Positions 1 to 64,000 of a stretch of 64,000 bases of DNA are shown here, piece after piece; the stretch's first letter is position 1, and each line of letters opens with the position of its first letter. The stretch is from the NCBI GenBank assembly GCA_028283855.1, contig JAPWJX010000003.1, positions 930,001-994,000 on the forward strand, in the 5' to 3' direction. Under the pieces are notes generated by a model. The model was not told the DNA's origin, did no database searches, and saw only the letters and a list, made by a program, of their open reading frames with translations. The stretch is from Verrucomicrobium sp. Lineage in GTDB: Bacteria; Verrucomicrobiota; Verrucomicrobiia; Methylacidiphilales; GAS474. The translations under genes were made by a program, and so were the position numbers.

Positions 1-1
1 C

Positions 2-331
2 CGCTTCCTGAATCGGGAGGGGTTGCGGAAGAGCGATTACCTGACGGCCTTTAACGGGGAGTATCTCAATATCTTCCGCATCCTGCCGGTCTACCGGTTT
101 GACGCGGACGACGCGCGGCACACCCGCGTCTACGTCTCGACGACCACGGAGAGCGTCACCCGGGCGACGGACGATGCAAAGCAGTTCGAGGCGTCGGTCT
201 TCAGCAATTTCCACAAGCTGATGTTCCTGCCGAACAAGATGGCGCGGGACGTCACCCTCGTCGTGCTGATGGGCGGCCTCCTTGCGGTGGCCTCCCTGGG
301 CATCGCCCTCTTCTTTCTGACTCGCCGCTAG
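2..331 (+). CDS. C-terminal end of PepSY-type membrane protein (partial)
   Basis: The reading frame is open from base 2 to the stop at 329-331 and enters from outside the window, so only the last 109 codons are seen. The visible part has a segment of the LPVYRFD...[10 protein letters not shown] type followed by a predicted membrane helix (about 20 hydrophobic residues, [20 protein letters not shown]) and a short basic tail (FFLTRR). This arrangement resembles the end of PepSY-associated transmembrane proteins, often linked to iron or haem reduction, but the diagnostic N-terminal part is missing. The stop overlaps the stop of the convergent kinase gene by 4 bp (CTAG). Family call is moderate to weak. 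Confidence 0.5.
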
Positions 332-3300
332 ACCGGCATCCCCTCGGGGCGGGAAAGGGCGGCGTGGGCCCGCCGGAGCGTCTCGGCCAGGATGTCCTGG
401 CGCAGGGGCTTGGTCAGGTATTCGTCGAAACCCTGCTGCAGGCACCGCTCCCGTTCGGCGGGAAGGACGGCGGCGGTGAGGGCGGAAATGTAGGCGCGGC
501 GCTCGCCGCCCGCCTCTTCCTCCCCCTGGCGGATTTGCAGCGCGGCTTCCAAGCCGTCCTGCTCCGGCATGTGGAGATCCATCAGGATGCAGTCGGCCGC
601 TTCCTCCCGGTGGAGCGCCACGGCCTCCCGCCCGTTGCGGGCGACGCGGAAGCCGTAGCCGAGCTTGCGCAGGAGGAGGCTGATGACCTTCACGTTGATG
701 GCGTCGTCCTCCGCCACCAGGATGTTGAGGGGGTGCTGTTCCGCCAGCGGGCCCTCCAGCGGGCGCGGGGAAGGGGCGTCGCTTTCGGCGGGCGCTTCCT
801 CGAACGGAAGGGTGCAGCGGAAGAGGGAGCCATGGCCGGGGCTGCTTTCGACTTCCAGCGTGCCGCCCATGAGGCGGGCCAGCCGTTCGGAGATGGCCAG
901 CCCCAGGCCGGTGCCTCCGTAGCGGCGGGAGATGCTGGAATCGGCCTGCACGAAGGGCTCGAAGATGCGGCGGAGCTTTTCCGGGGAGATGCCGATGCCG
1001 GTGTCCCGCACGTAGAAGATGAGGCGCGGGGGCGCCCCTTCCTGGGCGCAGGCGCGCTTGAGGCCCAGGGTGACGGAGCCCTTTTCGGTGAATTTGAGGG
1101 AGTTGCCGCTGAGGTTGACCAGGATTTGCCGCAGCCGTCCGCTGTCTCCCAAGACGCGCGCGGGGAGGCCGGGCTCAATCTCCAGCTGCAGGTGGACGTC
1201 GGGATTGCGGTGGGTGGAGGAAAGAAGGGTGCGGACTCCCTCCAGCAGCTCGAAGGGGGAGAAGACGTTGCGGTCAATCTCCATGCGGCCGGACTCGATG
1301 CGGCTGTAGTCGAGCACGTCGTCCAGGATGCGCAGGAGGGCCTGGCCGCATTGTTGGATTGTCTGGACGTATTCCCGTTCTTCCGTTTCCAGGGGCTTTT
1401 CCGCCAGCTGGTCGGCGAAGCCGAGGATGCCGTTCATGGGGGTGCGGATCTCGTGGCTCATGACGGCCAGGAAGTCGCTCTTGGCCCGTTCGGCGGCCAA
1501 GGCCTGGCGCATGAGCTCCTGTTCCTGGGCGCGGGCGCGGCGGCTTTCCGTGATGTCCTGAAGGGTGCCGGTGACGCGGCGCAGGCGGCCTTCGTGGAAC
1601 TCGGCCTCGCCCACGGTGCGGACCCAGATGCGGCGCTTGGCGGCGGTGACCATCTCCAGGTCCAGCTGGTAGGGCTTTCCCTGGATGGCGCAGGCGTCGA
1701 AGGCGGCGCGGAGCGTTTCCCGGTGCTCCGGCGCGTAGAAATCGAGGGCTTCCTCCAGCTTCGGCTCGTAGTTTTCCGGCACTTCATGGATCTGGCAGAG
1801 CTGGCGGCTCCACTTGACCTTCTGCTCGGGAAATTCGACGGACCAGGCGCCGATCTTGGAGATCGATTCCGCCATCTGCAGGAGGTGGCGGCTGTGCCGC
1901 AGGTTTTCCTCGGCCTGCCGGCGCTCGGTGATGTCGACGAAGCCGATGAGGAGGTTGTCCGCGTCCAGGCGCCCGGCGGTGACGCTGAGCCAGCGGGGCT
2001 CCCCCTGCGTGGTGGGATACCGGCGTTCGAAGGAAAGCGGGGCGCCCGTTTCCAGCGTTTCGATGTAGCGGCGCTGGGTCTCCGCGCATTCCGGGGTCGC
2101 GAAGACGTCGGTGAACAGGCGGCCGGTCGCCTCCTGGTTGTTCATGCCGATGAAGGGGGAGGTGGCCGCGTTGGTGAACATGATGCGCAGGCCGGTGATG
2201 CGGCGGGCGGCGTCGCGCTCCGCCCGCAGGGCGACGATGCCGTGCGGCACGTTCTGCACGATGCGGTCGAGCCGCCGCCGGGTGCGGGCGGCGTCCTGCA
2301 GGGAGGCGACCCCGATCCAGCCCAGGGGGGCGAAGGTCAGGCAGGCCAGGATGCCGCCGATCCAGATGGAGCGGAGCAGGGGGGCCACGCTTTCCCAAAG
2401 GGCGGAGGCGGGGACTTGCTCCACGAGGGTCAGGCGCAGGCGCTCGCCGCCCGCCGTGGGCATGCTGATGAGGGGGTATTCGAGCGGCTCGGCCAGCGGG
2501 TCGACGCGCTGGTAGCAGAGAAGGCGGCCGTGGGCGAAGATCCAGCCGGAGTTGGCGGGTTCCTGGAGGCGTTCCCACAGGTCGGGGTGGGAGTTGGCGG
2601 CGGAGGGGGCCGGGTGCGCGGGGTCGAGGAGAAGGCCGGGCGTGTCCTTGAAGGGGCTTAGGAGCCACTGGCCGTCGGGGCTTAGCAGGAAAGGGACCCA
2701 GGATTGGTGGGCGAAATTCTGGATGATGTACGATCCCATGTAATTCATCACCAGGATGGAGTGCAGGGTGCCGTCCGGGCGGCGGATCTGGCAGCTGACC
2801 CGGATGGCCGGCTTGGGCGGCTGGACGATCTTTCCGCCCTCCATCACCAGGTCGAAGGTGGAGTAGACGGCCGCTCCGGGCGGCGCGGAGAGGGTGTCGT
2901 GGTAGAAGGGGCGGGAGGACTTATCCTGCAGGCCGGAGGTCGGGACTTCGACGGCGTCCGGGGGGCGGCCTTCGCGGGGGGCCAGGTTCAGGCGGAAGAT
3001 TTCCTTGCCGGCCGGGTTGAGCAGGCGGATCGAGTCGTAGTAGCCGCGGGAGCAGAGGAGCTTGTCCGCAGGCAGGCGCAGGGCGTCGAAGGGGTCTTTC
3101 TTTTGCCGCAGGCTTTCCTCCAGGACCGACTTGAGGAGGTAGAGGTCGTTCGCCTTCGTGCGCAGGCGGATGGAGAGCAGGGTTCCTTCCCGGCCCAGGG
3201 TGTTCATCTGGGTGGCCACGGTCCGGTGGAGGTTTTCCTTCCAGACGAGGCGCTGCCCCAGATAGGCGGCAAAGAGGATGAGGACGACGATGGTCCCCGC

Positions 3301-3345
3301 CGTGGCCGCGGGCCAGGCATGCTTCCAGGAACGGAAGGACCGCAT
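328..3345 (-). CDS. Hybrid sensor histidine kinase with two PAS domains and receiver
   Basis: Inner-membrane hybrid histidine kinase of 1005 residues from the ATG at 3345; a TTG two codons upstream at 3351 is an alternative start. Order of parts: N-terminal membrane helix (about residues 14-32), long periplasmic sensor region, second helix near 325-345, PAS regions near 355-480 and 490-610, HisKA with the H-box [10 protein letters not shown] (His631), HATPase with N-box [13 protein letters not shown] and G-boxes DTGIGI and GGTGLGL, and a C-terminal receiver with [12 protein letters not shown] (phosphoacceptor Asp923) and conserved Lys in LTKPL. It has no HPt domain of its own, so phosphorelay needs a separate HPt protein; a stand-alone HPt is encoded at 53.9 kb. 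Function is clear; the stimulus is unknown. Confidence 0.9.
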
Positions 3346-3389
3346 CCTCAATAACTAGCTAGAACGGGGGAAAGAGAAACTCCCAAATG

Positions 3390-4469
3390 TTACCTAGGGA
3401 TTTGGCCTAAGGCGTGGTCCAGGCGGATGCGGCGGTCCCACTGGCGGGCCAGGCGCCCGTAGCCGAAGGAGCGGGCGGTGGTGACGTTCTGGATGGCCAG
3501 GTCGCAGTAATAGGTGTCGTCCGCCAGGGCCCGGCAGACTTCGAAGGTCCAGGCGGCCTGCCAGTCTTCCGTGGGGAAGACCAGGGGATTGCGCCAGGCG
3601 GTTTCCGGCAGCGCGCCCAGGTGGGTGGCGACCACGGCGCAGCCCGCCGCCATCGCCTCCATGGCGGCGATGCAGCTGGTTTCAGGGAAGGTGCAGGGAT
3701 AGGCCAGGACGCGGCACTGCCGGGCCGCTTCCCGCAGGGCGCGCTGGCCGACGGGTCCGTGGCAGGTGACGCCGGGCAGGGCGGCGGCCTGCTCGTAAAG
3801 GGCGGCCTCTTCCGGAGTGTCGTCCATCTTGTAGACGCGGCGGGAGCCGAAGATCCACAGCTCGGCGTCGGGCACGGCGGCGCGGATGTGAGGCCAGGAT
3901 TCGACCAGGCGGTCCAGGCCGCGGAACGGCGTGGAGGCGTAATAGGCGCGGCGGGGCCGGTCCGGGGTGACGGCTTCCGCGGGAAGCACGGAGGCCCCGT
4001 CGACGCCGTTGGCGGTGAGGAAGGCCGGGCCGGAGGGGCCCAGCACGGGGGGCAGCTTCAGCTCGTGCACCCAGCGGCCGAATTGGTAGGCGGAGACCAG
4101 CGCGACGCCGTTGCAGCGCCGGTAGAAGGCGGCGGCCAGCTCGGGTTTTTCCTTGAGGGGGAGAAGGATGGGCTGGTCGGCATCGTCCTGGGCCCAGTAG
4201 TAGCGGAGGCGGGCGGAGATGTCCTCCGCCATGACGGGGCGCCAGTCCCGGCAGCAGACCAGGGCGTCGCAGGCGGCGCCGCGCAGCGCGCGGGGATCGG
4301 TCTCCACCCGCACCCGGTGGCCCAGCTGCCGCAGGGCCGCGGCCAGGCGGACGACGGCCGTCTCGCTCCCGCCCAGGGGGTTTTCCTCGCAGTAGCCGGG
4401 CTCGTCGATGCGGTTCCCGTGCAGGGAGGGGACGTGGAAGAGAAGGTCGAGGGCGGAGGGAACCGGCAT
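3390..4469 (-). CDS. Glycosyltransferase, family 4-like
   Basis: A 359-residue cytoplasmic glycosyltransferase with GT-B features. The N-terminal half contains the glycine-rich NPLGGSETAVVRLAAALRQLG segment typical of sugar-nucleotide-dependent GT4 enzymes. The C-terminal half contains the PETSCIAAMEAMAAGCAVVA segment, the usual family 1/4 acceptor/donor site (E-x7-E style motif) for retaining glycosyltransferases. Substrate cannot be read from sequence. It lies upstream of the kinase gene on the same strand and 16 bp downstream of uppP, which fits a role in a cell-envelope polysaccharide. Start ATG at 4469. Confidence 0.8.
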   Translation of the reverse strand: MPVPSALDLLFHVPSLHGNRIDEPGYCEENPLGGSETAVVRLAAALRQLGHRVRVETDPRALRGAACDALVCCRDWRPVMAEDISARLRYYWAQDDADQPILLPLKEKPELAAAFYRRCNGVALVSAYQFGRWVHELKLPPVLGPSGPAFLTANGVDGASVLPAEAVTPDRPRRAYYASTPFRGLDRLVESWPHIRAAVPDAELWIFGSRRVYKMDDTPEEAALYEQAAALPGVTCHGPVGQRALREAARQCRVLAYPCTFPETSCIAAMEAMAAGCAVVATHLGALPETAWRNPLVFPTEDWQAAWTFEVCRALADDTYYCDLAIQNVTTARSFGYGRLARQWDRRIRLDHALGQIPR

Positions 4470-4485
4470 CGCCTGGAGTTTCCCT

Positions 4486-5379
4486 TTAGTAGCCGGCGGC
4501 GGCCAGCCCGGCGACGATGACGGCGAGGGTCAGGGAGTAGAGGCCGAAGTAGTGCCATTTCCCTGCCTGAAGCCAGCGGGAGAGGAGCCAGAGGGCGAAG
4601 AGCCCGGCGATGAAGCTGCATCCCATCCCGAAGGCGCCGGGGAGGAGGAGCTTGCCCAGGTGGCCCAGATGGTGGTGGCCCGGTCCCTGCGCGGCAAGGA
4701 GCCGCCGCAGCTCGTGGGCGATGGCCAGCGGGGTGAGAACCACGGCCAGGGCGAAGCTGAATTCTTCCGCGTGCCGCTTGCCCGCGCCCGCGAGGGTGGC
4801 GGTGGAGATGGTGACGCCGGAGCGGGAGAGGCCGCGGAAGGGCAGGCAGAGGCCCTGCGCCGCGCCGATCCAGGTGGCGGAAAAGCCGTCGACGGGCTTG
4901 CCCCGGCCCCGTTCCTGCCGCTGGTTGAGCCCGGCAAGGAGGATCCAGACGCCGCCCAGGGCCAGCGCCCCGGCGATGAGCGGGAGGCGGGAAAAGAGCT
5001 GCTCCACCTCCGCCTTCCCCTCCGGCCCGGCGTGGAGGAAGACCTTTTCGATAAGGAGCTTCAGGGCGAAGCCGATGACGCCGGTGACGGCGGTGGCCAC
5101 GAAGACGTTGGCCAGCGTGGTGCCGAAGCGGTAGGCGCTGGCGAAGTAGTTTTCCCGCCAGGCGTTCCAGAAGTAGACGATGACCGCGCCCATGGTGCCG
5201 GTGTGGAGCATGACCAGGAGGAAGGTCAGCTCCGGGCTGGAGGGATCGAGGCGCAGGAGCTTTTCCGCGATGATGACGTGGGCTGAGCTGGAGACCGGCA
5301 GGAGCTCGGCCAGGCCCTGGACGAGGCCGAGGAGGGCGATCTGCGGCAGGGAGGCGGCCGCGTCGGGGGGGACGGTCAT
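4486..5379 (-). CDS. uppP: Undecaprenyl-diphosphate phosphatase (BacA/UppP family)
   Basis: Integral membrane protein of 297 residues that recycles undecaprenyl diphosphate to the monophosphate carrier used by peptidoglycan and O-antigen synthesis. Two family signatures are visible: GLVQGLAELLPVSSSAHV near the N-terminus (canonical E/Q-G-x-x-E-x-L-P-V-S-S-x-x-H) and RGLSRSGVTI near residue 190 (canonical PGxSRSG). The first motif has Gln where the family usually has Glu, and the second has Arg-Gly for Pro-Gly, so it is a somewhat divergent member. Several hydrophobic helices follow. It precedes a glycosyltransferase gene on the same strand with a 16 bp gap. Confidence 0.85.
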   Translation of the reverse strand: MTVPPDAAASLPQIALLGLVQGLAELLPVSSSAHVIIAEKLLRLDPSSPELTFLLVMLHTGTMGAVIVYFWNAWRENYFASAYRFGTTLANVFVATAVTGVIGFALKLLIEKVFLHAGPEGKAEVEQLFSRLPLIAGALALGGVWILLAGLNQRQERGRGKPVDGFSATWIGAAQGLCLPFRGLSRSGVTISTATLAGAGKRHAEEFSFALAVVLTPLAIAHELRRLLAAQGPGHHHLGHLGKLLLPGAFGMGCSFIAGLFALWLLSRWLQAGKWHYFGLYSLTLAVIVAGLAAAGY

Positions 5380-5413
5380 GGGGCCGGATGATGGCCCGCC
5401 CGCCCGCCGGGCG

Positions 5414-6640
5414 TCAAGGCAGGGGCGTCGGTGGAGGCGGAAGATGGCGCCGGTGCCAAAAACTGCGGATGGCGAAGATGGAGGGCTCCTCCTCCTCTTC
5501 CGGGGGCGGGGCGGCGGGCTTTTCCCCGGCGGGCAGGAGCATGATGGCGGCGACGGTCATGAGGAGGCTGGTCATGAGGAGCCACTTGAGCAGCTCCCCG
5601 CTGGTCCCCGTTTCCCGCAGGGTTTCGGCGGCGACGCCCGCCAGGGTCAGGTTGGGGCAGACGAGGAGAAAGCTCCGTCCGCCGCCGGGCAGGCCGCGCT
5701 TCCAGGCGCGGCGGTAGAGGACCTCCCGCAGGCCCAGGAGAAAGACGGCGGAGAGGAGGGCCCACAGCCCCGTCCAGCTAAAGAACGCCAGCGGCGGCAG
5801 GAGAGCGCCGAGGCTGACGAAGAAGACGGGGATGAGGAGCTTTTCCCCGATCGGGCGCAGGTGATCCTCCAATTGGAGGCCCTGGTGGGTGGCGCGGCTG
5901 ACGAAGAGGCCCAGGCAGAACGCCGTCTTCGGCGCGGAAAGGCCCAGCCGTTCCCCCACGGCGGCGACGGTGAAGATGAGCAGCACGATGAAGTGGACGC
6001 GCCAGCGGGTGGTGAAGTCCAGCAGGCGGCTGAGGCCGCGCGTGATGTGGTCCGCGGTCAGGGCGACGAGGACGAAGGCGATGGCCGTGCCCAGCAGGTG
6101 GAGAAGCCCCCACCAGGAAAAGCCCTGCTCCACCGCGATATCGGCGCCGGTGATGAGGAAGATGGAGAGGATTTCCAGCCCCACCATCCACAGGAGGATG
6201 CCGCGGCCCGTTTCCTCGTCCCGGTGGGGAAACTCTTTCCAGGCGAAGAAGGCCATGCCCACGGAGCAGCCGCAGAGCGCGCTGGCGGTGAGGGCGCTCT
6301 GCGCGATGGTGCCTTTCAAGAGCCAGCCGATGAGGACCAGGAGCGGGAATTGGAGCGCGATCCAGAGTCCCGCCCGCCGGAGGGCGACGAGGCTCTCGTT
6401 GCGCTTCGGCAGGTCGATCTCCAGGCCGATGAGGAAGAGCAGCAGGATGAAGCCGAACTGGCCGACCTGGAGGATGAGCCCCTCCGTCGACGGGCTGAAG
6501 AGGCCGCCCAGGAGCATGCCGACGACGAAGTAGACCGGATAGACCAGCGCCGGGCGGCGCAGGAGGCGGCAAAGATCGGGCACCCCCATGAGGAGGAGAA
6601 TGATGAAGATGAGGACCTCGAGCGGCTTCACGAAAGCCAC
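5414..6640 (-). CDS. Cation/proton antiporter, Kef/NhaP-like membrane domain
   Basis: Polytopic membrane protein of about 408 residues resembling the sodium/proton exchanger domain of the CPA superfamily. Many hydrophobic helices are present, with LIGLEIDLPK and FCLGLFVSRATH segments typical of this fold. There is no C-terminal RCK/TrkA-N domain, so it is not a complete Kef channel. I chose the GTG at 6640 because GGAGGGG lies about 11 bases upstream; the frame is open further upstream to 6703 but would then run over the start of the divergent gene at 6687. The C-terminus ends in a Pro-rich cytoplasmic tail. Ion specificity is not readable. Confidence 0.75.
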   Translation of the reverse strand: MAFVKPLEVLIFIILLLMGVPDLCRLLRRPALVYPVYFVVGMLLGGLFSPSTEGLILQVGQFGFILLLFLIGLEIDLPKRNESLVALRRAGLWIALQFPLLVLIGWLLKGTIAQSALTASALCGCSVGMAFFAWKEFPHRDEETGRGILLWMVGLEILSIFLITGADIAVEQGFSWWGLLHLLGTAIAFVLVALTADHITRGLSRLLDFTTRWRVHFIVLLIFTVAAVGERLGLSAPKTAFCLGLFVSRATHQGLQLEDHLRPIGEKLLIPVFFVSLGALLPPLAFFSWTGLWALLSAVFLLGLREVLYRRAWKRGLPGGGRSFLLVCPNLTLAGVAAETLRETGTSGELLKWLLMTSLLMTVAAIMLLPAGEKPAAPPPEEEEEPSIFAIRSFWHRRHLPPPPTPLP

Positions 6641-6686
6641 GATAGGAAATTCCCCTCCGGGCGCAACCCTGCTAGACGAGGGAGCA

Positions 6687-7967
6687 ATGCGCCGCGCGGG
6701 CACCTGCTTTCTCTTGGGAATTTCCCTGGCTCTGGCCCTGTTTTTCTTCGCGGACCGGGTGGCCTGCCTCTTTCAGAAGCCCTACAAGAGCGCCATCTGG
6801 GGATGGGACAATACCTTCTACTATTTTTGGCTGCGCGGCCCCCTGGTGCGCGGGGATTTCGACTTTTCCCGCGACATGGCGGAGACCCACACGCTGCCGG
6901 AAGCGCAGCGCCTGCGTTACCTGGCCGCCCCGCGCGGCACGCCGGACCATCCCCTCAACAAATACGGGCTGGGCTGGGCGGTGGCTGAATATCCCTTCTA
7001 CCGGCTGGCTGACGGCCTGGCCTGGGTCTCCGGCCAGCCGCGCGACGGTTACGGGCCGCTGTACCAATTCCTCCTCCACCTGGGGCAGCTCTTCTACGGG
7101 CTGGCGGGGTTGGCGCTTTCCTGGCGGATCGTCCGCCGCTGGGTGCCCGATCCGGAGGCGCTCTGGGGCGTCCTCCTGTGCTGGCTGGGGTCGTTCCTTT
7201 TCCTCTATCAGACGTCGATCCTCTCCATGGCGCACAACACGCTTTTCTTCGCCCTGGCGGCCTGCACGCTCTGCGCGCTGAAGGTGGAGGAAGGCTCCGC
7301 CAGCGGCTGGCTGCCCGCGGGGGTGAGTTTCTTTGCCGGGCTGGCGCTCATCACCCGCTATCAGGCGGCGGTCTACCTCTTCTTTCCCGCCTGGGCGGCG
7401 CTGCGGGACGTGCGCCGCCGCCGGGCCCTTCATCCGGGCTGGCTCTGCGGCCTGGCGCCGGTGGCCCTTCAGGCGTGGGCGTGGCGCCGGGAATTCGGCA
7501 GCTGGGTGGTCTACAGCTACCGGGGCGAGGCGTTCGATTGGCTTCACCCCCATTCGTGGGAAATCCTGGTTTCCCCCTTCCACGGGCTCTTCTACTGGTC
7601 CCCGGCGCTCCTGCTGGGCTTGGCGGGGTTCCTTTGGTGGGCGCGGCGGACGGGCGGCGCGGTGCGGCGGCTCTGGGGCGCCTCCCTGGTCGCCGCTTGG
7701 TATGTGAACGCCTCCTGGTGGGCCTGGTGGTTCGGCGCGGCGTATGGCGCGCGGGGGTTTGAGGGGTGCGTCCTCTTCTTCATGCTGGGGACGGCCTGGC
7801 TCCTGTGGCGGCTGCGGGAGAGGCCGTGGGCGCGCGGCGCGGTGCTGGCGGCGCTGGTTGTCCTGGCGGCGGCGAACGTGGGCCTTTCCTACCAGGCGCG
7901 GAAGAACCGCCTGCCGGAGGAAGCCCCCGTCACTCACGCGGAGATGCTCCGCGCGCTGGGATTTTAA
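6687..7967 (+). CDS. Polytopic membrane protein, GT39/ArnT-like
   Basis: A 426-residue integral membrane protein with about nine or ten hydrophobic helices. After helix 1 there is a large loop with [11 protein letters not shown] and aspartate-rich segments (GDFDFSRD), which resembles the first periplasmic loop of polyprenol-phosphate-sugar glycosyltransferases (GT39/GT83 type). No catalytic signature is exact, so the activity is inferred. Start is ATG 6687 preceded by GAGGGAG at good distance. It is divergent from the antiporter gene and ends in a 4 bp convergent overlap (TTAA) with the DnaJ-like gene. Confidence 0.6.
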
Positions 7968-8920
7968 TCCCGGGGCCGGAAGCTGGAGCGTTCCGCCAGC
8001 TGCTGCCAGAGGGCCTGCTCGGCCTCGTCGACCTTCGTGGGCACCTCGATGGCCAGGACGGCGTAGAGGTCGCCCCGCTTCCCCTCCCGCTTCGGCAGGC
8101 CCTGGCCGCGCAGGCGCAGCTTTTGCCCGGCGCCCGCGCCGGGCGGGATGCGGAGGGCGGCGGTCCCCTCCAGCGTCGGCACGGTGACGGAGGCGCCCAG
8201 GACGGCTTCCCACGGGGCCAGCGGCAGCTCGTAATAGAGGTCGTCGCCGGAGACGCGGAAATCGGGGTGGCGGGCCAGGCGGACGTTCAGGTAGAGGTCG
8301 CCCGCGCCGCCGGAACCGGCGTCGCCCTGGCCGGCCAGGCGGATCCGCTGCCCCTCCCGGATGCCGGGCGGGATGCGGACCTGGAACGTCTGGGTCGTCT
8401 CCGCGCCGGTGCGCGGATCGGTGCGGCGGACGGTGACGGGGCGGGTGGAACCGCGCATCGCCTCCTCCAGGGTGACCAGGATGTCCCCCTCGATGTCTTC
8501 CCCGCGCTCCGGGTGGAACTGCGCGCCGCCGCGGCCGAAGCCGCCGGGCATGCCGCCCCCGGCGCGGCCGAAGAAGGCCTCGAAGAAGTCGCTGAAGCCG
8601 GTGCCGCCGAAGTTGAACTCGAAGTGCTCCGCGCCGCCGCCCTGGCCGGGCCGGGCGTAGTGGTAGCGGGGCGGCACGCCGCCGCCGGGCTGGTCCCAGT
8701 CGGCGCCCAGCTGGTCGTATTTGCGCCGCTTCTCGGCATCGCCCAGGACCTCGTAGGCCTCGTTGATTTCCTTGAACTTCTCCTCGGCGGCCGTTTTGTC
8801 TTTGGCTACGTCGGGGTGGTATTTGCGGGCCAGCTTGCGGAAGGCGCTCTTGATCTCGTCCTCGGAAGCGGTCTTGGAGACGCCCAGCGTCTTGTAGTAA
8901 TCGCGGAACTGCACCGGCAT
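7964..8920 (-). CDS. cbpA: DnaJ-family co-chaperone without zinc finger (CbpA-like)
   Basis: A 318-residue type II J-protein. The N-terminal J domain (about residues 6-70) carries the HPD motif in KYHPDVAK, needed to stimulate DnaK ATPase. A Gly/Phe-rich linker (about 75-135) follows, then a two-part C-terminal substrate-binding domain with the usual [18 protein letters not shown] and [17 protein letters not shown] repeats. The CXXCXGXG zinc repeats of DnaJ are absent, so it is CbpA/DjlA-class rather than DnaJ itself. Likely role: DnaK partner, possibly nucleoid-associated as in E. coli CbpA (family knowledge). Start ATG 8920. Confidence 0.88.
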
Positions 8921-9132
8921 GGCGCGAAGGTAGACCCTGTTCCGCTCTTTGAAAAGGCTGCGGGGTCGGCGCGCGCCGGGAGAGCGCGGCTTGCCGCTTG
9001 GCGGCGATCGCGCTCTTGCAGATTCGTTAGAACAAGGGGGCTACCCGTGCATTTTGCGTGAGAGAGGGGGACCTGCGCTTGTTGATTATAAGCGGGTTAT
9101 GGCGCTGGCACGATGGCGGCTCCCTCCTATCC

Positions 9133-9372
9133 ATGAATACCACCCAACTTAAAGGACAAGTGAAGCAGGTTATCGGCAAGGCGAAGGACGTCGCCGGGCA
9201 AGTCGCGGGGAAGCCTGGACTGACCTTTAAAGGCAAGGCTGAGAACGTCGCCGGCAAGGTTCAGGAAAAGATCGGCGATTATCAGGAAAAACAGGACAAG
9301 CAGGCCGAGGCTCAAGCCGACAAGCGCCGCACCAAGCCTGTTTGGGAAAACGAAGTGGAGGGGGACATTTAA
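9133..9372 (+). CDS. CsbD-family stress-response protein
   Basis: A 79-residue, highly charged soluble protein that begins MNTTQLKGQVKQVIGKAKD and contains the repeated G-K-A-x-x-V-A-G-K pattern of CsbD (general-stress) proteins. I chose ATG 9133 because family members start at the LKGQ segment; an upstream in-frame start at 9058 would add residues with no family match. The Shine-Dalgarno is weak. The preceding 212 bp shows no gene. It is followed closely by a DUF1328 membrane peptide and a DUF892 ferritin-like protein, a grouping common in stress regulons. Confidence 0.85.
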   Translation: MNTTQLKGQVKQVIGKAKDVAGQVAGKPGLTFKGKAENVAGKVQEKIGDYQEKQDKQAEAQADKRRTKPVWENEVEGDI

Positions 9373-9420
9373 TCCCCCCCTTTTGCGGAACACCAACCAA
9401 CCCTTCAACCGGAGAAACTT

Positions 9421-9594
9421 ATGTTAGGATGGGCTGCCACCTTTCTTGTCATCGCGCTTGTCGCGGCAGTGTTCGGATTCGGCGGGATCGCCGGGTCGGC
9501 GGTTTCGATCGCCCAGATACTCTTCCTCGTGTTTCTGGTGCTCTTCGTCCTCTCGCTGCTGTTCGGCCGCCGCCTGCCTCCCTCCAGCTTATGA
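9421..9594 (+). CDS. DUF1328-family small membrane protein (YtjA-like)
   Basis: A 57-residue membrane peptide that starts [20 protein letters not shown], nearly the family consensus of DUF1328 (E. coli YtjA), with a [13 protein letters not shown] turn and a second helix ending in LLFGRR. CCGGAGAA lies just upstream of ATG 9421 as a ribosome-binding site. Its stop (TGA 9592-9594) overlaps the ATG of the following ferritin-like gene (ATGA at 9591-9594), so the two are translationally coupled. Function in the family is unknown but it is usually stress-associated. Confidence 0.88.
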
Positions 9595-10106
9595 TGGCTG
9601 TGACGCCGCACTCCCTGGCTGACCTCTTCATGAGGCAGCTGCGCAAGCTGGAGGACATCGAACTCCAGCATTGCGCGGTGCTGCCGCTGCTGGCGGCCGG
9701 GGCGACTGCGCCGGAGTTGCGGGACTTCCTGGCGCTGCACATAGAGGAAACCCGCCGCCAGGTGGTGCGCCTCCAGGAGATCTTCCACCAGCTGGGCATC
9801 GAGCAATCCTGCGAGCCCTGCGCGACGATGGAGGGCCTCGTCGCCGAGTGTGAGGAGCTGGTTTCCGGAACGGCGCCGGGGCCGGTGCGCGATGCCGCGC
9901 TCATCGCCGCCGCCCAATGCATCGAGCATCATGAAATCGCCGCCTACGGCACGGCCCGGACCTTTGCCCGGAGGCTTGGCTTTAGCGACATCCCTGAATT
10001 GCTCCAGCAAAGCCTGACGGAGGAGGTCGAGGCGGACCGGGAATTGACCTGCTTGGCGGAGGGAAGCCTCTTCCAGATGGGCCTTAACCAATTGGCAAAT
10101 GCCTGA
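9591..10106 (+). CDS. DUF892 ferritin-like protein (YciE/YciF type)
   Basis: A 171-residue predicted four-helix protein. Segments [59 protein letters not shown] and [16 protein letters not shown] match the helix pattern and the E/H metal-ligand spacing (E-x-x-H, H-x-x-E) of the DUF892/YciF family, which has a ferritin-like fold. Start at ATG 9591 or the next ATG at 9594. It overlaps the upstream membrane-peptide gene by 4 bp. Probable role in stress, possibly metal-dependent; no substrate known. Confidence 0.85.
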
Positions 10107-10216
10107 CAGCGGCCGCGCAATCAGGCGTTTTGCATTCGTTTTTAGCGGAGGCTCTTTGGAGAAAAAGGAGCGGATCTGTCTTGTGTCAAACGGCTTGCGC
10201 GGGGGCGCGGCGGATT

Positions 10217-10232
10217 TGGCACGATTCGGGCA
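10217..10232 (+). promoter_or_regulatory. Candidate sigma-54 (-24/-12) promoter
   Basis: TGGCACGATTCGGGCA has the invariant GG and GC dinucleotides separated by exactly ten bases, and the -24 element TGGCACG is a perfect consensus match; the -12 half (GGGCA for TTGCA) is weaker. A transcription start about 12 bases downstream would give a short leader before the AGAGAG ribosome-binding site and ATG 10257. No enhancer-binding protein or sigma-54 gene is in the window. Confidence 0.45.
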
Positions 10233-10256
10233 CCTCTAAGGAAAAGAGAGACATTT

Positions 10257-10472
10257 ATGATCTACCATCGCAATCCCCTCGATTACCAAACGCGCCGGGT
10301 CCTTTTTTGGACGATCCTGGCCGCGGGCCTGATTTTCTTTTTCTGCGTGGCCCGGTGGCAGCAGCAGACGGCATTGCCGCCCCTGCCTTCCCTGAGCGAG
10401 CACCACTTCGCCTCTCCCGGCGGGGCGGCGGCGCCCGCGGACGGCATCACGGGAGCGGGCCGCACGCCCTGA
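10257..10472 (+). CDS. Small single-span membrane protein, unknown
   Basis: A 71-residue protein with a short basic N-terminus (DYQTRR), one strongly hydrophobic helix (about residues 15-32, VLFWTILAAGLIFFFCVA) and a Pro/Ala/Gly-rich tail that would be periplasmic. I do not recognise a family. AGAGAG lies seven bases upstream of the ATG and a sigma-54-like site lies at 10217. It sits 24 bp before the DUF748 gene and is probably cotranscribed. Coding status is supported by the ribosome-binding site and the helix, but the high-GC background leaves some doubt. Confidence 0.55.
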   Translation: MIYHRNPLDYQTRRVLFWTILAAGLIFFFCVARWQQQTALPPLPSLSEHHFASPGGAAAPADGITGAGRTP

Positions 10473-10496
10473 CTTTAAACGGAACCGCCATCCCCC

Positions 10497-11597
10497 ATGG
10501 TCGCCACGCTTTCACGTCCCGTCGCCTCGCCGTTCCGTTCCCGCCGCCATGGACGCGGGTGGTGGATTGCGTTGGGAATTTTTGTCGTCCTCCTTGTCGG
10601 TTTCCGCCTGGCGCTGCCGACGATCGTTCACCGGTATGTCAGCAACGTCCTGGACAATATTCCCCCCTATCACGGCGTGGTGGGGGACATCGGCATCCAC
10701 CTGTGGCGCGGCGCGTATTCGATCGAGAACCTCCAGCTGGTGAAGCGGGACGGCAAGGTCGACGTGCCGTTCTTCGCCGCCGACCGGATCGACTTGGCCG
10801 TGCGCTGGGCGGCTCTGCTCCACGGGAAGCTGGTGGCAAAGGTTCTCGTCGTCCGGCCGAAGATAAACTTCGTCGCGGCGACGCCGGAGGGGGGCGACCA
10901 GACGGAGATCTCCGGCTCCTGGCAGGAGAAGTTCAGCAAGCTCTTCCCGCTTAACTTCGACCAAATCACCCTCCGCAACGGCGAGGTCTGGTTCCACAAC
11001 TATACCAGCCATCCGCCGGTGAACATGAAGCTCGACCAGCTGCAGGCGGAGGCGCGGAATCTGACCAACAGCCAGCGCCTTTCCAAGAAACTGGTGACGA
11101 CGATCGACGCCGACGGGCGGCTGCAGGGGAGCGGGCGGCTTCATGCCATCGTCCACTCCAACATTCTGTCGAAGCCGCCCAGCTTCACCATGGAGCTTTC
11201 CGTCGACAGCCTGGACATCACGGAGCTGAACGACTTTCTGAAGGCCTACGCGAACATCACGGCCAACTCGGGCAAATTCTCCCTCTACAGCAACATCGAG
11301 TCGGAGGACGGCGAGTTCCACGGCTATCTCAAGCCCCTGATCGAGCATCTCCAGATCCTCGACTTCAAGAGCGGCGATCCGATCCACCTGGTCTGGGAAA
11401 GCATTGTCAGCGGATTCATCGAGCTGCTCAAGAACCAGTCCCACGACCGGCTGGCCACCGTGATTCCCGTGAGCGGCAATGTCCACCAGCCGAAAATGGC
11501 GATTATCCAGTCTCTCCTGAACGTCTTCCGCAACGCCTTCATCAAGGCCTTTGGCCACGACTTTGAGCCGAAGGGCGTCGACGCGGTGAGCCGCTAG
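10497..11597 (+). CDS. DUF748/AsmA-like envelope protein
   Basis: A 366-residue protein with an N-terminal cytoplasmic basic stretch, one membrane anchor (about residues 22-42) and a long beta-rich periplasmic part. The segments NIPPYHGVVGDIGIHLWRG, YSIENLQLVKRDGKV and ADRIDLAVRWAALLHGKLVA are the DUF748/AsmA pattern. Members of the wider AsmA-like group are implicated in lipid transport or outer-membrane biogenesis (family knowledge); this one's cargo is unknown. It starts at ATG 10497 and ends in a 4 bp convergent overlap (CTAG) with the first ChaN-like gene. Confidence 0.75.
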   Translation: MVATLSRPVASPFRSRRHGRGWWIALGIFVVLLVGFRLALPTIVHRYVSNVLDNIPPYHGVVGDIGIHLWRGAYSIENLQLVKRDGKVDVPFFAADRIDLAVRWAALLHGKLVAKVLVVRPKINFVAATPEGGDQTEISGSWQEKFSKLFPLNFDQITLRNGEVWFHNYTSHPPVNMKLDQLQAEARNLTNSQRLSKKLVTTIDADGRLQGSGRLHAIVHSNILSKPPSFTMELSVDSLDITELNDFLKAYANITANSGKFSLYSNIESEDGEFHGYLKPLIEHLQILDFKSGDPIHLVWESIVSGFIELLKNQSHDRLATVIPVSGNVHQPKMAIIQSLLNVFRNAFIKAFGHDFEPKGVDAVSR

Positions 11598-12304
11598 CGG
11601 ACGCGCGATTCCCGCCGCGTCGGCGCGGGCGGCGCGGAAGCCCGGCGGAATCGGGGAAAGGCCTCCGCCTCCTCCAGCGTGGAAAGGAGCTGCGCGCGGG
11701 TGCGGGACTTCGCCAGGCTTTCCTCCGCCGCGGGGCCGGGAAAGACGGCGGCGCGGACGGGTACGCCCAGCGCCTTCAGAGCGGCGGGCAGCGGCACATA
11801 GGTTCCTTTTTCCCGTTCGCGGCCCGGCCAGTGGGTCAAAATATGGGAGCGCCCCGTGGGGAAAACGACGCGGGCGCCGTTTTCCCGGATTTCCCGCGCC
11901 ACGCGCCCGGCCATGTGCCGGTTGCGCCGGTTCATCTGCGCCAGGTTCTCCCCTTTCTCCCGGGAGGGGGCGGGGAGGTGTTGGAAGTCGGGCAGATCGA
12001 CGCAGAGGACCCGGTAGCCCAGGTCGAAGGCGCGGGCGGCGACGGAGAAGGGGCTCATGTCGGGCAGAGGCCGGGGGCGCTCGTTCGGCCAGAGCGCCTT
12101 TTCCAAAATCCGCGCGTCCAGGACGGAGCGCGGGGAATCAAGGTAGTCTTGCAGGGGCGCCTCCCATTCCTCCGGCATCTCCAGCGCCAGAGTGTCGTAG
12201 CCCTGGCGGCGGGCGGGAAGGAGGAGCCGTTCTTCCATCTCCTGATGGAAGGGGTTCCGGTGATTCTCTCCCAGGAGGAGGACGGGCTTAGGAGAGGAAC
12301 GCAT
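11594..12304 (-). CDS. ChaN/TraB-like (Tiki-superfamily) protein, copy A
   Basis: A 236-residue protein starting KPVLLLGENHRNPFHQ, with a G-E-x-H motif, a GYDTLALEMP strand, and later NRHMAGRVAREIRENGARVVFPTGRSH. These fit the EreA/ChaN/TraB-like superfamily, whose members use Glu/His pairs for metal or haem binding or hydrolysis. It is a clear tandem paralogue of the gene just upstream (VLLLGE-H, GYDT-ALE, YL-SPRS, RN-HMA, and a G-x-x-H near the C-terminal end are shared). Start ATG 12304 lies inside the end of the upstream paralogue (overlap with TAA at 12288-12290). No signal peptide. Function unassigned. Confidence 0.6.
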   Translation of the reverse strand: MRSSPKPVLLLGENHRNPFHQEMEERLLLPARRQGYDTLALEMPEEWEAPLQDYLDSPRSVLDARILEKALWPNERPRPLPDMSPFSVAARAFDLGYRVLCVDLPDFQHLPAPSREKGENLAQMNRRNRHMAGRVAREIRENGARVVFPTGRSHILTHWPGREREKGTYVPLPAALKALGVPVRAAVFPGPAAEESLAKSRTRAQLLSTLEEAEAFPRFRRASAPPAPTRRESRVR

Positions 12305-13074
12305 GGCCCAGGGCCTGGTCCCGCGTGAGGGCGGAGTCGAGCGGTTCGGCGCGGCGGCTCCAGGTGGCCTCGGTAAACGGCGGGGATGGGCCGGGGACGC
12401 TCAAAGGCCGCCTTCTGCAGCAGATCCCGTATCTGGAGAAACTCCGCCACGTCCCGGCCCTGGGCGGCGGGGTGGCGGTGCGCCTTCGGGTTGATGGAGC
12501 CAAGGCCCTGAAGGTCGAAGCCTTCCACCGGCACTTCCCGGAGGACGAGTTCCTGCACCAGGGAGTGGCCGAGAGGGGAAAAGAGGTGCATCTGGCCGGT
12601 TTCCACGACCATTGGGTGCCCCTGGCGGTAGGAGGCGGCGATGGCGTCGGCCATGTGCTCGTTGCGCCGCTGCATCCAGGCGTCCTGGGTCTCGCCGGGG
12701 CGGGGAAGACGGCCCAGGTGGGGAGAGTCGACGCAGGCGACGCGGTAGCCGAGGTCGTGCGCGTCTTCCGCCAGCCAGAGGGATTTCAGGAATTGGGCGT
12801 TGGAGCCGTTCCGGTACTGTTCCGGGTTTTGGCTGCGGGAGGCGGCGTCTTCCCGCATTTCCTGCCAGGAGGCCAGGACGGCGTCGTAATCTTTTTCGGA
12901 ACGGGGGGACGCCAGGTAACGATGGAGCGCCGGCTCGAAGTCGATGGGTTTTTCCAGGGCCACCGTGTCGTATCCGGCGGCTTGGACGTGGCGCAGCACG
13001 TCCCGTTCGATCACGTAATGGGGGCGCCGGTTGTGGGCTTCCCCCAGAAGGAGGACGGGCAGGGCGGCGGGCAT
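12288..13074 (-). CDS. ChaN/TraB-like protein, copy B; one-base frameshift near C-terminus
   Basis: Begins with ATG 13074 and reads PVLLLGEAHNRRPHYVIERD, GYDTVALEKPIDFEPAL, QRRNEHMADAIAASYRQGHP and VVETGQMHLFSP, matching copy A throughout. After the segment KAAFERPRPIPAVY (near 12380) the original frame would run 330 bp into copy A as nonsense. A shift of one base in about 12370-12400 gives a natural ending, TEATWSRRAEPLDSALTRDQ then ALGHAFLS-stop at 12288, which overlaps the start of copy A by 17 bp in normal operon style. With that one base removed the protein is about 261 residues. The most likely cause is a sequence error; a real frameshift is possible. Confidence 0.6.
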
Positions 13075-13082
13075 GGAAATAA

Positions 13083-13123
13083 TTCGGCTATTTGGAGCCG
13101 AAAGGGGCGGGATTTTCCCGCCC
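13083..13123 (-). other. Two adjacent perfect hairpins upstream of ChaN-like copy B
   Basis: Two inverted repeats sit side by side in the 67 bp between azoR and the ChaN-like gene. TTCGGCT (13083-13089) pairs with AGCCGAA (13096-13102), and GGGCGGGA (13105-13112) pairs with TCCCGCCC (13116-13123) with a TTT loop. On the minus strand the GC hairpin comes first, about 60 bases after the azoR stop, and may terminate azoR weakly (no real T tract). The second ends 8 bases before the start codon at 13074 and could affect translation. Confidence 0.45.
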
Positions 13124-13141
13124 GCCGCCCTTTTATTCGGA

Positions 13142-13762
13142 TTAGGCGCTCGCCAGTTCCTGGGCCTTGGCCCGGACGGGCTGGAGGTAGGTCTCCCGGT
13201 CGACTTTGCCGTAATTGACGTCGTTCACCCCGTCGGCGACGACGAAGTGGAGGTCGGTGACGCCGATGAAGCCGAAGATGGCCCGCAGATAGGGTTCCTG
13301 GAAGTTCCAGGGGGCAAACGGGGTGCCTTCCCGGAAAACGCTGCCGCTAGCGGTGATGAAGGTCGCCTTTTTGCCCTTGAGAAGGCCTTCCAGGCCGTTC
13401 TCGCCGAAGGAGAAGGTCTTGCCGACGCGGACGATCTGGTCGATCCACCCCTTGAAGACGGCGGGGACGGAGAGATTGTACATCGGGACGGTGAAGAGGT
13501 AATGGTCCGCGGCCAGGAGCTCTCCGATGAGGGTCTCGGACAGGGCCAGGACCTGCTTTTGTTCCGGGGTGGCTTCCGGGTTGAAGGCGGCGGCGATCCA
13601 GGCCTCGTCGACATACGGGACGGGCTGCCGGCCCAGGTCGCGGTAGATCACTTGGCTGCCGGGATGGGCCTTTTCCCATGAGGCGACGAAGTCGGCCCCC
13701 AGATGGCGGGAGATGGAACGTTCGCCGCGCGGGCTGGAATCGATGTGGAGGAGGGTGGACAT
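13142..13762 (-). CDS. azoR: FMN-dependent NADH-azoreductase
   Basis: A 206-residue cytoplasmic flavodoxin-fold quinone/azo reductase. It starts with LLHIDSSPRGERSISRHL, the FMN phosphate-binding loop of AzoR (S-S-P-R-x-x-x-S-x-S), and contains FTVPMYNLSVPAVFKGWIDQ and TASGSVFREGTP, both AzoR hallmarks that line the flavin site. Length matches the family (about 200 residues). It is divergent from a TetR-type repressor gene 83 bp away, which probably controls it in response to quinones or related electrophiles (inference from arrangement). Confidence 0.93.
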   Translation of the reverse strand: MSTLLHIDSSPRGERSISRHLGADFVASWEKAHPGSQVIYRDLGRQPVPYVDEAWIAAAFNPEATPEQKQVLALSETLIGELLAADHYLFTVPMYNLSVPAVFKGWIDQIVRVGKTFSFGENGLEGLLKGKKATFITASGSVFREGTPFAPWNFQEPYLRAIFGFIGVTDLHFVVADGVNDVNYGKVDRETYLQPVRAKAQELASA

Positions 13763-13845
13763 ATAATTTACAATAGTAGTTTAAGCAACGTTTGTCGTTT
13801 ATCCTACATTCGACGGGAAGGAGGGCAAGTGTTATTCTAAGGAAA
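13763..13845. promoter_or_regulatory. AT-rich divergent promoter/operator region between azoR and tetR
   Basis: This 83 bp spacer is much richer in A and T than its surroundings. It contains a short inverted repeat AACG-N5-CGTT (13787-13799) that could be a TetR-family half-site pair, and an ATTCTAAGG segment ending in the AAGGAA ribosome-binding site of the regulator gene. Exact -35 and -10 elements cannot be assigned with confidence. Confidence 0.4.
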
Positions 13846-14421
13846 ATGGCTCTCTCTCTTGATCCCCGGATTCAGCGGACGCGCCAGCTTCTTCGGCAGG
13901 CGTTGAAGGCGCTGCTGGCAGAGCAGGGGTTTGAGGAGCTGACCGTCCAGGACATCGCCGATCGGGCGACGGTGAACCGCGCGACCTTTTATGACCATTT
14001 CGTCGATAAGGCGGCCCTTTTGGAGGAACTGATCGAGGATTCCTTCCGGCAAATGCTGCGGAAGCGGGAAATCGAGGTGGCGACCGGCTGCGCGGGGAGC
14101 GTGCAGCGGCTGATGCTGGCGGTTTGCGATTATTTGGCCGAGCTGGGCGGACGCTGCCCGGAAGGCAGCCGCCAGCTGATGCCGGTGGCGGAGGCGAAGA
14201 TCAAGGAGACGGTCCGGGAGATCCTGCTGCAGGATTTGCGGAAGCGGACGGAGAAGCCGGAGCTGGCCGCCACGGTGGCCAGCTGGGCGATCTACGGCGT
14301 GGCGCTGGAGTGGAGCCGGAGCGACCGGGCTCAATCAGCCGAGGCGTTCACGGAAGCCGCCTTGCCGCTCATCGCCGCGAGCCTAAAGATGGCCGCGCCC
14401 GGCGGCTGCCCGGGCAAATAG
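13846..14421 (+). CDS. TetR-family transcriptional regulator
   Basis: A 191-residue regulator with an N-terminal TetR helix-turn-helix (about residues 8-55: LLRQALKALLAEQGFEELTV, QDIADRATVNRATFYDHFVD). The C-terminal ligand domain shows the TetR_C-type pattern but no recognisable ligand specificity. Start is ATG 13846 with AAGGA directly upstream; the frame is open to 13792 but that extension would cover the promoter region. It is divergent from azoR and is most simply its repressor. Confidence 0.85.
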   Translation: MALSLDPRIQRTRQLLRQALKALLAEQGFEELTVQDIADRATVNRATFYDHFVDKAALLEELIEDSFRQMLRKREIEVATGCAGSVQRLMLAVCDYLAELGGRCPEGSRQLMPVAEAKIKETVREILLQDLRKRTEKPELAATVASWAIYGVALEWSRSDRAQSAEAFTEAALPLIAASLKMAAPGGCPGK

Positions 14422-14484
14422 GCGCTTGGCGTCCGGCGCCAGCCGGGAGGGATTCCAAGGGGAACCAAGGGTTCCCCTTGCGCC

Positions 14485-16462
14485 TTAGAAGGAGCGTTCC
14501 GCTTCCAGGAACCCGTGCAGGTGGCGGAGGCGGGTGGGGTGGCGCATCTTGCGGAGCGCCTTGGCCTCGATCTGCCGGATGCGCTCGCGGGTGACGCGGA
14601 ACTGGCGGCCGACTTCTTCCAGGGTGCGGGAGTAGCCGTCGACCAGGCCGAAGCGCTGCTCGATGACGGCGCGCTCGCGCTCCGTGAGGGTGTGGAGGAC
14701 GTGCTTGATCTTCTCCTTGAGGAGGGAGTAGGCGGTCATTTCCGAGGGGTTCTCGGCCGACTTGTCCTCGATGAAGTCCCCGAAGGTGGTGTCGTCGCTG
14801 TCGCCGACCTGGGCCTGGAGGGAAATGGGCTGCTGGGCCATCTTGAGGATGGCGCGCACGCGCTCGACGGGCATCTGGATCTCGTCGGAGATCTCGTCCG
14901 GCGTCGGCTCGCGGCCGAATTCCTGGACCAGCTGCTTCTGCACGCGCATCAGCTTGTTGATCGTCTCGATCATGTGGACCGGGATGCGGATGGTCCGCGC
15001 CTGGTCGGCGATGGAGCGGGTGATGGCCTGGCGGATCCACCAGGTGGCGTAGGTGGAGAATTTGTAGCCGCGGCGGTATTCGAATTTCTCGACCGCCTTC
15101 ATGAGGCCCATGTTGCCTTCCTGGATGAGGTCGAGGAAGGAGAGGCCGCGGTTGGTGTATTTTTTGGCGATGGAGATGACGAGGCGCAGGTTGGCCTCCA
15201 CCATTTCCGTTTTGGCGCGGAGGGCCTTGCGCAGCCAGTCCTTGAGTTCCAGGTGCTGTTCCTTGAACTCGGCCAGGGGGAGGCGGGCCTGCCCTTCCAT
15301 TTCCTTGAGGCGCTGGGAGATGTCCTTGAGCTTGGTGGCGGTCTCTTTGCTCTTGGAGCGGCTCTTTTCCAGGCGGGCCTTTCTCGGCCTCCAGCTCGCC
15401 GACCTGCTGGAAGAAGAGGTCGGAGGTGGCGGCGAAGTCCTCGATGACCTTCTGTTTGTAGAAGAATTTGACGAAGAGCTTTTCCAGGGCGGCCTGCTGC
15501 TTGGCCATTTCCTTCTGGGCGGCGGCGCGCAGGGCGGCGCTGGCGCCGGCCTTGGAGGCCTTGGCGTAGGCGGCGTCCAGCTTGACGGTGGCGGCCTCCA
15601 CGTTGCGGGTGAGGCCCTTGAGGGCCTTCATGTACTTCTCGCGGCCTTCGATCTTCTTGTCCTGGATGACGCGGTCGAAGCGTTCGCGGCCGTGCTCCAG
15701 CTTGCGGGCCAAATTGAGGTATTCGCGGGCGATGAAGCCGAAGCGGTTGAGGTGCTTTTGCACCATCAGCTCGGCGTCCTCGATCCGCTTGGAGATCTCG
15801 ACTTCCTGCTCGCGGGTGAGAAGGGGGACCTGCCCCATCTGCTTGAGGTACATCCGGACGGGGTCGTCCAGGATGTCGAGCTTGGCTTCCTTGTCCTCTT
15901 CCTGGGTCTCTTCTTCCTGCGGGGCGGCCTGCTTGTAGCGGTCGACCTCGGAGGAATCGATGATGTCGATTTCCAGGTTGCGGAGGAAGGCCAGGACGGC
16001 CTCGATCTCCTCCGGCTGGTTAAGGCTTTCCGGGAGGGCGTCGTTGAGGTCGTCGAAGGTGAGGTAGCCCTGCTCCTTGGCCAGTTTGACCAGGTCGCGC
16101 AGGCGGTCCTGGCGCTCCGGGTGCTGGGCCCAGACGGTGGCCAGCTTGTGGGCGGCGTCCCGTTCTTCGACGCTGAGGGCGTGGGAGGGGGCGGACGCGG
16201 AAGCGGCGGCGGCGGCCTTGAAGGCGCCCTTGCCGTTCTTGGAGGCGGCGGCCGGAGCGGTCGCGGCGGCTTTCTTTGCGGGAAGTTTTTTCGGCTCCGG
16301 GGCGGGCTTGGCGGCTGCCTTGGCGGGAGCGGGCTTGGCCGCCGGTTTGGCGGCGGCTTTCACCGGCTTGGCGGTAGCCTTGGCCTTCGTCGGCTTCGCG
16401 GGCGCCTTCGCTTTGGAAGGAGCGGAGGAAACCGTTTTTTTCTTGGATTTGCCGACGGCCAT
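14485..16462 (-). CDS. rpoD: Primary sigma factor RpoD, with one-base frameshift and Lys/Ala/Pro tail
   Basis: Housekeeping sigma-70. The first part starts at ATG 16462 and holds a Lys/Ala/Pro tail (about residues 1-95), region 1.1 ([20 protein letters not shown]-like), region 1.2 ([20 protein letters not shown]) and an insert region. At 15380-15382 the frame shifts: reading GAGAAGGCCCGC instead of GAGAAAGGCCCGC restores [20 protein letters not shown] and joins the second part. That part has region 2 ([38 protein letters not shown]), region 3 and region 4 ([20 protein letters not shown]) ending ...EAERSF. Corrected length is about 658 residues. Such an essential gene is unlikely to be broken, so an extra base in the sequence is the best explanation. 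It follows dnaG at 50 bp. Confidence 0.9.
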
Positions 16463-16512
16463 AGGAGGGGTGTTAAAGGAAAAAGGTAAAAAAGGAGATG
16501 GGGCCTGACAAG

Positions 16513-18333
16513 CTACGGGCGGGCCCGCTTCAAGTCAAGCAGCTCCTTCGACTTCTCCAGGAGCTGGGGGGGGGAGAGGAGGCCGGATTTGATCTCCTGT
16601 TCCAACGTTCTCATGCGCAGGATGTTGTATTCCTTGCGCAGCTTGGCCAGGACGTCCAGCAGGAGGTCTTCCGCCGTCGATTCCGCGGGGAGCGCCAGGG
16701 GCTCCAAAAGGAGGCGGGCGACGAAGTTGCGTTCCGGCCCGGGAAGGGACGTCATGAAGGCGTTTTCGTCTTCCCACGCCTGCTCGCCGTGGAGGGTGAG
16801 GAGCTGGAGGAGGAGGCGTCCTCCCTCGAAGGGGGAGAGCCATTCGGGGTGGAGCTGCCGCTGGAGGGTGGGGACCAGTTCCGGATGGTGGAGGCAGAGG
16901 GAGGCGAGGGTGGCGACTTTCCCGTCCGCCAGGAAGGGGAGGTCGGCGGCGGGGGCGGCCTCCGCGTCGGCGAAGGGCTGGGGCGGGGTTTTGGCTTTGT
17001 TGCCCGCTTTTTCGAGTTCCCGCTGGAAGGCGGGCAGGGGGACTTCCAGCCGGGTGGCGACTTCCAGGGCCAGGCGTTCCCGGTGGATGGCGTTGGGGAC
17101 TTTGGCGACGACGGCTGCCATGGTCTCCGCGACGCGGCCGCGGCCGCGCGGGGAGGTGACGTCCTCCGCCCGGCAGGCGGTTTCCAGGACGTGGCGGGCG
17201 TAGTCGCGGGCCTGGGCGATCCGTTCCTTGAGGATGCCGGGGCCTTCCGGGCGGCGCAGGAGGCTGTCCGGGTCCTCGCCCGCCGGCATGGCGGCGATGC
17301 GGACTTCGAAGCCCTCTTCCAACAGCTTTTCCGCGCTGCCGAAGGCGGCTTTTTCCCCGGCGCGGTCGGCGTCGAAGCAGATGACGGCTTTTTCCGTGAA
17401 GCGTTTGAGCAGCCGGGCGTGGTGTTCGGTGAAGGCCGTTCCCTGCGGGGCGACGGCGTTGCCGAAGCCGCGCTCGACGCAGCGGATCAGGTCGATCTGC
17501 CCCTCGCAGAGGAGGGCGAAGCCCTGGTCGCGGATCTCCCGCTTCGTCTTGTCCAGGCCGAAGAGGATCTTGCTCTTCATGAAGATCGGCGTTTCCGGGG
17601 AGTTGACGTATTTGGCCGCCTTGGCGTCCGGGTCCAGGATGCGGCCGCTGAAGGCGACGACTTTTCCCACCTCGCTGCAGATGGGGAACATGAGGCGGCC
17701 GCGGAAGCGGTCGTAGCGGCGGCCGGGGTTGTCCTCCGGGGCGACGATGAGGCCGGACTGTTCCAAGACTTCCAGGCTGAAGCCCTTCTTCCGCGCCCAG
17801 GAAAGGGTGCCGTCCCATTCCGGCGGGGCGTAGCCGATCTGGAACTGGCGGGCCAGGGCGCTGCCCATTTCCCGGTCCCGCAGGTAGGCGCGGGCGGCCT
17901 CCGCGGCGGGGGCCTTGTGGAGCTGTTCCGCCCACCAGGCGGCGACGGCCTCGTGCAGGCGCAGGAGCTCCTCCCGCAGGGTCCGGTTGGAGGGGCCGCC
18001 GGGGCCGCCTCCGCCGCGTCCCGTCCGCTCCGGGATCTCGATGCCCGCGCGCTCTCCCAGGCGGCGCAGGGCCCCCATGAAGTCGAGGTTCTCGTAGAGC
18101 ATCAGGAAGTTGAAGACGTCTCCCCCCTGGTTGCTGCTGAAGCAGTGGAAGAGCTGCTTGCCCGGATCGACCATGAAGGAGGGGGTCTTTTCCTTGTTGA
18201 AGGGGCTCAGGCCTTTGAAGCGGCCCGCCGCGGGCTTGAGGGGGACGTAGCTGCCGATGATCTCGACGATGTCGCTGGCCTGGCGCACCTGCTCGACGAG
18301 GGCTTTGAAATCGTAATCGGTGCCTGCGGCCAT
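16513..18333 (-). CDS. dnaG: DNA primase DnaG with degenerate zinc-binding motif
   Basis: A 606-residue primase that makes RNA primers for replication. The N-terminal CHC2-like region (residues 8-100), the catalytic RNA-polymerase domain and a TOPRIM region (LLCEGQIDLIRCVERGFGN, VICFDADRAGEKAAFGSAEK) are intact. The zinc motif is not: the canonical C-P-F-H is S43-P-F-N46 and the canonical C-F-x-C is C64-F-S-S67, so three of four ligands are replaced while the surrounding EKTPSF and GGDVFNFLM frame is kept. A C-terminal helical DnaB-binding region follows. It is upstream of rpoD on the same strand, the classical macromolecular-synthesis pair, without rpsU. Confidence 0.93.
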   Translation of the reverse strand: MAAGTDYDFKALVEQVRQASDIVEIIGSYVPLKPAAGRFKGLSPFNKEKTPSFMVDPGKQLFHCFSSNQGGDVFNFLMLYENLDFMGALRRLGERAGIEIPERTGRGGGGPGGPSNRTLREELLRLHEAVAAWWAEQLHKAPAAEAARAYLRDREMGSALARQFQIGYAPPEWDGTLSWARKKGFSLEVLEQSGLIVAPEDNPGRRYDRFRGRLMFPICSEVGKVVAFSGRILDPDAKAAKYVNSPETPIFMKSKILFGLDKTKREIRDQGFALLCEGQIDLIRCVERGFGNAVAPQGTAFTEHHARLLKRFTEKAVICFDADRAGEKAAFGSAEKLLEEGFEVRIAAMPAGEDPDSLLRRPEGPGILKERIAQARDYARHVLETACRAEDVTSPRGRGRVAETMAAVVAKVPNAIHRERLALEVATRLEVPLPAFQRELEKAGNKAKTPPQPFADAEAAPAADLPFLADGKVATLASLCLHHPELVPTLQRQLHPEWLSPFEGGRLLLQLLTLHGEQAWEDENAFMTSLPGPERNFVARLLLEPLALPAESTAEDLLLDVLAKLRKEYNILRMRTLEQEIKSGLLSPPQLLEKSKELLDLKRARP

Positions 18334-18375
18334 GGCTTGCTATGATAGGATGCTCCCCATAAAAGCAAAGCGTCG

Positions 18376-19557
18376 ATGAAACCGGGGCTCCATTTTTGGG
18401 CGGCTTTTCTGGGCGCGGTGCTCCTGACGGGGGCGCGGGCGTCGACCCTCCAGATTTCCCCCGGCCCGGGCGCGGCTCCGGCCTCTCCTCCGCCTCCGTC
18501 CCCGGGGGCCCGCAGCCGCGTCGTCCTGGTGGAGCGGCCCTCCGCGGTCAATCATTTTACCCTGAACCCCGCCGCCGTCGTCCAGATGTGGCGGGAGGGG
18601 TTCCTGCGCCTGACGGGCCAAAAGACGGAGGCCGATGGCTGGCGTTCCCTGGGCGTGACGGCCAATGACGTGGTGGGGATCAAGATCGCCGCCCACGGCA
18701 ACGACCTGGTGACGCCGCCGCCCTTCCTGGTGGACGCCATGGCGCGGGGGCTCATCGCCGCCGGGGTGTTGCCGGGCCACATCATCGTCTGGGACCGGGA
18801 CGGGCCGAACCTGGCCCCCACCGCCTACGCCGTGCGGGACGTGACGCGGCCCTATCTGGTCCGCAACGTGGTGCCGGATACCGGTTTCGACGCGAACGCC
18901 TTTTACGTGAACGAGATCACCGGCAAGCTGATCTGGGGCGACCTTAATTTCCGCGGCAAGACGCGGGACGACCTCCTCCGCCAGGCCGACATGGCCGGGG
19001 GCGGCGCCGTGGGGGACGACTTCTCCGACGGGACGCCGAAGGGGATTGTCCAGCAGGAGCTGGCCGACCAGACGAGCAACCGCTCCTACTTCGCCAAGAT
19101 CCTGACCCAGACCTGCACGAAAATCGTCAACGTGGCGGTGATGATCGACGACGAGTCGGTCGGCCTCGGCGGGTGCCTTTCCTCCCTGGCCTTGGGCAGC
19201 GTCGACAACAACCGCCGCTTTCTGGCCGACGGGGTGAACGGCGACCCGGCCATCGCGGAGATCCTCGACCGCGACCTTTTCCGCAAGAAGACGGTCCTCC
19301 ACGTCACGGAGGGGCTGATCGCCCAATACGCGGGCGGCCCTTCCTGCGCGCCGGAGTTCACCCGCAGTCCCGGGGCGCTCTATCTGAGCGCCGATCCGGT
19401 GGCGATCGACTCCCTGGTCCTGCCCCGCCTGGAGGCCTGGCGGCAGCAGGCGCAGGTCGTTCCCATCGGCAACCTGGCCCGCCACGTGAAGGGGGCCGAC
19501 GCCCAGGGTCTCGGCACCTCCGATCCGGCCCGGATCGACCTCATCAAGATTCCTTAG
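18376..19557 (+). CDS. Exported DUF362-family protein
   Basis: A 393-residue protein with an N-terminal signal peptide (basic start, hydrophobic FWAAFLGAVLLTG, cleavage near ARA-S at about residue 23) and a Pro-rich linker. The rest matches DUF362: VGIKIAAHGNDLVTPPPFLV, GLIAAGVLPGHIIVWDRDG, KIVNVAVMIDDESVGLGGCL and LYLSADPVAIDSLVLPRLEA. DUF362 proteins are often coupled to ferredoxin-like domains; none is present here. Substrate unknown. Start ATG 18376, 42 bp from the divergent dnaG start. Confidence 0.75.
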   Translation: MKPGLHFWAAFLGAVLLTGARASTLQISPGPGAAPASPPPPSPGARSRVVLVERPSAVNHFTLNPAAVVQMWREGFLRLTGQKTEADGWRSLGVTANDVVGIKIAAHGNDLVTPPPFLVDAMARGLIAAGVLPGHIIVWDRDGPNLAPTAYAVRDVTRPYLVRNVVPDTGFDANAFYVNEITGKLIWGDLNFRGKTRDDLLRQADMAGGGAVGDDFSDGTPKGIVQQELADQTSNRSYFAKILTQTCTKIVNVAVMIDDESVGLGGCLSSLALGSVDNNRRFLADGVNGDPAIAEILDRDLFRKKTVLHVTEGLIAQYAGGPSCAPEFTRSPGALYLSADPVAIDSLVLPRLEAWRQQAQVVPIGNLARHVKGADAQGLGTSDPARIDLIKIP

Positions 19558-19574
19558 TAGTCTGGTTTTCCCCC

Positions 19575-20369
19575 ATGCCCCTGCCCATTCCCGATTCCGG
19601 CCTCGACCCCGTCCAGCGGCTCGTCCAGATCATGGCCGCCCTGCGCGGCCCGGACGGCTGCCCGTGGGACCGCGAGCAGACGCACGCCACCATCCGCCCG
19701 CACCTGGTGGAGGAGTGCTACGAGGTCCTGGAGGCGATCGACGCGGGCGACCCGGCGCTGCTCCAGGAGGAGCTGGGGGACCTGCTCCTCCATGTCGCCT
19801 TCCACGCGCAGATGGCGGCGGAGCGGGGGGACTTCACCTTCCGGGACGTGGCCGTCGGCATCGCGGAGAAGCTGATCCGCCGCCACCCCCACGTCTTTGG
19901 CGACGCCGCGGCGGCCGACTCCGGCGAGGTGCTCAAGCATTGGCAGGAGATCAAGCGCCAGGAGAAGCCGGAGCGCGCGCAGGAAGGGGCCCTGGCCGGC
20001 GTGCCGGGCCACCTGCCCGCCCTCATGCGCGCCCAGGCGGTGCAGAAGAAGGCCGCCCAGGTCGGCTTTGACTGGCCGGACGCCGAGGGGCCGCGCGCGA
20101 AGATCGCCGAGGAGCTGGAGGAGATCGCCGCCGCGCTCCGCGCGGGCGAAGCCCGGGAGCGGGTGGCGGAGGAGGTCGGCGACCTGCTTTTCGCCGCCGT
20201 CAACTTTGCCCGGCACCTGAAGGTCGACGCCGAGACGGCCCTGCGGGACGCCTCGGCCAAATTCGAGGCCCGTTTCCGCGGCGTGGAGGAAGCCGCCCGC
20301 GCGGCGGGCAAGGCCGTGGGCGCGATGTCCCTGGAGGAGATGGAGGAGCTGTGGCAGCGGCAAAAATAG
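19575..20369 (+). CDS. mazG: Nucleoside triphosphate pyrophosphohydrolase MazG
   Basis: A 264-residue all-alpha NTP pyrophosphohydrolase that hydrolyses (d)NTPs, including damaged ones, to NMP and pyrophosphate. Both MazG repeats are visible: GPDGCPWDREQTHATIRPHL with EECYEVLEAI and EELGDLLLHVAFHAQMA (metal ligands E-E-x-x-E and E-x-x-D), and a second EELEEIAAAL / VAEEVGDLLFAAVNFARHL repeat. Length equals E. coli MazG. Start ATG 19575. Its end overlaps the start of the following peptidase gene by 19 bp. Confidence 0.95.
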   Translation: MPLPIPDSGLDPVQRLVQIMAALRGPDGCPWDREQTHATIRPHLVEECYEVLEAIDAGDPALLQEELGDLLLHVAFHAQMAAERGDFTFRDVAVGIAEKLIRRHPHVFGDAAAADSGEVLKHWQEIKRQEKPERAQEGALAGVPGHLPALMRAQAVQKKAAQVGFDWPDAEGPRAKIAEELEEIAAALRAGEARERVAEEVGDLLFAAVNFARHLKVDAETALRDASAKFEARFRGVEEAARAAGKAVGAMSLEEMEELWQRQK

Positions 20370-21205
20370 CGGCGGCGAAAAAGGAGCGCGTCCGTGTCCT
20401 GCGCCCGCCCGCCCGGTCCGCCGATTGGTGGCGCCTGGCCCACGATCCGGCGACCGTTTCCCGGCGCGCCCGGGAGGCGGCCCGCCGCCTGGGCCTGCGG
20501 CGCACGGTCCTTTTCCGCGAGGGGCAGGATGTGGTGGAGCTGCTGCAAAGCCCCGCCGCTTCCGCCAAGCAGGACCGCCCCCGCGTCTACCTTTCCGCCG
20601 GCATCCACGGGGACGAGCCGGGCGGCGTGGAGGGGCTGCTGCGCTGGATGGAGAGCCCGGCGGCCCGCGCGGCGGCGCGCCGCTTCCACCTGACCATCGT
20701 CCCCTGCGTCAATCCCTCCGGCCTGCGGGCCAACCGCCGCGCCGACGCGGCGGGCCGGGACCTGAACCGCTGTTTCGACAAGCGGCCTCCGGTCATCGCC
20801 GCGCTCCGCCGCCTCTGCGTCCGCCCCTTTGACCTGGGGCTGCTGCTCCATGAGGATTACGACGGCTGCGGCATCTATCTCTACGAGCTGGGTTCCGGCG
20901 GCGCGCGCTGGGGCCACCGGCTGCTGCGCGCCGCGCGGCCCTACTGCCCGCCCGACCCGAGCCGGACGATCGAGTCGTTCCCTTGCGACCGGGGCGTCAT
21001 TTACCGGGACGCCTCCGCCCTGTTCTTCCGGGCCTTTTTCGCGCAAATCGGCCTGCCGGAGGGGCCCTATCTTTACCTGCAGGGCACGCGGCGCGTTTTC
21101 ACGGTGGAGACGCCGTCGGAATTCGACCTGGCGGTGCGGGCGGAAGCCCATCGCGCGGTGATCGACGCGGCGCTCGAGCTGTTGGCCAAGGAGCGGAAGG
21201 CGTGA
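20351..21205 (+). CDS. M14-type zinc carboxypeptidase / succinylglutamate desuccinylase-like
   Basis: A 284-residue metallo-carboxypeptidase. Zinc ligands and substrate residues are seen in order: SAGIHGDEPGGVEGLLRW (H-x-x-E), NPSGLRANRRADAAGRDLNR (N-R pair for carboxylate binding), LLHEDYDGCGIYLYE (third zinc ligand His) and ETPSEFDLAVR (catalytic Glu region). Start is GTG 20351 with GGAGGAG four bases upstream, inside the end of mazG. Its stop overlaps the pheA GTG start (GTGA). Natural substrate unknown; murein peptide or acyl-amino-acid are the usual options. Confidence 0.8.
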   Translation: MAAAKIAAAKKERVRVLRPPARSADWWRLAHDPATVSRRAREAARRLGLRRTVLFREGQDVVELLQSPAASAKQDRPRVYLSAGIHGDEPGGVEGLLRWMESPAARAAARRFHLTIVPCVNPSGLRANRRADAAGRDLNRCFDKRPPVIAALRRLCVRPFDLGLLLHEDYDGCGIYLYELGSGGARWGHRLLRAARPYCPPDPSRTIESFPCDRGVIYRDASALFFRAFFAQIGLPEGPYLYLQGTRRVFTVETPSEFDLAVRAEAHRAVIDAALELLAKERKA

Positions 21206-22005
21206 GCGCGGAGGTTGGCTACTTCGGGGAGGAGGGGAGCTTTTCCCACCGGGCCGCCGCGCGGCGCTTTCCGGGCGCGGCCTTGCGGCCGTTTTCCCTG
21301 GTCGGCCAGGCCTTCGCCGCCCTTGGGGAAGTGGCGCAGATCGTCGTGCCGATTGAGAACGCCTCCAGCGGCGTCATCCCTGACACCATCGACCATCTCA
21401 TCACGGCCCTGCCCGCGGGCGCGGCGGTGCGGGAGTGCCTGGCGATGCCGATCGCGCTGGCGCTCCTGGCGCGGAAGGCGGGGGAGGAGGTGCGCGTCGT
21501 CTATTCCCACGCCGCCGCCCTGGCCCACGCCCGGACGTGGCTGGCCGCGCACTACCCGGCGGCCCGGCTGGTGCCGGTGGAAAGCACTTCCCTGGCGGCC
21601 AAGCGCGCGTGGGAGGAGCCGGGCGCGGCCGCCCTGGCGGGCGACCAGGCCGCCCTTCTCTACGGGCTGGAGACGGTGCGGGCCGACGTCCAGGCGGGCG
21701 TGCCGAACCGGACGAAGTTCTACGTGATCGGAAAGCCGGTGGCGGGCGGCCCGGCGGCGACGCACACGGCGCTGGTCTGCGAGCTGCCGCACACGCCGGG
21801 CAGCCTCGTCGGCGCGCTGCAGGCGGTGGCGGCGCAGGGCCTCAATTTGACGATGATCCAGTCCCGGCCGATCCCGGGCCGGTTCGACGAATACCGCTTT
21901 TTCCTGGAATACGAGGGGACGGGCGAGGCGGCGCTCGACGCGCTCCGTCCGGCGACGACGGCGCTCTCCGTCCTGGGCCGCTATCCGATCGTCGAGATCG
22001 CCTAG
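21202..22005 (+). CDS. pheA: Prephenate dehydratase (monofunctional)
   Basis: A 267-residue enzyme that converts prephenate to phenylpyruvate in phenylalanine synthesis. The dehydratase domain begins VGYFGEEGSFSHRAAARRF and contains VPIENASSGVIPDTIDHL and NRTKFYVIG (the T-R/K-F catalytic motif, here TKF). A C-terminal ACT domain with HTPGSLVGALQAVAAQGLNL and IQSRPIPGRFDEYRFFLEYE is the phenylalanine feedback site. There is no chorismate mutase part. Start GTG 21202 overlaps the upstream TGA and has AAGGAG upstream. The end overlaps the next gene by 4 bp (CTAG). Confidence 0.93.
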   Translation: MSAEVGYFGEEGSFSHRAAARRFPGAALRPFSLVGQAFAALGEVAQIVVPIENASSGVIPDTIDHLITALPAGAAVRECLAMPIALALLARKAGEEVRVVYSHAAALAHARTWLAAHYPAARLVPVESTSLAAKRAWEEPGAAALAGDQAALLYGLETVRADVQAGVPNRTKFYVIGKPVAGGPAATHTALVCELPHTPGSLVGALQAVAAQGLNLTMIQSRPIPGRFDEYRFFLEYEGTGEAALDALRPATTALSVLGRYPIVEIA

Positions 22006-23078
22006 AAGTTGCCCGGGTCGGAGGGGTGGTCGAAGGCGTGGATCGCCTCCTTCACGTCCGGGCGGGCCAGGAGTTCCGCGCGGGTGGGGAACGGCGCGGC
22101 CAGCTTTTCCTTTTCCGGCGCGGGTTCCAGCAGGCGGCCGTGGGCGGCCACGGCTTCCTCGGCGTAAAAGTAGATCGACTTGATCTCGTTGACGACCTGG
22201 TCCCTCAGCATCTCGGCGAAGTAGGGGTCCTCGGCGGCTTCCGCGCTTTTTTCCTGGCGGTAGGCTTCCTTTTGCCGGGCGTAGGGGATGCGGGTGGCGG
22301 CGCGCAGGACGGACTGGGCCACGGAGGGGGCGGGCAGGCCGTAGCGGCTTTCGATCTCGTCATGGTAGACGTGGCCTTCCAGCGCTTCTTCGTGCAGTTC
22401 CCGGGGGTCCTGGCCGGTCAGCTTTTCCAGGTGGCCCAGGGCGGCGGCGCCCGCTTCCTTCAAGGCGGCCAGGCCGCCCCGGTCGCCCTCGCGGAGCTGG
22501 GCTTCCTTGGCGCGGGCCAGGAGGGCGGCCAGGTCGTCGAGGGTGGCGTCCAGGTCGCCCTCCGCCTCCCGGGTGTGGAGGTGGGCGTAGGTTTCCTGGT
22601 AGTCGAGCGCGTCGGGCTGCCGGGCGGGCTGGCCGCGCTCGATCTGCGCGGCGGTGGCGCGCAGGCCGGAGGCGGCCAGCTGGACCAGGTCCTCCACGGC
22701 GAGGGGGGCGGCGTCCGCCGCGCCCGCCATGCCGGCGGCGTGGGCGGCCAGTTTCTCCATCCCCAGGACGGCGGCGGCGGGGGAGGTGGGGACGGGGCGG
22801 CCCTGGCGGGTTTCCTCCGCCTCCTGGGCGCGGGCGGCGGCCTCGATCCGCGCGCGGACGTCGCCGGGGGAGAAGGCGTTGAGCAGCTCTTCCGTTTGGT
22901 GGACGAAGCGGGCGAGGTGCTGGGGGGTGTATTCCTCGGCGTTGGTGAGGGTGGAGGCCTCCAGGTAGTGGAAGCGCTCGGCGGCGGCGCGGGGCAGGTC
23001 TTCCGCGGCGGCGGGCAGGGAGGAGGGCCAGACGTCGGGCTGGTCGATCAGGTTCCAGGCGGCGGTGAAGTCGGTCAT
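22002..23078 (-). CDS. Unknown protein, paralogue 1 of tandem pair
   Basis: A 358-residue, acidic, largely helical protein with no signal peptide or membrane helix and no family I recognise. It is clearly homologous to the protein encoded 7 bp upstream. Shared landmarks, in order: an N-terminal M-T-D-F-x-A-A-W segment, an F-x-x-L-E near residue 36, an IEAAA block near 77, GLPAPSVAQSVLRAATRIPY about 100 residues before the end, IKSIYFYAEEAVAAHGR, and a C-terminal FPTRAELLARPDV motif. Heavy Ala/Glu content and regular spacing suggest a bundle of helices. Start ATG 23078; stop shares CTAG with pheA. Function unknown. Confidence 0.75.
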   Translation of the reverse strand: MTDFTAAWNLIDQPDVWPSSLPAAAEDLPRAAAERFHYLEASTLTNAEEYTPQHLARFVHQTEELLNAFSPGDVRARIEAAARAQEAEETRQGRPVPTSPAAAVLGMEKLAAHAAGMAGAADAAPLAVEDLVQLAASGLRATAAQIERGQPARQPDALDYQETYAHLHTREAEGDLDATLDDLAALLARAKEAQLREGDRGGLAALKEAGAAALGHLEKLTGQDPRELHEEALEGHVYHDEIESRYGLPAPSVAQSVLRAATRIPYARQKEAYRQEKSAEAAEDPYFAEMLRDQVVNEIKSIYFYAEEAVAAHGRLLEPAPEKEKLAAPFPTRAELLARPDVKEAIHAFDHPSDPGNF

Positions 23079-23085
23079 GGCGGGG

Positions 23086-24123
23086 TTAGGCTTGGTAGGT
23101 GTCGCCGGGGAGGGGCTTAAGCGATTGCTGGACGTTGGGGCGAGCCAGGATTTGGTCGCGGGAGGGGAAGCGGGCGGCGTGGAACGGAAAGCTGGCGTCG
23201 CGGGCCAGGGCCGGCTCGAGGGCGATCCGGCTGCCGTGGTGGGCCAGGGTTTCCTCCGCGTAAAAGTAGATGGTTTGCAGTTCCTCGATTATTTTGCCCA
23301 AGTGCGCGATCTGGACGTCCGGGTCCTGGGTTTCCTGGCGGCTTTTCTCGTATTCCCTGGCGTAGGGGATGCGGCTGGCGGCGTGGAGGATGCCGCTGGC
23401 CACGGACGGCGCGGGGAAGCCGTGCCGGGCGCGCTGTTCCTCGGCGGAGACCTGCCATTCCAGAGCCCTCTCATGCCAGGAGGCGGCGGGCGTGCCGGTC
23501 AGGCGGACCAGGCCCTCCAGGGCCGTGGCGCCGACGTTCCGCAGGGCGCGCAGGCCGCCCAGGTCGCCGGCGCCCAGTTGGGAATCCTTGGCGGCGTGCA
23601 GGCCCTGATCCAAATCGGCCAAGAGTTCTATCGGCTCCCGTTCCGGGCGGAGGAGGGAGAAGGTCTGCTCGAAGCCGAGGGGGGCGGGCGTTTCCCGGGG
23701 CGCGGCGGCGCGGGCCGCGTGGGCGGTGAGGCCGCGCAGGCCGGTGGCGGCCAGGTCGACGGCGCCCTGGAGGGTGGCGGGCCGGGCCTGGGTTTCCATT
23801 TCCAGGAGGGAATCGGCCAGGGAGGCGGGGGCGGGGAGGCTTTCCCATTTCCGCCGCTGTTCCTGGCGGCCCGCGGCGGCTTCGATCGATTGGCGGAGGC
23901 TTTCCGGCCCGGGATGGAAGGGGGCGATGATCCTTTCGACGTCCCGGACGAAGCTGGCGAAGCCTTGGGCGCGTTCGGGATTGAGATAGGAAGCGGTTTC
24001 GACTTCCAGTTTGTGAAAGAGCGTGGCGACGGCGGCAAGGGCTTCCGGGAGGGGGGCGGGAAGCGGAGAGGTCTCTTCCGCGGACGCGTCAACGAGGGTC
24101 CAGGCGGCTTTGAAGTCGGTCAT
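23086..24123 (-). CDS. Unknown protein, paralogue 2 of tandem pair
   Basis: A 345-residue helical soluble protein beginning MTDFKAAWTLVDAS, with GFPAPSVASGILHAASRIPY, LQTIYFYAEETLAHHGSRIA and FPSRDQILARPNVQQSL matching paralogue 1 at the same relative places. The middle (an arginine/alanine-rich region between about residues 120 and 200) is the least alike, so the duplication is not recent. It is the first gene of a two-gene unit (7 bp gap) and is divergent from hldE1 with an 89 bp spacer. The two conserved C-terminal motifs (RIPYAR, IYFYAEE) would make good family signatures. No known domain is visible. Confidence 0.75.
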   Translation of the reverse strand: MTDFKAAWTLVDASAEETSPLPAPLPEALAAVATLFHKLEVETASYLNPERAQGFASFVRDVERIIAPFHPGPESLRQSIEAAAGRQEQRRKWESLPAPASLADSLLEMETQARPATLQGAVDLAATGLRGLTAHAARAAAPRETPAPLGFEQTFSLLRPEREPIELLADLDQGLHAAKDSQLGAGDLGGLRALRNVGATALEGLVRLTGTPAASWHERALEWQVSAEEQRARHGFPAPSVASGILHAASRIPYAREYEKSRQETQDPDVQIAHLGKIIEELQTIYFYAEETLAHHGSRIALEPALARDASFPFHAARFPSRDQILARPNVQQSLKPLPGDTYQA

Positions 24124-24212
24124 GGCGGGGGGCTCCGGTTCGTCTCCCTTGTTTTCCCTGTTCCTGCCGGGTGACGAAGCGTTCTCTTTATGCTAAAGCC
24201 CTACGCCTTGCA

Positions 24213-25211
24213 ATGAATTCCCTCTCCGTTGCCCGCTGCCAGGAGCTCCTGGCGAAGTTCTCCTCCCTCCGCGTCCTGGTCGTCGGCGACTTGATGCTCG
24301 ACGAGTTCATCTGGGGGCAGGTCTCCCGCATCTCGCCGGAGGCCCCGGTGCCGGTGGTGGAGGTGCAAAGCTCCTCCTTCTACCCCGGCGGCGCGGCGAA
24401 CGTGGTCCGCAACCTGGACGCCTTCACGCACAGGACTTCCGTGGTGGGCGCGATCGGCGCCGATCCGGCGGGCGGCCAGCTGCGCGGCCTCCTGGAGGCG
24501 GGCGGCTGCGACGTCTCCGGCCTGGTGGAGCTTTCCGACCGGCCCACGACGCACAAGATGCGGATCATCGGCCGCCAGCAGCAGATCGTCCGGGTGGACC
24601 GGGAGACGATCGGGGCGCTGCCCGCGGAGGCGAAGGCGCGCGTGGTCGCCGCGCTGCGCCGGGAGATCCCGCTGTGCGACGCGGTCCTCATCGAGGATTA
24701 CGGCAAGGGCCTGCTGGACCAGGAGATCGTCGACGCGGCGATCGCCGCCGCGCGGGAGCACAAGAAGATCGTCACCGTCGACCTGAATCCGAAGAACCCG
24801 CTGGACTGGCGGGGGGCCACGGCGGTGAAGCCGAACCGCCTGGAGGCCTTGGCCTGCGCGGGTGTGGACGACCGGGGCGGCCATGACAAGACGGCCGTGG
24901 ACCGCGCCGCCGCGATCCTGCGGGAGCGCTGGCAGACCGATTACCTCCTCATCACCCTGGGGGAGGAGGGAATGTTCCTTTTCGAGAAGGGGAAGGCCGA
25001 GCCTTACCACACCCCGACGCGGGCGCAGAAGGTGTTCGACGTTTCCGGCGCGGGGGACACGGCCATCGCCCTCTTCACCCTGGCGCTGGCGGCGGGCGCG
25101 ACCGGCATTGAGGCGGCGGAGATCTCCAACCACGCTTCCGGCGTGGTCGTCGGCAAGCTGGGCACGGCGACGCTGACGCCCCAGGAGCTGCTGGAAAGCC
25201 TGCAGCCATGA
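24213..25211 (+). CDS. hldE1: D-glycero-beta-D-manno-heptose-7-phosphate kinase (HldE N-domain type)
   Basis: A 332-residue PfkB/ribokinase-family enzyme that phosphorylates heptose-7-P at position 1 for LPS inner-core heptose. Visible: VVGDLMLDEFIWGQVSRISP (substrate loop of RfaE1), YPGGAANVVRNLDAF, VDLNPKNPLDWRGATAVKPN and the PfkB signature VFDVSGAGDTAIALFTLALA with the catalytic Asp in GAGD. The adenylyltransferase half of E. coli HldE is absent, so that step needs another gene. Start ATG 24213; first gene of the LPS-core operon, and its stop overlaps the next start. Confidence 0.92.
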   Translation: MNSLSVARCQELLAKFSSLRVLVVGDLMLDEFIWGQVSRISPEAPVPVVEVQSSSFYPGGAANVVRNLDAFTHRTSVVGAIGADPAGGQLRGLLEAGGCDVSGLVELSDRPTTHKMRIIGRQQQIVRVDRETIGALPAEAKARVVAALRREIPLCDAVLIEDYGKGLLDQEIVDAAIAAAREHKKIVTVDLNPKNPLDWRGATAVKPNRLEALACAGVDDRGGHDKTAVDRAAAILRERWQTDYLLITLGEEGMFLFEKGKAEPYHTPTRAQKVFDVSGAGDTAIALFTLALAAGATGIEAAEISNHASGVVVGKLGTATLTPQELLESLQP

Positions 25212-25740
25212 GCGGCGGCCCGCGCGCGGTCTTCTTCGACCGGGACGACACCCTTATGCGGAACGTTCCCTACCTGGGGGATCCGGCCCAGGTCGTCGTT
25301 TTCCCCGGCGCGGGAGAGGCGGTGCGGGAGCTGGAGAAGCGCGGCTTCGAGATTTTTTTGGCGACGAACCAGTCCGGCGTCGGCCGGGGGCTCATCACGG
25401 TGGAGCAGGTCGCCTCGGTCAACCGGGAGCTTTTCCGCCAGATGGACGGCTTTGTTTTCAAGGAGGTCTACTGCGCCTACGGCCACGGCGCGACCGACGC
25501 CGACCGGAAGCCCTCCCCGCAGATGGTCTACCGCGCGGCGCGGGACCACGGCCTGGACCTGCGGCGCTCCTACTTCGTCGGCGACCGGCTGGGGGACGTC
25601 CTCTGCGGGCGCAACGCCGGGTGCCGCACCGTCCTGGTCCGCACGGGGGAGAACGCCCGGGAATGGGACCGCGCCGCCCGCCTGGCCGACCACGACGCCC
25701 CCGGCCTGCGCGCCGCCGTGGAATGGATCCTTTCCCAGGA

Positions 25741-25744
<4 letters not shown>
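25208..25744 (+). CDS. gmhB: Heptose 1,7-bisphosphate phosphatase-like HAD hydrolase
   Basis: A 178-residue HAD phosphatase with the D-x-D nucleophile pair in FFDRDDTL (Asp11, Asp13), LATNQSGVGRG (motif II Thr/Ser), RKPSPQMVYRAA (motif III Lys) and YFVGDRLGDVLCGRNAG (motif IV Asp). This is the GmhB/HisB-N pattern. It lacks the cysteine zinc-loop (C-x-H-x-x-x-x-C-x-C) of most GmhB proteins: the loop is YCAYGHGATDADRKP. Position between hldE1 and kdsB supports the heptose role. ATG 25208 overlaps the upstream stop. Confidence 0.85.
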
Positions 25745-28831
<3,087 letters not shown>

Positions 28832-28851
<20 letters not shown>

Positions 28852-29335
28852 AAAAGCCGCCTTCCTTGCCGCTTTCCTGGCGGCCTCCCTTTCCATCGTC
28901 CGGGCGGCCAATCCCACCATGCCGAACAACCCCGGCGAGGGGTTCAACTCGATGCCCCTCGGCTCGGTCGTAAAGGGCTTCGTCATGCCGCAGCGCGGGC
29001 CGACGGGCGACCTCCAGTCGACCCTCAACGGGGAAGAGGCCCGCGTCCTCTCCCCGGACCGCATCGTCATCACGGGCCTGAAGGTCGACCTCTACGAGGC
29101 GGGCGGCACCCGCGTCGGCACGGTCATCACCGCGCCGCGCTGCGATTTCTGGACCGTGGAGCGCCGCCTGAGCGGGCACGAGGGGGTCGAGATCGAGCGG
29201 CCCGACGCCCGCATCACCGCCGACGCCGTCGACTGGGATTTAAAGACCCAGGTCGCCCTCCTGCACCAGCGCGTCCGCGTCGTCCTGCCCAAGATCAGCC
29301 TGGGCACGCCTACTCCCGCCCCTTCCCAACCTTAA
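28832..29335 (+). CDS. lptC: LptC-like periplasmic protein
   Basis: A 167-residue exported protein. It has an N-terminal signal-like helix (basic WRGTKKA then AAFLAAFLAASLSIVRA) and a beta-rich domain with strands such as RIVITGLKVDLYEAGGTRVG and RRLSGHEGVEIERPDARITA, the OstA/LptC-like jellyroll repeat pattern. Start ATG 28832, overlapping the end of kdsA. It is directly before the LptA-like gene (4 bp gap) and in the Kdo operon, so an LPS-export bridge role is likely. Sequence match to LptC itself is weak, so the symbol rests on position and fold. Confidence 0.6.
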
Positions 29336-29339
29336 TCCT

Positions 29340-29876
29340 ATGCGCATCCTCCTTCTTTCCCTTCTTCTCCCGGTCCTGGCCCTGGCCCAGGCGCCCGCTC
29401 CCGCGCCCGCGCCGGACGGTTCCACGGTCGTCACCTCCGACCTCTTCCGCCTCGACCAGACGAAGCACGAGGGGGTCTTTACCGGCAACGTCCTGGTCAC
29501 CTCCAAGGATTTCCGCATGACCACGCGGGAGCTGACCGTTTACTTCGCCACCGCCACGGAGAAGGCGGGGGCGGGCGGCCAGCCCGCCAGCAAGGTGGAG
29601 CGCCTGGTGGCCCGCGGCGACGTGCAAATCCAGGCGGGTCCCCGCACCGCCACCGGCGCGCAGGCCGACTACACGCTGGCCGACGATAAGATGGTCCTGA
29701 CCGGCAACCCGCAGGTGACGCAGAATCACGACACGATCACGGGCACCACCATCACCCTCTACCGTACGGCCAACCGGATGGAAGTCGACGGCCGGAGCCG
29801 CGTGGTGCTGACGGGCATGGACGGCGCGGCCGCGCCGAAGAAGACGCCCGCTTCCCAGGACAATAGTAACGACTAA
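29340..29876 (+). CDS. lptA: LptA/OstA-like LPS transport protein
   Basis: A 178-residue periplasmic protein with a clear signal peptide (ILLLSLLLPVLALAQA, cleavage after AQA) and a Pro/Ala linker. The body is an OstA domain: VFTGNVLVTSKDFRMTTREL, VERLVARGDVQIQAGPRTAT, ADYTLADDKMVLTGNPQVTQ, HDTITGTTITLYRTANRMEV. LptA polymerises to carry LPS across the periplasm. It ends the seven-gene LPS operon and overlaps the convergent hpnDE stop by 4 bp (CTAA). Confidence 0.88.
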   Translation: MRILLLSLLLPVLALAQAPAPAPAPDGSTVVTSDLFRLDQTKHEGVFTGNVLVTSKDFRMTTRELTVYFATATEKAGAGGQPASKVERLVARGDVQIQAGPRTATGAQADYTLADDKMVLTGNPQVTQNHDTITGTTITLYRTANRMEVDGRSRVVLTGMDGAAAPKKTPASQDNSND

Positions 29877-32080
29877 GCCGCGTCGACCGCGCGGGCCGCG
29901 CGGCGGCCGCTCCAGACGGCCCCTTCCAGGGTGCCGGGCAGGCCGGTGGCGGTCCAATCTCCCGCCAGCCACAGGCCGGGCCATTCCGTCGCCGCGTCGG
30001 GCCGCAGGGGCTCGACGTCCGGGGTGGCGGCAAAGGTGGCGGCGCGCGCCTTGTAGAGGAAACGGTGGGTGACGGTGGCGTCGACCGCCTTCGGCAGGAA
30101 GCGGCGCAGTTCCCTTAAGACTTCTTCTTCCGTGGCGGCGGTGCTCTGCGCGGCTTCCGCCGTGGCGGCGCTGATGACGGCCACGTAGGCGTGGCCCAGC
30201 TTGGAGGTTTCCCCCGTGATTTCCCGCCGGTCGAAGAGCCAGTGGAGCGGGGAATCGAGGAAGCCGAGGAGGAGGGTCTCCTCCTCCAGGATCGGGCGGT
30301 CGAGCCAGAAGTGGAGGCTGACGATGGGGGAGTCCGGGATCTTGGCGCAGCGGGCCGCGGTGGCGCTGGCCGCCGGAAGGAGGGAGCGGACGGCCGACCA
30401 GGGCAGCGCGCTGACGACGTGGTCGGCGCGGAAGGTCCGCCCGTCCAGCGTCTCGGCGCCGACGCAGAGGCCGTCGTGGAAAAGGAGCTTCTGGACGTGG
30501 GCTCCCTTGAAGACCTCTCCCCCGCACCAGGCGTGGAGGATTTCCGCGCCCGGTTCCAGCAGCTCGGAAAGGCCGACGCGGCTGGCGATGAGGACGGAGC
30601 CGTCCCCGGAGGCCAGGAGGGCGCGCTGGAGGACGGTGGCCAGGAGGGTGGCGGCGGAGTCGGCCAGGCCGCGGTTGAGGGCGGCCAGGCACATGGGCTC
30701 CCACAGGGCGGTGACGAGGCGGGCGGGCTGCTTCCACCGCTGGAGCCAGGCGGCGGCGGTTTCCTCCGGCAGGGGGCGCTGGCCGGCGCGCAGGCGCAGG
30801 GCCAGGCGGATGGCGGCCAGGCGGTCGCCCCAGCCCAGTTCCCGGTAGCGCCAGAGGGCGCCCAAGAGGTGGAAGGGGGCGGGCAGCGGCAGCGCGCGCA
30901 GGCGGGAGAAGCCGCGCGGGCTGGCGAAGGGGATGTCGAGCCGGTCCTGGCGGGCCAGCTTTTCCCGGCTGCCCAGGGTTTCCAGGAAGTCGAGCGTCTC
31001 GTCGTAGCAGCCCATGAGGAGGTGCTGGCCGGTGTCGAGGACCTCGCCGGACTGGGCCTCGCGGAAGCTGGAGGCGCGGCCGCCCAGGGCGGGCTTGCTC
31101 TCCAGGAGGGTGACGGAGTGGCCCTCCCGCAGCAGCTCCAGCGCGGCGGCGATGCCGGCAAAGCCGCCGCCCAGGACCAGCACGCGCTTGGGCGGCGGGG
31201 GGAGAGGCTCGGCCTTCTTTTCCCGGCGGATGGCGCGGGCGATGCAGGCGGCCTTGCCCAGCTTGGAAAGGGAGACGTCCTGGGTGAAGACGTCGCCGTC
31301 GACGGCGTCGAGCCGGTCCAGGATGGTCTGGTAGACCTCCCGCATGATCTCGGCGGCCTCCAGGCGGGGGCGGTCGGCGGGGTCGATGAGGCGCAGGGCC
31401 TTGGCGTAGTAGTGGCGGGCGCGGAAGCGCTGGAAGCGCAGGAAGCGCCGCATGGCGGGGGTGAAGTTCCCCTGGAGGACGTCGGCTTCCGTGAGGCCGA
31501 ATTGGGCCAGCTCGTCCAGCGGCAGGTAGATGCGGCCGTTGGAGGCGTCCTTCTTCACGTCGCGCAGGATGTTGGTGAGCTGGAAGGCCATGCCCAGGGC
31601 GACGGCGTAGTCCTTCGTGCGCGGCTCGCGGCAGCCGAAGATCTCGATGCTGACCAGGCCCACGGCGCTGGCCACCCGGTAGCAATACTGTTCCAGGGAG
31701 GCGAAGTCGGCGTGGCGGGAGACGGTCAGGTCGGTCTCCACGCCGTTGAGGATCTCCTCCAGCGGGTCGGGCGGGATGAGGTAGGTCTTGATGATCTCCG
31801 CCATCTCCCGGCCCAGGGGGGAAAGGGGCTCGCCGACGTAGGCGCGGCGGATCTCCTCCCGCCAGAAGGAAAGCTCCGCCTTCTTTTCCGCGGCGGAGAG
31901 GGTTTCCGAGTCGGAGGCGTCGTCGACGACGCGGCAGAAGGCGTAGAAGATGCCCATGGCGCGGCGGCCTTCCGGCGGCAGGCAGCGGAAGGCCAGGGCC
32001 AGGTTGGAGCCGCTCTTGGCCGTGATGGCGGCGCTGGCGGGCAGGGCGGTGAGGGGGGCGGTCTGGGCGGTCTCGCTCAT
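29873..32080 (-). CDS. hpnDE: Fused presqualene diphosphate synthase–squalene desaturase (HpnD-HpnE)
   Basis: A 735-residue natural fusion. Residues about 20-290 are a squalene/phytoene synthase (first Asp motif VVDDASD, second motif LRDVKKDASNGRIYLPLDEL) matching HpnD, which condenses two farnesyl diphosphates to presqualene diphosphate. After a short Pro-rich linker (PLPPPPK) residues about 305-730 are an FAD amine-oxidase-fold enzyme beginning VLVLGGGFAGIAAALELLRE and ending LWLAGDWTATGLPGTLEGAV, matching HpnE, the hydroxysqualene reductase. The fusion would pair first and last steps of the HpnCDE route. Stop overlaps lptA stop. No squalene-hopene cyclase is in the window. Confidence 0.92.
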   Translation of the reverse strand: MSETAQTAPLTALPASAAITAKSGSNLALAFRCLPPEGRRAMGIFYAFCRVVDDASDSETLSAAEKKAELSFWREEIRRAYVGEPLSPLGREMAEIIKTYLIPPDPLEEILNGVETDLTVSRHADFASLEQYCYRVASAVGLVSIEIFGCREPRTKDYAVALGMAFQLTNILRDVKKDASNGRIYLPLDELAQFGLTEADVLQGNFTPAMRRFLRFQRFRARHYYAKALRLIDPADRPRLEAAEIMREVYQTILDRLDAVDGDVFTQDVSLSKLGKAACIARAIRREKKAEPLPPPPKRVLVLGGGFAGIAAALELLREGHSVTLLESKPALGGRASSFREAQSGEVLDTGQHLLMGCYDETLDFLETLGSREKLARQDRLDIPFASPRGFSRLRALPLPAPFHLLGALWRYRELGWGDRLAAIRLALRLRAGQRPLPEETAAAWLQRWKQPARLVTALWEPMCLAALNRGLADSAATLLATVLQRALLASGDGSVLIASRVGLSELLEPGAEILHAWCGGEVFKGAHVQKLLFHDGLCVGAETLDGRTFRADHVVSALPWSAVRSLLPAASATAARCAKIPDSPIVSLHFWLDRPILEEETLLLGFLDSPLHWLFDRREITGETSKLGHAYVAVISAATAEAAQSTAATEEEVLRELRRFLPKAVDATVTHRFLYKARAATFAATPDVEPLRPDAATEWPGLWLAGDWTATGLPGTLEGAVWSGRRAARAVDAA

Positions 32081-32083
32081 GGG

Positions 32084-32962
32084 CTAGTAAAAGAGGAGGC
32101 GGCCCAGGAGGAGCGGCACGTCGCCCTTGGTCAGTTTCGGCCGGGTGTGGAGGGTGTCGTAGTCGAGGGTCTCGATCTTTTCCAGGATGCGGCTGCCGCC
32201 CAGCCAGGTCAGCTCGATCTCCCAGCGCAGGGGCCGGGGGAGGGTGGCGGCCAGCCCGCGTCCCAGGCGGAAGAGGGCGTGGGTCCGCTCCACCTGGAAG
32301 CGGAGCAGGGCGCGGTAGCCGGGGGTGCAGCGTTTGGCGAAGAGGTCTTCCTCGCTCACGCCGTGGGCCTGGCGGTCTTCTTCCGGCAGGTAGATGCGGT
32401 CCTTGAGGAGGTCGACGGAGACGTCCTGCCAGAAGTTGGCCAGCTGCAGGGCGGTGCAGATGGCGTCGGAGGCCTCCAGCTGTTCCGGCGCGCGGTGGCC
32501 GTGGAGGAGGAGGACGAGGCGGCCGACGGGGTTGGCGCTGCGGCGGCAGTAGTCGAGGATCTCCGCGTGGGTGGCGTAGCGGCGCTTCACCACGTCCTGC
32601 TTGAAGGCGCTCAGGAGGTCGGTGAAGAGGCTCGTCGGCAGGTCGAGGGTCTGGATGGTGCGGCGGGTGGCCAGCAGGATGGGGTGGAGGCCTTCCTCCC
32701 CCGGGCGAAGGAGGTCGCGCTCCCACTGGTCGAGGGCCTCGAGGCGCTCTTCCGGGTTGAGGCGGCGGGCGGCCTTGCCGTCGGCAAAGTCGTGGTCGGC
32801 GGCGTAGCCCTCGTCGGCCAGGTCGTCGGCGTGGCGGGCGAAGGCGTAGACGGCGTGGACGTGGGGGGCCAGGCGCTTCGGCACCAGGCGGCCCACGGGG
32901 AAGTTCTCATAATGGCTGCGCGCCAAGGCGGTGCAATGGGCGTAGGCTTGGTCGGCAGTCAT
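32084..32962 (-). CDS. hpnC: Hydroxysqualene synthase HpnC
   Basis: A 292-residue trans-prenyltransferase-like enzyme with the two Asp motifs HADDLADEG and FWQDVSVDLLKDRIYLPEED. It resembles HpnC, which turns presqualene diphosphate into hydroxysqualene. The start ATG 32962 gives the family-like N-terminus (TADQAYAHCTALARSHYENF). It lies 3 bp upstream of hpnDE on the same strand, so HpnC and HpnDE are made together and complete FPP-to-squalene synthesis. The product could feed hopanoids or another triterpenoid. Confidence 0.93.
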   Translation of the reverse strand: MTADQAYAHCTALARSHYENFPVGRLVPKRLAPHVHAVYAFARHADDLADEGYAADHDFADGKAARRLNPEERLEALDQWERDLLRPGEEGLHPILLATRRTIQTLDLPTSLFTDLLSAFKQDVVKRRYATHAEILDYCRRSANPVGRLVLLLHGHRAPEQLEASDAICTALQLANFWQDVSVDLLKDRIYLPEEDRQAHGVSEEDLFAKRCTPGYRALLRFQVERTHALFRLGRGLAATLPRPLRWEIELTWLGGSRILEKIETLDYDTLHTRPKLTKGDVPLLLGRLLFY

Positions 32963-33050
32963 GGGGGCCGGGATTCTCCGCGCCGCGGCGGGCGCAGGCA
33001 ATCCCGAAATCGCGTTGACGGGAGGGGCACCCCCGGGGCAGAAAGCGGTC

Positions 33051-33665
33051 GTGAGTCTTCCCGTCTACGGTCTGACCGGCGGCATCGCCTGCGGCAAGTC
33101 GACCGCCGCGCTCCTCCTGCGCGAGCGCGGCTGGACCGTGGTGGAGAGCGACGAGATCGCCCACCGGCTCATGGCGCCGGGGGCGGAAAATTGGCGGAAT
33201 ATCGTTGACGCCTTCGGGCGGGAAGTGTTGAATCCCGACCAGACGATTAACCGAGGCTCCCTAGGAGACATGGTCTTCCGGGAACCCCGCCTGCGGGAAA
33301 AGCTCAACTCCCTCACCCATCCCGCCATCCGCAAGGCATGGCAACAGGAACGGGAGCGCTTTCTCGAAACAATCTCCCCGGCAAACACTGGAAAGAGCCC
33401 GGGGGCAGGCAGCGGGGGCTTCGTCGTCGTCATCCCGCTATTGTTTGAAGTCGGCCTGGAAAAGGAATTCACCCGCGTCATCTGCCTCGGCTGTTCGGCC
33501 GGAACGCAGTGGAAGCGGATGGCCCAAAGGGGCCTGAATCCCCTCCAGATCGAGCAGCGGCTGCAAAGCCAGCTGCCGCTCGAGGAAAAGGCCAAGCGCA
33601 GCGACCGCGTTCTCTGGAACGAGGGGAGCCGCTCCAGCCTCAAGGCCCAGATCGCTTTGCTTTAG
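33051..33665 (+). CDS. coaE: Dephospho-CoA kinase
   Basis: A 204-residue P-loop kinase for the last step of CoA synthesis. Walker A is in [20 protein letters not shown], followed by [15 protein letters not shown] (DSD-like substrate loop), [20 protein letters not shown] and [13 protein letters not shown], then [14 protein letters not shown] chose the GTG at 33051 ([10 protein letters not shown]), the normal length; the frame is open further upstream. A small insert (KSPGAGSGG) precedes the fourth strand. It is divergent from hpnC and 28 bp before rho. Confidence 0.92.
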
Positions 33666-33693
33666 CCTTTCGCCCCCAACCCTGAACCACTCC

Positions 33694-35280
<1,587 letters not shown>

Positions 35281-35303
35281 CTTCCGCCTTTCGCTTAAAC
35301 GAC

Positions 35304-35337
35304 AAAAAGGAGGACCCCGCCCGGGTCCTCCTTTTTT
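35304..35337 (+). terminator. Strong Rho-independent terminator after rho
   Basis: GGAGGACCC (35309-35317) pairs perfectly with GGGTCCTCC (35323-35331), loop CGCCC, flanked by an A run before and a T run after, so the helix can extend with A-T pairs and act in both directions. It separates rho from galE, 25 bp after the rho stop. Confidence 0.9.
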
Positions 35338-35381
35338 CTTTTGGCGGGCGGGTTTTTTCCGCCTACGCTGCCTGTCCTTTT

Positions 35382-36353
35382 ATGAAAGTCTTGGTCACGG
35401 GTGGGGCAGGCTACATCGGGAGCGTCTGCACGGAAGAACTTCTCAACGCGGGCCATCAGGTGGCCGTCTTCGACAGCCTGGTGGAGGGGCACCGTTCCGC
35501 CGTCGACACCCGGGCGGAGTTTATCCAGGGGGACCTGGGCGACCGCGCCCTCGTCTTCCAGACCCTGGAGCGGCTCAAGCCGGACGCCGTGATGCACTTC
35601 GCCGCCTTCGCCCTGGTCGGCGAGTCGATGACGAATCCTTCCAAGTATTTCGTCAACAATCTGGCCAACGGCCTGAACCTGATCGACGCGATGATCGCCG
35701 CCGGGACCAAGAAGCTGGTCTTCTCCTCCACCTGCGCCACCTACGGCGTGCCGGAGAAGATCCCCATGGACGAGCGGACGCCGCAGAAGCCGATCAATCC
35801 CTACGGCCACTCCAAGCTGATGTTTGAGCAGGTGCTGAAGTGGTACGAGCAGATCCATGGCCTAGTCCACGTGAACCTCCGCTACTTCAACGCGGCGGGC
35901 GCCTCGGAGAAATTCGGGGAAGACCACCGGATTGAGACGCACCTCATCCCCAACGTGCTGAAGGTGGCCCTGGGGCAGAAGGAACAGGTCGACATCTACG
36001 GCGACCACTACGCCACCCCGGACGGCACCTGCATCCGGGACTTCATCCACATCATCGACCTGGCCGCCGCCCACATCCTGGCCCTCAAGCAGGAGAAGAG
36101 CGGCTCCTACAACCTGGGCACGGGGGAGGGCTACTCCGTCCAGCAGGTCGTCGACGTTTCCCGCAAGGTCACCGGCCATCCGATTCCCATCGTGGTGCGG
36201 GAGGGCCGCCCGGGGGATCCGCCCCGCCTGGTCGCCAACGCGCACAAGGCGAACAAGGAGCTGGGCTGGAAGCCGAAGTTCACCCGCCTGCAGCCGATCA
36301 TCGAGAGCGCGTGGAAGTGGCACCTGGCGCACCCGAACGGGTACCAGGACTAA
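35382..36353 (+). CDS. galE: UDP-glucose 4-epimerase
   Basis: A 323-residue short-chain dehydrogenase-fold epimerase that interconverts UDP-glucose and UDP-galactose. N-terminal NAD-binding motif VLVTGGAGYIGSVCTEELL, catalytic Y-x-x-x-K in NPYGHSKLMFEQVL, SSTCATYGVPEKIPMDE and the GalE-specific YGDHYATPDGTCIRDFIHII. Length fits. It stands alone between two intrinsic terminators and is probably its own transcription unit. It serves LPS and other glycans made by genes elsewhere in the window. Confidence 0.94.
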   Translation: MKVLVTGGAGYIGSVCTEELLNAGHQVAVFDSLVEGHRSAVDTRAEFIQGDLGDRALVFQTLERLKPDAVMHFAAFALVGESMTNPSKYFVNNLANGLNLIDAMIAAGTKKLVFSSTCATYGVPEKIPMDERTPQKPINPYGHSKLMFEQVLKWYEQIHGLVHVNLRYFNAAGASEKFGEDHRIETHLIPNVLKVALGQKEQVDIYGDHYATPDGTCIRDFIHIIDLAAAHILALKQEKSGSYNLGTGEGYSVQQVVDVSRKVTGHPIPIVVREGRPGDPPRLVANAHKANKELGWKPKFTRLQPIIESAWKWHLAHPNGYQD

Positions 36354-36359
36354 GGATTC

Positions 36360-36393
36360 AAAAAAAGAGCCGCCTGAAGAGGCGGCTTTTTTT
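36360..36393. terminator. Bidirectional terminator between galE and folD
   Basis: GCCGCCT (36369-36375) pairs with AGGCGGC (36380-36386) around a GAAG loop, with an A run on one side and a T run on the other. The structure serves both convergent genes, galE (stop 36353) and folD (stop 36409). Confidence 0.92.
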
Positions 36394-36408
36394 GTGCCCG
36401 GATTGGGG

Positions 36409-37293
36409 CTAGGCCGCCAGGTTCTCCGCCGCGCGGACGGTGTTGGAAAGGAGCATGGCGATGGTCATGGGGCCGACGCCGCCGGGATTGGGCGTGATTT
36501 TCCCCGCCACCTGGCGGACTTCCTCGAAGGCGACGTCGCCCACCAGTCGGTAGCCCCGCTTGTCGGCGGCGTCCTCCACGCGGTTGACGCCCACGTCGAT
36601 GACGACGGCGCCGGGCTTCACCATGGAGGCCTTCACGAATTCGGCCTGGCCCATGGCGGCGATGAGGATGTCGGCGCGGCGGCAGGTTTCCGCCACGTTC
36701 TTGCTGCGGGAGTGGACGACCGTCACCGTGGCGTCGGCGTGGGGGGCTTTCTGGAGGAGGATGGCGGCCATCGGCTTGCCCACGATGTTGCCGCGGCCCA
36801 GGACGACGACTTCCGCGCCCGCCGTCGGCACGCCGCTGCGGATGAGCAGCTCGTGGATGCCCGCCGGGGTGCAGGAGCGGAAGCCCGCCGTGTCGCCCAG
36901 CAGGAGCTTGCCCACGTTGACCGGGTGGAAGCCGTCGACGTCCTTGCGCGGGTCGACGGCGGCGAAGACGGCCGTCTCGGAAATATGCTTCGGCAGGGGG
37001 GCCTGGACCAGGATGCCGTGGACCTTCGGGTCGCCGTTGAGGCGGGCGAGGAGGGCGAGGAGCTCGGCCTCCGTGGTGGTTTCCGGCAGGACGACGGTCT
37101 GGGAGGCGATGCCCAGCTCGTCGGCCTTCTTGTGCTTCATCCGGACGTAGGCCTGGGAGGCGGGGTCTTCCCCCACGCGGATGAAGGTGATGCCCGGCTG
37201 GATGCCCCGGGCGGCCAGGGCGGAGGCGCGGGCGCGGGTTTCCTCGTGGATCGCCTCGGCGATTTTCTTTCCGTCGATCAGGTCTGCGGGCAT
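36409..37293 (-). CDS. folD: Methylenetetrahydrofolate dehydrogenase/cyclohydrolase FolD
   Basis: A 294-residue bifunctional one-carbon enzyme. Signatures: ASQAYVRMKHKKADELGI (catalytic Y-x-x-x-K), GILVQAPLPKHI, KDVDGFHPVNVGKLLLG and GRGNIVGKPMAAILL (nucleotide-binding), ending NPGGVGPMTIAMLLSNTV. I chose ATG 37293, with GGGGGG just upstream; a GTG nine bases upstream is less likely. It follows the epimerase gene on the same strand by 9 bp. Confidence 0.95.
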   Translation of the reverse strand: MPADLIDGKKIAEAIHEETRARASALAARGIQPGITFIRVGEDPASQAYVRMKHKKADELGIASQTVVLPETTTEAELLALLARLNGDPKVHGILVQAPLPKHISETAVFAAVDPRKDVDGFHPVNVGKLLLGDTAGFRSCTPAGIHELLIRSGVPTAGAEVVVLGRGNIVGKPMAAILLQKAPHADATVTVVHSRSKNVAETCRRADILIAAMGQAEFVKASMVKPGAVVIDVGVNRVEDAADKRGYRLVGDVAFEEVRQVAGKITPNPGGVGPMTIAMLLSNTVRAAENLAA

Positions 37294-37302
37294 GCCCCCC
37301 AC

Positions 37303-38133
37303 TTAAGCGTCCTTTAGGAGCGCGTCCAGCCCTTCGCGGAACGTCGGGTGGCGGGGCGCCCAGCCCGCGGCGCGGAGCCTGGCGTTGGAGACCCGCTTGT
37401 TCGTCAGGCCGCGCTTGCGGCCCGGATTGGGCGGGACGTGGGGGGGCATCGGTTTTCCCAGCCGGTGGGCCAGCCAGCCGTAGTAGTCCAGGTAGGTGAC
37501 GGGCGCGTCGTCGGCGGCGTTGTAGACGCCGCCGGGCAGGGGAAGGGCGAGGGCGGCCGCCAGGTCGTCCCGGTGGATCTGGTTGATCCAGCGGGTGCCG
37601 TCGCCCTCGATCGCGGCGGTTCCCGCGCGGAATTTTTCGAGGAGGGCGCCCCGGCCCGGGCCGTAGATGCCCGCCGCGCGGAGGATGACGGCGCCGGGTC
37701 GCCGCAGCGCCTCGGCTTCCGCTTCCAGGAGGATTTGGGAAGTCGCGGCGGCGGGAGCGGCGGGGGAATCCTCCGCCACCCACGCGCCGTCGTTCTGGCC
37801 GTAGACGGAGGTGGAGGAAACCATGACGGGCCGCGCGTGGGGCAGGTGGGCCAGCGCCCGGCGCATCCCTTCCAGGTAGACGCGGCGGTAGGCCTCCGGA
37901 CCGCCGCCGCGCGTGGCGGCGCAGTGGACGACGGCGGCGAAGTCGGCGGGCAGGCCGCGCCAGGCTTCGGGATCGGCCAGGTCGCCGGTCCAGGCGGCGA
38001 TGCCCGCCTCCTCCAGGGCGCGGGCGCTTTCCGGCCGGTGGACCCAGCCGGTCACGGCCTCTCCCCGCTCTTTCAGGAGCCGGGCCAAGGCCAGGCCGAC
38101 GTAGCCGCAGCCGAGGATGAGGGTTTTGGACAC
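37303..38133 (-). CDS. NAD-dependent epimerase/dehydratase, YeeZ-like
   Basis: A 276-residue extended SDR-fold protein. Rossmann motif LILGCGYVGLALARLLKERG at the N-terminus, then VMVSSTSVYGQNDG, where the S-S-T-S-V-Y-G pattern contains the active-site Ser and Tyr, and WINQIHRDDLAAAL. The usual K three residues after Tyr is not found (QNDG), so the Y-x-x-x-K pair is incomplete, as in the YeeZ group. Start GTG 38133 matches the beginning of the Rossmann domain. Substrate unknown. Upstream of folD. Confidence 0.78.
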   Translation of the reverse strand: MSKTLILGCGYVGLALARLLKERGEAVTGWVHRPESARALEEAGIAAWTGDLADPEAWRGLPADFAAVVHCAATRGGGPEAYRRVYLEGMRRALAHLPHARPVMVSSTSVYGQNDGAWVAEDSPAAPAAATSQILLEAEAEALRRPGAVILRAAGIYGPGRGALLEKFRAGTAAIEGDGTRWINQIHRDDLAAALALPLPGGVYNAADDAPVTYLDYYGWLAHRLGKPMPPHVPPNPGRKRGLTNKRVSNARLRAAGWAPRHPTFREGLDALLKDA

Positions 38134-38185
38134 GCCGGGAAGTATGCTTGGAATGGGACGGTTTGCAGGCCATAAAACACCTCCC

Positions 38186-39721
38186 ATGCTTTGGACCTCC
38201 CTCGGCGTTTTCCTGAGCGGCCTCGCCCTCGTTGCCTCCTTTCCGCCCTGGAATCAGGGTTGGCTCGTTTGGATTGCCCTCATTCCGGCGCTCCTGGCCG
38301 CCGGGCGGCTGCCCAAGCCGGGGTGCTTCACCTGGCGGGAGCTGGCGCCCGGCTACATTGTGGGGCTTCTCTATTTCGGCGGGGCGTTCTGGTGGATCGG
38401 GGAAGTGACCGTCGCCGGGACGGTGGCGCTGGTGCTGTACATCGCCCTCTATCCGGCGCTCTGGCTGGCGCTGGCGCGGCGGCTGTGGCGGCGGGAGCCG
38501 CCCTATACCTCGGCGGGCAATCTTTTGCTGGCGGCGGAGCTGGCTTCCTGGTGGATCGTCTGCGAATGGCTGCGCGGATGGCTCTTCGCGGGCTTTGGCT
38601 GGAACGACCTGGGCGTGGCCCTCTGGCGCAGCCTGCCTTTGGCGCAGGGGGCGCGGCTGGGCGGGGTGCTGCTCCTTTCCTGGCTGGTCGTCTTCGTCAA
38701 CGTCGTCGGCGCGCTGACGCTGGTCCGCTTCTATCATGAAGTGGGGAAGCGGCAGAAGCTCTCCCCCCACGCCGACTTCGGCGTGGCGATGCTGGCGGTG
38801 GCCCTTCTTTTTTCCTACGGCGCGCGGCAGATCTGGCCGCCCGCCTCGGAGGCGAAGCAGGTCAAGACGCTCCGCTTCGCCCTCATCCAGCCGAACGTGC
38901 CCCAGGATGAGGTTCATCCCTTCCCGCCGCTGGAATCGCTGGAGCGGCACCTGGTGCTGACGGAGACGGCGGCGGCGCTGCGGCCGCAGCTGGTGGTCTG
39001 GCCGGAGACGCCGGTCGGCGTGGCCGCGCTGGTGGAGCCGGTCTACGCGCAGACGCTGGCCAATTTGGGGCGGCGGAGCGATTTCTCCCTCCTCCTGGGC
39101 TCGCTCGACCGGGTGGACGGGAAGTTTTTTAACGCCGCCTTCTTCTACCCGCCGCATGCCGCGGCCCCGGCGCAGCGCTATTACAAGCACTGGCTGGTCC
39201 CCTTCGGCGAATACGCGCCCTTGGCCGATTACCTGCCGGTGATGCGGAGGCTGGTCCCCTTCGACATCGATTTTTCCGCCGGGCCGGGGCCGGGCCTCTT
39301 CACGTTGCCGGACGGCACGACGGCGGCCCCGCTTATTTGCTATGAGGACACGCTCCCCGCTTACGTGCGGCGGGTGGGGCGGCTGGGGCCGGACCTTCTC
39401 ATCAATATCACCAATGACGGGTGGTTCCGGGGCTCGCCCGGCGCGGCGCAGCATCTGGCCAACGCGGTTTTCCGCTCAATCGAGACGGGCCGCCCGCTCC
39501 TCCGCGCGGGGAATACGGGGATCAGCGCCCTGGTGGAGCCGACGGGGCGCGTCGCCTCGCGGCTGGAGGCGGACGGGCGGGAGGTGGAGATCTCCGGGAT
39601 CCTGAGCGGGGAGGTAAGCTGGACGCCGCGTCCCGCGCCGACGCCCTACCTGCGCTGGGGCAACTGGATCCTGGCGCTGCCGCTAGCGTTCGCGGCCCGG
39701 CGCGTCCTGCGCCGGCGCTAA
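38186..39721 (+). CDS. lnt: Apolipoprotein N-acyltransferase
   Basis: A 511-residue inner-membrane enzyme that adds the third acyl chain to lipoproteins. Six to seven membrane helices (about residues 5-215), then a carbon-nitrogen hydrolase domain with the catalytic triad in VVWPETPVG (Glu274), YYKHWLVPFGEYAP (Lys334) and LICYEDTLP (Cys385). Also ITNDGWFRGSPGAAQHL, a family segment. Start ATG 38186. It is divergent from the epimerase gene and its last 39 bp overlap the convergent methyltransferase gene. Confidence 0.95.
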   Translation: MLWTSLGVFLSGLALVASFPPWNQGWLVWIALIPALLAAGRLPKPGCFTWRELAPGYIVGLLYFGGAFWWIGEVTVAGTVALVLYIALYPALWLALARRLWRREPPYTSAGNLLLAAELASWWIVCEWLRGWLFAGFGWNDLGVALWRSLPLAQGARLGGVLLLSWLVVFVNVVGALTLVRFYHEVGKRQKLSPHADFGVAMLAVALLFSYGARQIWPPASEAKQVKTLRFALIQPNVPQDEVHPFPPLESLERHLVLTETAAALRPQLVVWPETPVGVAALVEPVYAQTLANLGRRSDFSLLLGSLDRVDGKFFNAAFFYPPHAAAPAQRYYKHWLVPFGEYAPLADYLPVMRRLVPFDIDFSAGPGPGLFTLPDGTTAAPLICYEDTLPAYVRRVGRLGPDLLINITNDGWFRGSPGAAQHLANAVFRSIETGRPLLRAGNTGISALVEPTGRVASRLEADGREVEISGILSGEVSWTPRPAPTPYLRWGNWILALPLAFAARRVLRRR

Positions 39722-40441
39722 GCCGGGCTTGGAGGGGGAGGTCCCCTCCCAGGCCCGCTCCACGGCGCGGCCCAGGCCGGCGCCCGTAGGGCCGGGGCCT
39801 TTGGCGGAGACGGTGATGATCCGTTCCTCGAAGCGGAGCGGCTCGCCGTTGGCGGCCAGGCGGCCTTTCGTGTCGGGGCTCGATTTGGAAAGGGAGAGGT
39901 GGCCGGAATGGGCGGCCTTTGGGTCGTGGGCGATGTCGAAGAGGGCCTTGTCGATTTCCTCCCCGGGGATCTGGTGCTGGCCCGCGCGGGAGGGGGGCGA
40001 GGGGTACATGAGGGCGATCTTCCCGCCGGGCTTGGCCAGGGAGACGATCCGGTCGAGCGATTTGCGGCGGTCGGCGGCGTCCAGCTCCTGCAGGACGGCG
40101 ATGCCGAGGACCAGGTCGAACGCGCCTTCCTGGCCCTTCAGCTTGGAAAGGGAGGGAAGGCGGTCGCGGACGTAGGCGACGCCGGTGTGGGCGTTGGCCG
40201 TCCGGGCGTGCTCGAAGAGGTCGGAGGGTTCCACGGCGGTGACGCGGTGGCCGTAGCGTTCCGCCAGCCACTTGGCGTCGGCGCCGGAGCCGGAGCCGAT
40301 GTCGAGGATGCGCAGGGGCTCCTTCGACTCGAAGAGGTGGAGGATCGACTGGTGGACCTTGGCCCGGTCGAGGCCGTCGTATTGGGCGGCCAGCTGGGCG
40401 GCGTTCTCGCTGTAGTAGGCGATGCGCTCGGGGTTCGGCAT
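39683..40441 (-). CDS. SAM-dependent methyltransferase, class I
   Basis: A 252-residue methyltransferase with the SAM motif ILDIGSGSGADAKWLAERYG, post-motif VTAVEPSD and FDLVLGIAVLQELDAADRRK. Substrate is not readable. The C-terminal 60 residues (after SAKGPGPTGAGLG) are low-complexity and overlap the end of lnt, so the true C-terminus may differ, although no earlier stop exists. It lies 27 bp downstream of hpt on the same strand. Confidence 0.82.
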   Translation of the reverse strand: MPNPERIAYYSENAAQLAAQYDGLDRAKVHQSILHLFESKEPLRILDIGSGSGADAKWLAERYGHRVTAVEPSDLFEHARTANAHTGVAYVRDRLPSLSKLKGQEGAFDLVLGIAVLQELDAADRRKSLDRIVSLAKPGGKIALMYPSPPSRAGQHQIPGEEIDKALFDIAHDPKAAHSGHLSLSKSSPDTKGRLAANGEPLRFEERIITVSAKGPGPTGAGLGRAVERAWEGTSPSKPGLAPAQDAPGRER

Positions 40442-40468
40442 GGCCTTGGAGAGAAGCCGGTTCCGTGC

Positions 40469-40984
40469 CTAATCGAGGGCGCGGATCGAGTTGAGGCCGC
40501 GGTATTTGCCGTCGTCGTCCAGGCCGTAGCCGACGACGAAGCGGTCCGGGATGTCGAAGCCGACCCAGCGGGGGCGGATTTTCACCGTGCGGCGGCGCTT
40601 TTTGCGCAGGAGGACGCAGATCTCGACGCTTTCCGCGCCCAGGTCGCGGACGTGCTGCTGGACGGCGTCCAGGGTCAGGCCGGTGTCCAGGATGTCGTCG
40701 ACGATGATGGCGTGGCGGCCTTTCAGCTCCGCCTGGCAGTGTTCCAGCCCCTTGAGGACGCCGCTGGAGGCGCGGCCCGCGTAGCTCTGGACGCGCCAGC
40801 ATTCCACCTGGGTTTCGATGGGAAGGCGGCGGACCAGGTCGACCAGGAAGAAGATGCTCCCGTTCATCAGGCCGATGACGGTCAAGGGCTTGTCCTGGTA
40901 GCGGCGGCTGATGTCCTTGCCGAGTTCGGCGACGCGGCGGCGCAGGACGGGGGAGGAGAGGAGGGAATCACCGGGAGCTTTCAT
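40469..40984 (-). CDS. hpt: Hypoxanthine phosphoribosyltransferase
   Basis: A 171-residue purine-salvage enzyme converting hypoxanthine or guanine plus PRPP to nucleotides. PRPP-binding motif HAIIVDDILDTGLTLDAV, PPi loop LMNGSIFFLVDL and flexible-loop SYAGRASSGVLKG, with base-recognition WVGFDIPDRFVVGYGLD near the end. Length is that of the family. Start ATG 40984. It is 6 bp downstream of a secreted TPR-like protein. Confidence 0.94.
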   Translation of the reverse strand: MKAPGDSLLSSPVLRRRVAELGKDISRRYQDKPLTVIGLMNGSIFFLVDLVRRLPIETQVECWRVQSYAGRASSGVLKGLEHCQAELKGRHAIIVDDILDTGLTLDAVQQHVRDLGAESVEICVLLRKKRRRTVKIRPRWVGFDIPDRFVVGYGLDDDGKYRGLNSIRALD

Positions 40985-40990
40985 AAAGGG

Positions 40991-41608
40991 TCAGTCGAGT
41001 TTGGCCAGGGCCTTGCCCATCTTTTGGCCGAGGGGGGTGGAGGCGTCGAGCTGCAGGCCGTCCCGCCAGGCTTGGCGGGCGCCCGGCCGGTCCTTTTCCT
41101 GGGCGAAGGAAAGGCCGGCGTAATAGTAGATGGTCTGGCGGGTGGCCAGGTCGAGATCGTCGCCGATGCCCGGTTCCCGGATTTCCTGGACCAGGTAGGT
41201 GAAGTCGTCCCGGGCGGTCTGGCGGCGGCGGAAGAAGGCGGGCAGCTCGAAGTTGTTGATCGCCCGGACGAGGCGCGCGCCGACGTCGCGCGGGGCGCCG
41301 GCCACGGCGGCGTCCATGGTTTGCAGGCCTTTCTTGAGGGCGGCCAGCTTGCCCGGGCCGGGGAAGGCGTCGCGGCTTTTCAAGGTATAGGCGCTGCCCA
41401 GGTAGGCATGGAGCAGGGCGTTCTGGGGGTGTTCCTGGGTCAGGGTTTCCAGGCGGGTGAGGAGCTTAGGCACGGCGCCCTTTTCCTCCCGGACGGCGGC
41501 GTCGTGGAGCTGCTGCACTTCCAGGATCTGGGGGTCGGCGAAGGGGTCGGCCGCCCCGGCGCGCGCCGCCAGGAGGAGCAGGCAGAAAAGGGGCAGGAGG
41601 CGGCGCAT
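40991..41608 (-). CDS. Exported TPR-like protein
   Basis: A 205-residue protein with a clear signal peptide (basic RR, then LLPLFCLLLLAARAGA, cleavage near AGA-AD). The mature part has helical repeats, including LLTRLETLTQEHPQNALLHA and YLGSAYTLKSRDAF and a later ETIYYYAGLSFAQE-like pair (TRQTIYYYAGLSFAQEKDRP), typical of TPR-like scaffolds. Family is not certain. Start ATG 41608 follows an RBS-like AAAGGTCCCC. Confidence 0.65.
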   Translation of the reverse strand: MRRLLPLFCLLLLAARAGAADPFADPQILEVQQLHDAAVREEKGAVPKLLTRLETLTQEHPQNALLHAYLGSAYTLKSRDAFPGPGKLAALKKGLQTMDAAVAGAPRDVGARLVRAINNFELPAFFRRRQTARDDFTYLVQEIREPGIGDDLDLATRQTIYYYAGLSFAQEKDRPGARQAWRDGLQLDASTPLGQKMGKALAKLD

Positions 41609-41649
41609 GGGGACCTTTGATGGAAGCGGGCGGAGCGGAGAGCGCAAGG

Positions 41650-43152
41650 CTATTTCGGCGGCGCCTCCGCCTCCAGGCTCAGGGTGGGGTAATACCAGCC
41701 CTCCGGCTCGGCGGTCCACCAGGCGCCGGTGGCCTTCCGCTCCTCGCCGGAGGTGAAGCGGTAGTCGAAGGAGAGGGCGCGGACGTAGCGGGGCGGGTGA
41801 TCGGGGAAGGGATTGCCGTCCAGGAGGCGGAGGACGTCGGGGGAGCCTTGAAGGAGCCGCACCATGAAGTTGCGGAACCAGGGCGTCTTGTCCCCCGTGC
41901 TCAGGGCGGCGAACCACATCTGCCAGTCGAGCCGGGGCTGGTAGGGGGCGACCCAGCGGGGGGCGCGGCGGACGTCGCCCGGCTTGGCAGGGAAGCGGTA
42001 GGGTTTCCAGTCCGTGCCGTCGTCGCTCCCTTCCAGGAGGATCTCGCCGCGCGTCTTGGTCATGACGGCGAAGAGGCCGTAGAAGTTCGTGCTCCGCCAG
42101 GGGAGGACCGCTTCCTCCCCCCGCCGGACGAAGTCCGGGAAAAGGCCTCCCATGCCGACTCCCTCCAGGGAGAAGACGAGGCTCCAGAAAAGGAGGAAGC
42201 CGCCCAGGCCGTAGAGGACGGTTTTGCGGAAGGGGGAAAGCGGCATGGCCTTGTAGGGGCGGACGATGGCGGAGCGAAGGGCGCCGGAGAGGGAGAGGAA
42301 GCAGGCGTCGTCGACCAGCAGGCAGGTCAGGGCCAGGGTGAGCCAGTTGAAGAAGGCGTAATTGCCCGTCAGCGCGATGAAGAGCTGGAGGGCGGCGATC
42401 CCCGCCGCCGCTTGGCGGCGCAGGAAGGGCTGGCCGAAGGCGCCCCAGACGAAGAGCAGCTCCACGGCGAAGACGAAGACCGCGCAGGCCTGGTGGAAGA
42501 GGAGCGGGGCGTGAAAGAAGAACCAGGCGGGCACCGTCGGCAGCGGCTGGGTGAAGTAGTGGTAGGAAAGGGCGGAGAGGTCCCGCCAGCTTGGGTCGCC
42601 GCTGGCCAGCTTCACCAGGCCGGAGAGGAGTATGAGGCGGAACAGGAGCCAGCGCAGGAGGAAGAGGGCGAAGGCGGGCGGCTGCGGCGGCAGGGAGAGG
42701 AAGCGGGGCCGCAGCCGGAGGGGGACGGCCAGGACGGCGAGAAGCCCGGCCTCCAGGAGGAGGCCGTCCCATTGGAAGGCGAAGAAGCTCTGCCCCACGT
42801 TGACGACGGAAAGGTAGAGGAACCAGAGGAGGGGCAGGAGGAGGATGGGGGCGACGTCGAAGAAGAGCAAAAGGCTCAGGGCCGCCCCGATCCACGGCAC
42901 GGCCTGCAGGAGGCCGTCCCCGTCCCCCAGCCAGAACAGGGTGGGCAGGCCGAAGAAGGAGGAGCCGCCCAGCTCCCCCCGCAGGAAGGAAAAGAGCCCG
43001 TGGGCGGGAAGGATTCCCCGGGAGCCGAGGAGCCCCAGGACCTGCGGGATGAGGGCGGCGAAGGCGAAGAGGTAGGCCGCCGCCAGTCCCCGGAGAAAGA
43101 GCCAGAGGCCGACCCGCGCCGTGGAGGAGGGGTGCGGGATCTCCGATTTCAT
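41650..43152 (-). CDS. Lipase maturation factor (LMF1) family membrane protein
   Basis: A 500-residue polytopic membrane protein. Multiple hydrophobic helices come first, then a soluble C-terminal domain with NFYGLFAVMTKTRGEILLEG, WVAPYQPRLDWQMWFAALST and NPFPDHPPRYVRALSFDYRF, which is the LMF1-type pattern. In vertebrates LMF1 helps lipases fold in the ER; bacterial homologues are common in some phyla and their client is unknown. Start ATG 43152. Neighbouring genes (peroxiredoxin, TPR protein) give no extra clue. Confidence 0.85.
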   Translation of the reverse strand: MKSEIPHPSSTARVGLWLFLRGLAAAYLFAFAALIPQVLGLLGSRGILPAHGLFSFLRGELGGSSFFGLPTLFWLGDGDGLLQAVPWIGAALSLLLFFDVAPILLLPLLWFLYLSVVNVGQSFFAFQWDGLLLEAGLLAVLAVPLRLRPRFLSLPPQPPAFALFLLRWLLFRLILLSGLVKLASGDPSWRDLSALSYHYFTQPLPTVPAWFFFHAPLLFHQACAVFVFAVELLFVWGAFGQPFLRRQAAAGIAALQLFIALTGNYAFFNWLTLALTCLLVDDACFLSLSGALRSAIVRPYKAMPLSPFRKTVLYGLGGFLLFWSLVFSLEGVGMGGLFPDFVRRGEEAVLPWRSTNFYGLFAVMTKTRGEILLEGSDDGTDWKPYRFPAKPGDVRRAPRWVAPYQPRLDWQMWFAALSTGDKTPWFRNFMVRLLQGSPDVLRLLDGNPFPDHPPRYVRALSFDYRFTSGEERKATGAWWTAEPEGWYYPTLSLEAEAPPK

Positions 43153-43173
43153 CCGGGAGGTAAGGGGGGCGCC

Positions 43174-43716
43174 CTAGGCCGTCAGGTTCGGCAGGGCGGC
43201 CAGGAGGTCGTCCACCTGGTGGCGGACGCGGGTGTGCAGGTCGCGCCAGACGACCACGCCGTCCCGGATCAGGTAGCTGCGCCGCAGTGCCAGGCCGAAG
43301 ACGATCGGCACGCCGAAGGCGCGGGCGACCTTGCCGTCCGTGTCGGGGAGGAGGAGGTAGGGGAGGCTCCGCTTTTCGCGGAAGCGCTGCTGCGCTTCCG
43401 CCGAGTCCTTGCTGACGCCGATGACGCGGATGCCCGCTTCCTGGAGGCGGGCGAAGCCGTCGCGCAGGTCGCAGGCCTGCAGGATGCAGCCGGGGGTGCC
43501 CGCCTTCGGGAAGAAGTAGAGATAGGTCATCCCGGTGCGGAGCAGCTCGCCCAGCTCCACGCGGTTGCCGTCGGCGTCCTGGGCGGCAATGGGGGGGACG
43601 TGCGCGCCCACCGGCAGGGGCTGGTCTTTGGGAGTGAAACCGAAGGCTTTGAAAAAGGGCATAATGGGGAAAAGGCCCATCAGCATGGGGGGTTGGGGGA
43701 GAAAGGCAACTTTCAT
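43174..43716 (-). CDS. bcp: Peroxiredoxin, BCP/PrxQ-like
   Basis: A 180-residue thiol peroxidase. The active-site segment FPKAGTPGCILQACDLRDGF has the peroxidatic Cys after TPG and a second Cys five residues later, the BCP/PrxQ spacing. It then has GIRVIGVSKDSAEAQQRF and LPYLLLPDTDGKVARAFGVP, typical of the family. The first 40 residues (hydrophobic PMLMGLFPIMPFFKAFGF) are extra and could anchor or export it. Start ATG 43716. Confidence 0.85.
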   Translation of the reverse strand: MKVAFLPQPPMLMGLFPIMPFFKAFGFTPKDQPLPVGAHVPPIAAQDADGNRVELGELLRTGMTYLYFFPKAGTPGCILQACDLRDGFARLQEAGIRVIGVSKDSAEAQQRFREKRSLPYLLLPDTDGKVARAFGVPIVFGLALRRSYLIRDGVVVWRDLHTRVRHQVDDLLAALPNLTA

Positions 43717-43758
43717 CGTTGCGACCCCTTTGGCGCTCCGGTTTAATCAGTCTTCCCG

Positions 43759-45138
43759 ATGGCTTCCTCCTCCTGGACCGCCGCCCTGCGGCGCCTTTTG
43801 CCCGCCGGCCGCGTGGCGACCGATCCCGAAACCCTCGCCGCCCATGCCGGGGACGCCTGGTTCGCCGCCGTCACGCCGGAGGCTGTCGCCTTTCCCGCCG
43901 ACACGGCGGAAGTTTCCAAGGTCCTGGCCTTCGCGCACCGGCGGAAGATCCCGGTCACCGCGCGCGGGGCGGGGCGGGGCTACGTCGGCGGGTGCGTGCC
44001 GCAGCGGCGCGGCATCGTCCTCTCCCTCATCCGGATGAACAAGGTCTTGGAAATCGACTTGGTCGACGGCGTCGCCCGCGTCCAGCCGGGCGTCCTCACG
44101 GCTTCCTTCCAGGATCTGGTGAAGAAGAAGGGCTGGTTCTACCCGCCCGATCCGGCCAGCCGGAAGGAGTGTTCCCTGGGCGGCAACGCCGCCACCAACG
44201 CGGGCGGCCCCCGCTGCCTGAAATACGGCGTCACGCGCAATTATGTCACCGGCCTGGAGGTCGTCCTGGCGGACGGCACCGTCGCCCGCGTCGGCGGGCG
44301 GACGCAGAAGAACAAGGCGGGCTTCGACCTGGTCGGCCTCTTCGTCGGCTCGGAGGGGCTCCTGGGCGTCGCCACGGAGCTGACCCTCCGCCTCATCCCC
44401 CATCCGCAGGCGCGGGCGGGCCTTTCCGCCACCTTCGCCTCCGCGCCCGCGGCGGCCCAGGCGGTGCAGGCGATCTTTGCCGCCGGGTTCCTGCCCAGCG
44501 GCCTGGAGATGGCCGACAGCTTCACCCTGAAGGCGGCGCGCAATTACCTGGGCGCCGACGTGGTGCCCCCCGGCGCCGCGCAGATCCTCGTGGAGGTCGA
44601 CGGCCGCGCGGGGAGCGTGCAAGGGGAGCTCAAGGAGCTGGCCGCCCTCCTGCAAAAGCTGAAGACCCCGCCCGGCCATCTCCGCCTGGCCCCGGACGAG
44701 GCGGGCTGCGAGGCCCTGTGGGAGATGCGGCGCAACTACTCCGCCTCCCTTAAGAACAGCGGCCTGACGAAGCTCAATCAGGATATCGTGGTGCCGCGCC
44801 GCCGCCTGGTGGACCTCTTCCGCTTCGCCGCCGGGCTGCAGAAGCGCTACGGCATGCCGGTGGCCTGCTTCGGCCACGCGGGGGACGGGAACATCCACGT
44901 CAACGTCATGGCGGACATGTCCCGCCCCGGCGCGGAGAAGGCCTCCCGCCGGGCGCTCGACGAGCTGTTCCGCCAGATCCTGGCCTGGAACGGCACCATC
45001 ACGGGGGAGCACGGCATCGGTCTGGCCAAGCTGCCGTGGTGGAAGACGGCGGCCTCCCCGGAGGTGCGCGCCCTCCACGCCCGCATCAAGCGGGCCCTCG
45101 ACCCGGCGGGGATCCTCAATCCGGGCAAATTCGCATGA
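43759..45138 (+). CDS. FAD-linked oxidase, GlcD/LDH family
   Basis: A 459-residue PCMH-type FAD enzyme. The FAD domain has TARGAGRGYVGGCVPQRRGI and GGNAATNAGGPRCLKYGVTR; the C-terminal cap has CFGHAGDGNIHVNVM and the motif NGTITGEHGIGLAKLPWW, the GlcD/D-lactate dehydrogenase signature. Likely oxidises a 2-hydroxy acid such as glycolate or D-lactate. Start ATG 43759. First gene of a four-gene run in which every junction overlaps as ATGA. Confidence 0.9.
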   Translation: MASSSWTAALRRLLPAGRVATDPETLAAHAGDAWFAAVTPEAVAFPADTAEVSKVLAFAHRRKIPVTARGAGRGYVGGCVPQRRGIVLSLIRMNKVLEIDLVDGVARVQPGVLTASFQDLVKKKGWFYPPDPASRKECSLGGNAATNAGGPRCLKYGVTRNYVTGLEVVLADGTVARVGGRTQKNKAGFDLVGLFVGSEGLLGVATELTLRLIPHPQARAGLSATFASAPAAAQAVQAIFAAGFLPSGLEMADSFTLKAARNYLGADVVPPGAAQILVEVDGRAGSVQGELKELAALLQKLKTPPGHLRLAPDEAGCEALWEMRRNYSASLKNSGLTKLNQDIVVPRRRLVDLFRFAAGLQKRYGMPVACFGHAGDGNIHVNVMADMSRPGAEKASRRALDELFRQILAWNGTITGEHGIGLAKLPWWKTAASPEVRALHARIKRALDPAGILNPGKFA

Positions 45139-45671
45139 TCTCGGAAGACACCTTCCGCTACGCGCTGGAGAACACCCGGGTGGTCCTCCCGCCGCGCCGC
45201 CGCCTGGAAACCTTCGGCAGCTCCCTGCTCAACTACTACCTGGTCACCGGCGACATGGACCGGCCCGACCTTTCCCGCGTGCGGGAGGGGCGGATCGAGG
45301 CGGAACGCCCGCAGATCATGTCCCCGCACCATTTCTCCAAGCTTTTCCTGGAAGGCTTCGGGGAGCGGGCGGAGTCCTTCGCCGCGTTCCTTAGCCAGAA
45401 CGCCGCCCGTTTCACCTTCCTCCAGCACGGCTTCCATTTCCGCAAGAACGAGCTGCAGACCCACGAGGTGAGCCGCCCGGTGGAGGCGGTGCTGGAGGAA
45501 GTGCGCCTCCGCGTGGAGGGGAAGGACGACCCCCTGGCCGCCGTCATCGCGGGCGTCGACGACGCGTGGGAGGTCTGCCTCCTCAAATTCATGGTCGACC
45601 TGGTCCAGCAATCGGCCCCCTGGCAGGTCGAGGAAATGCGCCGCAAGGGCCTCTTAGGAGACAAAGAATGA
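45135..45671 (+). CDS. Conserved-looking unknown protein between oxidase and DUF47 genes
   Basis: A 178-residue soluble protein with no recognised domain. It starts ISEDTFRYALENTRVVLPPR and contains TFGSSLLNYYLVTGDMD and QIMSPHHFSKLFLEGFGERA, then VAAVIAGVDDAWEVC-like stretch (LAAVIAGVDDAWEVCLLKFM). The composition looks like a real gene, with regular codon use and ATGA overlaps on both sides (45135-45138 and 45668-45671). Its fixed position between an FAD oxidase and Pit/DUF47 genes suggests a shared transcript but not a shared role. Confidence 0.75.
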   Translation: MISEDTFRYALENTRVVLPPRRRLETFGSSLLNYYLVTGDMDRPDLSRVREGRIEAERPQIMSPHHFSKLFLEGFGERAESFAAFLSQNAARFTFLQHGFHFRKNELQTHEVSRPVEAVLEEVRLRVEGKDDPLAAVIAGVDDAWEVCLLKFMVDLVQQSAPWQVEEMRRKGLLGDKE

Positions 45672-46312
45672 GTTCGTTTTGGAAAAAGATCCTGGGGAAG
45701 GACGAGAAGTTCTTCGACCTGCTCGACGCCAGCGCCCACGAGGCGGGAATCACCGCCCGCTGCCTGCGGGAGCTGCTGCAAAAGGCCGGGGACGGCGGGC
45801 TGAGCGAGGCCGACCTCTCCGAGTTCTCCCTCCACCGGAACAAGGACAAGGAGATCACGCGCAAGATCACCCGTGAGCTGTGCCGCACCTTCGTCACCCC
45901 GCTGGAGCGGGAGGACATCGAGGCCCTTTCCGAATCCCTCTACCGCATCCCCAAGACGGTGCAGAAGATCGGCGAGCGGTTCCTCTTCTGCTCGGAGAGC
46001 CTGCTGAAGGACAAGTCGCTCCTGCGCCAGGCGGAGATCCTGGAGCAGGCCACGCAGGTCGTCTGCCGCCTCATCCAGCTCCTGCGCTCCGGCGAGGCGA
46101 TCGAGAAGGCCAGCGACCTCCACGGCCGCCTGCAGCAGCTGGAGGGGGAGGCCGACCGCCTCTTCACCGCCATGCTGCGGGAGGCCTACGCCCACCGCGA
46201 CGCCAAGGAGCTGATCCTCCTCAAGGACGTCTGCGAGCTGATGGAAAAGGCGATCGACCGCTGCCGGGACGTCGGCAACACCGTCTTCCAGGTGGTCCTC
46301 AAGAGCTCATGA
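45668..46312 (+). CDS. DUF47 (PhoU-like) partner of phosphate transporter
   Basis: A 214-residue helical protein of the DUF47/PhoU-like group, with repeated acidic helices (DLHGRLQQLEGEADRLFTAM, LILLKDVCELMEKAIDRCRD) including the E-x-x-x-D metal-binding pattern. DUF47 proteins sit next to Pit transporters and modulate phosphate uptake. Start ATG 45668; it overlaps the upstream stop and overlaps the Pit start by 4 bp (ATGA at 46309), so stoichiometric translation with Pit is likely. Confidence 0.9.
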   Translation: MSSFWKKILGKDEKFFDLLDASAHEAGITARCLRELLQKAGDGGLSEADLSEFSLHRNKDKEITRKITRELCRTFVTPLEREDIEALSESLYRIPKTVQKIGERFLFCSESLLKDKSLLRQAEILEQATQVVCRLIQLLRSGEAIEKASDLHGRLQQLEGEADRLFTAMLREAYAHRDAKELILLKDVCELMEKAIDRCRDVGNTVFQVVLKSS

Positions 46313-47343
46313 CCCTGGTCCTGGCCGTCCTGGCCGCCGCGCTCCTCTTCGAGTTCATCAACGGCTTCCACGACGCGGCCAACGCGATCGCCACCGTCGT
46401 CTCCACCAAGGTCCTCACCCCGCGGCAGGCCGTCCTCCTGGCGGCGGCGGGCAACCTCGTCGGCGCGCTCACCGGCACGGCGGTGGCGGCGACGATTGGC
46501 GGCGGCCTGGTGGAGGCGCGGGCCGTCTCCCCCGCCGTGGTCCTGGCGGCCCTCCTGGCCGCCGTGCTCTGGGGGCTCCTCACCTGGTGGCTGGGCCTCC
46601 CCTCCAGCTCCAGCCACGCGCTGATCGGCGGCCTCTGCGGCGCGGCGCTGGCCGCCACGGGGCTCGATTGGTCGGTTCTCAAATGGAGTTCGGGGCTGTG
46701 GCCGAAGGTCATCGTGCCGATGGTCACCTCCCCGCTGCTCGGCTTCCTGGGCGGCCTCCTTCTCATGTATGCCATCCTGCTTCTCTTCCACCGGATCACG
46801 CCCCTGGCGGCCAAGCGGTGGTTCGGCCGCGCGCAGCTGGCCAGCGCCGCCATGATGGCTTGGAGCCACGGCTCCAACGACGCGCAGAAGACGATGGGGA
46901 TCATCGCCCTCTGCCTCTTCGCCGCCACCGGCGCGGGGACCTTCGCCGATCTGCCGTCCGCCCTGGCCTTCCTGCGCACGCCGGAGTTTCACATCGCCCC
47001 GTGGGTGGTGCTGACCTGCGCGCTGACCATGGCGGCGGGGACCGCCTTCGGCGGCTGGCGGATCATCCGCACCCTGGGCCACCGGATGGTGAAGCTCCAT
47101 CCGGCCAACGGCTTCGCGGCGGAGGCCTCCGCCGCGGCGGTCATCCACGCGGCCAGCCACTTCGGCATCCCCGTCTCCACGACCCACGTCATCTCCACGG
47201 CGATCATGGGCGTGGGCACCACCAAGCGCCTCAGCGCGGTGAAGTGGGGCATCGTCCACAAGATCGTCTGGGCCTGGGTCTTCACCCTGCCCGTGACGTC
47301 GGTGCTGGCCTACGGGATCTACCGGCTGGCGTTCAGGGCCTAG
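46309..47343 (+). CDS. pit: Low-affinity inorganic phosphate transporter, Pit family
   Basis: A 344-residue polytopic transporter with the two inverted family repeats: FINGFHDAANAIATVVSTKV near the N-terminus and MAWSHGSNDAQKTMGIIALC near the middle, each with the G-x-N-D signature (here GFHDAAN and GSNDAQ). Phosphate is taken up as a metal-phosphate complex. Start ATG 46309. Last gene of the glcD-type/unknown/DUF47/pit unit. Its last 11 bases overlap the convergent L,D-transpeptidase gene. Confidence 0.94.
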   Translation: MTLVLAVLAAALLFEFINGFHDAANAIATVVSTKVLTPRQAVLLAAAGNLVGALTGTAVAATIGGGLVEARAVSPAVVLAALLAAVLWGLLTWWLGLPSSSSHALIGGLCGAALAATGLDWSVLKWSSGLWPKVIVPMVTSPLLGFLGGLLLMYAILLLFHRITPLAAKRWFGRAQLASAAMMAWSHGSNDAQKTMGIIALCLFAATGAGTFADLPSALAFLRTPEFHIAPWVVLTCALTMAAGTAFGGWRIIRTLGHRMVKLHPANGFAAEASAAAVIHAASHFGIPVSTTHVISTAIMGVGTTKRLSAVKWGIVHKIVWAWVFTLPVTSVLAYGIYRLAFRA

Positions 47344-48019
47344 GCGCGGGCAAATCCCACGCCTGCCAGAGGCGGCGGTAATCGGCCTCGTCCAGCTGGA
47401 CGACCTGCGGGTGCTTCGCCGGGTCGAGCCAGCGGACCAGCCGTTCCAGCTCCTCCCGCGCCATCACCGTGCAGCCGTAGGAGGGCCGGTCCGGCCCGCG
47501 CCGGATATGGAAGAAAATGGCGCTGCCCAGGCCGGGGGCGCTTTCCGGGTAGTTGTGCTCGATCAGGACCTCCCACTCGTGCGCGGGATCGTGGAGGCGG
47601 GTCTTTTCCTTGTCGAACCAGGGTGGCGGGGCTTCCCCCTCCGGCAGGACATAAAGATGGTTGTAGCCCGGCAGGGCGGGATCGCCAACCCAGGCGGTCC
47701 GCTCCGTCTTCTGCACGTAGTCCGGCCAGAGGGAGCCGGAAGGGAGCGCGGGCGCGTCCCCCAGAATGGTGCCGACGGCGAAGCGGCCCATCGGCGTCCG
47801 TCCGTCCCCCTCCTTTTTTTGGAGGCCGGGCTGCTCCGGGTGGAGTCCACGGCCCCAGGCCAGGCCGTTCTTGCCGTAAAGGACCGGCACCGGCGGGCCG
47901 GCGGGATGCCAGGCTTCCTGCGGCGCGGCGCGCTCGAAAAGCTGGAGCGTCCCCCGGGTCGAGTCGGGAGTCGGGGCCAGGCAGAGGATGAGGGCCAGGG
48001 GGAGGACGGCGGCGTTCAC
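47333..48019 (-). CDS. L,D-transpeptidase (YkuD) family protein
   Basis: A 228-residue exported protein. The GTG start at 48019 gives a signal peptide (NAAVLPLALILCLAPTPDS); an upstream ATG (48067) would add 16 non-hydrophobic residues. The catalytic part has GDGRTPMGRFAVGTIL and IFFHIRRGPDRPSYGCTVMA, where His and Cys in S-x-G-C form the YkuD site. Such enzymes cross-link peptidoglycan or anchor lipoproteins to it. It lies convergent with pit. Confidence 0.75.
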   Translation of the reverse strand: MNAAVLPLALILCLAPTPDSTRGTLQLFERAAPQEAWHPAGPPVPVLYGKNGLAWGRGLHPEQPGLQKKEGDGRTPMGRFAVGTILGDAPALPSGSLWPDYVQKTERTAWVGDPALPGYNHLYVLPEGEAPPPWFDKEKTRLHDPAHEWEVLIEHNYPESAPGLGSAIFFHIRRGPDRPSYGCTVMAREELERLVRWLDPAKHPQVVQLDEADYRRLWQAWDLPAPRP

Positions 48020-48076
48020 GGGCGTGCCGTTATTTTCGCCTTGTTGCCAAAGCTTGTCACCTGCCATCGTGCGGGC

Positions 48077-48385
48077 ATGAGCGACATCCGCACCCTGATC
48101 GATGGCCTCCGGCAGGAGATCGGCGCCTCCCCCGAAGGGCTGCACAAGGTGGAGATGGCCTGCCTGCAAGCCGAGCAGGCCAACGGCGTGGGCAAGAAAT
48201 TCCCCAAGTGGATGCGCCCCTTCCTTCGTAACCAGAACCGCATCAACGTCCTCCTTATTCGGGGATTGCGGCAGCTCCTGGCCCTCCACCGCCGGCATGA
48301 GGCGGTGCGGCAGCGGGAGATGGAGGTCCTTTTCCGCAGGATCGATGAATTGGAGCTCAAGGTGCGCCGGGAGCCCCAGCCTTGA
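48077..48385 (+). CDS. Small unknown helical protein
   Basis: A 102-residue basic and acidic protein with a heptad-like C-terminal half (LLALHRRHEAVRQREMEVLF, RRIDELELKVRREPQ) that looks like a coiled coil. It begins with DIRTLIDGLRQEIGASPEGL. No family is recognised. Start ATG 48077. Its stop overlaps the TTG start of the glycosyltransferase gene, so the two are coupled. It may be a scaffold for the enzymes downstream (inference). Confidence 0.6.
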   Translation: MSDIRTLIDGLRQEIGASPEGLHKVEMACLQAEQANGVGKKFPKWMRPFLRNQNRINVLLIRGLRQLLALHRRHEAVRQREMEVLFRRIDELELKVRREPQP

Positions 48386-49512
48386 TCCGGCCCGTTCTGG
48401 AGATTCCCGCGCTGGAACCGATCCCGGCGGAGGAGGTCGGCTCGATCGCGGTGGTGAAGCCCGACCACATCGGCGACCTGATCCTTCACACCCCCGTTTT
48501 CCCCGCCCTGCGGCGGCGTTTCCCGAAAGCCCGCATCACGGCGGTCGTCGGGACCTGGGCGGCCGAAGCGCTGCGGAACAATCCTCATGTCGACGAAATC
48601 GTCGCCTTTACCCCGGAGTGGCTTGACCGGGATCGGGTCCGCTTCGACCTGGCCAAGCACCGCCGCAACCAGGAGGCCCTGGCCCGGCTGGCGGCCAAGC
48701 CCTTCGATCTGGTGATCAACCTGCGGGACGAGGGGGAGGCCGTCTCCTACCTGAACCTTTCCGTCAACGCGCTCCTGACCGGCCGCTGGTTCCTCTCCTA
48801 TGTGAAGGACCATGCGGAATTGGCCATGGTGAGCCACCCGGTCGCCTATCGATACGAGCGGATGCACGTCCTCGACCGGGCGAAGGCGCTGCTGCGGGCC
48901 ATCGGCGTCGAGGTGGACGGGCTGCCCGCCCTCTATCCCTCCGCGGAAGACACGGCGCAGGCCGAGGCGCTGCTGGGGGGCAAGCGTTACTGGGTGGCCC
49001 TGGCCCCCGGCGCGGGCTGGCCGGGGAAGCGCTGGCCCTCGGAGAATTTCCTGGCCTTGGCGGCCGCCTTGCAGGAGCGGGGCATTCCCTTCCTGGCGCT
49101 CGGCGGCAAGGCGGAGGCCGGAGTGGCGGAGGAGATGGAGAAGCGCTTCGGCGCGCTCAACCTCTGCGGCAAGACGACTCTCCTTTCCGCCGCCGCCGTC
49201 CTGGGCAAGGTGGCCGTGGTGGTCAATTCCGACAGCGCCGCCGCCCACATGGGCGCGGCGATGGGAGCACGGGCGATCAACATCATGCAGCCGACGGCGC
49301 GCGTCGAGTTCGTGCCCCTGGGCCGGAAGGAGGCGGACGTCGTCTCCTACGACGACTGCATCAATTCCTGCCGCCTCTGGTTTTTCGGCCGCGACCCGAA
49401 GGAGGCGATCCTTCCCTGCGAATGCGTGGAGGGAATCGGCGTCGAGCGGGTGCGGCGCGCGGTCTTTCAGGCGCTCATCGACGCGTACGACGCGGGCGAG
49501 CTGGAGGGCTAG
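48382..49512 (+). CDS. Glycosyltransferase family 9 (heptosyltransferase-like)
   Basis: A 376-residue GT-B enzyme. It contains IAVVKPDHIGDLILHTPVFP (family start, K-x-x-x-x-G-D), ALAPGAGWPGKRWPSENFLA and VVNSDSAAAHMGAAMGARAI, the ADP-heptose donor region (D-[S/T]-x-x-x-H). Typical product is heptose on LPS core, consistent with hldE1 and gmhB in the window. The only start without upstream stop is TTG 48382, in a TTGA overlap with the previous gene. It ends in a 4 bp CTAG overlap with the next convergent gene. Confidence 0.88.
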   Translation: MIRPVLEIPALEPIPAEEVGSIAVVKPDHIGDLILHTPVFPALRRRFPKARITAVVGTWAAEALRNNPHVDEIVAFTPEWLDRDRVRFDLAKHRRNQEALARLAAKPFDLVINLRDEGEAVSYLNLSVNALLTGRWFLSYVKDHAELAMVSHPVAYRYERMHVLDRAKALLRAIGVEVDGLPALYPSAEDTAQAEALLGGKRYWVALAPGAGWPGKRWPSENFLALAAALQERGIPFLALGGKAEAGVAEEMEKRFGALNLCGKTTLLSAAAVLGKVAVVVNSDSAAAHMGAAMGARAINIMQPTARVEFVPLGRKEADVVSYDDCINSCRLWFFGRDPKEAILPCECVEGIGVERVRRAVFQALIDAYDAGELEG

Positions 49513-50267
49513 GCCTCGTAATGGGCCGCCAGCTGGCGGCCCGCCACGCGGCGCAGGATGGGGCGCCCGCCTTGGACGTCCTGCCGGTAGTTTGGCAAAA
49601 GGAGCAGGCCGCGCCGCAGGGTTTCCCCGTCTTCCGCGCCGACGCAGAGCGCGCCGGCCTGGAGCAAGGGAGGCCGGGGGGCGAAGGAAGGGGCCTCCCC
49701 CGCCGTGACGCAGAGCGCGCCGGGAGAGGCGGCGGCGAGCCGGGCCAGCGCTTCCCGAGCGGCGGGCGCGGCCCCTTCATACGCGGCCAAGAGCGCGAAG
49801 CCGCCGGACGGAATTTCATGGGGAAGGTCGAGGGGGACGATCGCCTCGCCGGGGCCGCGCAGGGCTTCCAGCAGCGCCTGGTGATCGGGCGGGATTTTCC
49901 CGGCATAGGCGACATGGCCAGGGCCGTGGAAGGCGCGGGCCTCCGCCAAGGCGCGCAGGGCGTTGGTGTCCGCTTTGGGGTCGAGCGCGTAGGCGCCGCC
50001 GTCCAGAATGGCTTCCGCCGCTTCCGGAAAGCGGAGTGGATAGGGTAGGCCGCGGGCGGCCAGGTTGGAAGCGCGCACCTGGTCGAGTTCCTCGCGCAGT
50101 TCCCGCACCCGCCGGTCGAGGAGGAGCAGGTGGTCCATCGCCGCCTTGCCGTGGAGGAGGACGTGGCGGATGCGCAGGAGCTGTTTCTTGGCCCGCCAGA
50201 CGCCGAGGCGGCCGAGGAGGCCGACGAGGGCCTGGTGCGGGGCGGAGCGGGGTTTCATGGCGGGCAT
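49509..50267 (-). CDS. Unknown protein downstream of GH130-like gene
   Basis: A 252-residue soluble protein of no recognised family. It starts with a basic helical segment (VWRAKKQLLRIRHVLLHGKA), a short coiled-coil stretch (LLLLDRRVRELREELDQVRA) and then alternating strands and helices, with FHGPGHVAYAGKIPPDHQAL and IVPLDLPHEIPSGGFALLAA. That second part resembles a Rossmann-like methyltransferase or NDP-binding fold, but no motif is decisive. It is the last gene of the Wzm-Wzt operon (6 bp after the GH130-like gene). Possible polysaccharide-modifying role. Confidence 0.55.
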   Translation of the reverse strand: MPAMKPRSAPHQALVGLLGRLGVWRAKKQLLRIRHVLLHGKAAMDHLLLLDRRVRELREELDQVRASNLAARGLPYPLRFPEAAEAILDGGAYALDPKADTNALRALAEARAFHGPGHVAYAGKIPPDHQALLEALRGPGEAIVPLDLPHEIPSGGFALLAAYEGAAPAAREALARLAAASPGALCVTAGEAPSFAPRPPLLQAGALCVGAEDGETLRRGLLLLPNYRQDVQGGRPILRRVAGRQLAAHYEA

Positions 50268-50273
50268 GAGATT

Positions 50274-51242
50274 CTAAAGAAGGACGCTTTTTTGCAAGAG
50301 CCGTTCGTGGTCGAAGAAGGCCAGGGCGCTTTCCCGGTCGTTCACGCCGCAGGCGACGATCCAACGCCCGGCCTCGAAGAGCGCCCCCGCCGGGTAGGCG
50401 ACGGCGGAGCCGAAGAGGGCGCGGGGGGCGAAAGGGTCGCCCTCCACCAAGGGGAAGGGGACCCACCGCGTGGGCCGGAAGGGAGGATGGGCGGCGAAGG
50501 CGTAGAGCGTCGCCCCGTAGATGGCGCCGGTGAAGGTGGGAAAGGGCGGCGGCTTTGGAAAGTACCGGGCGTGGAGGAAGGAGAAGTATTCGTCCCCGAC
50601 GCGGACGGGCGGGGTGCCGCCGCGCGGCGTGCCGAAGGCCCACGGGAAGCGGGCCTTTGTCTTATGGACGGCGGCGGGCCGCCCAGCCCCCAAGTCCCAG
50701 GCGACGACGGCGTGCGGCTGGGGCGCGTGGACGAAGTGGAGCTGCCCCGCGTGCTCGAAGAACTGCCAGTTCTTTTCTGTCGAGAAGGGGTGGAAGGCCC
50801 CGCCGGTGGGCGCGGTGCCGGGGGCGTAGTCGTTGAGGTTGTGGTTGCGCCCGTAGGGCAGGGGGACGCGGGCCAGGGGGCGGCCTTCGCCGTCGATCCG
50901 CCAGAGAGCCTGCGACTGGACCTGCCCCTGCATGCCCAGGAGGGTGCAGGCGCAGTAAAGCTCCTCCCGGAAGAGGAAGAGTCGCGGGTCCTCGATGAAT
51001 TGCCCGGGCGGGAGGGCAGGGCGGAAGGGGCGGTGGCTGCCGGGGAGGGGCAGAAAATCGGGGCCCAGGCGGCAAAGGTGGACGGTGGCGTCGTCGCGGA
51101 AATCGTTGGCGCGGTAGGCCAGGTAAAGGTCTCCCCGCCAGCGGGCCAGGGAGGGGTTGAAGGCGTAGCGCTTGGCCGCGCCGTCCCCGGCCAGGCGGGC
51201 GTTGGGGAGGGAGAGGATCCGCTCCGCCAGGGGCGCCTTCAT
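50274..51242 (-). CDS. Beta-propeller glycosidase/phosphorylase-like (GH130-type)
   Basis: A 322-residue protein with blade-like repeats characteristic of five-bladed beta-propellers: NPSLARWRGDLYLAYRANDF, FIEDPRLFLFREELYCACTL, RGGTPPVRVGDEYFSFLHAR and SAVAYPAGALFEAGRWIVAC. The GTPPV and EDPR motifs match GH130-type enzymes that act on mannosides or phosphorylase reactions, though catalytic assignment is only tentative. Start ATG 51242, overlapping the stop of the ABC ATPase gene. Location in an export operon suggests polysaccharide synthesis or trimming. Confidence 0.65.
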   Translation of the reverse strand: MKAPLAERILSLPNARLAGDGAAKRYAFNPSLARWRGDLYLAYRANDFRDDATVHLCRLGPDFLPLPGSHRPFRPALPPGQFIEDPRLFLFREELYCACTLLGMQGQVQSQALWRIDGEGRPLARVPLPYGRNHNLNDYAPGTAPTGGAFHPFSTEKNWQFFEHAGQLHFVHAPQPHAVVAWDLGAGRPAAVHKTKARFPWAFGTPRGGTPPVRVGDEYFSFLHARYFPKPPPFPTFTGAIYGATLYAFAAHPPFRPTRWVPFPLVEGDPFAPRALFGSAVAYPAGALFEAGRWIVACGVNDRESALAFFDHERLLQKSVLL

Positions 51243-51961
51243 GCGCCCTGCTGCATGAAGGCGGCGTAGCGGGAGGAGATCTCCTCCACCGTGCCGGTGG
51301 CCTGGGTGACGCCGCGGTTCACCCAGGTGGCGCGGGTGCAGAGCTGCTGGATCAGCTCCGGGGAATGGGAGATGAGGATGACCGACATGTCCGAGCGGAT
51401 CTTCTCCACCAGCGCGTCGGTCGATTTTTTCACGAAGCTGACGTCGCCCACGCCCAGGACCTCGTCCAGGAGGAGGACGTCGGGATTGACCTCCATGGCC
51501 ACGGAAAAGCCCAGGCGCATCCGCATGCCGGAGGAGTAGGTGTAGACGGGCTGGTCGAAGAATTCCCGCAGCTCGGAGAACTCCTCGATCTTTTTCAGCC
51601 GCTTGAGGATGGTGCGGTGGTGGAGGCCCAGGAGCATGCCGCCCAGGATGGCGTTTTCCCGGCCGGTGAGGCTTTCCTCAAAGCCGACGCCGATGGAAAG
51701 GAGCATGACGCGCAGGCCCTTGGCTTTCCAGATCTTACCCCGGTCCTTGTCGACGATGCCGGAGATGAGCCGCATGAGGGTGCTCTTTCCCGCGCCGTTG
51801 GAGCCCAGGACGCCCAGGGTTTCCCCGCGCCGCAGTTCCAGGGAGACGTCTTTCACCGCCCAGAAATCGCGGCTCCCGTCCAGCGGGGTGCGCAGCCGGT
51901 ATTTGAGGCCGACGTTTTCCAGCCGGAGGATGGCGGGGTGGCCCGGGTCGTGCGGGTGCAT
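51239..51961 (-). CDS. wzt: Polysaccharide ABC exporter, ATP-binding protein (Wzt/KpsT type)
   Basis: A 240-residue ABC ATPase. Walker A is GVLGSNGAGKSTLMRLI, signature YSSGMRMRLGFSVAM (the S-S-G-M variant), Walker B DVLLLDEVLGVGDVSF and switch His in ISHSPELI. Lack of a C-terminal carbohydrate-binding domain (total 240) makes it KpsT- or short-Wzt-like. With the permease just upstream it exports a lipid-linked polysaccharide such as O-antigen or capsule. Start ATG 51961 overlaps the permease stop by one base. Confidence 0.9.
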   Translation of the reverse strand: MHPHDPGHPAILRLENVGLKYRLRTPLDGSRDFWAVKDVSLELRRGETLGVLGSNGAGKSTLMRLISGIVDKDRGKIWKAKGLRVMLLSIGVGFEESLTGRENAILGGMLLGLHHRTILKRLKKIEEFSELREFFDQPVYTYSSGMRMRLGFSVAMEVNPDVLLLDEVLGVGDVSFVKKSTDALVEKIRSDMSVILISHSPELIQQLCTRATWVNRGVTQATGTVEEISSRYAAFMQQGA

Positions 51962-52740
51962 CAGAGCGCCCTTTTGGTGATCTGGCCGCCCAGCTTCCGG
52001 ATCAGCCAGAATCCGGAGGCCAGGGCCAGCGCGCAGAGGGTAAGGGAAGGGAGGAAGTGGCTCCAGCGGGGCCAGCTCTGGTTCATGAGGATGTCGCGGT
52101 AGCCTTCGATGAGCGGCACTGCGGGATTGAGGTAGAACCAGGGGCGGAAGGCTTCCGGCACCTTGGTCAGGGGGAAGAAGACGCCGGAAACCCAGATCAT
52201 GATGCCCAGCAGGGTGCTAAGGAGGGTCCGCCCGTCCTGGAAATAGGGCATGAGGATGGAGAGGGGCATGCTGACGGAGACGACGACGAAGAGCTGGAGG
52301 AACAGCAGGACCGGCAGAGCCAGGTAGGGAAGGCTGACGGGGCAGTGCAGGATCCAAAAGAGCGGGAAGACGACGACGAGGGAGAAGACGAATTTCCAGC
52401 TCAGGTTGGCGATGGCGATGATGGGGTAGATGCTCTTCGGCAGCTGGACCTGCTGCATGAGGCCGGCGTTGCCGACGATGGCGTTGGCCCCGCCGTTGAT
52501 GCTGGAGGCGAAGTGGTTGTAGACGACGTTCCCGATGAAGAGGAAGGCCGCCATGTTCGGCGTCCGGTTGTGAATGATGTGGGTGAAGACGACGTAGAAT
52601 ACCGCCGTGCTGAGGATCGGCTCCAGGACCCACCAGAGGGTGCCCAGGTAGGTTTTGTCGATGTCCCGCTTGAGGTTGGCGTAGGTCTTGAACCGGACGA
52701 TGTGCCAATAGCGGGTGAGCTGGACGAGCGAGTCTTTCAA
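51961..52740 (-). CDS. wzm: Polysaccharide ABC exporter, permease (Wzm type)
   Basis: A 259-residue ABC-2 permease with six hydrophobic segments. TKTYL-like N-terminus (KRDIDKTYLGTLWWVLEPIL) is the usual cytoplasmic start, then NVVYNHFASSINGGANAIVG and SVPLSILMPYF-like stretch, and ending ILMNQSWPRWSHFLPSLTLC. The TTG at 52740 gives the expected length (about 260); the frame is open upstream but that part overlaps other coding sequence. It forms the first gene of the operon wzm-wzt-GH130-like-unknown. Confidence 0.85.
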   Translation of the reverse strand: MKDSLVQLTRYWHIVRFKTYANLKRDIDKTYLGTLWWVLEPILSTAVFYVVFTHIIHNRTPNMAAFLFIGNVVYNHFASSINGGANAIVGNAGLMQQVQLPKSIYPIIAIANLSWKFVFSLVVVFPLFWILHCPVSLPYLALPVLLFLQLFVVVSVSMPLSILMPYFQDGRTLLSTLLGIMIWVSGVFFPLTKVPEAFRPWFYLNPAVPLIEGYRDILMNQSWPRWSHFLPSLTLCALALASGFWLIRKLGGQITKRAL

Positions 52741-52784
52741 GCGCGGCGCGACTATACGGAAGCCCCCCCGGCTTCCACAATCCC

Positions 52785-53849
52785 TTACTCCCGGGGGAAT
52801 TCCGGGTGCTGGAAGAGGCCGTCGCTCAGGTGGCCGCGGCTGAAGAGCTCCGCCAGCTCGCGCAGGCGCTTGTCCGGGATCATGGCCGCGTAGGGAAGGG
52901 TGGCTCCCTGGGAGCGGCGGCGCTTGAAGAGGGCGGCCTGGTAGGTCATGACCACGGAGGGCAGGAGAGCCTGGCCCGCGCCGCGGTCGCTGTTCGGGGA
53001 GTGGATGAGGAGGTTTTGGCAGAGGACCAGCTTTAGGCACCGCTTGAGGCTGTGGGCGGCCTCGACGCGGTCGGACTCCGGGAATTCCTCGATGACGCGG
53101 CCGATGGCGGAGGCGACGTCCGGCGCGTGGATCGTGCCGTAGACGAGCATGTTGAGGTTGGCCGCCTTGATCGCCGCGCGGAGGGTGGCCAGGTCCCGGA
53201 TTTCCCCAAAGGAGATGACGTTGACGTCCTGGCCCAGGCTGCGCTCCACGGCGTCGGCGTAGTTGTCGATGTCGATGCCCAGCTCCTGCTGGGTGACCAG
53301 GGAGCGCTGGCTGCGGATCTTGTACTCGATCGGGTCCTCGAAGGTGCGGATGTGGAAGCTGCCGTGGGAGCTTTGATAGTTGAGGATGCTGGCCAGGGTC
53401 GTCGTCTTGCCCGCGCAGGGGCCGCCGGTGATGAGGACCAGGCCGGGGTTGGGGTCGACGAGGGCTTGGAGCAGGTCGTGGTCGAGGCCGAGGCGGTCGA
53501 GGCTGGGCACCTCCATCGGCTGGAAGCGAAAGGCCACCGCGCGGCGTCGGCGGGTGCCGTAGCGGGTGATGCGGATGGTGTGGGGCGGATTTTCCAGGGA
53601 GAAGGCGTGGCGCCCCTCCGAGCTGCGGACGACGTCTTCCCAGAGCATGTCGAAGTGTTCCAGGATCGGCAGGGCCTGTTTTTCCGGGATGCTCAGGCAG
53701 GAGCGGGCCAGGCGCAAAACGGGCAGCTCTCCCTCGATCAGGTGAAGGTCGGTCGCCTTCAATGACTGGACGATGGTGATGAGATTCCGGAAGAGCGGAT
53801 TATTGTGGAGCCCGGCGGGCGCGGTGGCCGGCACTGGAGGGGGATTCAT
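52785..53849 (-). CDS. PilT-like secretion/pilus retraction ATPase, divergent
   Basis: A 354-residue hexameric-type ATPase resembling PilT/PilU. The nucleotide site is VLITGGPCAGKTTTLASILN, where the usual GPTGSGKST is GGPCAGKTT. The Asp-box (IRTFEDPIEYKIRSQRSLVT), Walker B-like VNVISFGEIRDLATLRAAIK and His box GTIHAPDVASAIGRVIEEFP are present but changed: the PilT consensus GEMRDxET is GEIRDLAT. No other type IV pilus gene is in the window. Start ATG 53849. The N-terminal 80 residues match the PilT PAS-like region only loosely. Confidence 0.82.
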   Translation of the reverse strand: MNPPPVPATAPAGLHNNPLFRNLITIVQSLKATDLHLIEGELPVLRLARSCLSIPEKQALPILEHFDMLWEDVVRSSEGRHAFSLENPPHTIRITRYGTRRRRAVAFRFQPMEVPSLDRLGLDHDLLQALVDPNPGLVLITGGPCAGKTTTLASILNYQSSHGSFHIRTFEDPIEYKIRSQRSLVTQQELGIDIDNYADAVERSLGQDVNVISFGEIRDLATLRAAIKAANLNMLVYGTIHAPDVASAIGRVIEEFPESDRVEAAHSLKRCLKLVLCQNLLIHSPNSDRGAGQALLPSVVMTYQAALFKRRRSQGATLPYAAMIPDKRLRELAELFSRGHLSDGLFQHPEFPRE

Positions 53850-53925
53850 GCCGCCCGGGATTTAACATGAAAGCGCGTAAGAATGCAAACTCTTGCGTGT
53901 GGGAGGCGGCGATACATGATCGGGC

Positions 53926-54267
53926 ATGACTGTCTTTGACCGGGCCGAGGCGCTGGAGCGTTGCCGCGGAAAGGAGGGCCTCTTGGCCAAATTGATCCGT
54001 ATTTATCTGGAAGACGCTGCCCAGCAGGGAGCCGTCTTGGACGCGGCCTGCGCCGCCGGGGACGTGACGGCGCTGGAGCGGGCCGCCCACCGGCTGAAGG
54101 GCTCAGCCCTGAATCTGAGCCTCAAGCGCGTGGCGGAAGCCGCCGCCCGCCTGGAGGACGAGGCCCGGACGGAGCGGACTGCGGAGGCCGCCGCTCTCTG
54201 GCCCGCCCTGCGCGCCGCGTTGGAGGAGGCGGCTGCGGCGCTGCGGCCGTTCCTATCCCAGCCATGA
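53926..54267 (+). CDS. Stand-alone HPt (histidine phosphotransfer) protein
   Basis: A 113-residue four-helix protein. The HPt signature is AAHRLKGSALNLSLKRVAEA, with the phosphorylated His at residue 55 and the K-G-S pattern that follows it. It has no other domain. Start ATG 53926. It overlaps the following response-regulator gene as ATGA (54264-54267). It can accept phosphate from a hybrid kinase lacking its own HPt, such as the one at 328-3345, and pass it to the GGDEF regulator; this link is inference. Confidence 0.85.
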   Translation: MTVFDRAEALERCRGKEGLLAKLIRIYLEDAAQQGAVLDAACAAGDVTALERAAHRLKGSALNLSLKRVAEAAARLEDEARTERTAEAAALWPALRAALEEAAAALRPFLSQP

Positions 54268-55160
54268 CCGCCGATCCCCTGGCGCCGGAAGGCGTCCTTC
54301 GTATCCTCCTGGTGGAGGATAACCCGGGAGACCTGCTCCTTCTCAAGGAAACGCTGGCCGAGACGCGGCTGCCCTTTGCCCTCACGCATTGCGCCGATTT
54401 GGAGAGCGCCCTGGCGCTTTCCCAGACCGACCTTTTCGAGCTGATGCTGCTCGACCTCTCTCTGCCGGACAGCACCGGCGTGGCCACGGTGGCGCGGGCC
54501 AGCCAGGCTTACCGCCGTATTCCCATCATCGTCATGACCTCCCTGGACGATGATGCGGTGGGCCTCAAGGCGATTCAGCTCGGCGCGCAGGACTATCTGG
54601 TGAAGCAGCACGTCACCGCCTATCTGCTGCGGCGGTCCGTGCGCTACGCGCGGGAGCGGCACCGGGAGCGGCAGGTGCTGTTGAAGGCCTCCCTCATCGA
54701 CGACATGACGGGTCTATATAATCGCCGGGGCTTTCTCAGCGCGGCGCACGAGGAGTTGGAGCGCGGGGGAGGCCGTTTCCTGGCCCTGTTTGCCGACCTG
54801 GACGGGCTGAAGCAGATCAACGACCTGCACGGGCACGCCTGGGGGGACCGCGCCATCGTCAAGACGGCGGAGATCCTCAAGCTCTGTCTGGATAGCGAGG
54901 CGGTGGCCGCCCGCCTGGGCGGGGACGAGTTCGTCGCCCTTATTCCTTCCCCGCGGCCCGGCGCGGAGGAGGCTCTGCGCGCTTCCCTGCAAAAGGAGGT
55001 CGACGGCGTCAACCGCAAGGGGGAGAAGCCCTTCCCTCTTTCCGTCAGCATCGGCTTCCAGCGCGCCGATTTGGAGGAGGGCCCGATCGACCTGGAGACG
55101 CTCCTGGCCCGGGCGGATGGCGAGCTTTACAAGGCCAAGCGCGTCCGCAAGGGAGTCTAG
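54264..55160 (+). CDS. Response regulator with GGDEF (diguanylate cyclase) output
   Basis: A 298-residue protein. The receiver starts RILLVEDNPGDLLLLKETLA with the phosphoacceptor Asp64 in LMLLDLSLPDSTGV and the conserved Lys in DYLVKQHVTAY. The output domain has a full active site RLGGDEFVAL (GGDEF at residues 219-223) and DLDGLKQINDLHGHAWGD. I see no R-x-x-D inhibitory site just before GGDEF, so product inhibition may be absent. It makes c-di-GMP and is coupled to the HPt gene. Stop shares CTAG with the convergent marR gene. Confidence 0.92.
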   Translation: MTADPLAPEGVLRILLVEDNPGDLLLLKETLAETRLPFALTHCADLESALALSQTDLFELMLLDLSLPDSTGVATVARASQAYRRIPIIVMTSLDDDAVGLKAIQLGAQDYLVKQHVTAYLLRRSVRYARERHRERQVLLKASLIDDMTGLYNRRGFLSAAHEELERGGGRFLALFADLDGLKQINDLHGHAWGDRAIVKTAEILKLCLDSEAVAARLGGDEFVALIPSPRPGAEEALRASLQKEVDGVNRKGEKPFPLSVSIGFQRADLEEGPIDLETLLARADGELYKAKRVRKGV

Positions 55161-55573
55161 CCCGGGATCGCGTTGAGCCAGTCCCGCACCGCGTGGAGGC
55201 GGCGGGATTGCGCGGCGTTGGCGCGCAATAAGGCGGAGATCCCGTCGCTGGCCGCGCCCAGGGCCCTGCGCCCTTCCCGGGTGATGGAGATCATCTTCCG
55301 CCGCAGGTTGCGGGGGTCCTCGGCGACGAAGACGAAGCCCTTCCCCTCCAGCCGGGCCAGCATGGGGGTGAGGGTGCTGGGGTGGATGTCGAGGGCGGCG
55401 GCCAGAACGAAGGGGGAGGCGGCGGGCCGGTCGACCAGGGCGCGCAGGACCAGCCACTGGGTGATGCTCAGGCCGTGGCGCTGGTCGCACGCCTTGTTGA
55501 GGCGCTGGATGGCCTGGGCGATTTCCGCCAGGGCGCGGGCCTGGCTATCGCCGGAGGGGTTCGCCGGTTGCAT
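55157..55573 (-). CDS. MarR-family transcriptional regulator
   Basis: A 138-residue winged-helix regulator with the MarR pattern: LSITQWLVLRALVDRPAASP, ALDIHPSTLTPMLARLEGKG and KGFVFVAEDPRNLRRKMISI. The wing loop has D-x-R as in the family. Start ATG 55573, 29 bp inside the end of otsB on the same strand, so it is the third gene of otsA-otsB-marR. Its regulon is unknown; autoregulation of the trehalose operon is possible. Confidence 0.85.
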   Translation of the reverse strand: MQPANPSGDSQARALAEIAQAIQRLNKACDQRHGLSITQWLVLRALVDRPAASPFVLAAALDIHPSTLTPMLARLEGKGFVFVAEDPRNLRRKMISITREGRRALGAASDGISALLRANAAQSRRLHAVRDWLNAIPG

Positions 55574-56333
55574 GGCCCACGATGAAGCCCAGGAGGGTCT
55601 TGAGCAAGCGCGCCATTTCGGCCTGGCTCTTGATGTAGAACTGGGCCTGGGACGATTCCCGGTAACCGATGCGGACGCCGATGATGCGCGGATCGCCCAG
55701 GGAGAAGGCGTCCTCGTCCGTGTCGTCGTCCCCGACGTAGAGGGCCGCCTTGGCCCCGCTGCGGGAAAGGAGTTCCTGAAGGGCGATTCCCTTGTGCGGA
55801 CCTCCTTCGGCCACCAGGTTGACGACGCACTTTCCCAGGATGACGCGCGGCGGCGGGTCGAGTCGGGCGGATAGTTCCAGGATGCGCTGTTTGGCCTCTT
55901 TCTTCCGGCGGGAATGGCGGTAGTGGAGGGCCAGGGAGAGGGCCTTGTCTTCCAGGACCACGCCTTCCCGCTCCTCTTCCGGCGGCAGGGACGCCTCCAT
56001 TTGCAGCCGCCAGGAGCGGCACAGCTCGGCGAAGTGGCGCAGGGGGGCGGGATTGGGCATCGCCCCCTCCAGGCCGTGGTTGCCCACCAGGTAGGCGGGC
56101 TCGAAGGGGAGGCGGCGGCGGAGGTCGACGACGCTGCGCCCGGAGACGACGGCCAGCGGCACGCGGCGGCCCAGCTCCTCCGTCAGCTCCGCGACGGCGG
56201 CGGTCATGGCGGCGTCCTCCGGGGCGTCGACGATGCGGGAGAGGGTCCCGTCGTAGTCGAAGGCGAAGAGGGTGCGGGTGAAGCTGAGCGACTCGAGGAT
56301 GCGCAGTCCCGCTTCGGAAAAGACCGGGATCAT
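55545..56333 (-). CDS. otsB: Trehalose-6-phosphate phosphatase
   Basis: A 262-residue HAD-fold phosphatase with LFAFDYDGTLSRIVDAPEDA (D-Y-D-G-T-L nucleophile pair), LAVVSGRSVVDLRRRL, LVGNHGLEGAMPN, and VGDDDTDEDAFSLG (motif IV). It removes phosphate from trehalose-6-phosphate to give trehalose, a stress protectant. Start ATG 56333 overlaps the otsA stop (ATGA). Its end overlaps marR. Confidence 0.93.
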   Translation of the reverse strand: MIPVFSEAGLRILESLSFTRTLFAFDYDGTLSRIVDAPEDAAMTAAVAELTEELGRRVPLAVVSGRSVVDLRRRLPFEPAYLVGNHGLEGAMPNPAPLRHFAELCRSWRLQMEASLPPEEEREGVVLEDKALSLALHYRHSRRKKEAKQRILELSARLDPPPRVILGKCVVNLVAEGGPHKGIALQELLSRSGAKAALYVGDDDTDEDAFSLGDPRIIGVRIGYRESSQAQFYIKSQAEMARLLKTLLGFIVGHATGEPLRR

Positions 56334-58552
56334 GCCGCGGCCTCTCCTCCGGCGGTGCGGATCTTGCCGCGCTGGCGCATGCGGGCGGCGTCGATGAGCA
56401 TCTTGCCGGCCCAGCGGTAGACGTTGAATTCCTTTACCAGCGCGGCCATGTTCTGCATGCGGTCCCGCTGCTCCAGCGGGGGCATGGTCAGGGCCAAGTG
56501 GAGCGCGGCGGCGCACTGGTCGATGTCGTAGGGGTTGACGATGAGCGCCTCGGAAAGCTCCCGCGCCGCGCCGGTGAACTGGCTGAGGATGAGGACGCCC
56601 TGCTCGTCGTCGTTCCGCGCGGCGACGAATTCCTTGGCCACCAGGTTCATGCCGTCGTGCAGGCTGCTGACGAAGCAGAGCTCCGCGGCCCGGAAGTGCT
56701 CGAAGACGGAGTGGGCGTCGTGGTGCTCCACTTTCAGGACGATGGGGTCGTAGCCGGGGCGGCCGAAGCGGGCGTTGATCCGCTCCGCCAGCTGGCGCAC
56801 CTCCTGGTCGAGGGCCTGGTATTGGCCGATGGTGGTGCGGCTGGGCGCGGCGATCTGGATGAAGGAGAAGCGGCCGATCCATTCCGGCTGCAGCTCCAGC
56901 AGGCGTTCCACGGCCAGGAAGCGCTCCTGGATGCCCTTGGTGTAGTCGAGCCGCTCCACGCCGATCCCCAGGAGGCGTTCCTCCTCCATGCCGTTCATCT
57001 TGCGGATGTGGCGGCGGCACTCCCGCACGGAGCGCCCGGCGGTCTCCCAGCGGGGCGGCCACTCGATGGAGATGGGGTAGCGGTTCACCGCGCAGAGCTG
57101 GCCGCCCAGGGTGACGGTGGAGTGCTCCCGGTCGATGCGGGATTCCAGGAGCCGGTCGACGGAGTCCAGGAAGTTGTTGCAGTGGTAGCGGGTGTGGAAG
57201 CCCAGGATGCTGCTGCCCAGGAGGCCGCGGAGGATCTCCTCCCGCCACGGGCAGATGCCGAAGGACTCGGCGTTGGGCCACGGAATGTGCCAGAAGGTGA
57301 TGATGGTGGCGCGGGGCAGGCGCCGGCGGACCATCTCCGGCAGGAGGGCGAAGTGGTAGTCCTGCACCAGGATGACGGGGTTTTCCGTGCGGGCTTCCTC
57401 CACCACCGCGTCGGCAAAGCGCTCGTTGACCCGCACGTATTGCTGCCAGTCGCTGCTGCGGAAGATGGGCCGCGTGTGGGCGATGTGGCAGAGCGGCCAG
57501 AGCCCCTCGTTGGCGAAGCCGTAGTAGTAGCCCTGCTCCTCCTCCTTGGAGAGCCAGATGCGGCGGATGGAGTAGAAGGGGTCTTCCGGGGGGACGCGCA
57601 CGTGGTCGCGGGCGTCGACGGTCTCCCGGTCGGCGTCGCCGCTGCCGTGGGCGATCCAGGTGCCGGAGCAGGCGCGCATGACCGGTTCCAGCGCGGTGAC
57701 CAGGCCGCTGGCCGGGACCTGGACGATGATCTGCCCGTCCTTCCCGTGCCGGTGGATGTAGGGCTCCCGGTTGGAGACGGTGAGGATCTCCTCCCCGGCC
57801 AATTCCTTGTGGAGGATTTCCTTGAGGGCCAGCGGGCTCCAGTTGATCTGGTTCTCGTCCCGCACGTGGCGGCTCACCTCCAGCTCCTTCACCAGGGCGC
57901 GCAGCTCCTTGGCGATCGGCTGCAGCTCGGGGGAGCGGATCTGGCTCACCGGCCGCAGGAGGCCCTCCCCGCGCATGAGCGCCTGCATGCCGGAGATCCA
58001 CCCCTTCCAGCTCAGCTGGGCCACCAGCACGGTGGTGAGGGAGACGATCAGGCCGATGCCGACGAAGAGGTAGAAGATGCCCTTCTTGGTGTCGTCGCTC
58101 CGGTGCTGGATGAAGCTCATGTCGTGGACCAGGAGGAGGCGGCCCAGGGCCTGCCCTTCGTTGCCTTGCAGGGCGCGGGAGGAGACGTAGAGGGGGCCGC
58201 TGGTCAGGACGACGCGGTGCGGGACGGGGGAAAGCAGGTCGGCGGGCGGGAGGTCCCGGGGGAAGCTTTCCGTTTTGTACAGCAGGCGGCCCGCCGGATC
58301 GCAGACGCCCGCCGCGTAGAGGCGCTCGTCCCGCACCATGCGGCTGAAGAGCATTTGGATGCGGGCGGCGTCCTTGGTCTCCACGAGGGAGGAGATCGTG
58401 TCCTCCAGGGAATTGAAGATCAGCTCGGAGCGGGCGTTCAGGTCGCGTCCGAACCACTTGGCGCTGAAATGGTCGACGACGGGAATGAGCGCGTAGGCGA
58501 TGGCCGCCAAAACGAGGATCAGTGGCAGGATGAAGCGGAGGGAAAGGCGCAT
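56330..58552 (-). CDS. otsA: Membrane-anchored trehalose-6-phosphate synthase
   Basis: A 740-residue protein. Residues about 1-240 form a sensor-like module: helix at 7-25, periplasmic part with [20 protein letters not shown] and [13 protein letters not shown], second helix near 173-193 and a HAMP-like/coiled stretch. The rest is GT20: [56 protein letters not shown] and [18 protein letters not shown]. It makes trehalose-6-phosphate from UDP-glucose and glucose-6-phosphate. Usual OtsA (about 450-500 residues) lacks the sensor part. Start ATG 58552; first gene of otsA-otsB-marR. Confidence 0.92.
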
Positions 58553-58592
58553 GAGGGGGGAAACCTAATTTCATTTTATATAAAAGTAAATA

Positions 58593-60179
58593 ATGCATAA
58601 AGCGCGTTTGCCTCCTTTGCCCGGAGGGCGCACGCTGGATGCCTTGATGAACAAGGCCGTCGAATCGCTGCTGGCGCGGGCCGTCCAGGCGCATCAGGCG
58701 GGGAAGATTTCCGCCGCGCGGGTGCAATACCAGCAGGTGCTCCGGCAGGCCCCGCAGCATCCGGTGGCGCTCAATCTGCTGGGCGTCACCCATCTTCAGG
58801 AAGGGGAGACGGAAAAGGGCCTGGGCTTCATCGACCGGGCCCTCTCCTTTACGCCCCGCTACGCGGAGGCGTGGTGCAACCGCTCCGCCGCGCTCAAGGC
58901 GCTGGGCCGCCATCTGGACGCGGCGGAGGCGGCGCAAAAGGCGCTGGCCCTCAATCCCGAATATCCCGAGGCGCTCAACAATCTGGGCGCCGCCCTCCAC
59001 GAGCTGCGCCGCTACGGGGAGGCGGCGGAGGCCTGCCGGCGCGCCGTGGCGCTGCGGCCGGGCTATGTCGACGCGTGGAGCAACCTGGGCTCCGCCTGCA
59101 AAGCCCTGCGCCGCTACCCGGAAGCGGAGGCGGCCTACGCCCGCGCCATCGCGCTCCAGCCTTCCTTTGCCGACGCCCATCACAATCTGGGCGCCGTGCT
59201 GGAGGAAACCAACCGGCACGACGCGGCGCTGGCCTCCTACGAGCGGGCGCTGGCCGCGCAGCCCGGCCACGTCGAGGCGGCGTGGAGCCGCGGCCTCCTT
59301 TTTTTAAGCCAGGGCCGCCTGGAGGAGGGGTGGCGGATTTACGAGCGCCGCTGGGAGCGGAAAAAGATCCGCCCCCTTCATCCCTCTCCCTGGCCGCTCT
59401 GGCTGGGGGAAACGCCGCTGGAGGGGAAGCGCCTCCTTATCCAATACGAGCAGGGTTTCGGCGATTTCTTCCAGATGGCCCGCTATTTCCCGCAGCTCCA
59501 GGCGCGCGGCGCGCGGTGCTTTCTCCAGGTGCCGGAGCCGCTCCGGGCGCTGGCGGCGCGCAATTTCCCGGAGATGGAGCTCCTGGGCCCGCGGGAAAAC
59601 CCGCCGGAGGCCGACTGCCGCATCCCGTTCATGAGCCTGCCCCGCGCCTTTGGCGGCATTCCCGCCGCCACGCCTTACCTGGCCGCCGATCCGGCGAAGG
59701 CGGCGGCCTGGCGCGCGCGGCTGGGGGAAGGGGACTTCCCGCGCGTCGGGCTGGTCTGGCGGGGAAACCCGGAACACGCCAACGATCACAACCGCTCAGC
59801 CCGGCTGGCCGATTTCCTGCCGCTTTTGGCCCGGCCCGACGTCCAGTGCGTCGTGCTGCAAAAGGACCTCGCGCCGGAGGAGGCCGCCCTCCTGGCCCGC
59901 TATGGGAATGTGGCGGCGGCCGGCCCGCATTTGGCCGATTTTGACGACACGGCGGCCGTGATCTCCCTCCTGGACCGCGTTATCTCGATCGACTCGGCCG
60001 TGGCCCACCTGGCGGGGGCGCTGGGCCGGCCGCTTTCCCTCCTGCTGCCGTTCAGCGCCGATTGGCGCTGGGGAATCGGCCGCGCCGAGACGCCGTGGTA
60101 CCCCGCGGCGCGGCTCTTCCGGCAGGGTGCGCCGGGCCAGTGGAACGGCCCGGTGGCCGCCGCCGCGGCGGGTTCGTAA
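58593..60179 (+). CDS. TPR protein with C-terminal glycosyltransferase-like domain
   Basis: A 528-residue protein. Residues about 20-240 hold about six TPR units (AVQAHQAGKISAARVQYQQV, ALNNLGAALHELRRYGEAAE, AWSNLGSACKALRRYPEAEA, AHHNLGAVLEETNRHDAALA). The rest is GT9-like: RLLIQYEQGFGDFFQMARYF, RVGLVWRGNPEHANDHNRSA and VISIDSAVAHLAGALGRPLS. The TPR-glycosyltransferase layout is like that found for protein or lipid glycosylation enzymes. ATG 58593 follows an AT-rich stretch; ATG 58647 is an alternative start. Divergent from otsA. Confidence 0.82.
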   Translation: MHKARLPPLPGGRTLDALMNKAVESLLARAVQAHQAGKISAARVQYQQVLRQAPQHPVALNLLGVTHLQEGETEKGLGFIDRALSFTPRYAEAWCNRSAALKALGRHLDAAEAAQKALALNPEYPEALNNLGAALHELRRYGEAAEACRRAVALRPGYVDAWSNLGSACKALRRYPEAEAAYARAIALQPSFADAHHNLGAVLEETNRHDAALASYERALAAQPGHVEAAWSRGLLFLSQGRLEEGWRIYERRWERKKIRPLHPSPWPLWLGETPLEGKRLLIQYEQGFGDFFQMARYFPQLQARGARCFLQVPEPLRALAARNFPEMELLGPRENPPEADCRIPFMSLPRAFGGIPAATPYLAADPAKAAAWRARLGEGDFPRVGLVWRGNPEHANDHNRSARLADFLPLLARPDVQCVVLQKDLAPEEAALLARYGNVAAAGPHLADFDDTAAVISLLDRVISIDSAVAHLAGALGRPLSLLLPFSADWRWGIGRAETPWYPAARLFRQGAPGQWNGPVAAAAAGS

Positions 60180-60222
60180 AAAGTTTTTACGCTTGGCGCG
60201 GTAATTGCTTCCCACCGCGTCC

Positions 60223-60495
60223 ATGACGCCGGAACAGGCTGCCCGTTACCGTGCGCGCGTCGTCCTGGAGGACGGAACCGTCCTGTTAAAGGACCTCTAC
60301 GCGCGCTCGCCGCTGGCTTGTCTCCGCGATTTCTACCACCTGCTCCTGGACGAGATGGGGGAGGCCTTCGCCCTCTTCCCCGACTTCGACGACTGGCTTG
60401 GCCAGACCGCCGCGGAGCACGGCTTGGAAGGCGGCGCCCCGCCGGAGCGGGTCCTCCGCGCGCTCCTGGACGCCGGCACGCTGCGGCGCGACTAA
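60223..60495 (+). CDS. Small unknown protein upstream of M48/UbiB giant gene
   Basis: A 90-residue acidic protein: TPEQAARYRARVVLEDGTVL, LYARSPLACLRDFYHLLLDE, MGEAFALFPDFDDWLGQTAA. It has no signal peptide or membrane helix and no family I recognise. ATG 60223 is preferred to an upstream TTG. It is separated by 18 bp from the start of the giant gene on the same strand and is likely cotranscribed; a chaperone or partner role is only a guess. Confidence 0.6.
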   Translation: MTPEQAARYRARVVLEDGTVLLKDLYARSPLACLRDFYHLLLDEMGEAFALFPDFDDWLGQTAAEHGLEGGAPPERVLRALLDAGTLRRD

Positions 60496-60513
60496 GGCCC
60501 AGGCCCAGATTTC

Positions 60514-63500
60514 ATGCAGAACCTCGAGCACCTCTCCCGTCCCATGATCGACCGTTTCCGCTTCGCCGGGGACGCTGAAACCTGGCCCTCCTTCCAGGAG
60601 GACATGACGCGGATCCTTCTGCGCCTCGACCCGGAGACCTCCTTCCGGCCCATTTTCCACATCACCGACGAGCCGGTGCTCAACGCCTTCACCTTTGCCG
60701 ACGAAAACGGGCAGCAGCACATCGCCTTTACGAAGAAGATGATTGAGTTCTTCGAGAACGAGGACCAGCTGGCCTTCGTCCTGGGGCACGAGCTGGGCCA
60801 CCCCACTTTCCAAAAGAAATACCGCCCCAAGTTCAACGAGCGGACGCAGGAGAACTACGCCGACCTCCACTCGATCGACATGATGATCGCCTCCGGTTAC
60901 CAGGGGGAGCAGGGCGCCGTCTTCTTTGAGCGGCTCCACGCCGCCGTGGTCCAAAAATACCGGGAGAAGCACAAGGACGCCGACAGCAACGAGGTGGACC
61001 GCAATTCCTTCCTGGACCCGCACAGCCCCTTGTCCAGCCGGGTGGAGGCGATCCGCGCCCACATCCACGGCAACTGGGAGCAGGCCGGGCGCTATCCGGA
61101 GCCGCATCCCCTCCACCCCGTTTCGGAAGCCACGCTCCGCCACCACGCCGTCGCCGTCCACCGCAGCACCTGGGATTTGACGAAGAAGGAACAGGGCTTC
61201 GACGCCCTTGCGCCGGAGGCCAAGCTGGCCCTGATCCGCGCCCACATCGAGCAGCCGAACGCCCATCTGCGCCACGCCGCGCTCAAGGAGCTGCCGAAGA
61301 TCGGCCTCGATCCGCAGAATGCCGCCCACGTCGCCTCCATTGACAGCCTGGCCGATTATTACCTGAACATCCGCTCGACCAATCCCCAAGAGGCGGGCCA
61401 GACCGCCCCGGACCAGGACCTCTTTTACAAGCAGGCCCTCGGGGCCCTCGGCTTGCAGTCGGGGCCGCTCGGCGGGCTCAAGGACCTGCAGGCGGGCTTC
61501 GCCGCGCTGGGGGCGGCCCGCGACCCGGAGGCGGTGAAGGCCGCCGCCGCGCAGGTCGGCGCCGCGTGGAAGGAAGTCGAGCAATGCTTCAAGGCGGAGG
61601 AGAAGGACGAGCGCCTTTCCCTGGAGCTGGCGGGATTCCAGGCGTTTCCCAAGCCGGAATTGGTCGACGGGGCCATCCCCCTGCCCGCTCCGTGGGAGCC
61701 GGTGCTGGAAGTCCTCCGCGCCACGCGGGGCGAGCCGGAGGCCCACGCCGCCGTCTTCCAGGCCGCGCTGCTGACCGGCCTCCTGTGCGACCGCCGCTTC
61801 CAGGAATACGGGGAAGGGGAGATGAAGCAGGGCGCCGTCATCCGCCACAGCTCGGAAGTCTTTCAGGCCATGCAGCGCATCCAGCCGGAGAAGCCGGAAT
61901 TTCCCGAACTCTACGCCGGGGAAAAGCCGCTGCGCGCCGGGACGTTCTTCAAGCGCCGGGAGGCGCTCCGCCGCCTGGTCCCGCTGGAGGAGGTCGCCTC
62001 CTTCCGCGACCTGGAGAATTATCTTAACGCCCGCCCCTCCCTCTTCAGCGTCCCCGTGGCGAAGGGGAAGGCGGAAGCCACTCCGGAACGGGTGGCCGCG
62101 CACCAGCAGGTCGTCGCCGCGCTGGGACGGATTTCCGCCGCCCTGCCCGCCGACGCTCCGGAGGAGGCGCGGGAGGAATTTCAGGACCAGGCGCTGGCCT
62201 TTTTCTCCGAAAACCTGCGCGGGCAGGGGCGCACCGCCTTTGACCTGCGCGGCGATCACGGCCCGGAATACCGGGCCGCCCAGCAGCCGTACATCGACTT
62301 CGTCATGTCGCCGGAGAGCCCCTTCGACACGGAGCACCGCCTCCAGTTCCTCCGCTTCCTGCGTTACAACGCCGCCCGCCCGGGGGAGGGGGCCAAGTTC
62401 CTTTCCCTCCTGGGGAGGGAGCTGCCCCCGCGCTTCGCGGAGGCCCTGGCGGAAGGGCTGCCGGACGCGGCCCGTCCCCTGCTGCCCGGCAAGGGTCCCG
62501 CCGCGCCGGAAAGCCCGGTGGAAGACCTCCTGGCCGTGCTGGAATCGACCGCGACCACGGCGGCCATCGCGGAGGAAGCCCTGCACGCCGAGCTGACCGA
62601 TCCGGCCACCGCGCCCGCCTCCCCCTACGCGCCGCAGGTGGACGGCGTCCTTAAAGCCTTCGGCCGCCTTTCCATGCAGAACCCGACGGGCCGCTCCGTG
62701 GCCAGCCCGCGCCTGCTCCAGGACCTGGACCAGCGTTTCCGCGCGTTCGAGGCGCGCCGCCAGGGATCGCCGGAAGGGCGGCTCGCGGAGGTCGGCCCGG
62801 AGCGTTTCCTGGCCCAGGTGCGGCGGCTGGACGGCGTGGGCCTATTGGCCGACAAGCCCCACCTCCAGGAAAAGATGGGGACGGCGGCGCTGGAGACGAT
62901 CGCGGCGCAGCCGAGCTTCGCCGCGCGGCACGGGCTCTACCTTTCCATGCTGCAGGGCAACTCCGTGGCCGATCCCCGCCTGTCCGGGGGGCTCATCAAG
63001 GGCTGGGCGGAAAACCTGCGCGGCCACCTGGGCCTGGACACTCATCCCCGTTTCGTCGACCGCATCCGCCCCTTCCTATTCCAGGTGCGGCATGAGGGGA
63101 ACCGGAAGGAGCTTTTCGAGGAGCTGGCCGTCGCCGTCGAGGCGCAGGAGGCCACCTGCAAGATCATCCGCGACCACCTGGAATTCAGCCGCGGGGAAGT
63201 CTACCCGCTGGGGCTGGCCATCAACGGCGTCGACGAGCTCGTCGGCCTGTGCGACCGCAACCCGCGTGTCCGCTCCGCCACGCTCGACTTCTTCACCAAC
63301 CGCTACAGCGGCGCGGCCACCCACCGTTACGCGGGCGTCCTCCTGCAGGAAGGGGGCCTCGATCCGCTGGCGAAGATGGCGGGGCACGTGGGCCTGGGCG
63401 GCGGAAAATTGACGGCCAAGGACGTCATGGGCGTCGCCCACCTGCCCCTGGCCTCCCTGCACAAGCGCTTCTGGGCCCTGCCCATCAGCGCGCGGGCGGT

Positions 63501-64000
63501 GCTTCTGAGCAATATCATCGTCGGCCCGCCGACGAAGGTCGACCACGCCAAGAGCGAGGCCGCCTTCAACCGGGCGACGGAGCAGATCCTTTCCCAGGTC
63601 TTCCCCGGCGGGAGCCCGGAGGCGCTGGCCTCCCGGGACCTCCTGCGGGCCTTCCACAGGGCCTGCCGCTCCGACACGGAGCGCGGCGTGGTCCTGGGCG
63701 CGCTCATGGCGGGCGAGCAGCGTAGCCACGGCGTCTCCCGCCGCAGCGCGGGCGAGGTGCTGGCCGGCGTCCTGCAGGACATGGGCCCCGCCTATGTGAA
63801 GCTGGGCCAGGCCATCGAGAGCCACCCGCTCACCCCCGCGTCCATCAAGGGCGCCCTCGTCGGCCTGAAGGCCAATGTCGACCGCCCGCCCCGCTGGGAG
63901 ATCTGGGAGCAGATCAACCGGGCGGCGGGGGGCCTCAAGGGGCGGATCGTCCACCTGGGGAAGGCCCTGGGCGCGGCCTCCGTCAACGTGGCCATGGAGG
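60514..64000 (+). CDS. Giant fusion: M48-type metallopeptidase plus UbiB/ABC1-type kinase-like domain (3' partial)
   Basis: The frame from ATG 60514 is open to the end of the window (1162 codons seen). The N-terminal part has a zinc peptidase site: FVLGHELGHPTFQKK (His92, Glu93, His96), third ligand Glu113 in ENYADLHSIDMMIASGY, and DPHSPLSSRVEAIRAHIHG, the M48 pattern with no membrane helix. About 900 residues of mainly helical sequence follow with no recognised domain. At the end, LQDMGPAYVKLGQAIES carries the UbiB hallmark K-x-G-Q (Lys1096 to Gln1099) and LGKALGAASVNVAME resembles the Ala-rich loop (A-A-S near 1154-1156) of ADCK/UbiB kinases. The catalytic kinase core must lie beyond 64000. 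No signal peptide, so probably cytoplasmic. Confidence 0.75.
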   Translation, partial: MQNLEHLSRPMIDRFRFAGDAETWPSFQEDMTRILLRLDPETSFRPIFHITDEPVLNAFTFADENGQQHIAFTKKMIEFFENEDQLAFVLGHELGHPTFQKKYRPKFNERTQENYADLHSIDMMIASGYQGEQGAVFFERLHAAVVQKYREKHKDADSNEVDRNSFLDPHSPLSSRVEAIRAHIHGNWEQAGRYPEPHPLHPVSEATLRHHAVAVHRSTWDLTKKEQGFDALAPEAKLALIRAHIEQPNAHLRHAALKELPKIGLDPQNAAHVASIDSLADYYLNIRSTNPQEAGQTAPDQDLFYKQALGALGLQSGPLGGLKDLQAGFAALGAARDPEAVKAAAAQVGAAWKEVEQCFKAEEKDERLSLELAGFQAFPKPELVDGAIPLPAPWEPVLEVLRATRGEPEAHAAVFQAALLTGLLCDRRFQEYGEGEMKQGAVIRHSSEVFQAMQRIQPEKPEFPELYAGEKPLRAGTFFKRREALRRLVPLEEVASFRDLENYLNARPSLFSVPVAKGKAEATPERVAAHQQVVAALGRISAALPADAPEEAREEFQDQALAFFSENLRGQGRTAFDLRGDHGPEYRAAQQPYIDFVMSPESPFDTEHRLQFLRFLRYNAARPGEGAKFLSLLGRELPPRFAEALAEGLPDAARPLLPGKGPAAPESPVEDLLAVLESTATTAAIAEEALHAELTDPATAPASPYAPQVDGVLKAFGRLSMQNPTGRSVASPRLLQDLDQRFRAFEARRQGSPEGRLAEVGPERFLAQVRRLDGVGLLADKPHLQEKMGTAALETIAAQPSFAARHGLYLSMLQGNSVADPRLSGGLIKGWAENLRGHLGLDTHPRFVDRIRPFLFQVRHEGNRKELFEELAVAVEAQEATCKIIRDHLEFSRGEVYPLGLAINGVDELVGLCDRNPRVRSATLDFFTNRYSGAATHRYAGVLLQEGGLDPLAKMAGHVGLGGGKLTAKDVMGVAHLPLASLHKRFWALPISARAVLLSNIIVGPPTKVDHAKSEAAFNRATEQILSQVFPGGSPEALASRDLLRAFHRACRSDTERGVVLGALMAGEQRSHGVSRRSAGEVLAGVLQDMGPAYVKLGQAIESHPLTPASIKGALVGLKANVDRPPRWEIWEQINRAAGGLKGRIVHLGKALGAASVNVAME

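Follow-up and report, generated by a model that had tools for sequence, protein, structure and literature searches.

A lineage-restricted tandem pair of paralogous genes, without detectable relatives, between pheA and rfaE1 in a Verrucomicrobium genome

The DNA considered here (the window) is a stretch of 64,000 nucleotides from Verrucomicrobium sp. (GenBank assembly GCA_028283855.1, contig JAPWJX010000003.1, positions 930,001 to 994,000 of the forward strand), and the subject of what follows is a pair of genes within it, referred to as A and B, which are listed together with the surrounding features in Table 1. Two adjacent open reading frames of 358 and 345 residues had been picked out in a first-pass annotation, made by a model from the letters alone, and both were recovered at the same positions. 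On the minus strand B lies upstream and A downstream, and the very short gap between the stop codon of B and the start codon of A is consistent with co-transcription, which we infer from this spacing. The start codons of both genes are preceded by an identical run of 7 nucleotides, while at the other end of the pair the stop codons of A and pheA overlap in the tetranucleotide CTAG (22002-22005). A consensus scan of the intergenic region between B and rfaE1 returned no sigma-70-like site, and no Rfam elements were found at the A/B locus.

Table 1. Positions within the window of the A/B gene pair, its sequence features and its immediate neighbours.
Feature	Coordinates	Strand	Remarks
Gene B, 345 aa	23086..24123	minus	First of pair; predicted soluble and all-helical; outside known families
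Gene A, 358 aa	22002..23078	minus	Second of pair; paralogous to B (39% identity)
Gap between B stop and A start, 7 bp	23079..23085	minus	
B-rfaE1 intergenic region	24124..24212		rfaE1 divergent from B; expected site of any promoter for the pair
MTDFxAAW N-terminal motif	A 23055..23078; B 24100-24123	minus	
Well conserved stretch of A with GLPAPSVA, RIPYAR and IYFYAEE	22155..22340	minus	Predicted C-terminal helical bundle
pheA	21205-22005		Convergent with A
rfaE1	24213-25211		Divergent from B

Two other minus-strand genes of the window deserve a brief mention in their own right. The gene for the housekeeping sigma factor, rpoD (14485-16462), appears as two overlapping frames, split near 15300-15400, while in the complete same-genus genome G002 it is a single open frame of 681 aa (94% identity); since the gene should be essential, the split is most likely a single assembly indel error. 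In a ChaN/TraB-like protein of the Tiki superfamily (12055-13074) the C-terminal part resembles a wrong frame, possibly through a frameshift.

Both A and B are protein-coding on the minus strand. When read on that strand, their GC content at the three codon positions (0.78/0.47/0.92 for A and 0.73/0.51/0.84 for B) follows the pattern of the neighbouring genes, and a pairwise codon model of A against B gives omega in the range 0.04-0.25, with omega = 1 rejected (2dlnL 28.9-48.6) and omega = 0.5 disfavoured (2dlnL 6.0-14.8); for the in-phase antisense reading of the same pair omega is 0.6. The differences between the two copies are less frequent at third codon positions (0.39) than at first positions (0.45), whereas the pheA and rfaE1 orthologues of the same genus show the usual third-position excess (0.42-0.46, against 0.17-0.28 at first positions); with codon use controlled for, the peculiarity of A and B is marginal. 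One might take this unusual distribution, together with the plus-strand frames that stay long and open across both A and B in a GC-rich genome, to mean that the two are chance open frames in GC-rich DNA and that the true genes are the in-phase plus-strand frames, but such a reading is highly improbable given the codon-position composition, the much lower omega on the minus strand, the conservation of the start codon and of the 7 nucleotides before it, and the Gly-rich character of the plus-strand products, which is typical of antisense translations.

That the two genes are paralogues sharing purifying constraint is equally clear. Their BLASTP alignment runs from residue 1 to roughly residue 346, with 139 of 355 positions identical (39%; 183 bits, E = 2e-59), and their Smith-Waterman score is 519, where 300 shuffles average 50 (sd 8, maximum 80), so that the end-to-end alignment proposed on first reading is borne out; the signature motifs quoted at that stage are all present. 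Over aligned codons the identity is 42%. The proteins had also been described as diverged in the middle and as having both been kept for a long time, and these statements too agree with what was found: identity falls to 21-28% in blocks beginning at A residues 149 and 268, compared with 47-57% in A 178-267 and A 298-325, and synonymous sites are close to saturation while omega = 1 is rejected. Near-saturation of synonymous sites extends to the same-genus orthologues, with the consequence that dS estimates for A and B are unsuitable as a clock and give no relative dates for duplication and insertion. A recent, fast-diverging duplication was considered, the same codon being used at 71% of identical residues as against 55% expected, and was set aside; measured against a null that preserves the codon usage of the two genes, the surplus of shared codons is marginal (p = 0.04-0.06), which weakens the impression of recency.

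Some further possibilities concerning the sequences were tried and rejected. The motif MTDFxAAW occurs only twice in this genome, at the N-termini of A and B themselves, and is absent from the two other same-genus genomes; as there is no third protein carrying it, the idea of a common targeting tag was dropped. Nor is an internal repeat relating the N-terminal to the C-terminal half supported (hhalign probability 0.7%).

Within the sets searched, A and B are without any detectable relative other than each other. In their own genome they match only one another (about 170 bits), and profile searches with Pfam, NCBIfam, PHROGs and PADLOC gave neither of them a hit above cut-off (best E 0.069 or worse), as did a comparison with PDB sequences, which is in line with the earlier suggestion of an undescribed family with no recognised domain. 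No convincing homologue was found in 98 relatives, in 62 genomes of the order, in 384 of the class or in 388 of the phylum, and an A/B profile gave no match at E <= 10 in G002; the hope of finding the motifs preserved in homologues elsewhere among the PVC bacteria was thus disappointed, and this holds even for so close and complete a genome as that of G002. This last result carries particular weight, as A and B still recognise each other at about 170 bits despite their near-saturated synonymous distance, so that a similarly old orthologue in G002 ought to have been detected. Motif scans of GTDB and of IMG/VR were negative, as was tblastn of phages and plasmids, although it must be borne in mind that GTDB as a whole was scanned with short exact peptide patterns only, which diverged relatives outside the phylum could escape. 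Four weak genome matches (E 0.003-0.008) did emerge, and all were taken as chance: L010 is an antisense-like frame, L011 lies antisense to a gene for a TonB-type receptor, L012 resembles uracil-DNA glycosylase, and L013 is XseA.

As regards the proteins themselves, both are acidic (net charge -26 for A and -11 for B), rich in alanine (21% and 17%, respectively) and devoid of cysteine. Inspection by eye reveals no signal peptide in either, and the highest 19-residue Kyte-Doolittle means (1.19 for A, 1.01 for B) lie below the level usual for a membrane helix, so that neither protein has a membrane helix by this measure; the first-pass annotation had reached the same view on both counts. AlphaFold2 models are all-helical (mean pLDDT 67.7 for A and 72.2 for B), and in them an N-terminal helical part is followed by a linker of low confidence (A 150-174, B 141-161) and then by the C-terminal bundle, which holds most of the conserved motifs. 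Each model was built from an alignment of two sequences, for which reason pTM is only 0.45 (A) and 0.49 (B) and the domain limits are uncertain. Taken together, these results support a description of A and B as predicted soluble, all-helical proteins in which a better conserved C-terminal bundle would be joined to the N-terminal part by a variable linker.

Comparison of the models with known structures leads to a rather generic likeness. Foldseek searches against the PDB and against viral models gave nothing at E <= 0.001 (best E 0.16), while VIA-align superposes the C-terminal bundle on designed four-helix bundles, on FAT (of focal adhesion kinase) and on vinculin, with Z of roughly 5-7 and rmsd of roughly 2.5-4.5 A over about 95 residues. 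The predicted bundle of A and B may share its arrangement with these proteins, but there is no sequence similarity to any of them and the Z values lie under the level that would indicate kinship among helical bundles; moreover, coming as they do from models of low to medium confidence and being spread over many unrelated bundles, they may reflect a common arrangement and nothing else. The new fold contemplated at first reading is not demonstrated by models with pTM values of 0.45-0.49 and so generic a bundle likeness.

What such proteins might do can be addressed only in terms of a broad class. As neither a catalytic family nor an export signal was recognised and the architecture is that of a helical bundle, a cytoplasmic binding or scaffold class is the most likely one, and we tentatively suppose, at rather less than even chances, that A and B have a non-enzymatic binding role, in which the products would work in the cytoplasm and bind through the conserved C-terminal bundle, possibly A on B as a heteromer. 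The adjacency of the genes and their 7-bp spacing are what suggest such a putative heteromer, which we regard as doubtful. The main competing possibility is that A and B are enzymes, or helical proteins binding a metal or other ligand, with a polar pocket and with copies differing in substrate. Despite an identity of just 42% across their aligned codons, the two copies strictly conserve H37, E40, D199, H229, E230, R263, Y266, R268, Y303, Y305, E307, E308 and H313, and candidate pocket residues fall in FHxLE, GDxGGL, HExALE, RIPYAR and IYFYAEE...H; an active site could just as well be built from the conserved His, Asp, Glu, Tyr and Arg residues. However, conservation across two sequences is weak evidence for a site, no enzyme family is matched, and ferritin-like diiron proteins, which carry ExxH and Glu ligands in their bundle helices, differ from A and B in that the A/B alignment has no ExxH common to both copies. 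On balance an enzymatic or ligand-binding function appears unlikely, perhaps one chance in a handful.

The genomic context bears on how the pair came to be where it is. In G002 the order aspA-like, pheA, rfaE1, hisB-like is kept, with pheA and rfaE1 just 6 bp apart, while in the window the A/B pair occupies exactly this junction; from the adjacency in G002 it follows that the pair most likely entered the lineage by insertion. At all 11 loci inspected in f8, another family of the order, pheA adjoins rfaE1 (divergently) without the pair. At the loci inspected in families f2, f3, f4 and f9 no pheA was found within 1.5 kb of rfaE1, so that the ancestral junction is known from families f1 and f8 only, and the other same-genus genome, G001, is uninformative on the point as its contig ends beside rfaE1. 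The evidence as a whole supports insertion of the pair at the pheA-rfaE1 junction and makes a gain by the lineage of the window a likelier course of events than repeated losses elsewhere. It may be noted separately that the adjacency of pheA and rfaE1 in two families of the order takes different forms, tandem in G002 and divergent in f8, which implies more than one rearrangement at this junction.

Two other accounts of this history need to be weighed, and each seems to us distinctly improbable, to about the same degree. According to the first, A and B are ancestral genes of the order that have been lost or have diverged past recognition elsewhere; the duplication is certainly old, its synonymous sites being near saturation, and sampling of the genus consists of two other genomes, one of them 82% complete, but many independent losses would be required, and the absence of a like-aged orthologue from G002, already described, tells directly against it. 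According to the second, the pair is cargo (defence, counter-defence or effector) delivered to the pheA-rfaE1 junction by a phage or mobile element. Rapid gain and loss and missing relatives are in keeping with such cargo, as is insertion in one lineage only. However, no tRNA or clear flanking repeat accompanies the insertion, the neighbours are housekeeping genes, the composition of A and B resembles that of the host, and no relatives turned up in phages, plasmids or IMG/VR, with PADLOC likewise giving no match.

We return to the preferred reading, that of a lineage-restricted pair, duplicated long ago and gained by insertion, which as a statement about genomic history alone we hold to be quite likely; the fuller statement, in which this history and the protein class are taken together for an ORFan pair of real genes arising from an old tandem duplication, is somewhat better than an even bet. 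The source would be a poorly sampled gene pool, from which either the pair was transferred or a single gene that was then duplicated. A much stronger proposition, that A and B form an obligate heteromer that arose within one lineage and are the first two representatives of a family with a distinct fold, we consider most unlikely. The family is undescribed, although as a kind of finding orphan pairs are common in poorly sampled bacteria. The present case is a clean example of a probable gain, the empty site being seen in the complete G002 genome, and of retention as two diverged copies within one lineage. If the genes are expressed and needed, they would constitute a tractable case of lineage-specific gene innovation; for the present they are one more orphan pair among the very many on record.

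The closest general comparison is with the novel gene families of uncultivated prokaryotes in the FESNov catalogue, which like A and B match no annotated family and are restricted to particular clades. Inclusion in that catalogue calls for presence in multiple species and for dN/dS below 0.5 (PMC10849945). In the first respect A and B differ, being found as two copies in one genome, while in the second they are alike, their omega being 0.04-0.25 (from one sequence pair).

Follow-up and report, generated by a model that had tools for sequence, protein, structure and literature searches.

The right-hand end of the stretch analysed here (the window: 64,000 nucleotides, positions 930001-994000 of contig C3 of genome G000, an assembly of nine contigs) raises the question of whether a single giant gene really joins an M48-type metallopeptidase to a UbiB/ABC1-type kinase-like domain and, if so, whether the kinase-like part is still an intact UbiB. 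The initial annotation proposed such a fusion from an open reading frame that ran off the right edge. The frame begins with an ATG at position 60514, is still open at the end of the window and continues in the genome to a total of 1534 codons with no internal stops, its stop codon ending at the equivalent of window position 65118 (L004:6619). The in-window part (60514..64000, +) holds 1162 of these codons complete. Rather than stopping soon after position 64000, the same frame crosses into the UbiB-like core, and profile searching places the end of the protein in UbiB, which supports the proposed fusion.

The frame has the character of coding sequence along its whole length. Third-position GC is 0.84-0.99 in all 100-codon blocks (the final block has 34 codons), and codon usage correlates with that of a set of neighbouring genes at r = 0.77 for residues 1-200, 0.91 for residues 201-1040 and 0.93 for residues 1041-1460, as against 0.12 and 0.22 when the whole gene is read in the wrong frames. 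Because codon usage fits the neighbours in all parts and the wrong frames do not, we regard the giant ORF as one coding gene; its composition is native. A sequencing or assembly error that joined two genes might be suspected of an architecture seen in a single genome and in an assembly of nine contigs. However, some 850 residues of same-frame coding sequence with uniform codon bias lie between the two domains, so that a simple end-to-end joining of two genes fails as an explanation, and we consider an artefact very improbable. The joining of peptidase and UbiB-like domain within one protein is real.

The N-terminal domain (residues 1-185; 60514..61068, +) is assigned to the M48 metallopeptidases by Pfam PF01435, at 50.8 bits against a gathering cut-off of 20.3, and by hhalign, which aligned residues 18-185 with a probability of 97.9 and a score of 90.9 (60 shuffled sequences reached at most 22.9). 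A sequence search of the PDB returned the M48 entry 3c37 (E = 0.0041) and BepA (E = 0.038). The HELGH zinc-binding motif and the downstream ENYAD, placed by the initial annotation near residues 92-117, lie exactly at residues 92-96 (60787..60801, +) and 113-117 (60850..60864, +), with E113 as the predicted third zinc ligand. Both HELGH and a downstream Glu ligand motif are shared with 3c37 and BepA, and H-S-P...R (residues 170-176) aligns with the STHP...R region of these peptidases. The spacing of the two motifs is unusually short: 16 residues separate HELGH from the Glu motif, compared with 29 (n = 2) or 58-60 (n = 5) in those comparison proteins whose motif was plausible. The comparison drew on proteins from 13 of 15 loci (L001 and L014 left out), in which the ligand motif was plausible in seven, in an implausible place in two and not found in four. 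With HELGH and E113 kept, the domain is probably an active peptidase, judging from its sequence. Unlike 3c37 and BepA, the giant protein carries a huge C-terminal extension and lacks a membrane segment; on the Kyte-Doolittle scale its hydrophobicity over 19 residues peaks at 1.53 and nowhere passes 1.6, too low for a membrane helix, and the protein is probably soluble and located in the cytoplasm.

The middle region (residues 186-1040; 61069..63633, +) is predicted to be helical, in a structure prediction of low confidence that was made without homologues (mean pLDDT 41.0 for residues 1-560 and 42.4 for residues 561-1162). Profile searches gave no family match for residues 201-1039, and self-BLAST found no internal repeats in the region. 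The proline/alanine-rich tail of the protein matched another place in its own genome (E = 0.044), which by eye looks like a DNA ligase D-type gene and was set aside.

Similarity to UbiB/ABC1 spans residues ~1045-1372. As delimited by TIGR01982 and hhalign, the domain starts within the window (residues 1041-1162; 63634..64000, +) and its remainder, to about residue 1372, lies beyond it (L004:5502-6130). TIGR01982 scored 35.5 bits on the whole protein (E = 4e-9; model positions 37-307 of 436) and 39.8 bits on the C-terminal part (E = 2.1e-10; positions 38-307), and a UbiB profile search of genomes matched the giant protein at E = 4.6e-10. The hhalign comparison with UbiB gave a probability of 95.3 and a score of 68.0 over 299 columns at 25% identity, as opposed to at most 24.7 for 60 shuffles and 15.9 for the reversed sequence. 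As a single sequence, the C-terminal part also matched a normal UbiB-type protein from a genome of the class (G112), with 29% identity over residues 1054-1374 (E = 3.5e-5). Against the assignment, an HMM built from 33 UbiBs of the class scored only 13.3 bits, in a match confined to the KxGQ region, where the best of 1000 shuffles reached 9.4. The Pfam ABC1 model, named in the initial annotation, did not match the giant protein even at E = 10 and found nothing in its genome at E = 0.001; phmmer of the C-terminal part against the PDB returned no ADCK/UbiB chain at E = 10. The equivalog cut-off of TIGR01982 (487.55) is reached neither by the 39.8 bits of the giant protein nor by any of the 384 class genomes. 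The domain shares with UbiB/COQ8/ADCK (ABC1) proteins, as modelled by TIGR01982, the order KxGQ, Ala-rich loop, QRP strand, alpha-C Glu, catalytic Asp and DxG. Its KxGQ motif, here KLGQ (residues 1096-1099; 63799..63810, +), and its Ala-rich loop, here GAAS (residues 1153-1156; 63970..63981, +), sit at the two ends of the interval in which the initial annotation had recognized them. Among the matches listed, UbiB-matching open frames of the class are at most 864 aa long, whereas the UbiB-like domain here lies within a 1534-aa protein.

The ABC1 catalytic set, which the initial annotation would have counted as support if complete, is not intact in this domain. Along with KxGQ and the Ala-rich loop, the domain keeps D1323 as catalytic Asp, D1342 as the Asp of DxG and an alpha-C Glu, but the beta-3 Lys is replaced by L1185 and the metal-binding Asn of HADxHPGN by Q1328. 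In the UbiBs of the class the former is K in 33 of 33, the beta-3 Lys not having been a filter criterion for this set; the latter is Asn in all 33 aligned UbiBs, a count that arises partly by selection. The set holds the 33 of 34 loci that passed a filter for KxGQ and a DxHPGN-type motif (L068 left out), a filter also passed by five of six loci in a smaller set (L017 left out), and the invariance of KxGQ and DxHPGN in the 33 UbiBs is partly selected, because the filter required those motifs. In ExD, E1235 is kept and the Asp has become G1237, in a column that holds D in 30 and N in three of the 33 class UbiBs. Beyond these three positions, the domain differs from UbiB/COQ8/ADCK in that most of HADPHPGN is gone. 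The losses agree across MAFFT, HMMER and hhalign alignments, with L010, L016 and L023 as the valid UbiB rows in one residue alignment.

Since the beta-3 Lys, the metal-binding Asn and the ExD Asp are lost, the C-terminal domain is most likely a pseudokinase; it is UbiB-derived and not an intact UbiB. With the catalytic K and N gone, the kinase or ATPase switch suggested in the initial annotation weakens to a pseudokinase-like regulatory domain. Kinase folds with residues missing can still catalyse, so that pseudokinase status is not proven, and active enzymes are known among kinase-fold proteins without the canonical residues. The C-terminal domain could likewise be an active enzyme of altered chemistry, an ATPase or some other transferase, as it retains D1323, the DxG Asp D1342 and a nearby Glu. 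UbiB proteins are in any case unorthodox: one study describes ADCK3 as preferring ADP and proposes that it does not act as a protein kinase (PMC4718504). However, the domain has lost both the Lys that orients ATP and the Asn that binds metal, each found in 33 of 33 UbiBs (the Asn partly by selection), and we think altered chemistry unlikely. The loss of several invariant residues, together with the failure to find same-architecture relatives in the genomes searched, could also mean that a once-useful UbiB copy, now attached behind another protein, is drifting in a decaying fusion with no selected function. Yet the 1534-codon frame is unbroken, its codon bias is strong throughout and many UbiB landmarks remain recognizable, which makes such decay quite unlikely.

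Our preferred reading, to which we give a probability of about 0.4, is that a soluble peptidase is controlled or targeted, through a helical arm, by a ligand-responsive pseudokinase. It builds on the fusion, the identities of the two domains and the residue losses, all of which are observed. The M48-type zinc peptidase at the N-terminus would be the effector end of a single 1534-residue chain, connected with the UbiB/ABC1-derived domain by the long, probably helical region. The ligand sensed by the pseudokinase may be a nucleotide or of the lipid/isoprenoid type; alternatively, the pseudokinase may dock on a membrane or a partner. In either case it might, via the helical arm, control or target the peptidase. 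The same pairing occurs in plant plastids, but as separate proteins: two reports describe the plastoglobule as a lipid particle on which ABC1 kinases occur alongside an M48 peptidase (PMC12587418, PMC9725166), and one of them, on tomato plastoglobules, groups PGM48, the M48 peptidase, with ABC1 kinases in one cluster of a protein-protein interaction network (PMC9725166). Within the single chain, the UbiB-type pseudokinase could gate the protease in response to a lipid/isoprenoid or nucleotide signal, making the giant protein a one-piece form of the plastid M48 and ABC1 partnership; we hold this to be speculative and rather unlikely. How UbiB proteins use ATP has long been an open question. Here the UbiB-specific KxGQ and Ala-rich loop persist in a domain that is naturally fused to a peptidase and has lost catalytic residues, which suggests that these two elements can work by themselves as a regulatory or binding module, and this fusion, known here from one genome, offers a construct for testing the UbiB module with an easy read-out, proteolysis.

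Homologues with the same domain order in related genomes, which the initial annotation would have counted as support, did not appear: the full M48-UbiB architecture was found in its own genome only and not in 61 others of the order, 383 of the class and 386 of the phylum, which gave domain-level matches only. The full-length protein was searched against 60 genomes and against 62 of the order, 384 of the class and 387 of the phylum, its own being counted in each of these overlapping samples; weak relatives may be missed in class and phylum, because scoring there was limited to two candidates per genome. Three long frames in G024, of the order (1834, 1003 and 913 aa), had weak UbiB-profile matches and look by eye like ordinary serine/threonine kinases. 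Scanning genome contigs for the DNA motif HELGH-gap-EN[YH]AD gave five loci, of which four encode small HELGH proteins (138-142 aa) and one an unrelated 838-aa protein in a Bdellovibrionaceae MAG; the giant gene's own genome was not among them (possibly omitted by the search), and the scan is not exhaustive because the first His was required as CAC. A fixed-gap version of the motif had no loci in viral contigs. On plasmids, the full-length query found two ordinary M48 peptidases, and the C-terminal query one AarF/UbiB family protein (E = 0.6). We found no description of an M48-UbiB fusion in the open-licence literature.

Judged by spacing, the giant gene lies within a three-gene operon, of which a 90-aa ORF of coding-like composition (60223..60495, +), ending 18 bases before the giant gene, is probably the first gene. 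Neither of the other two operon products has a family match; for the 90-aa ORF there was no Pfam family at E ≤ 10, and the best NCBIfam value (E = 0.031) is at chance level. The two small neighbour proteins are candidate partners of the giant protein. A tRNA-Leu gene lies 6 bases beyond the 277-aa neighbour ORF, with its 3' end toward the operon, and the neighbouring genes look by eye like ordinary chromosomal ones.

Presence in a single species would be explained if the fusion were an accessory conflict or defence module, with a sensor and a protease effector. In keeping with this, the architecture occurs in one genome only among those searched, a search of six other genomes with the 277-aa ORF gave E = 0.26 at best, the tRNA-Leu gene adjoins the operon, and the N-terminal part weakly matches the phage exclusion protein Lit (E = 0.0013) and a PHROGs metallo-protease family (E = 0.0018). 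However, the Lit and PHROGs matches are confined to residues 82-129, the HExxH region; PADLOC models gave no match at E ≤ 1; phage records held no match to the giant protein, and IMG/VR no close relative, in a scan that detects close relatives only. The ordinary neighbours and native composition also speak against such a module, as does the tRNA region, which has no exact copy of at least 14 bases in the 73.5 kb examined, so that a genomic island was rejected; one 13-base copy lies at window position 1286. We judge a defence role to be improbable. Compared with G001 and G002, a 15-kb stretch gave scattered matches only, one of them of 55 bases (E = 0.007) inside the giant gene, and the same tRNA in G002 has different neighbours.

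The gene starting at window position 60514 on the forward strand crosses the right edge of the window, as first annotated. In its 2.56 Mb source genome (95.6% complete), to whose contig C3 the window belongs, a single 1534-codon frame stays open to the equivalent of position 65118 (stop end); extension past 64000 brought no early stop, and the same frame reaches a match to the UbiB profile. Third-position GC is 0.84–0.99 in all 100-codon blocks, and codon usage correlates with that of the neighbouring-gene set at 0.77 (residues 1–200), 0.91 (201–1040) and 0.93 (1041–1460), as against 0.12 and 0.22 for the two shifted frames. Given this steady composition and native codon usage in all its parts, the giant gene is a single genuine coding gene, and a chance open frame in GC-rich sequence is excluded.

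The N-terminus is assigned to Peptidase_M48 by Pfam (50.8 bits, cut-off 20.3), and residues 18–185 match a profile of 13 M48 proteins (probability 97.9, score 90.9; 60 shuffles ≤ 22.9). The zinc-peptidase motif HELGH and the third-ligand motif ENYAD were correctly read from the sequence, at residues 92–96 and 113–117, E113 being the predicted third ligand. The gap from HELGH to the ligand Glu is short, at 16 residues, compared with 29 (n = 2) or 58–60 (n = 5) in the seven M48 comparison proteins whose ligand motif was plausibly located. In addition, an H-S-P...R stretch (170–176) aligns with the position of STHP in 11 of the 13. The peptidase active site looks complete. A separate 838-aa protein, in a Bdellovibrionaceae metagenome-assembled genome (L037:4086-6602), carries a HELGHCKD-type metallopeptidase-like segment twice.

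The initial annotation holds in part, and its central proposal, an M48 peptidase and a UbiB-like domain joined in one protein, is supported. TIGR01982 (NCBIfam UbiB) matches residues 1068–1350 with the whole protein as query (E 4e-9) and the C-terminal part alone at E 2.1e-10. Set as a single sequence against a profile of 33 class UbiBs, the C-terminal part aligns over 299 columns (residues 1045–1372), 25% of them identical; the score is 68.0 (60 shuffles ≤ 24.7, reversed sequence 15.9) and the probability 95.3. More weakly, an HMM of five class UbiBs scored 18.0 bits against this part (best of 1000 shuffles, 7.6), and one of all 33 scored 13.3 bits (shuffled best, 9.4), aligning the KxGQ region alone. 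However, Pfam ABC1 did not match the protein even at E 10, and a PDB sequence search with the C-terminal part returned no UbiB relatives at E 10.

In UbiB proteins, according to work on ADCK3, KxGQ sits in an N-terminal extension and ExD in an insert, an Ala-rich loop replaces the Gly-rich loop, and the typical Lys-Glu pair is present together with the catalytic Asp (PMC4718504). The two UbiB features noted initially, KLGQ (1096–1099) and an Ala-rich loop (GAAS, 1153–1156), are indeed retained, as are the catalytic Asp (D1323), DxG as DIG (D1342) and an alpha-C Glu (E1241 or E1244, hinging on placement of a four-residue gap). In contrast, the catalytic K, E and D/N set named in the initial annotation is not intact. 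The strand VVKVQRP reads VLLLQRP (1183–1189), placing L1185 at the beta-3 Lys, which is present in all 33 aligned class UbiBs (preselected for KxGQ and DxHPGN-type motifs, not for this Lys); ExD reads ELG (Asp to G1237); and HADPHPGN reads DYDRHGKQ (1321–1328), with Q1328 for the metal-binding Asn. This combination of kept and changed residues argues for a probable pseudokinase.

Between the two domains, Pfam and NCBIfam searches at E 10 gave no match to residues 201–1039, in which self-BLAST showed no internal repeats. The middle, proposed earlier to be long and helical, is modelled as helical at low confidence (mean pLDDT 41–42, predicted without homologues) and is probably helical.

In the most likely reading, the giant protein would be a soluble peptidase, and its UbiB-derived putative pseudokinase would respond to a nucleotide or lipid and, coupled through the middle region, set the peptidase's activity or choice of target. 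The pairing parallels plastoglobules: in a tomato plastoglobule interaction network the M48 peptidase PGM48 is reported to share one cluster with ABC1 kinases (PMC9725166), and PGM48 may work through CCD4 degradation (PMC12587418). There, however, they are separate proteins, whereas here they form one chain. Each domain is of an already known kind; searches of open-licence literature found neither their join nor the degenerate UbiB module, and the fusion is known here from one genome.

Homologues with the same domain order, which would have strengthened the initial annotation, were absent beyond the source genome in the samples searched. Counting that genome, the full architecture occurred in one of 60 relatives, one of 62 order genomes (plus one M48-region match, E 0.003), one of 384 class genomes (plus nine domain-level matches) and one of 387 phylum genomes (plus ten); these samples overlap, and in the class and phylum searches no more than two candidates from each genome were scored. 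Separately, M48 matches occur in at least 299 of the 384 class genomes and UbiB-profile matches (E 1e-5) in 187; among the UbiB matches listed, no frame exceeds 864 aa. In its own genome, the giant gene alone matches the UbiB profile at a threshold of E 0.05 (next, E 0.053); a genus-mate carries an ordinary UbiB-type gene (E 2e-114). An order-mate genome holds another large open frame (1834 aa; L040, minus strand, 1014-6515), by eye an adenylate-cyclase-like region with a serine/threonine kinase and leucine-rich repeats.

Gaps of 18 and 30 bases separate the giant gene from a 90-aa ORF upstream and a 277-aa ORF downstream, respectively, spacing that suggests an operon. Profile searches gave neither ORF a convincing family match; across six other genomes the 277-aa ORF had no match stronger than E 0.26, and the 90-aa ORF had no relatives in IMG/VR and E 0.3 at best among plasmids. 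Six bases past the 277-aa ORF, on the opposite strand, lies tRNA-Leu(TAA), its 3' end toward the operon (window equivalent 65989-66073; 7490-7574 of L004, the own-genome stretch extending past the window); exact copies of at least 14 bases of this region were absent from 73.5 kb. We considered a genomic island, but since the wider window looks by eye like ordinary chromosome (among others, CTP synthase and Kds- and Rho-like genes), the region is not called one. Upstream, 56330-58552 (minus strand) encodes a trehalose-6-phosphate-synthase-type glycosyltransferase (GT20 at residues 256–721) with about 250 extra N-terminal residues, which have a hydrophobic start and by eye resemble a membrane-sensor region, and 58593-60179 (plus strand) encodes a protein in which TPR repeats precede a weak match to glycosyltransferase family 9 (E 0.00036, 20.4 bits, slightly below cut-off).
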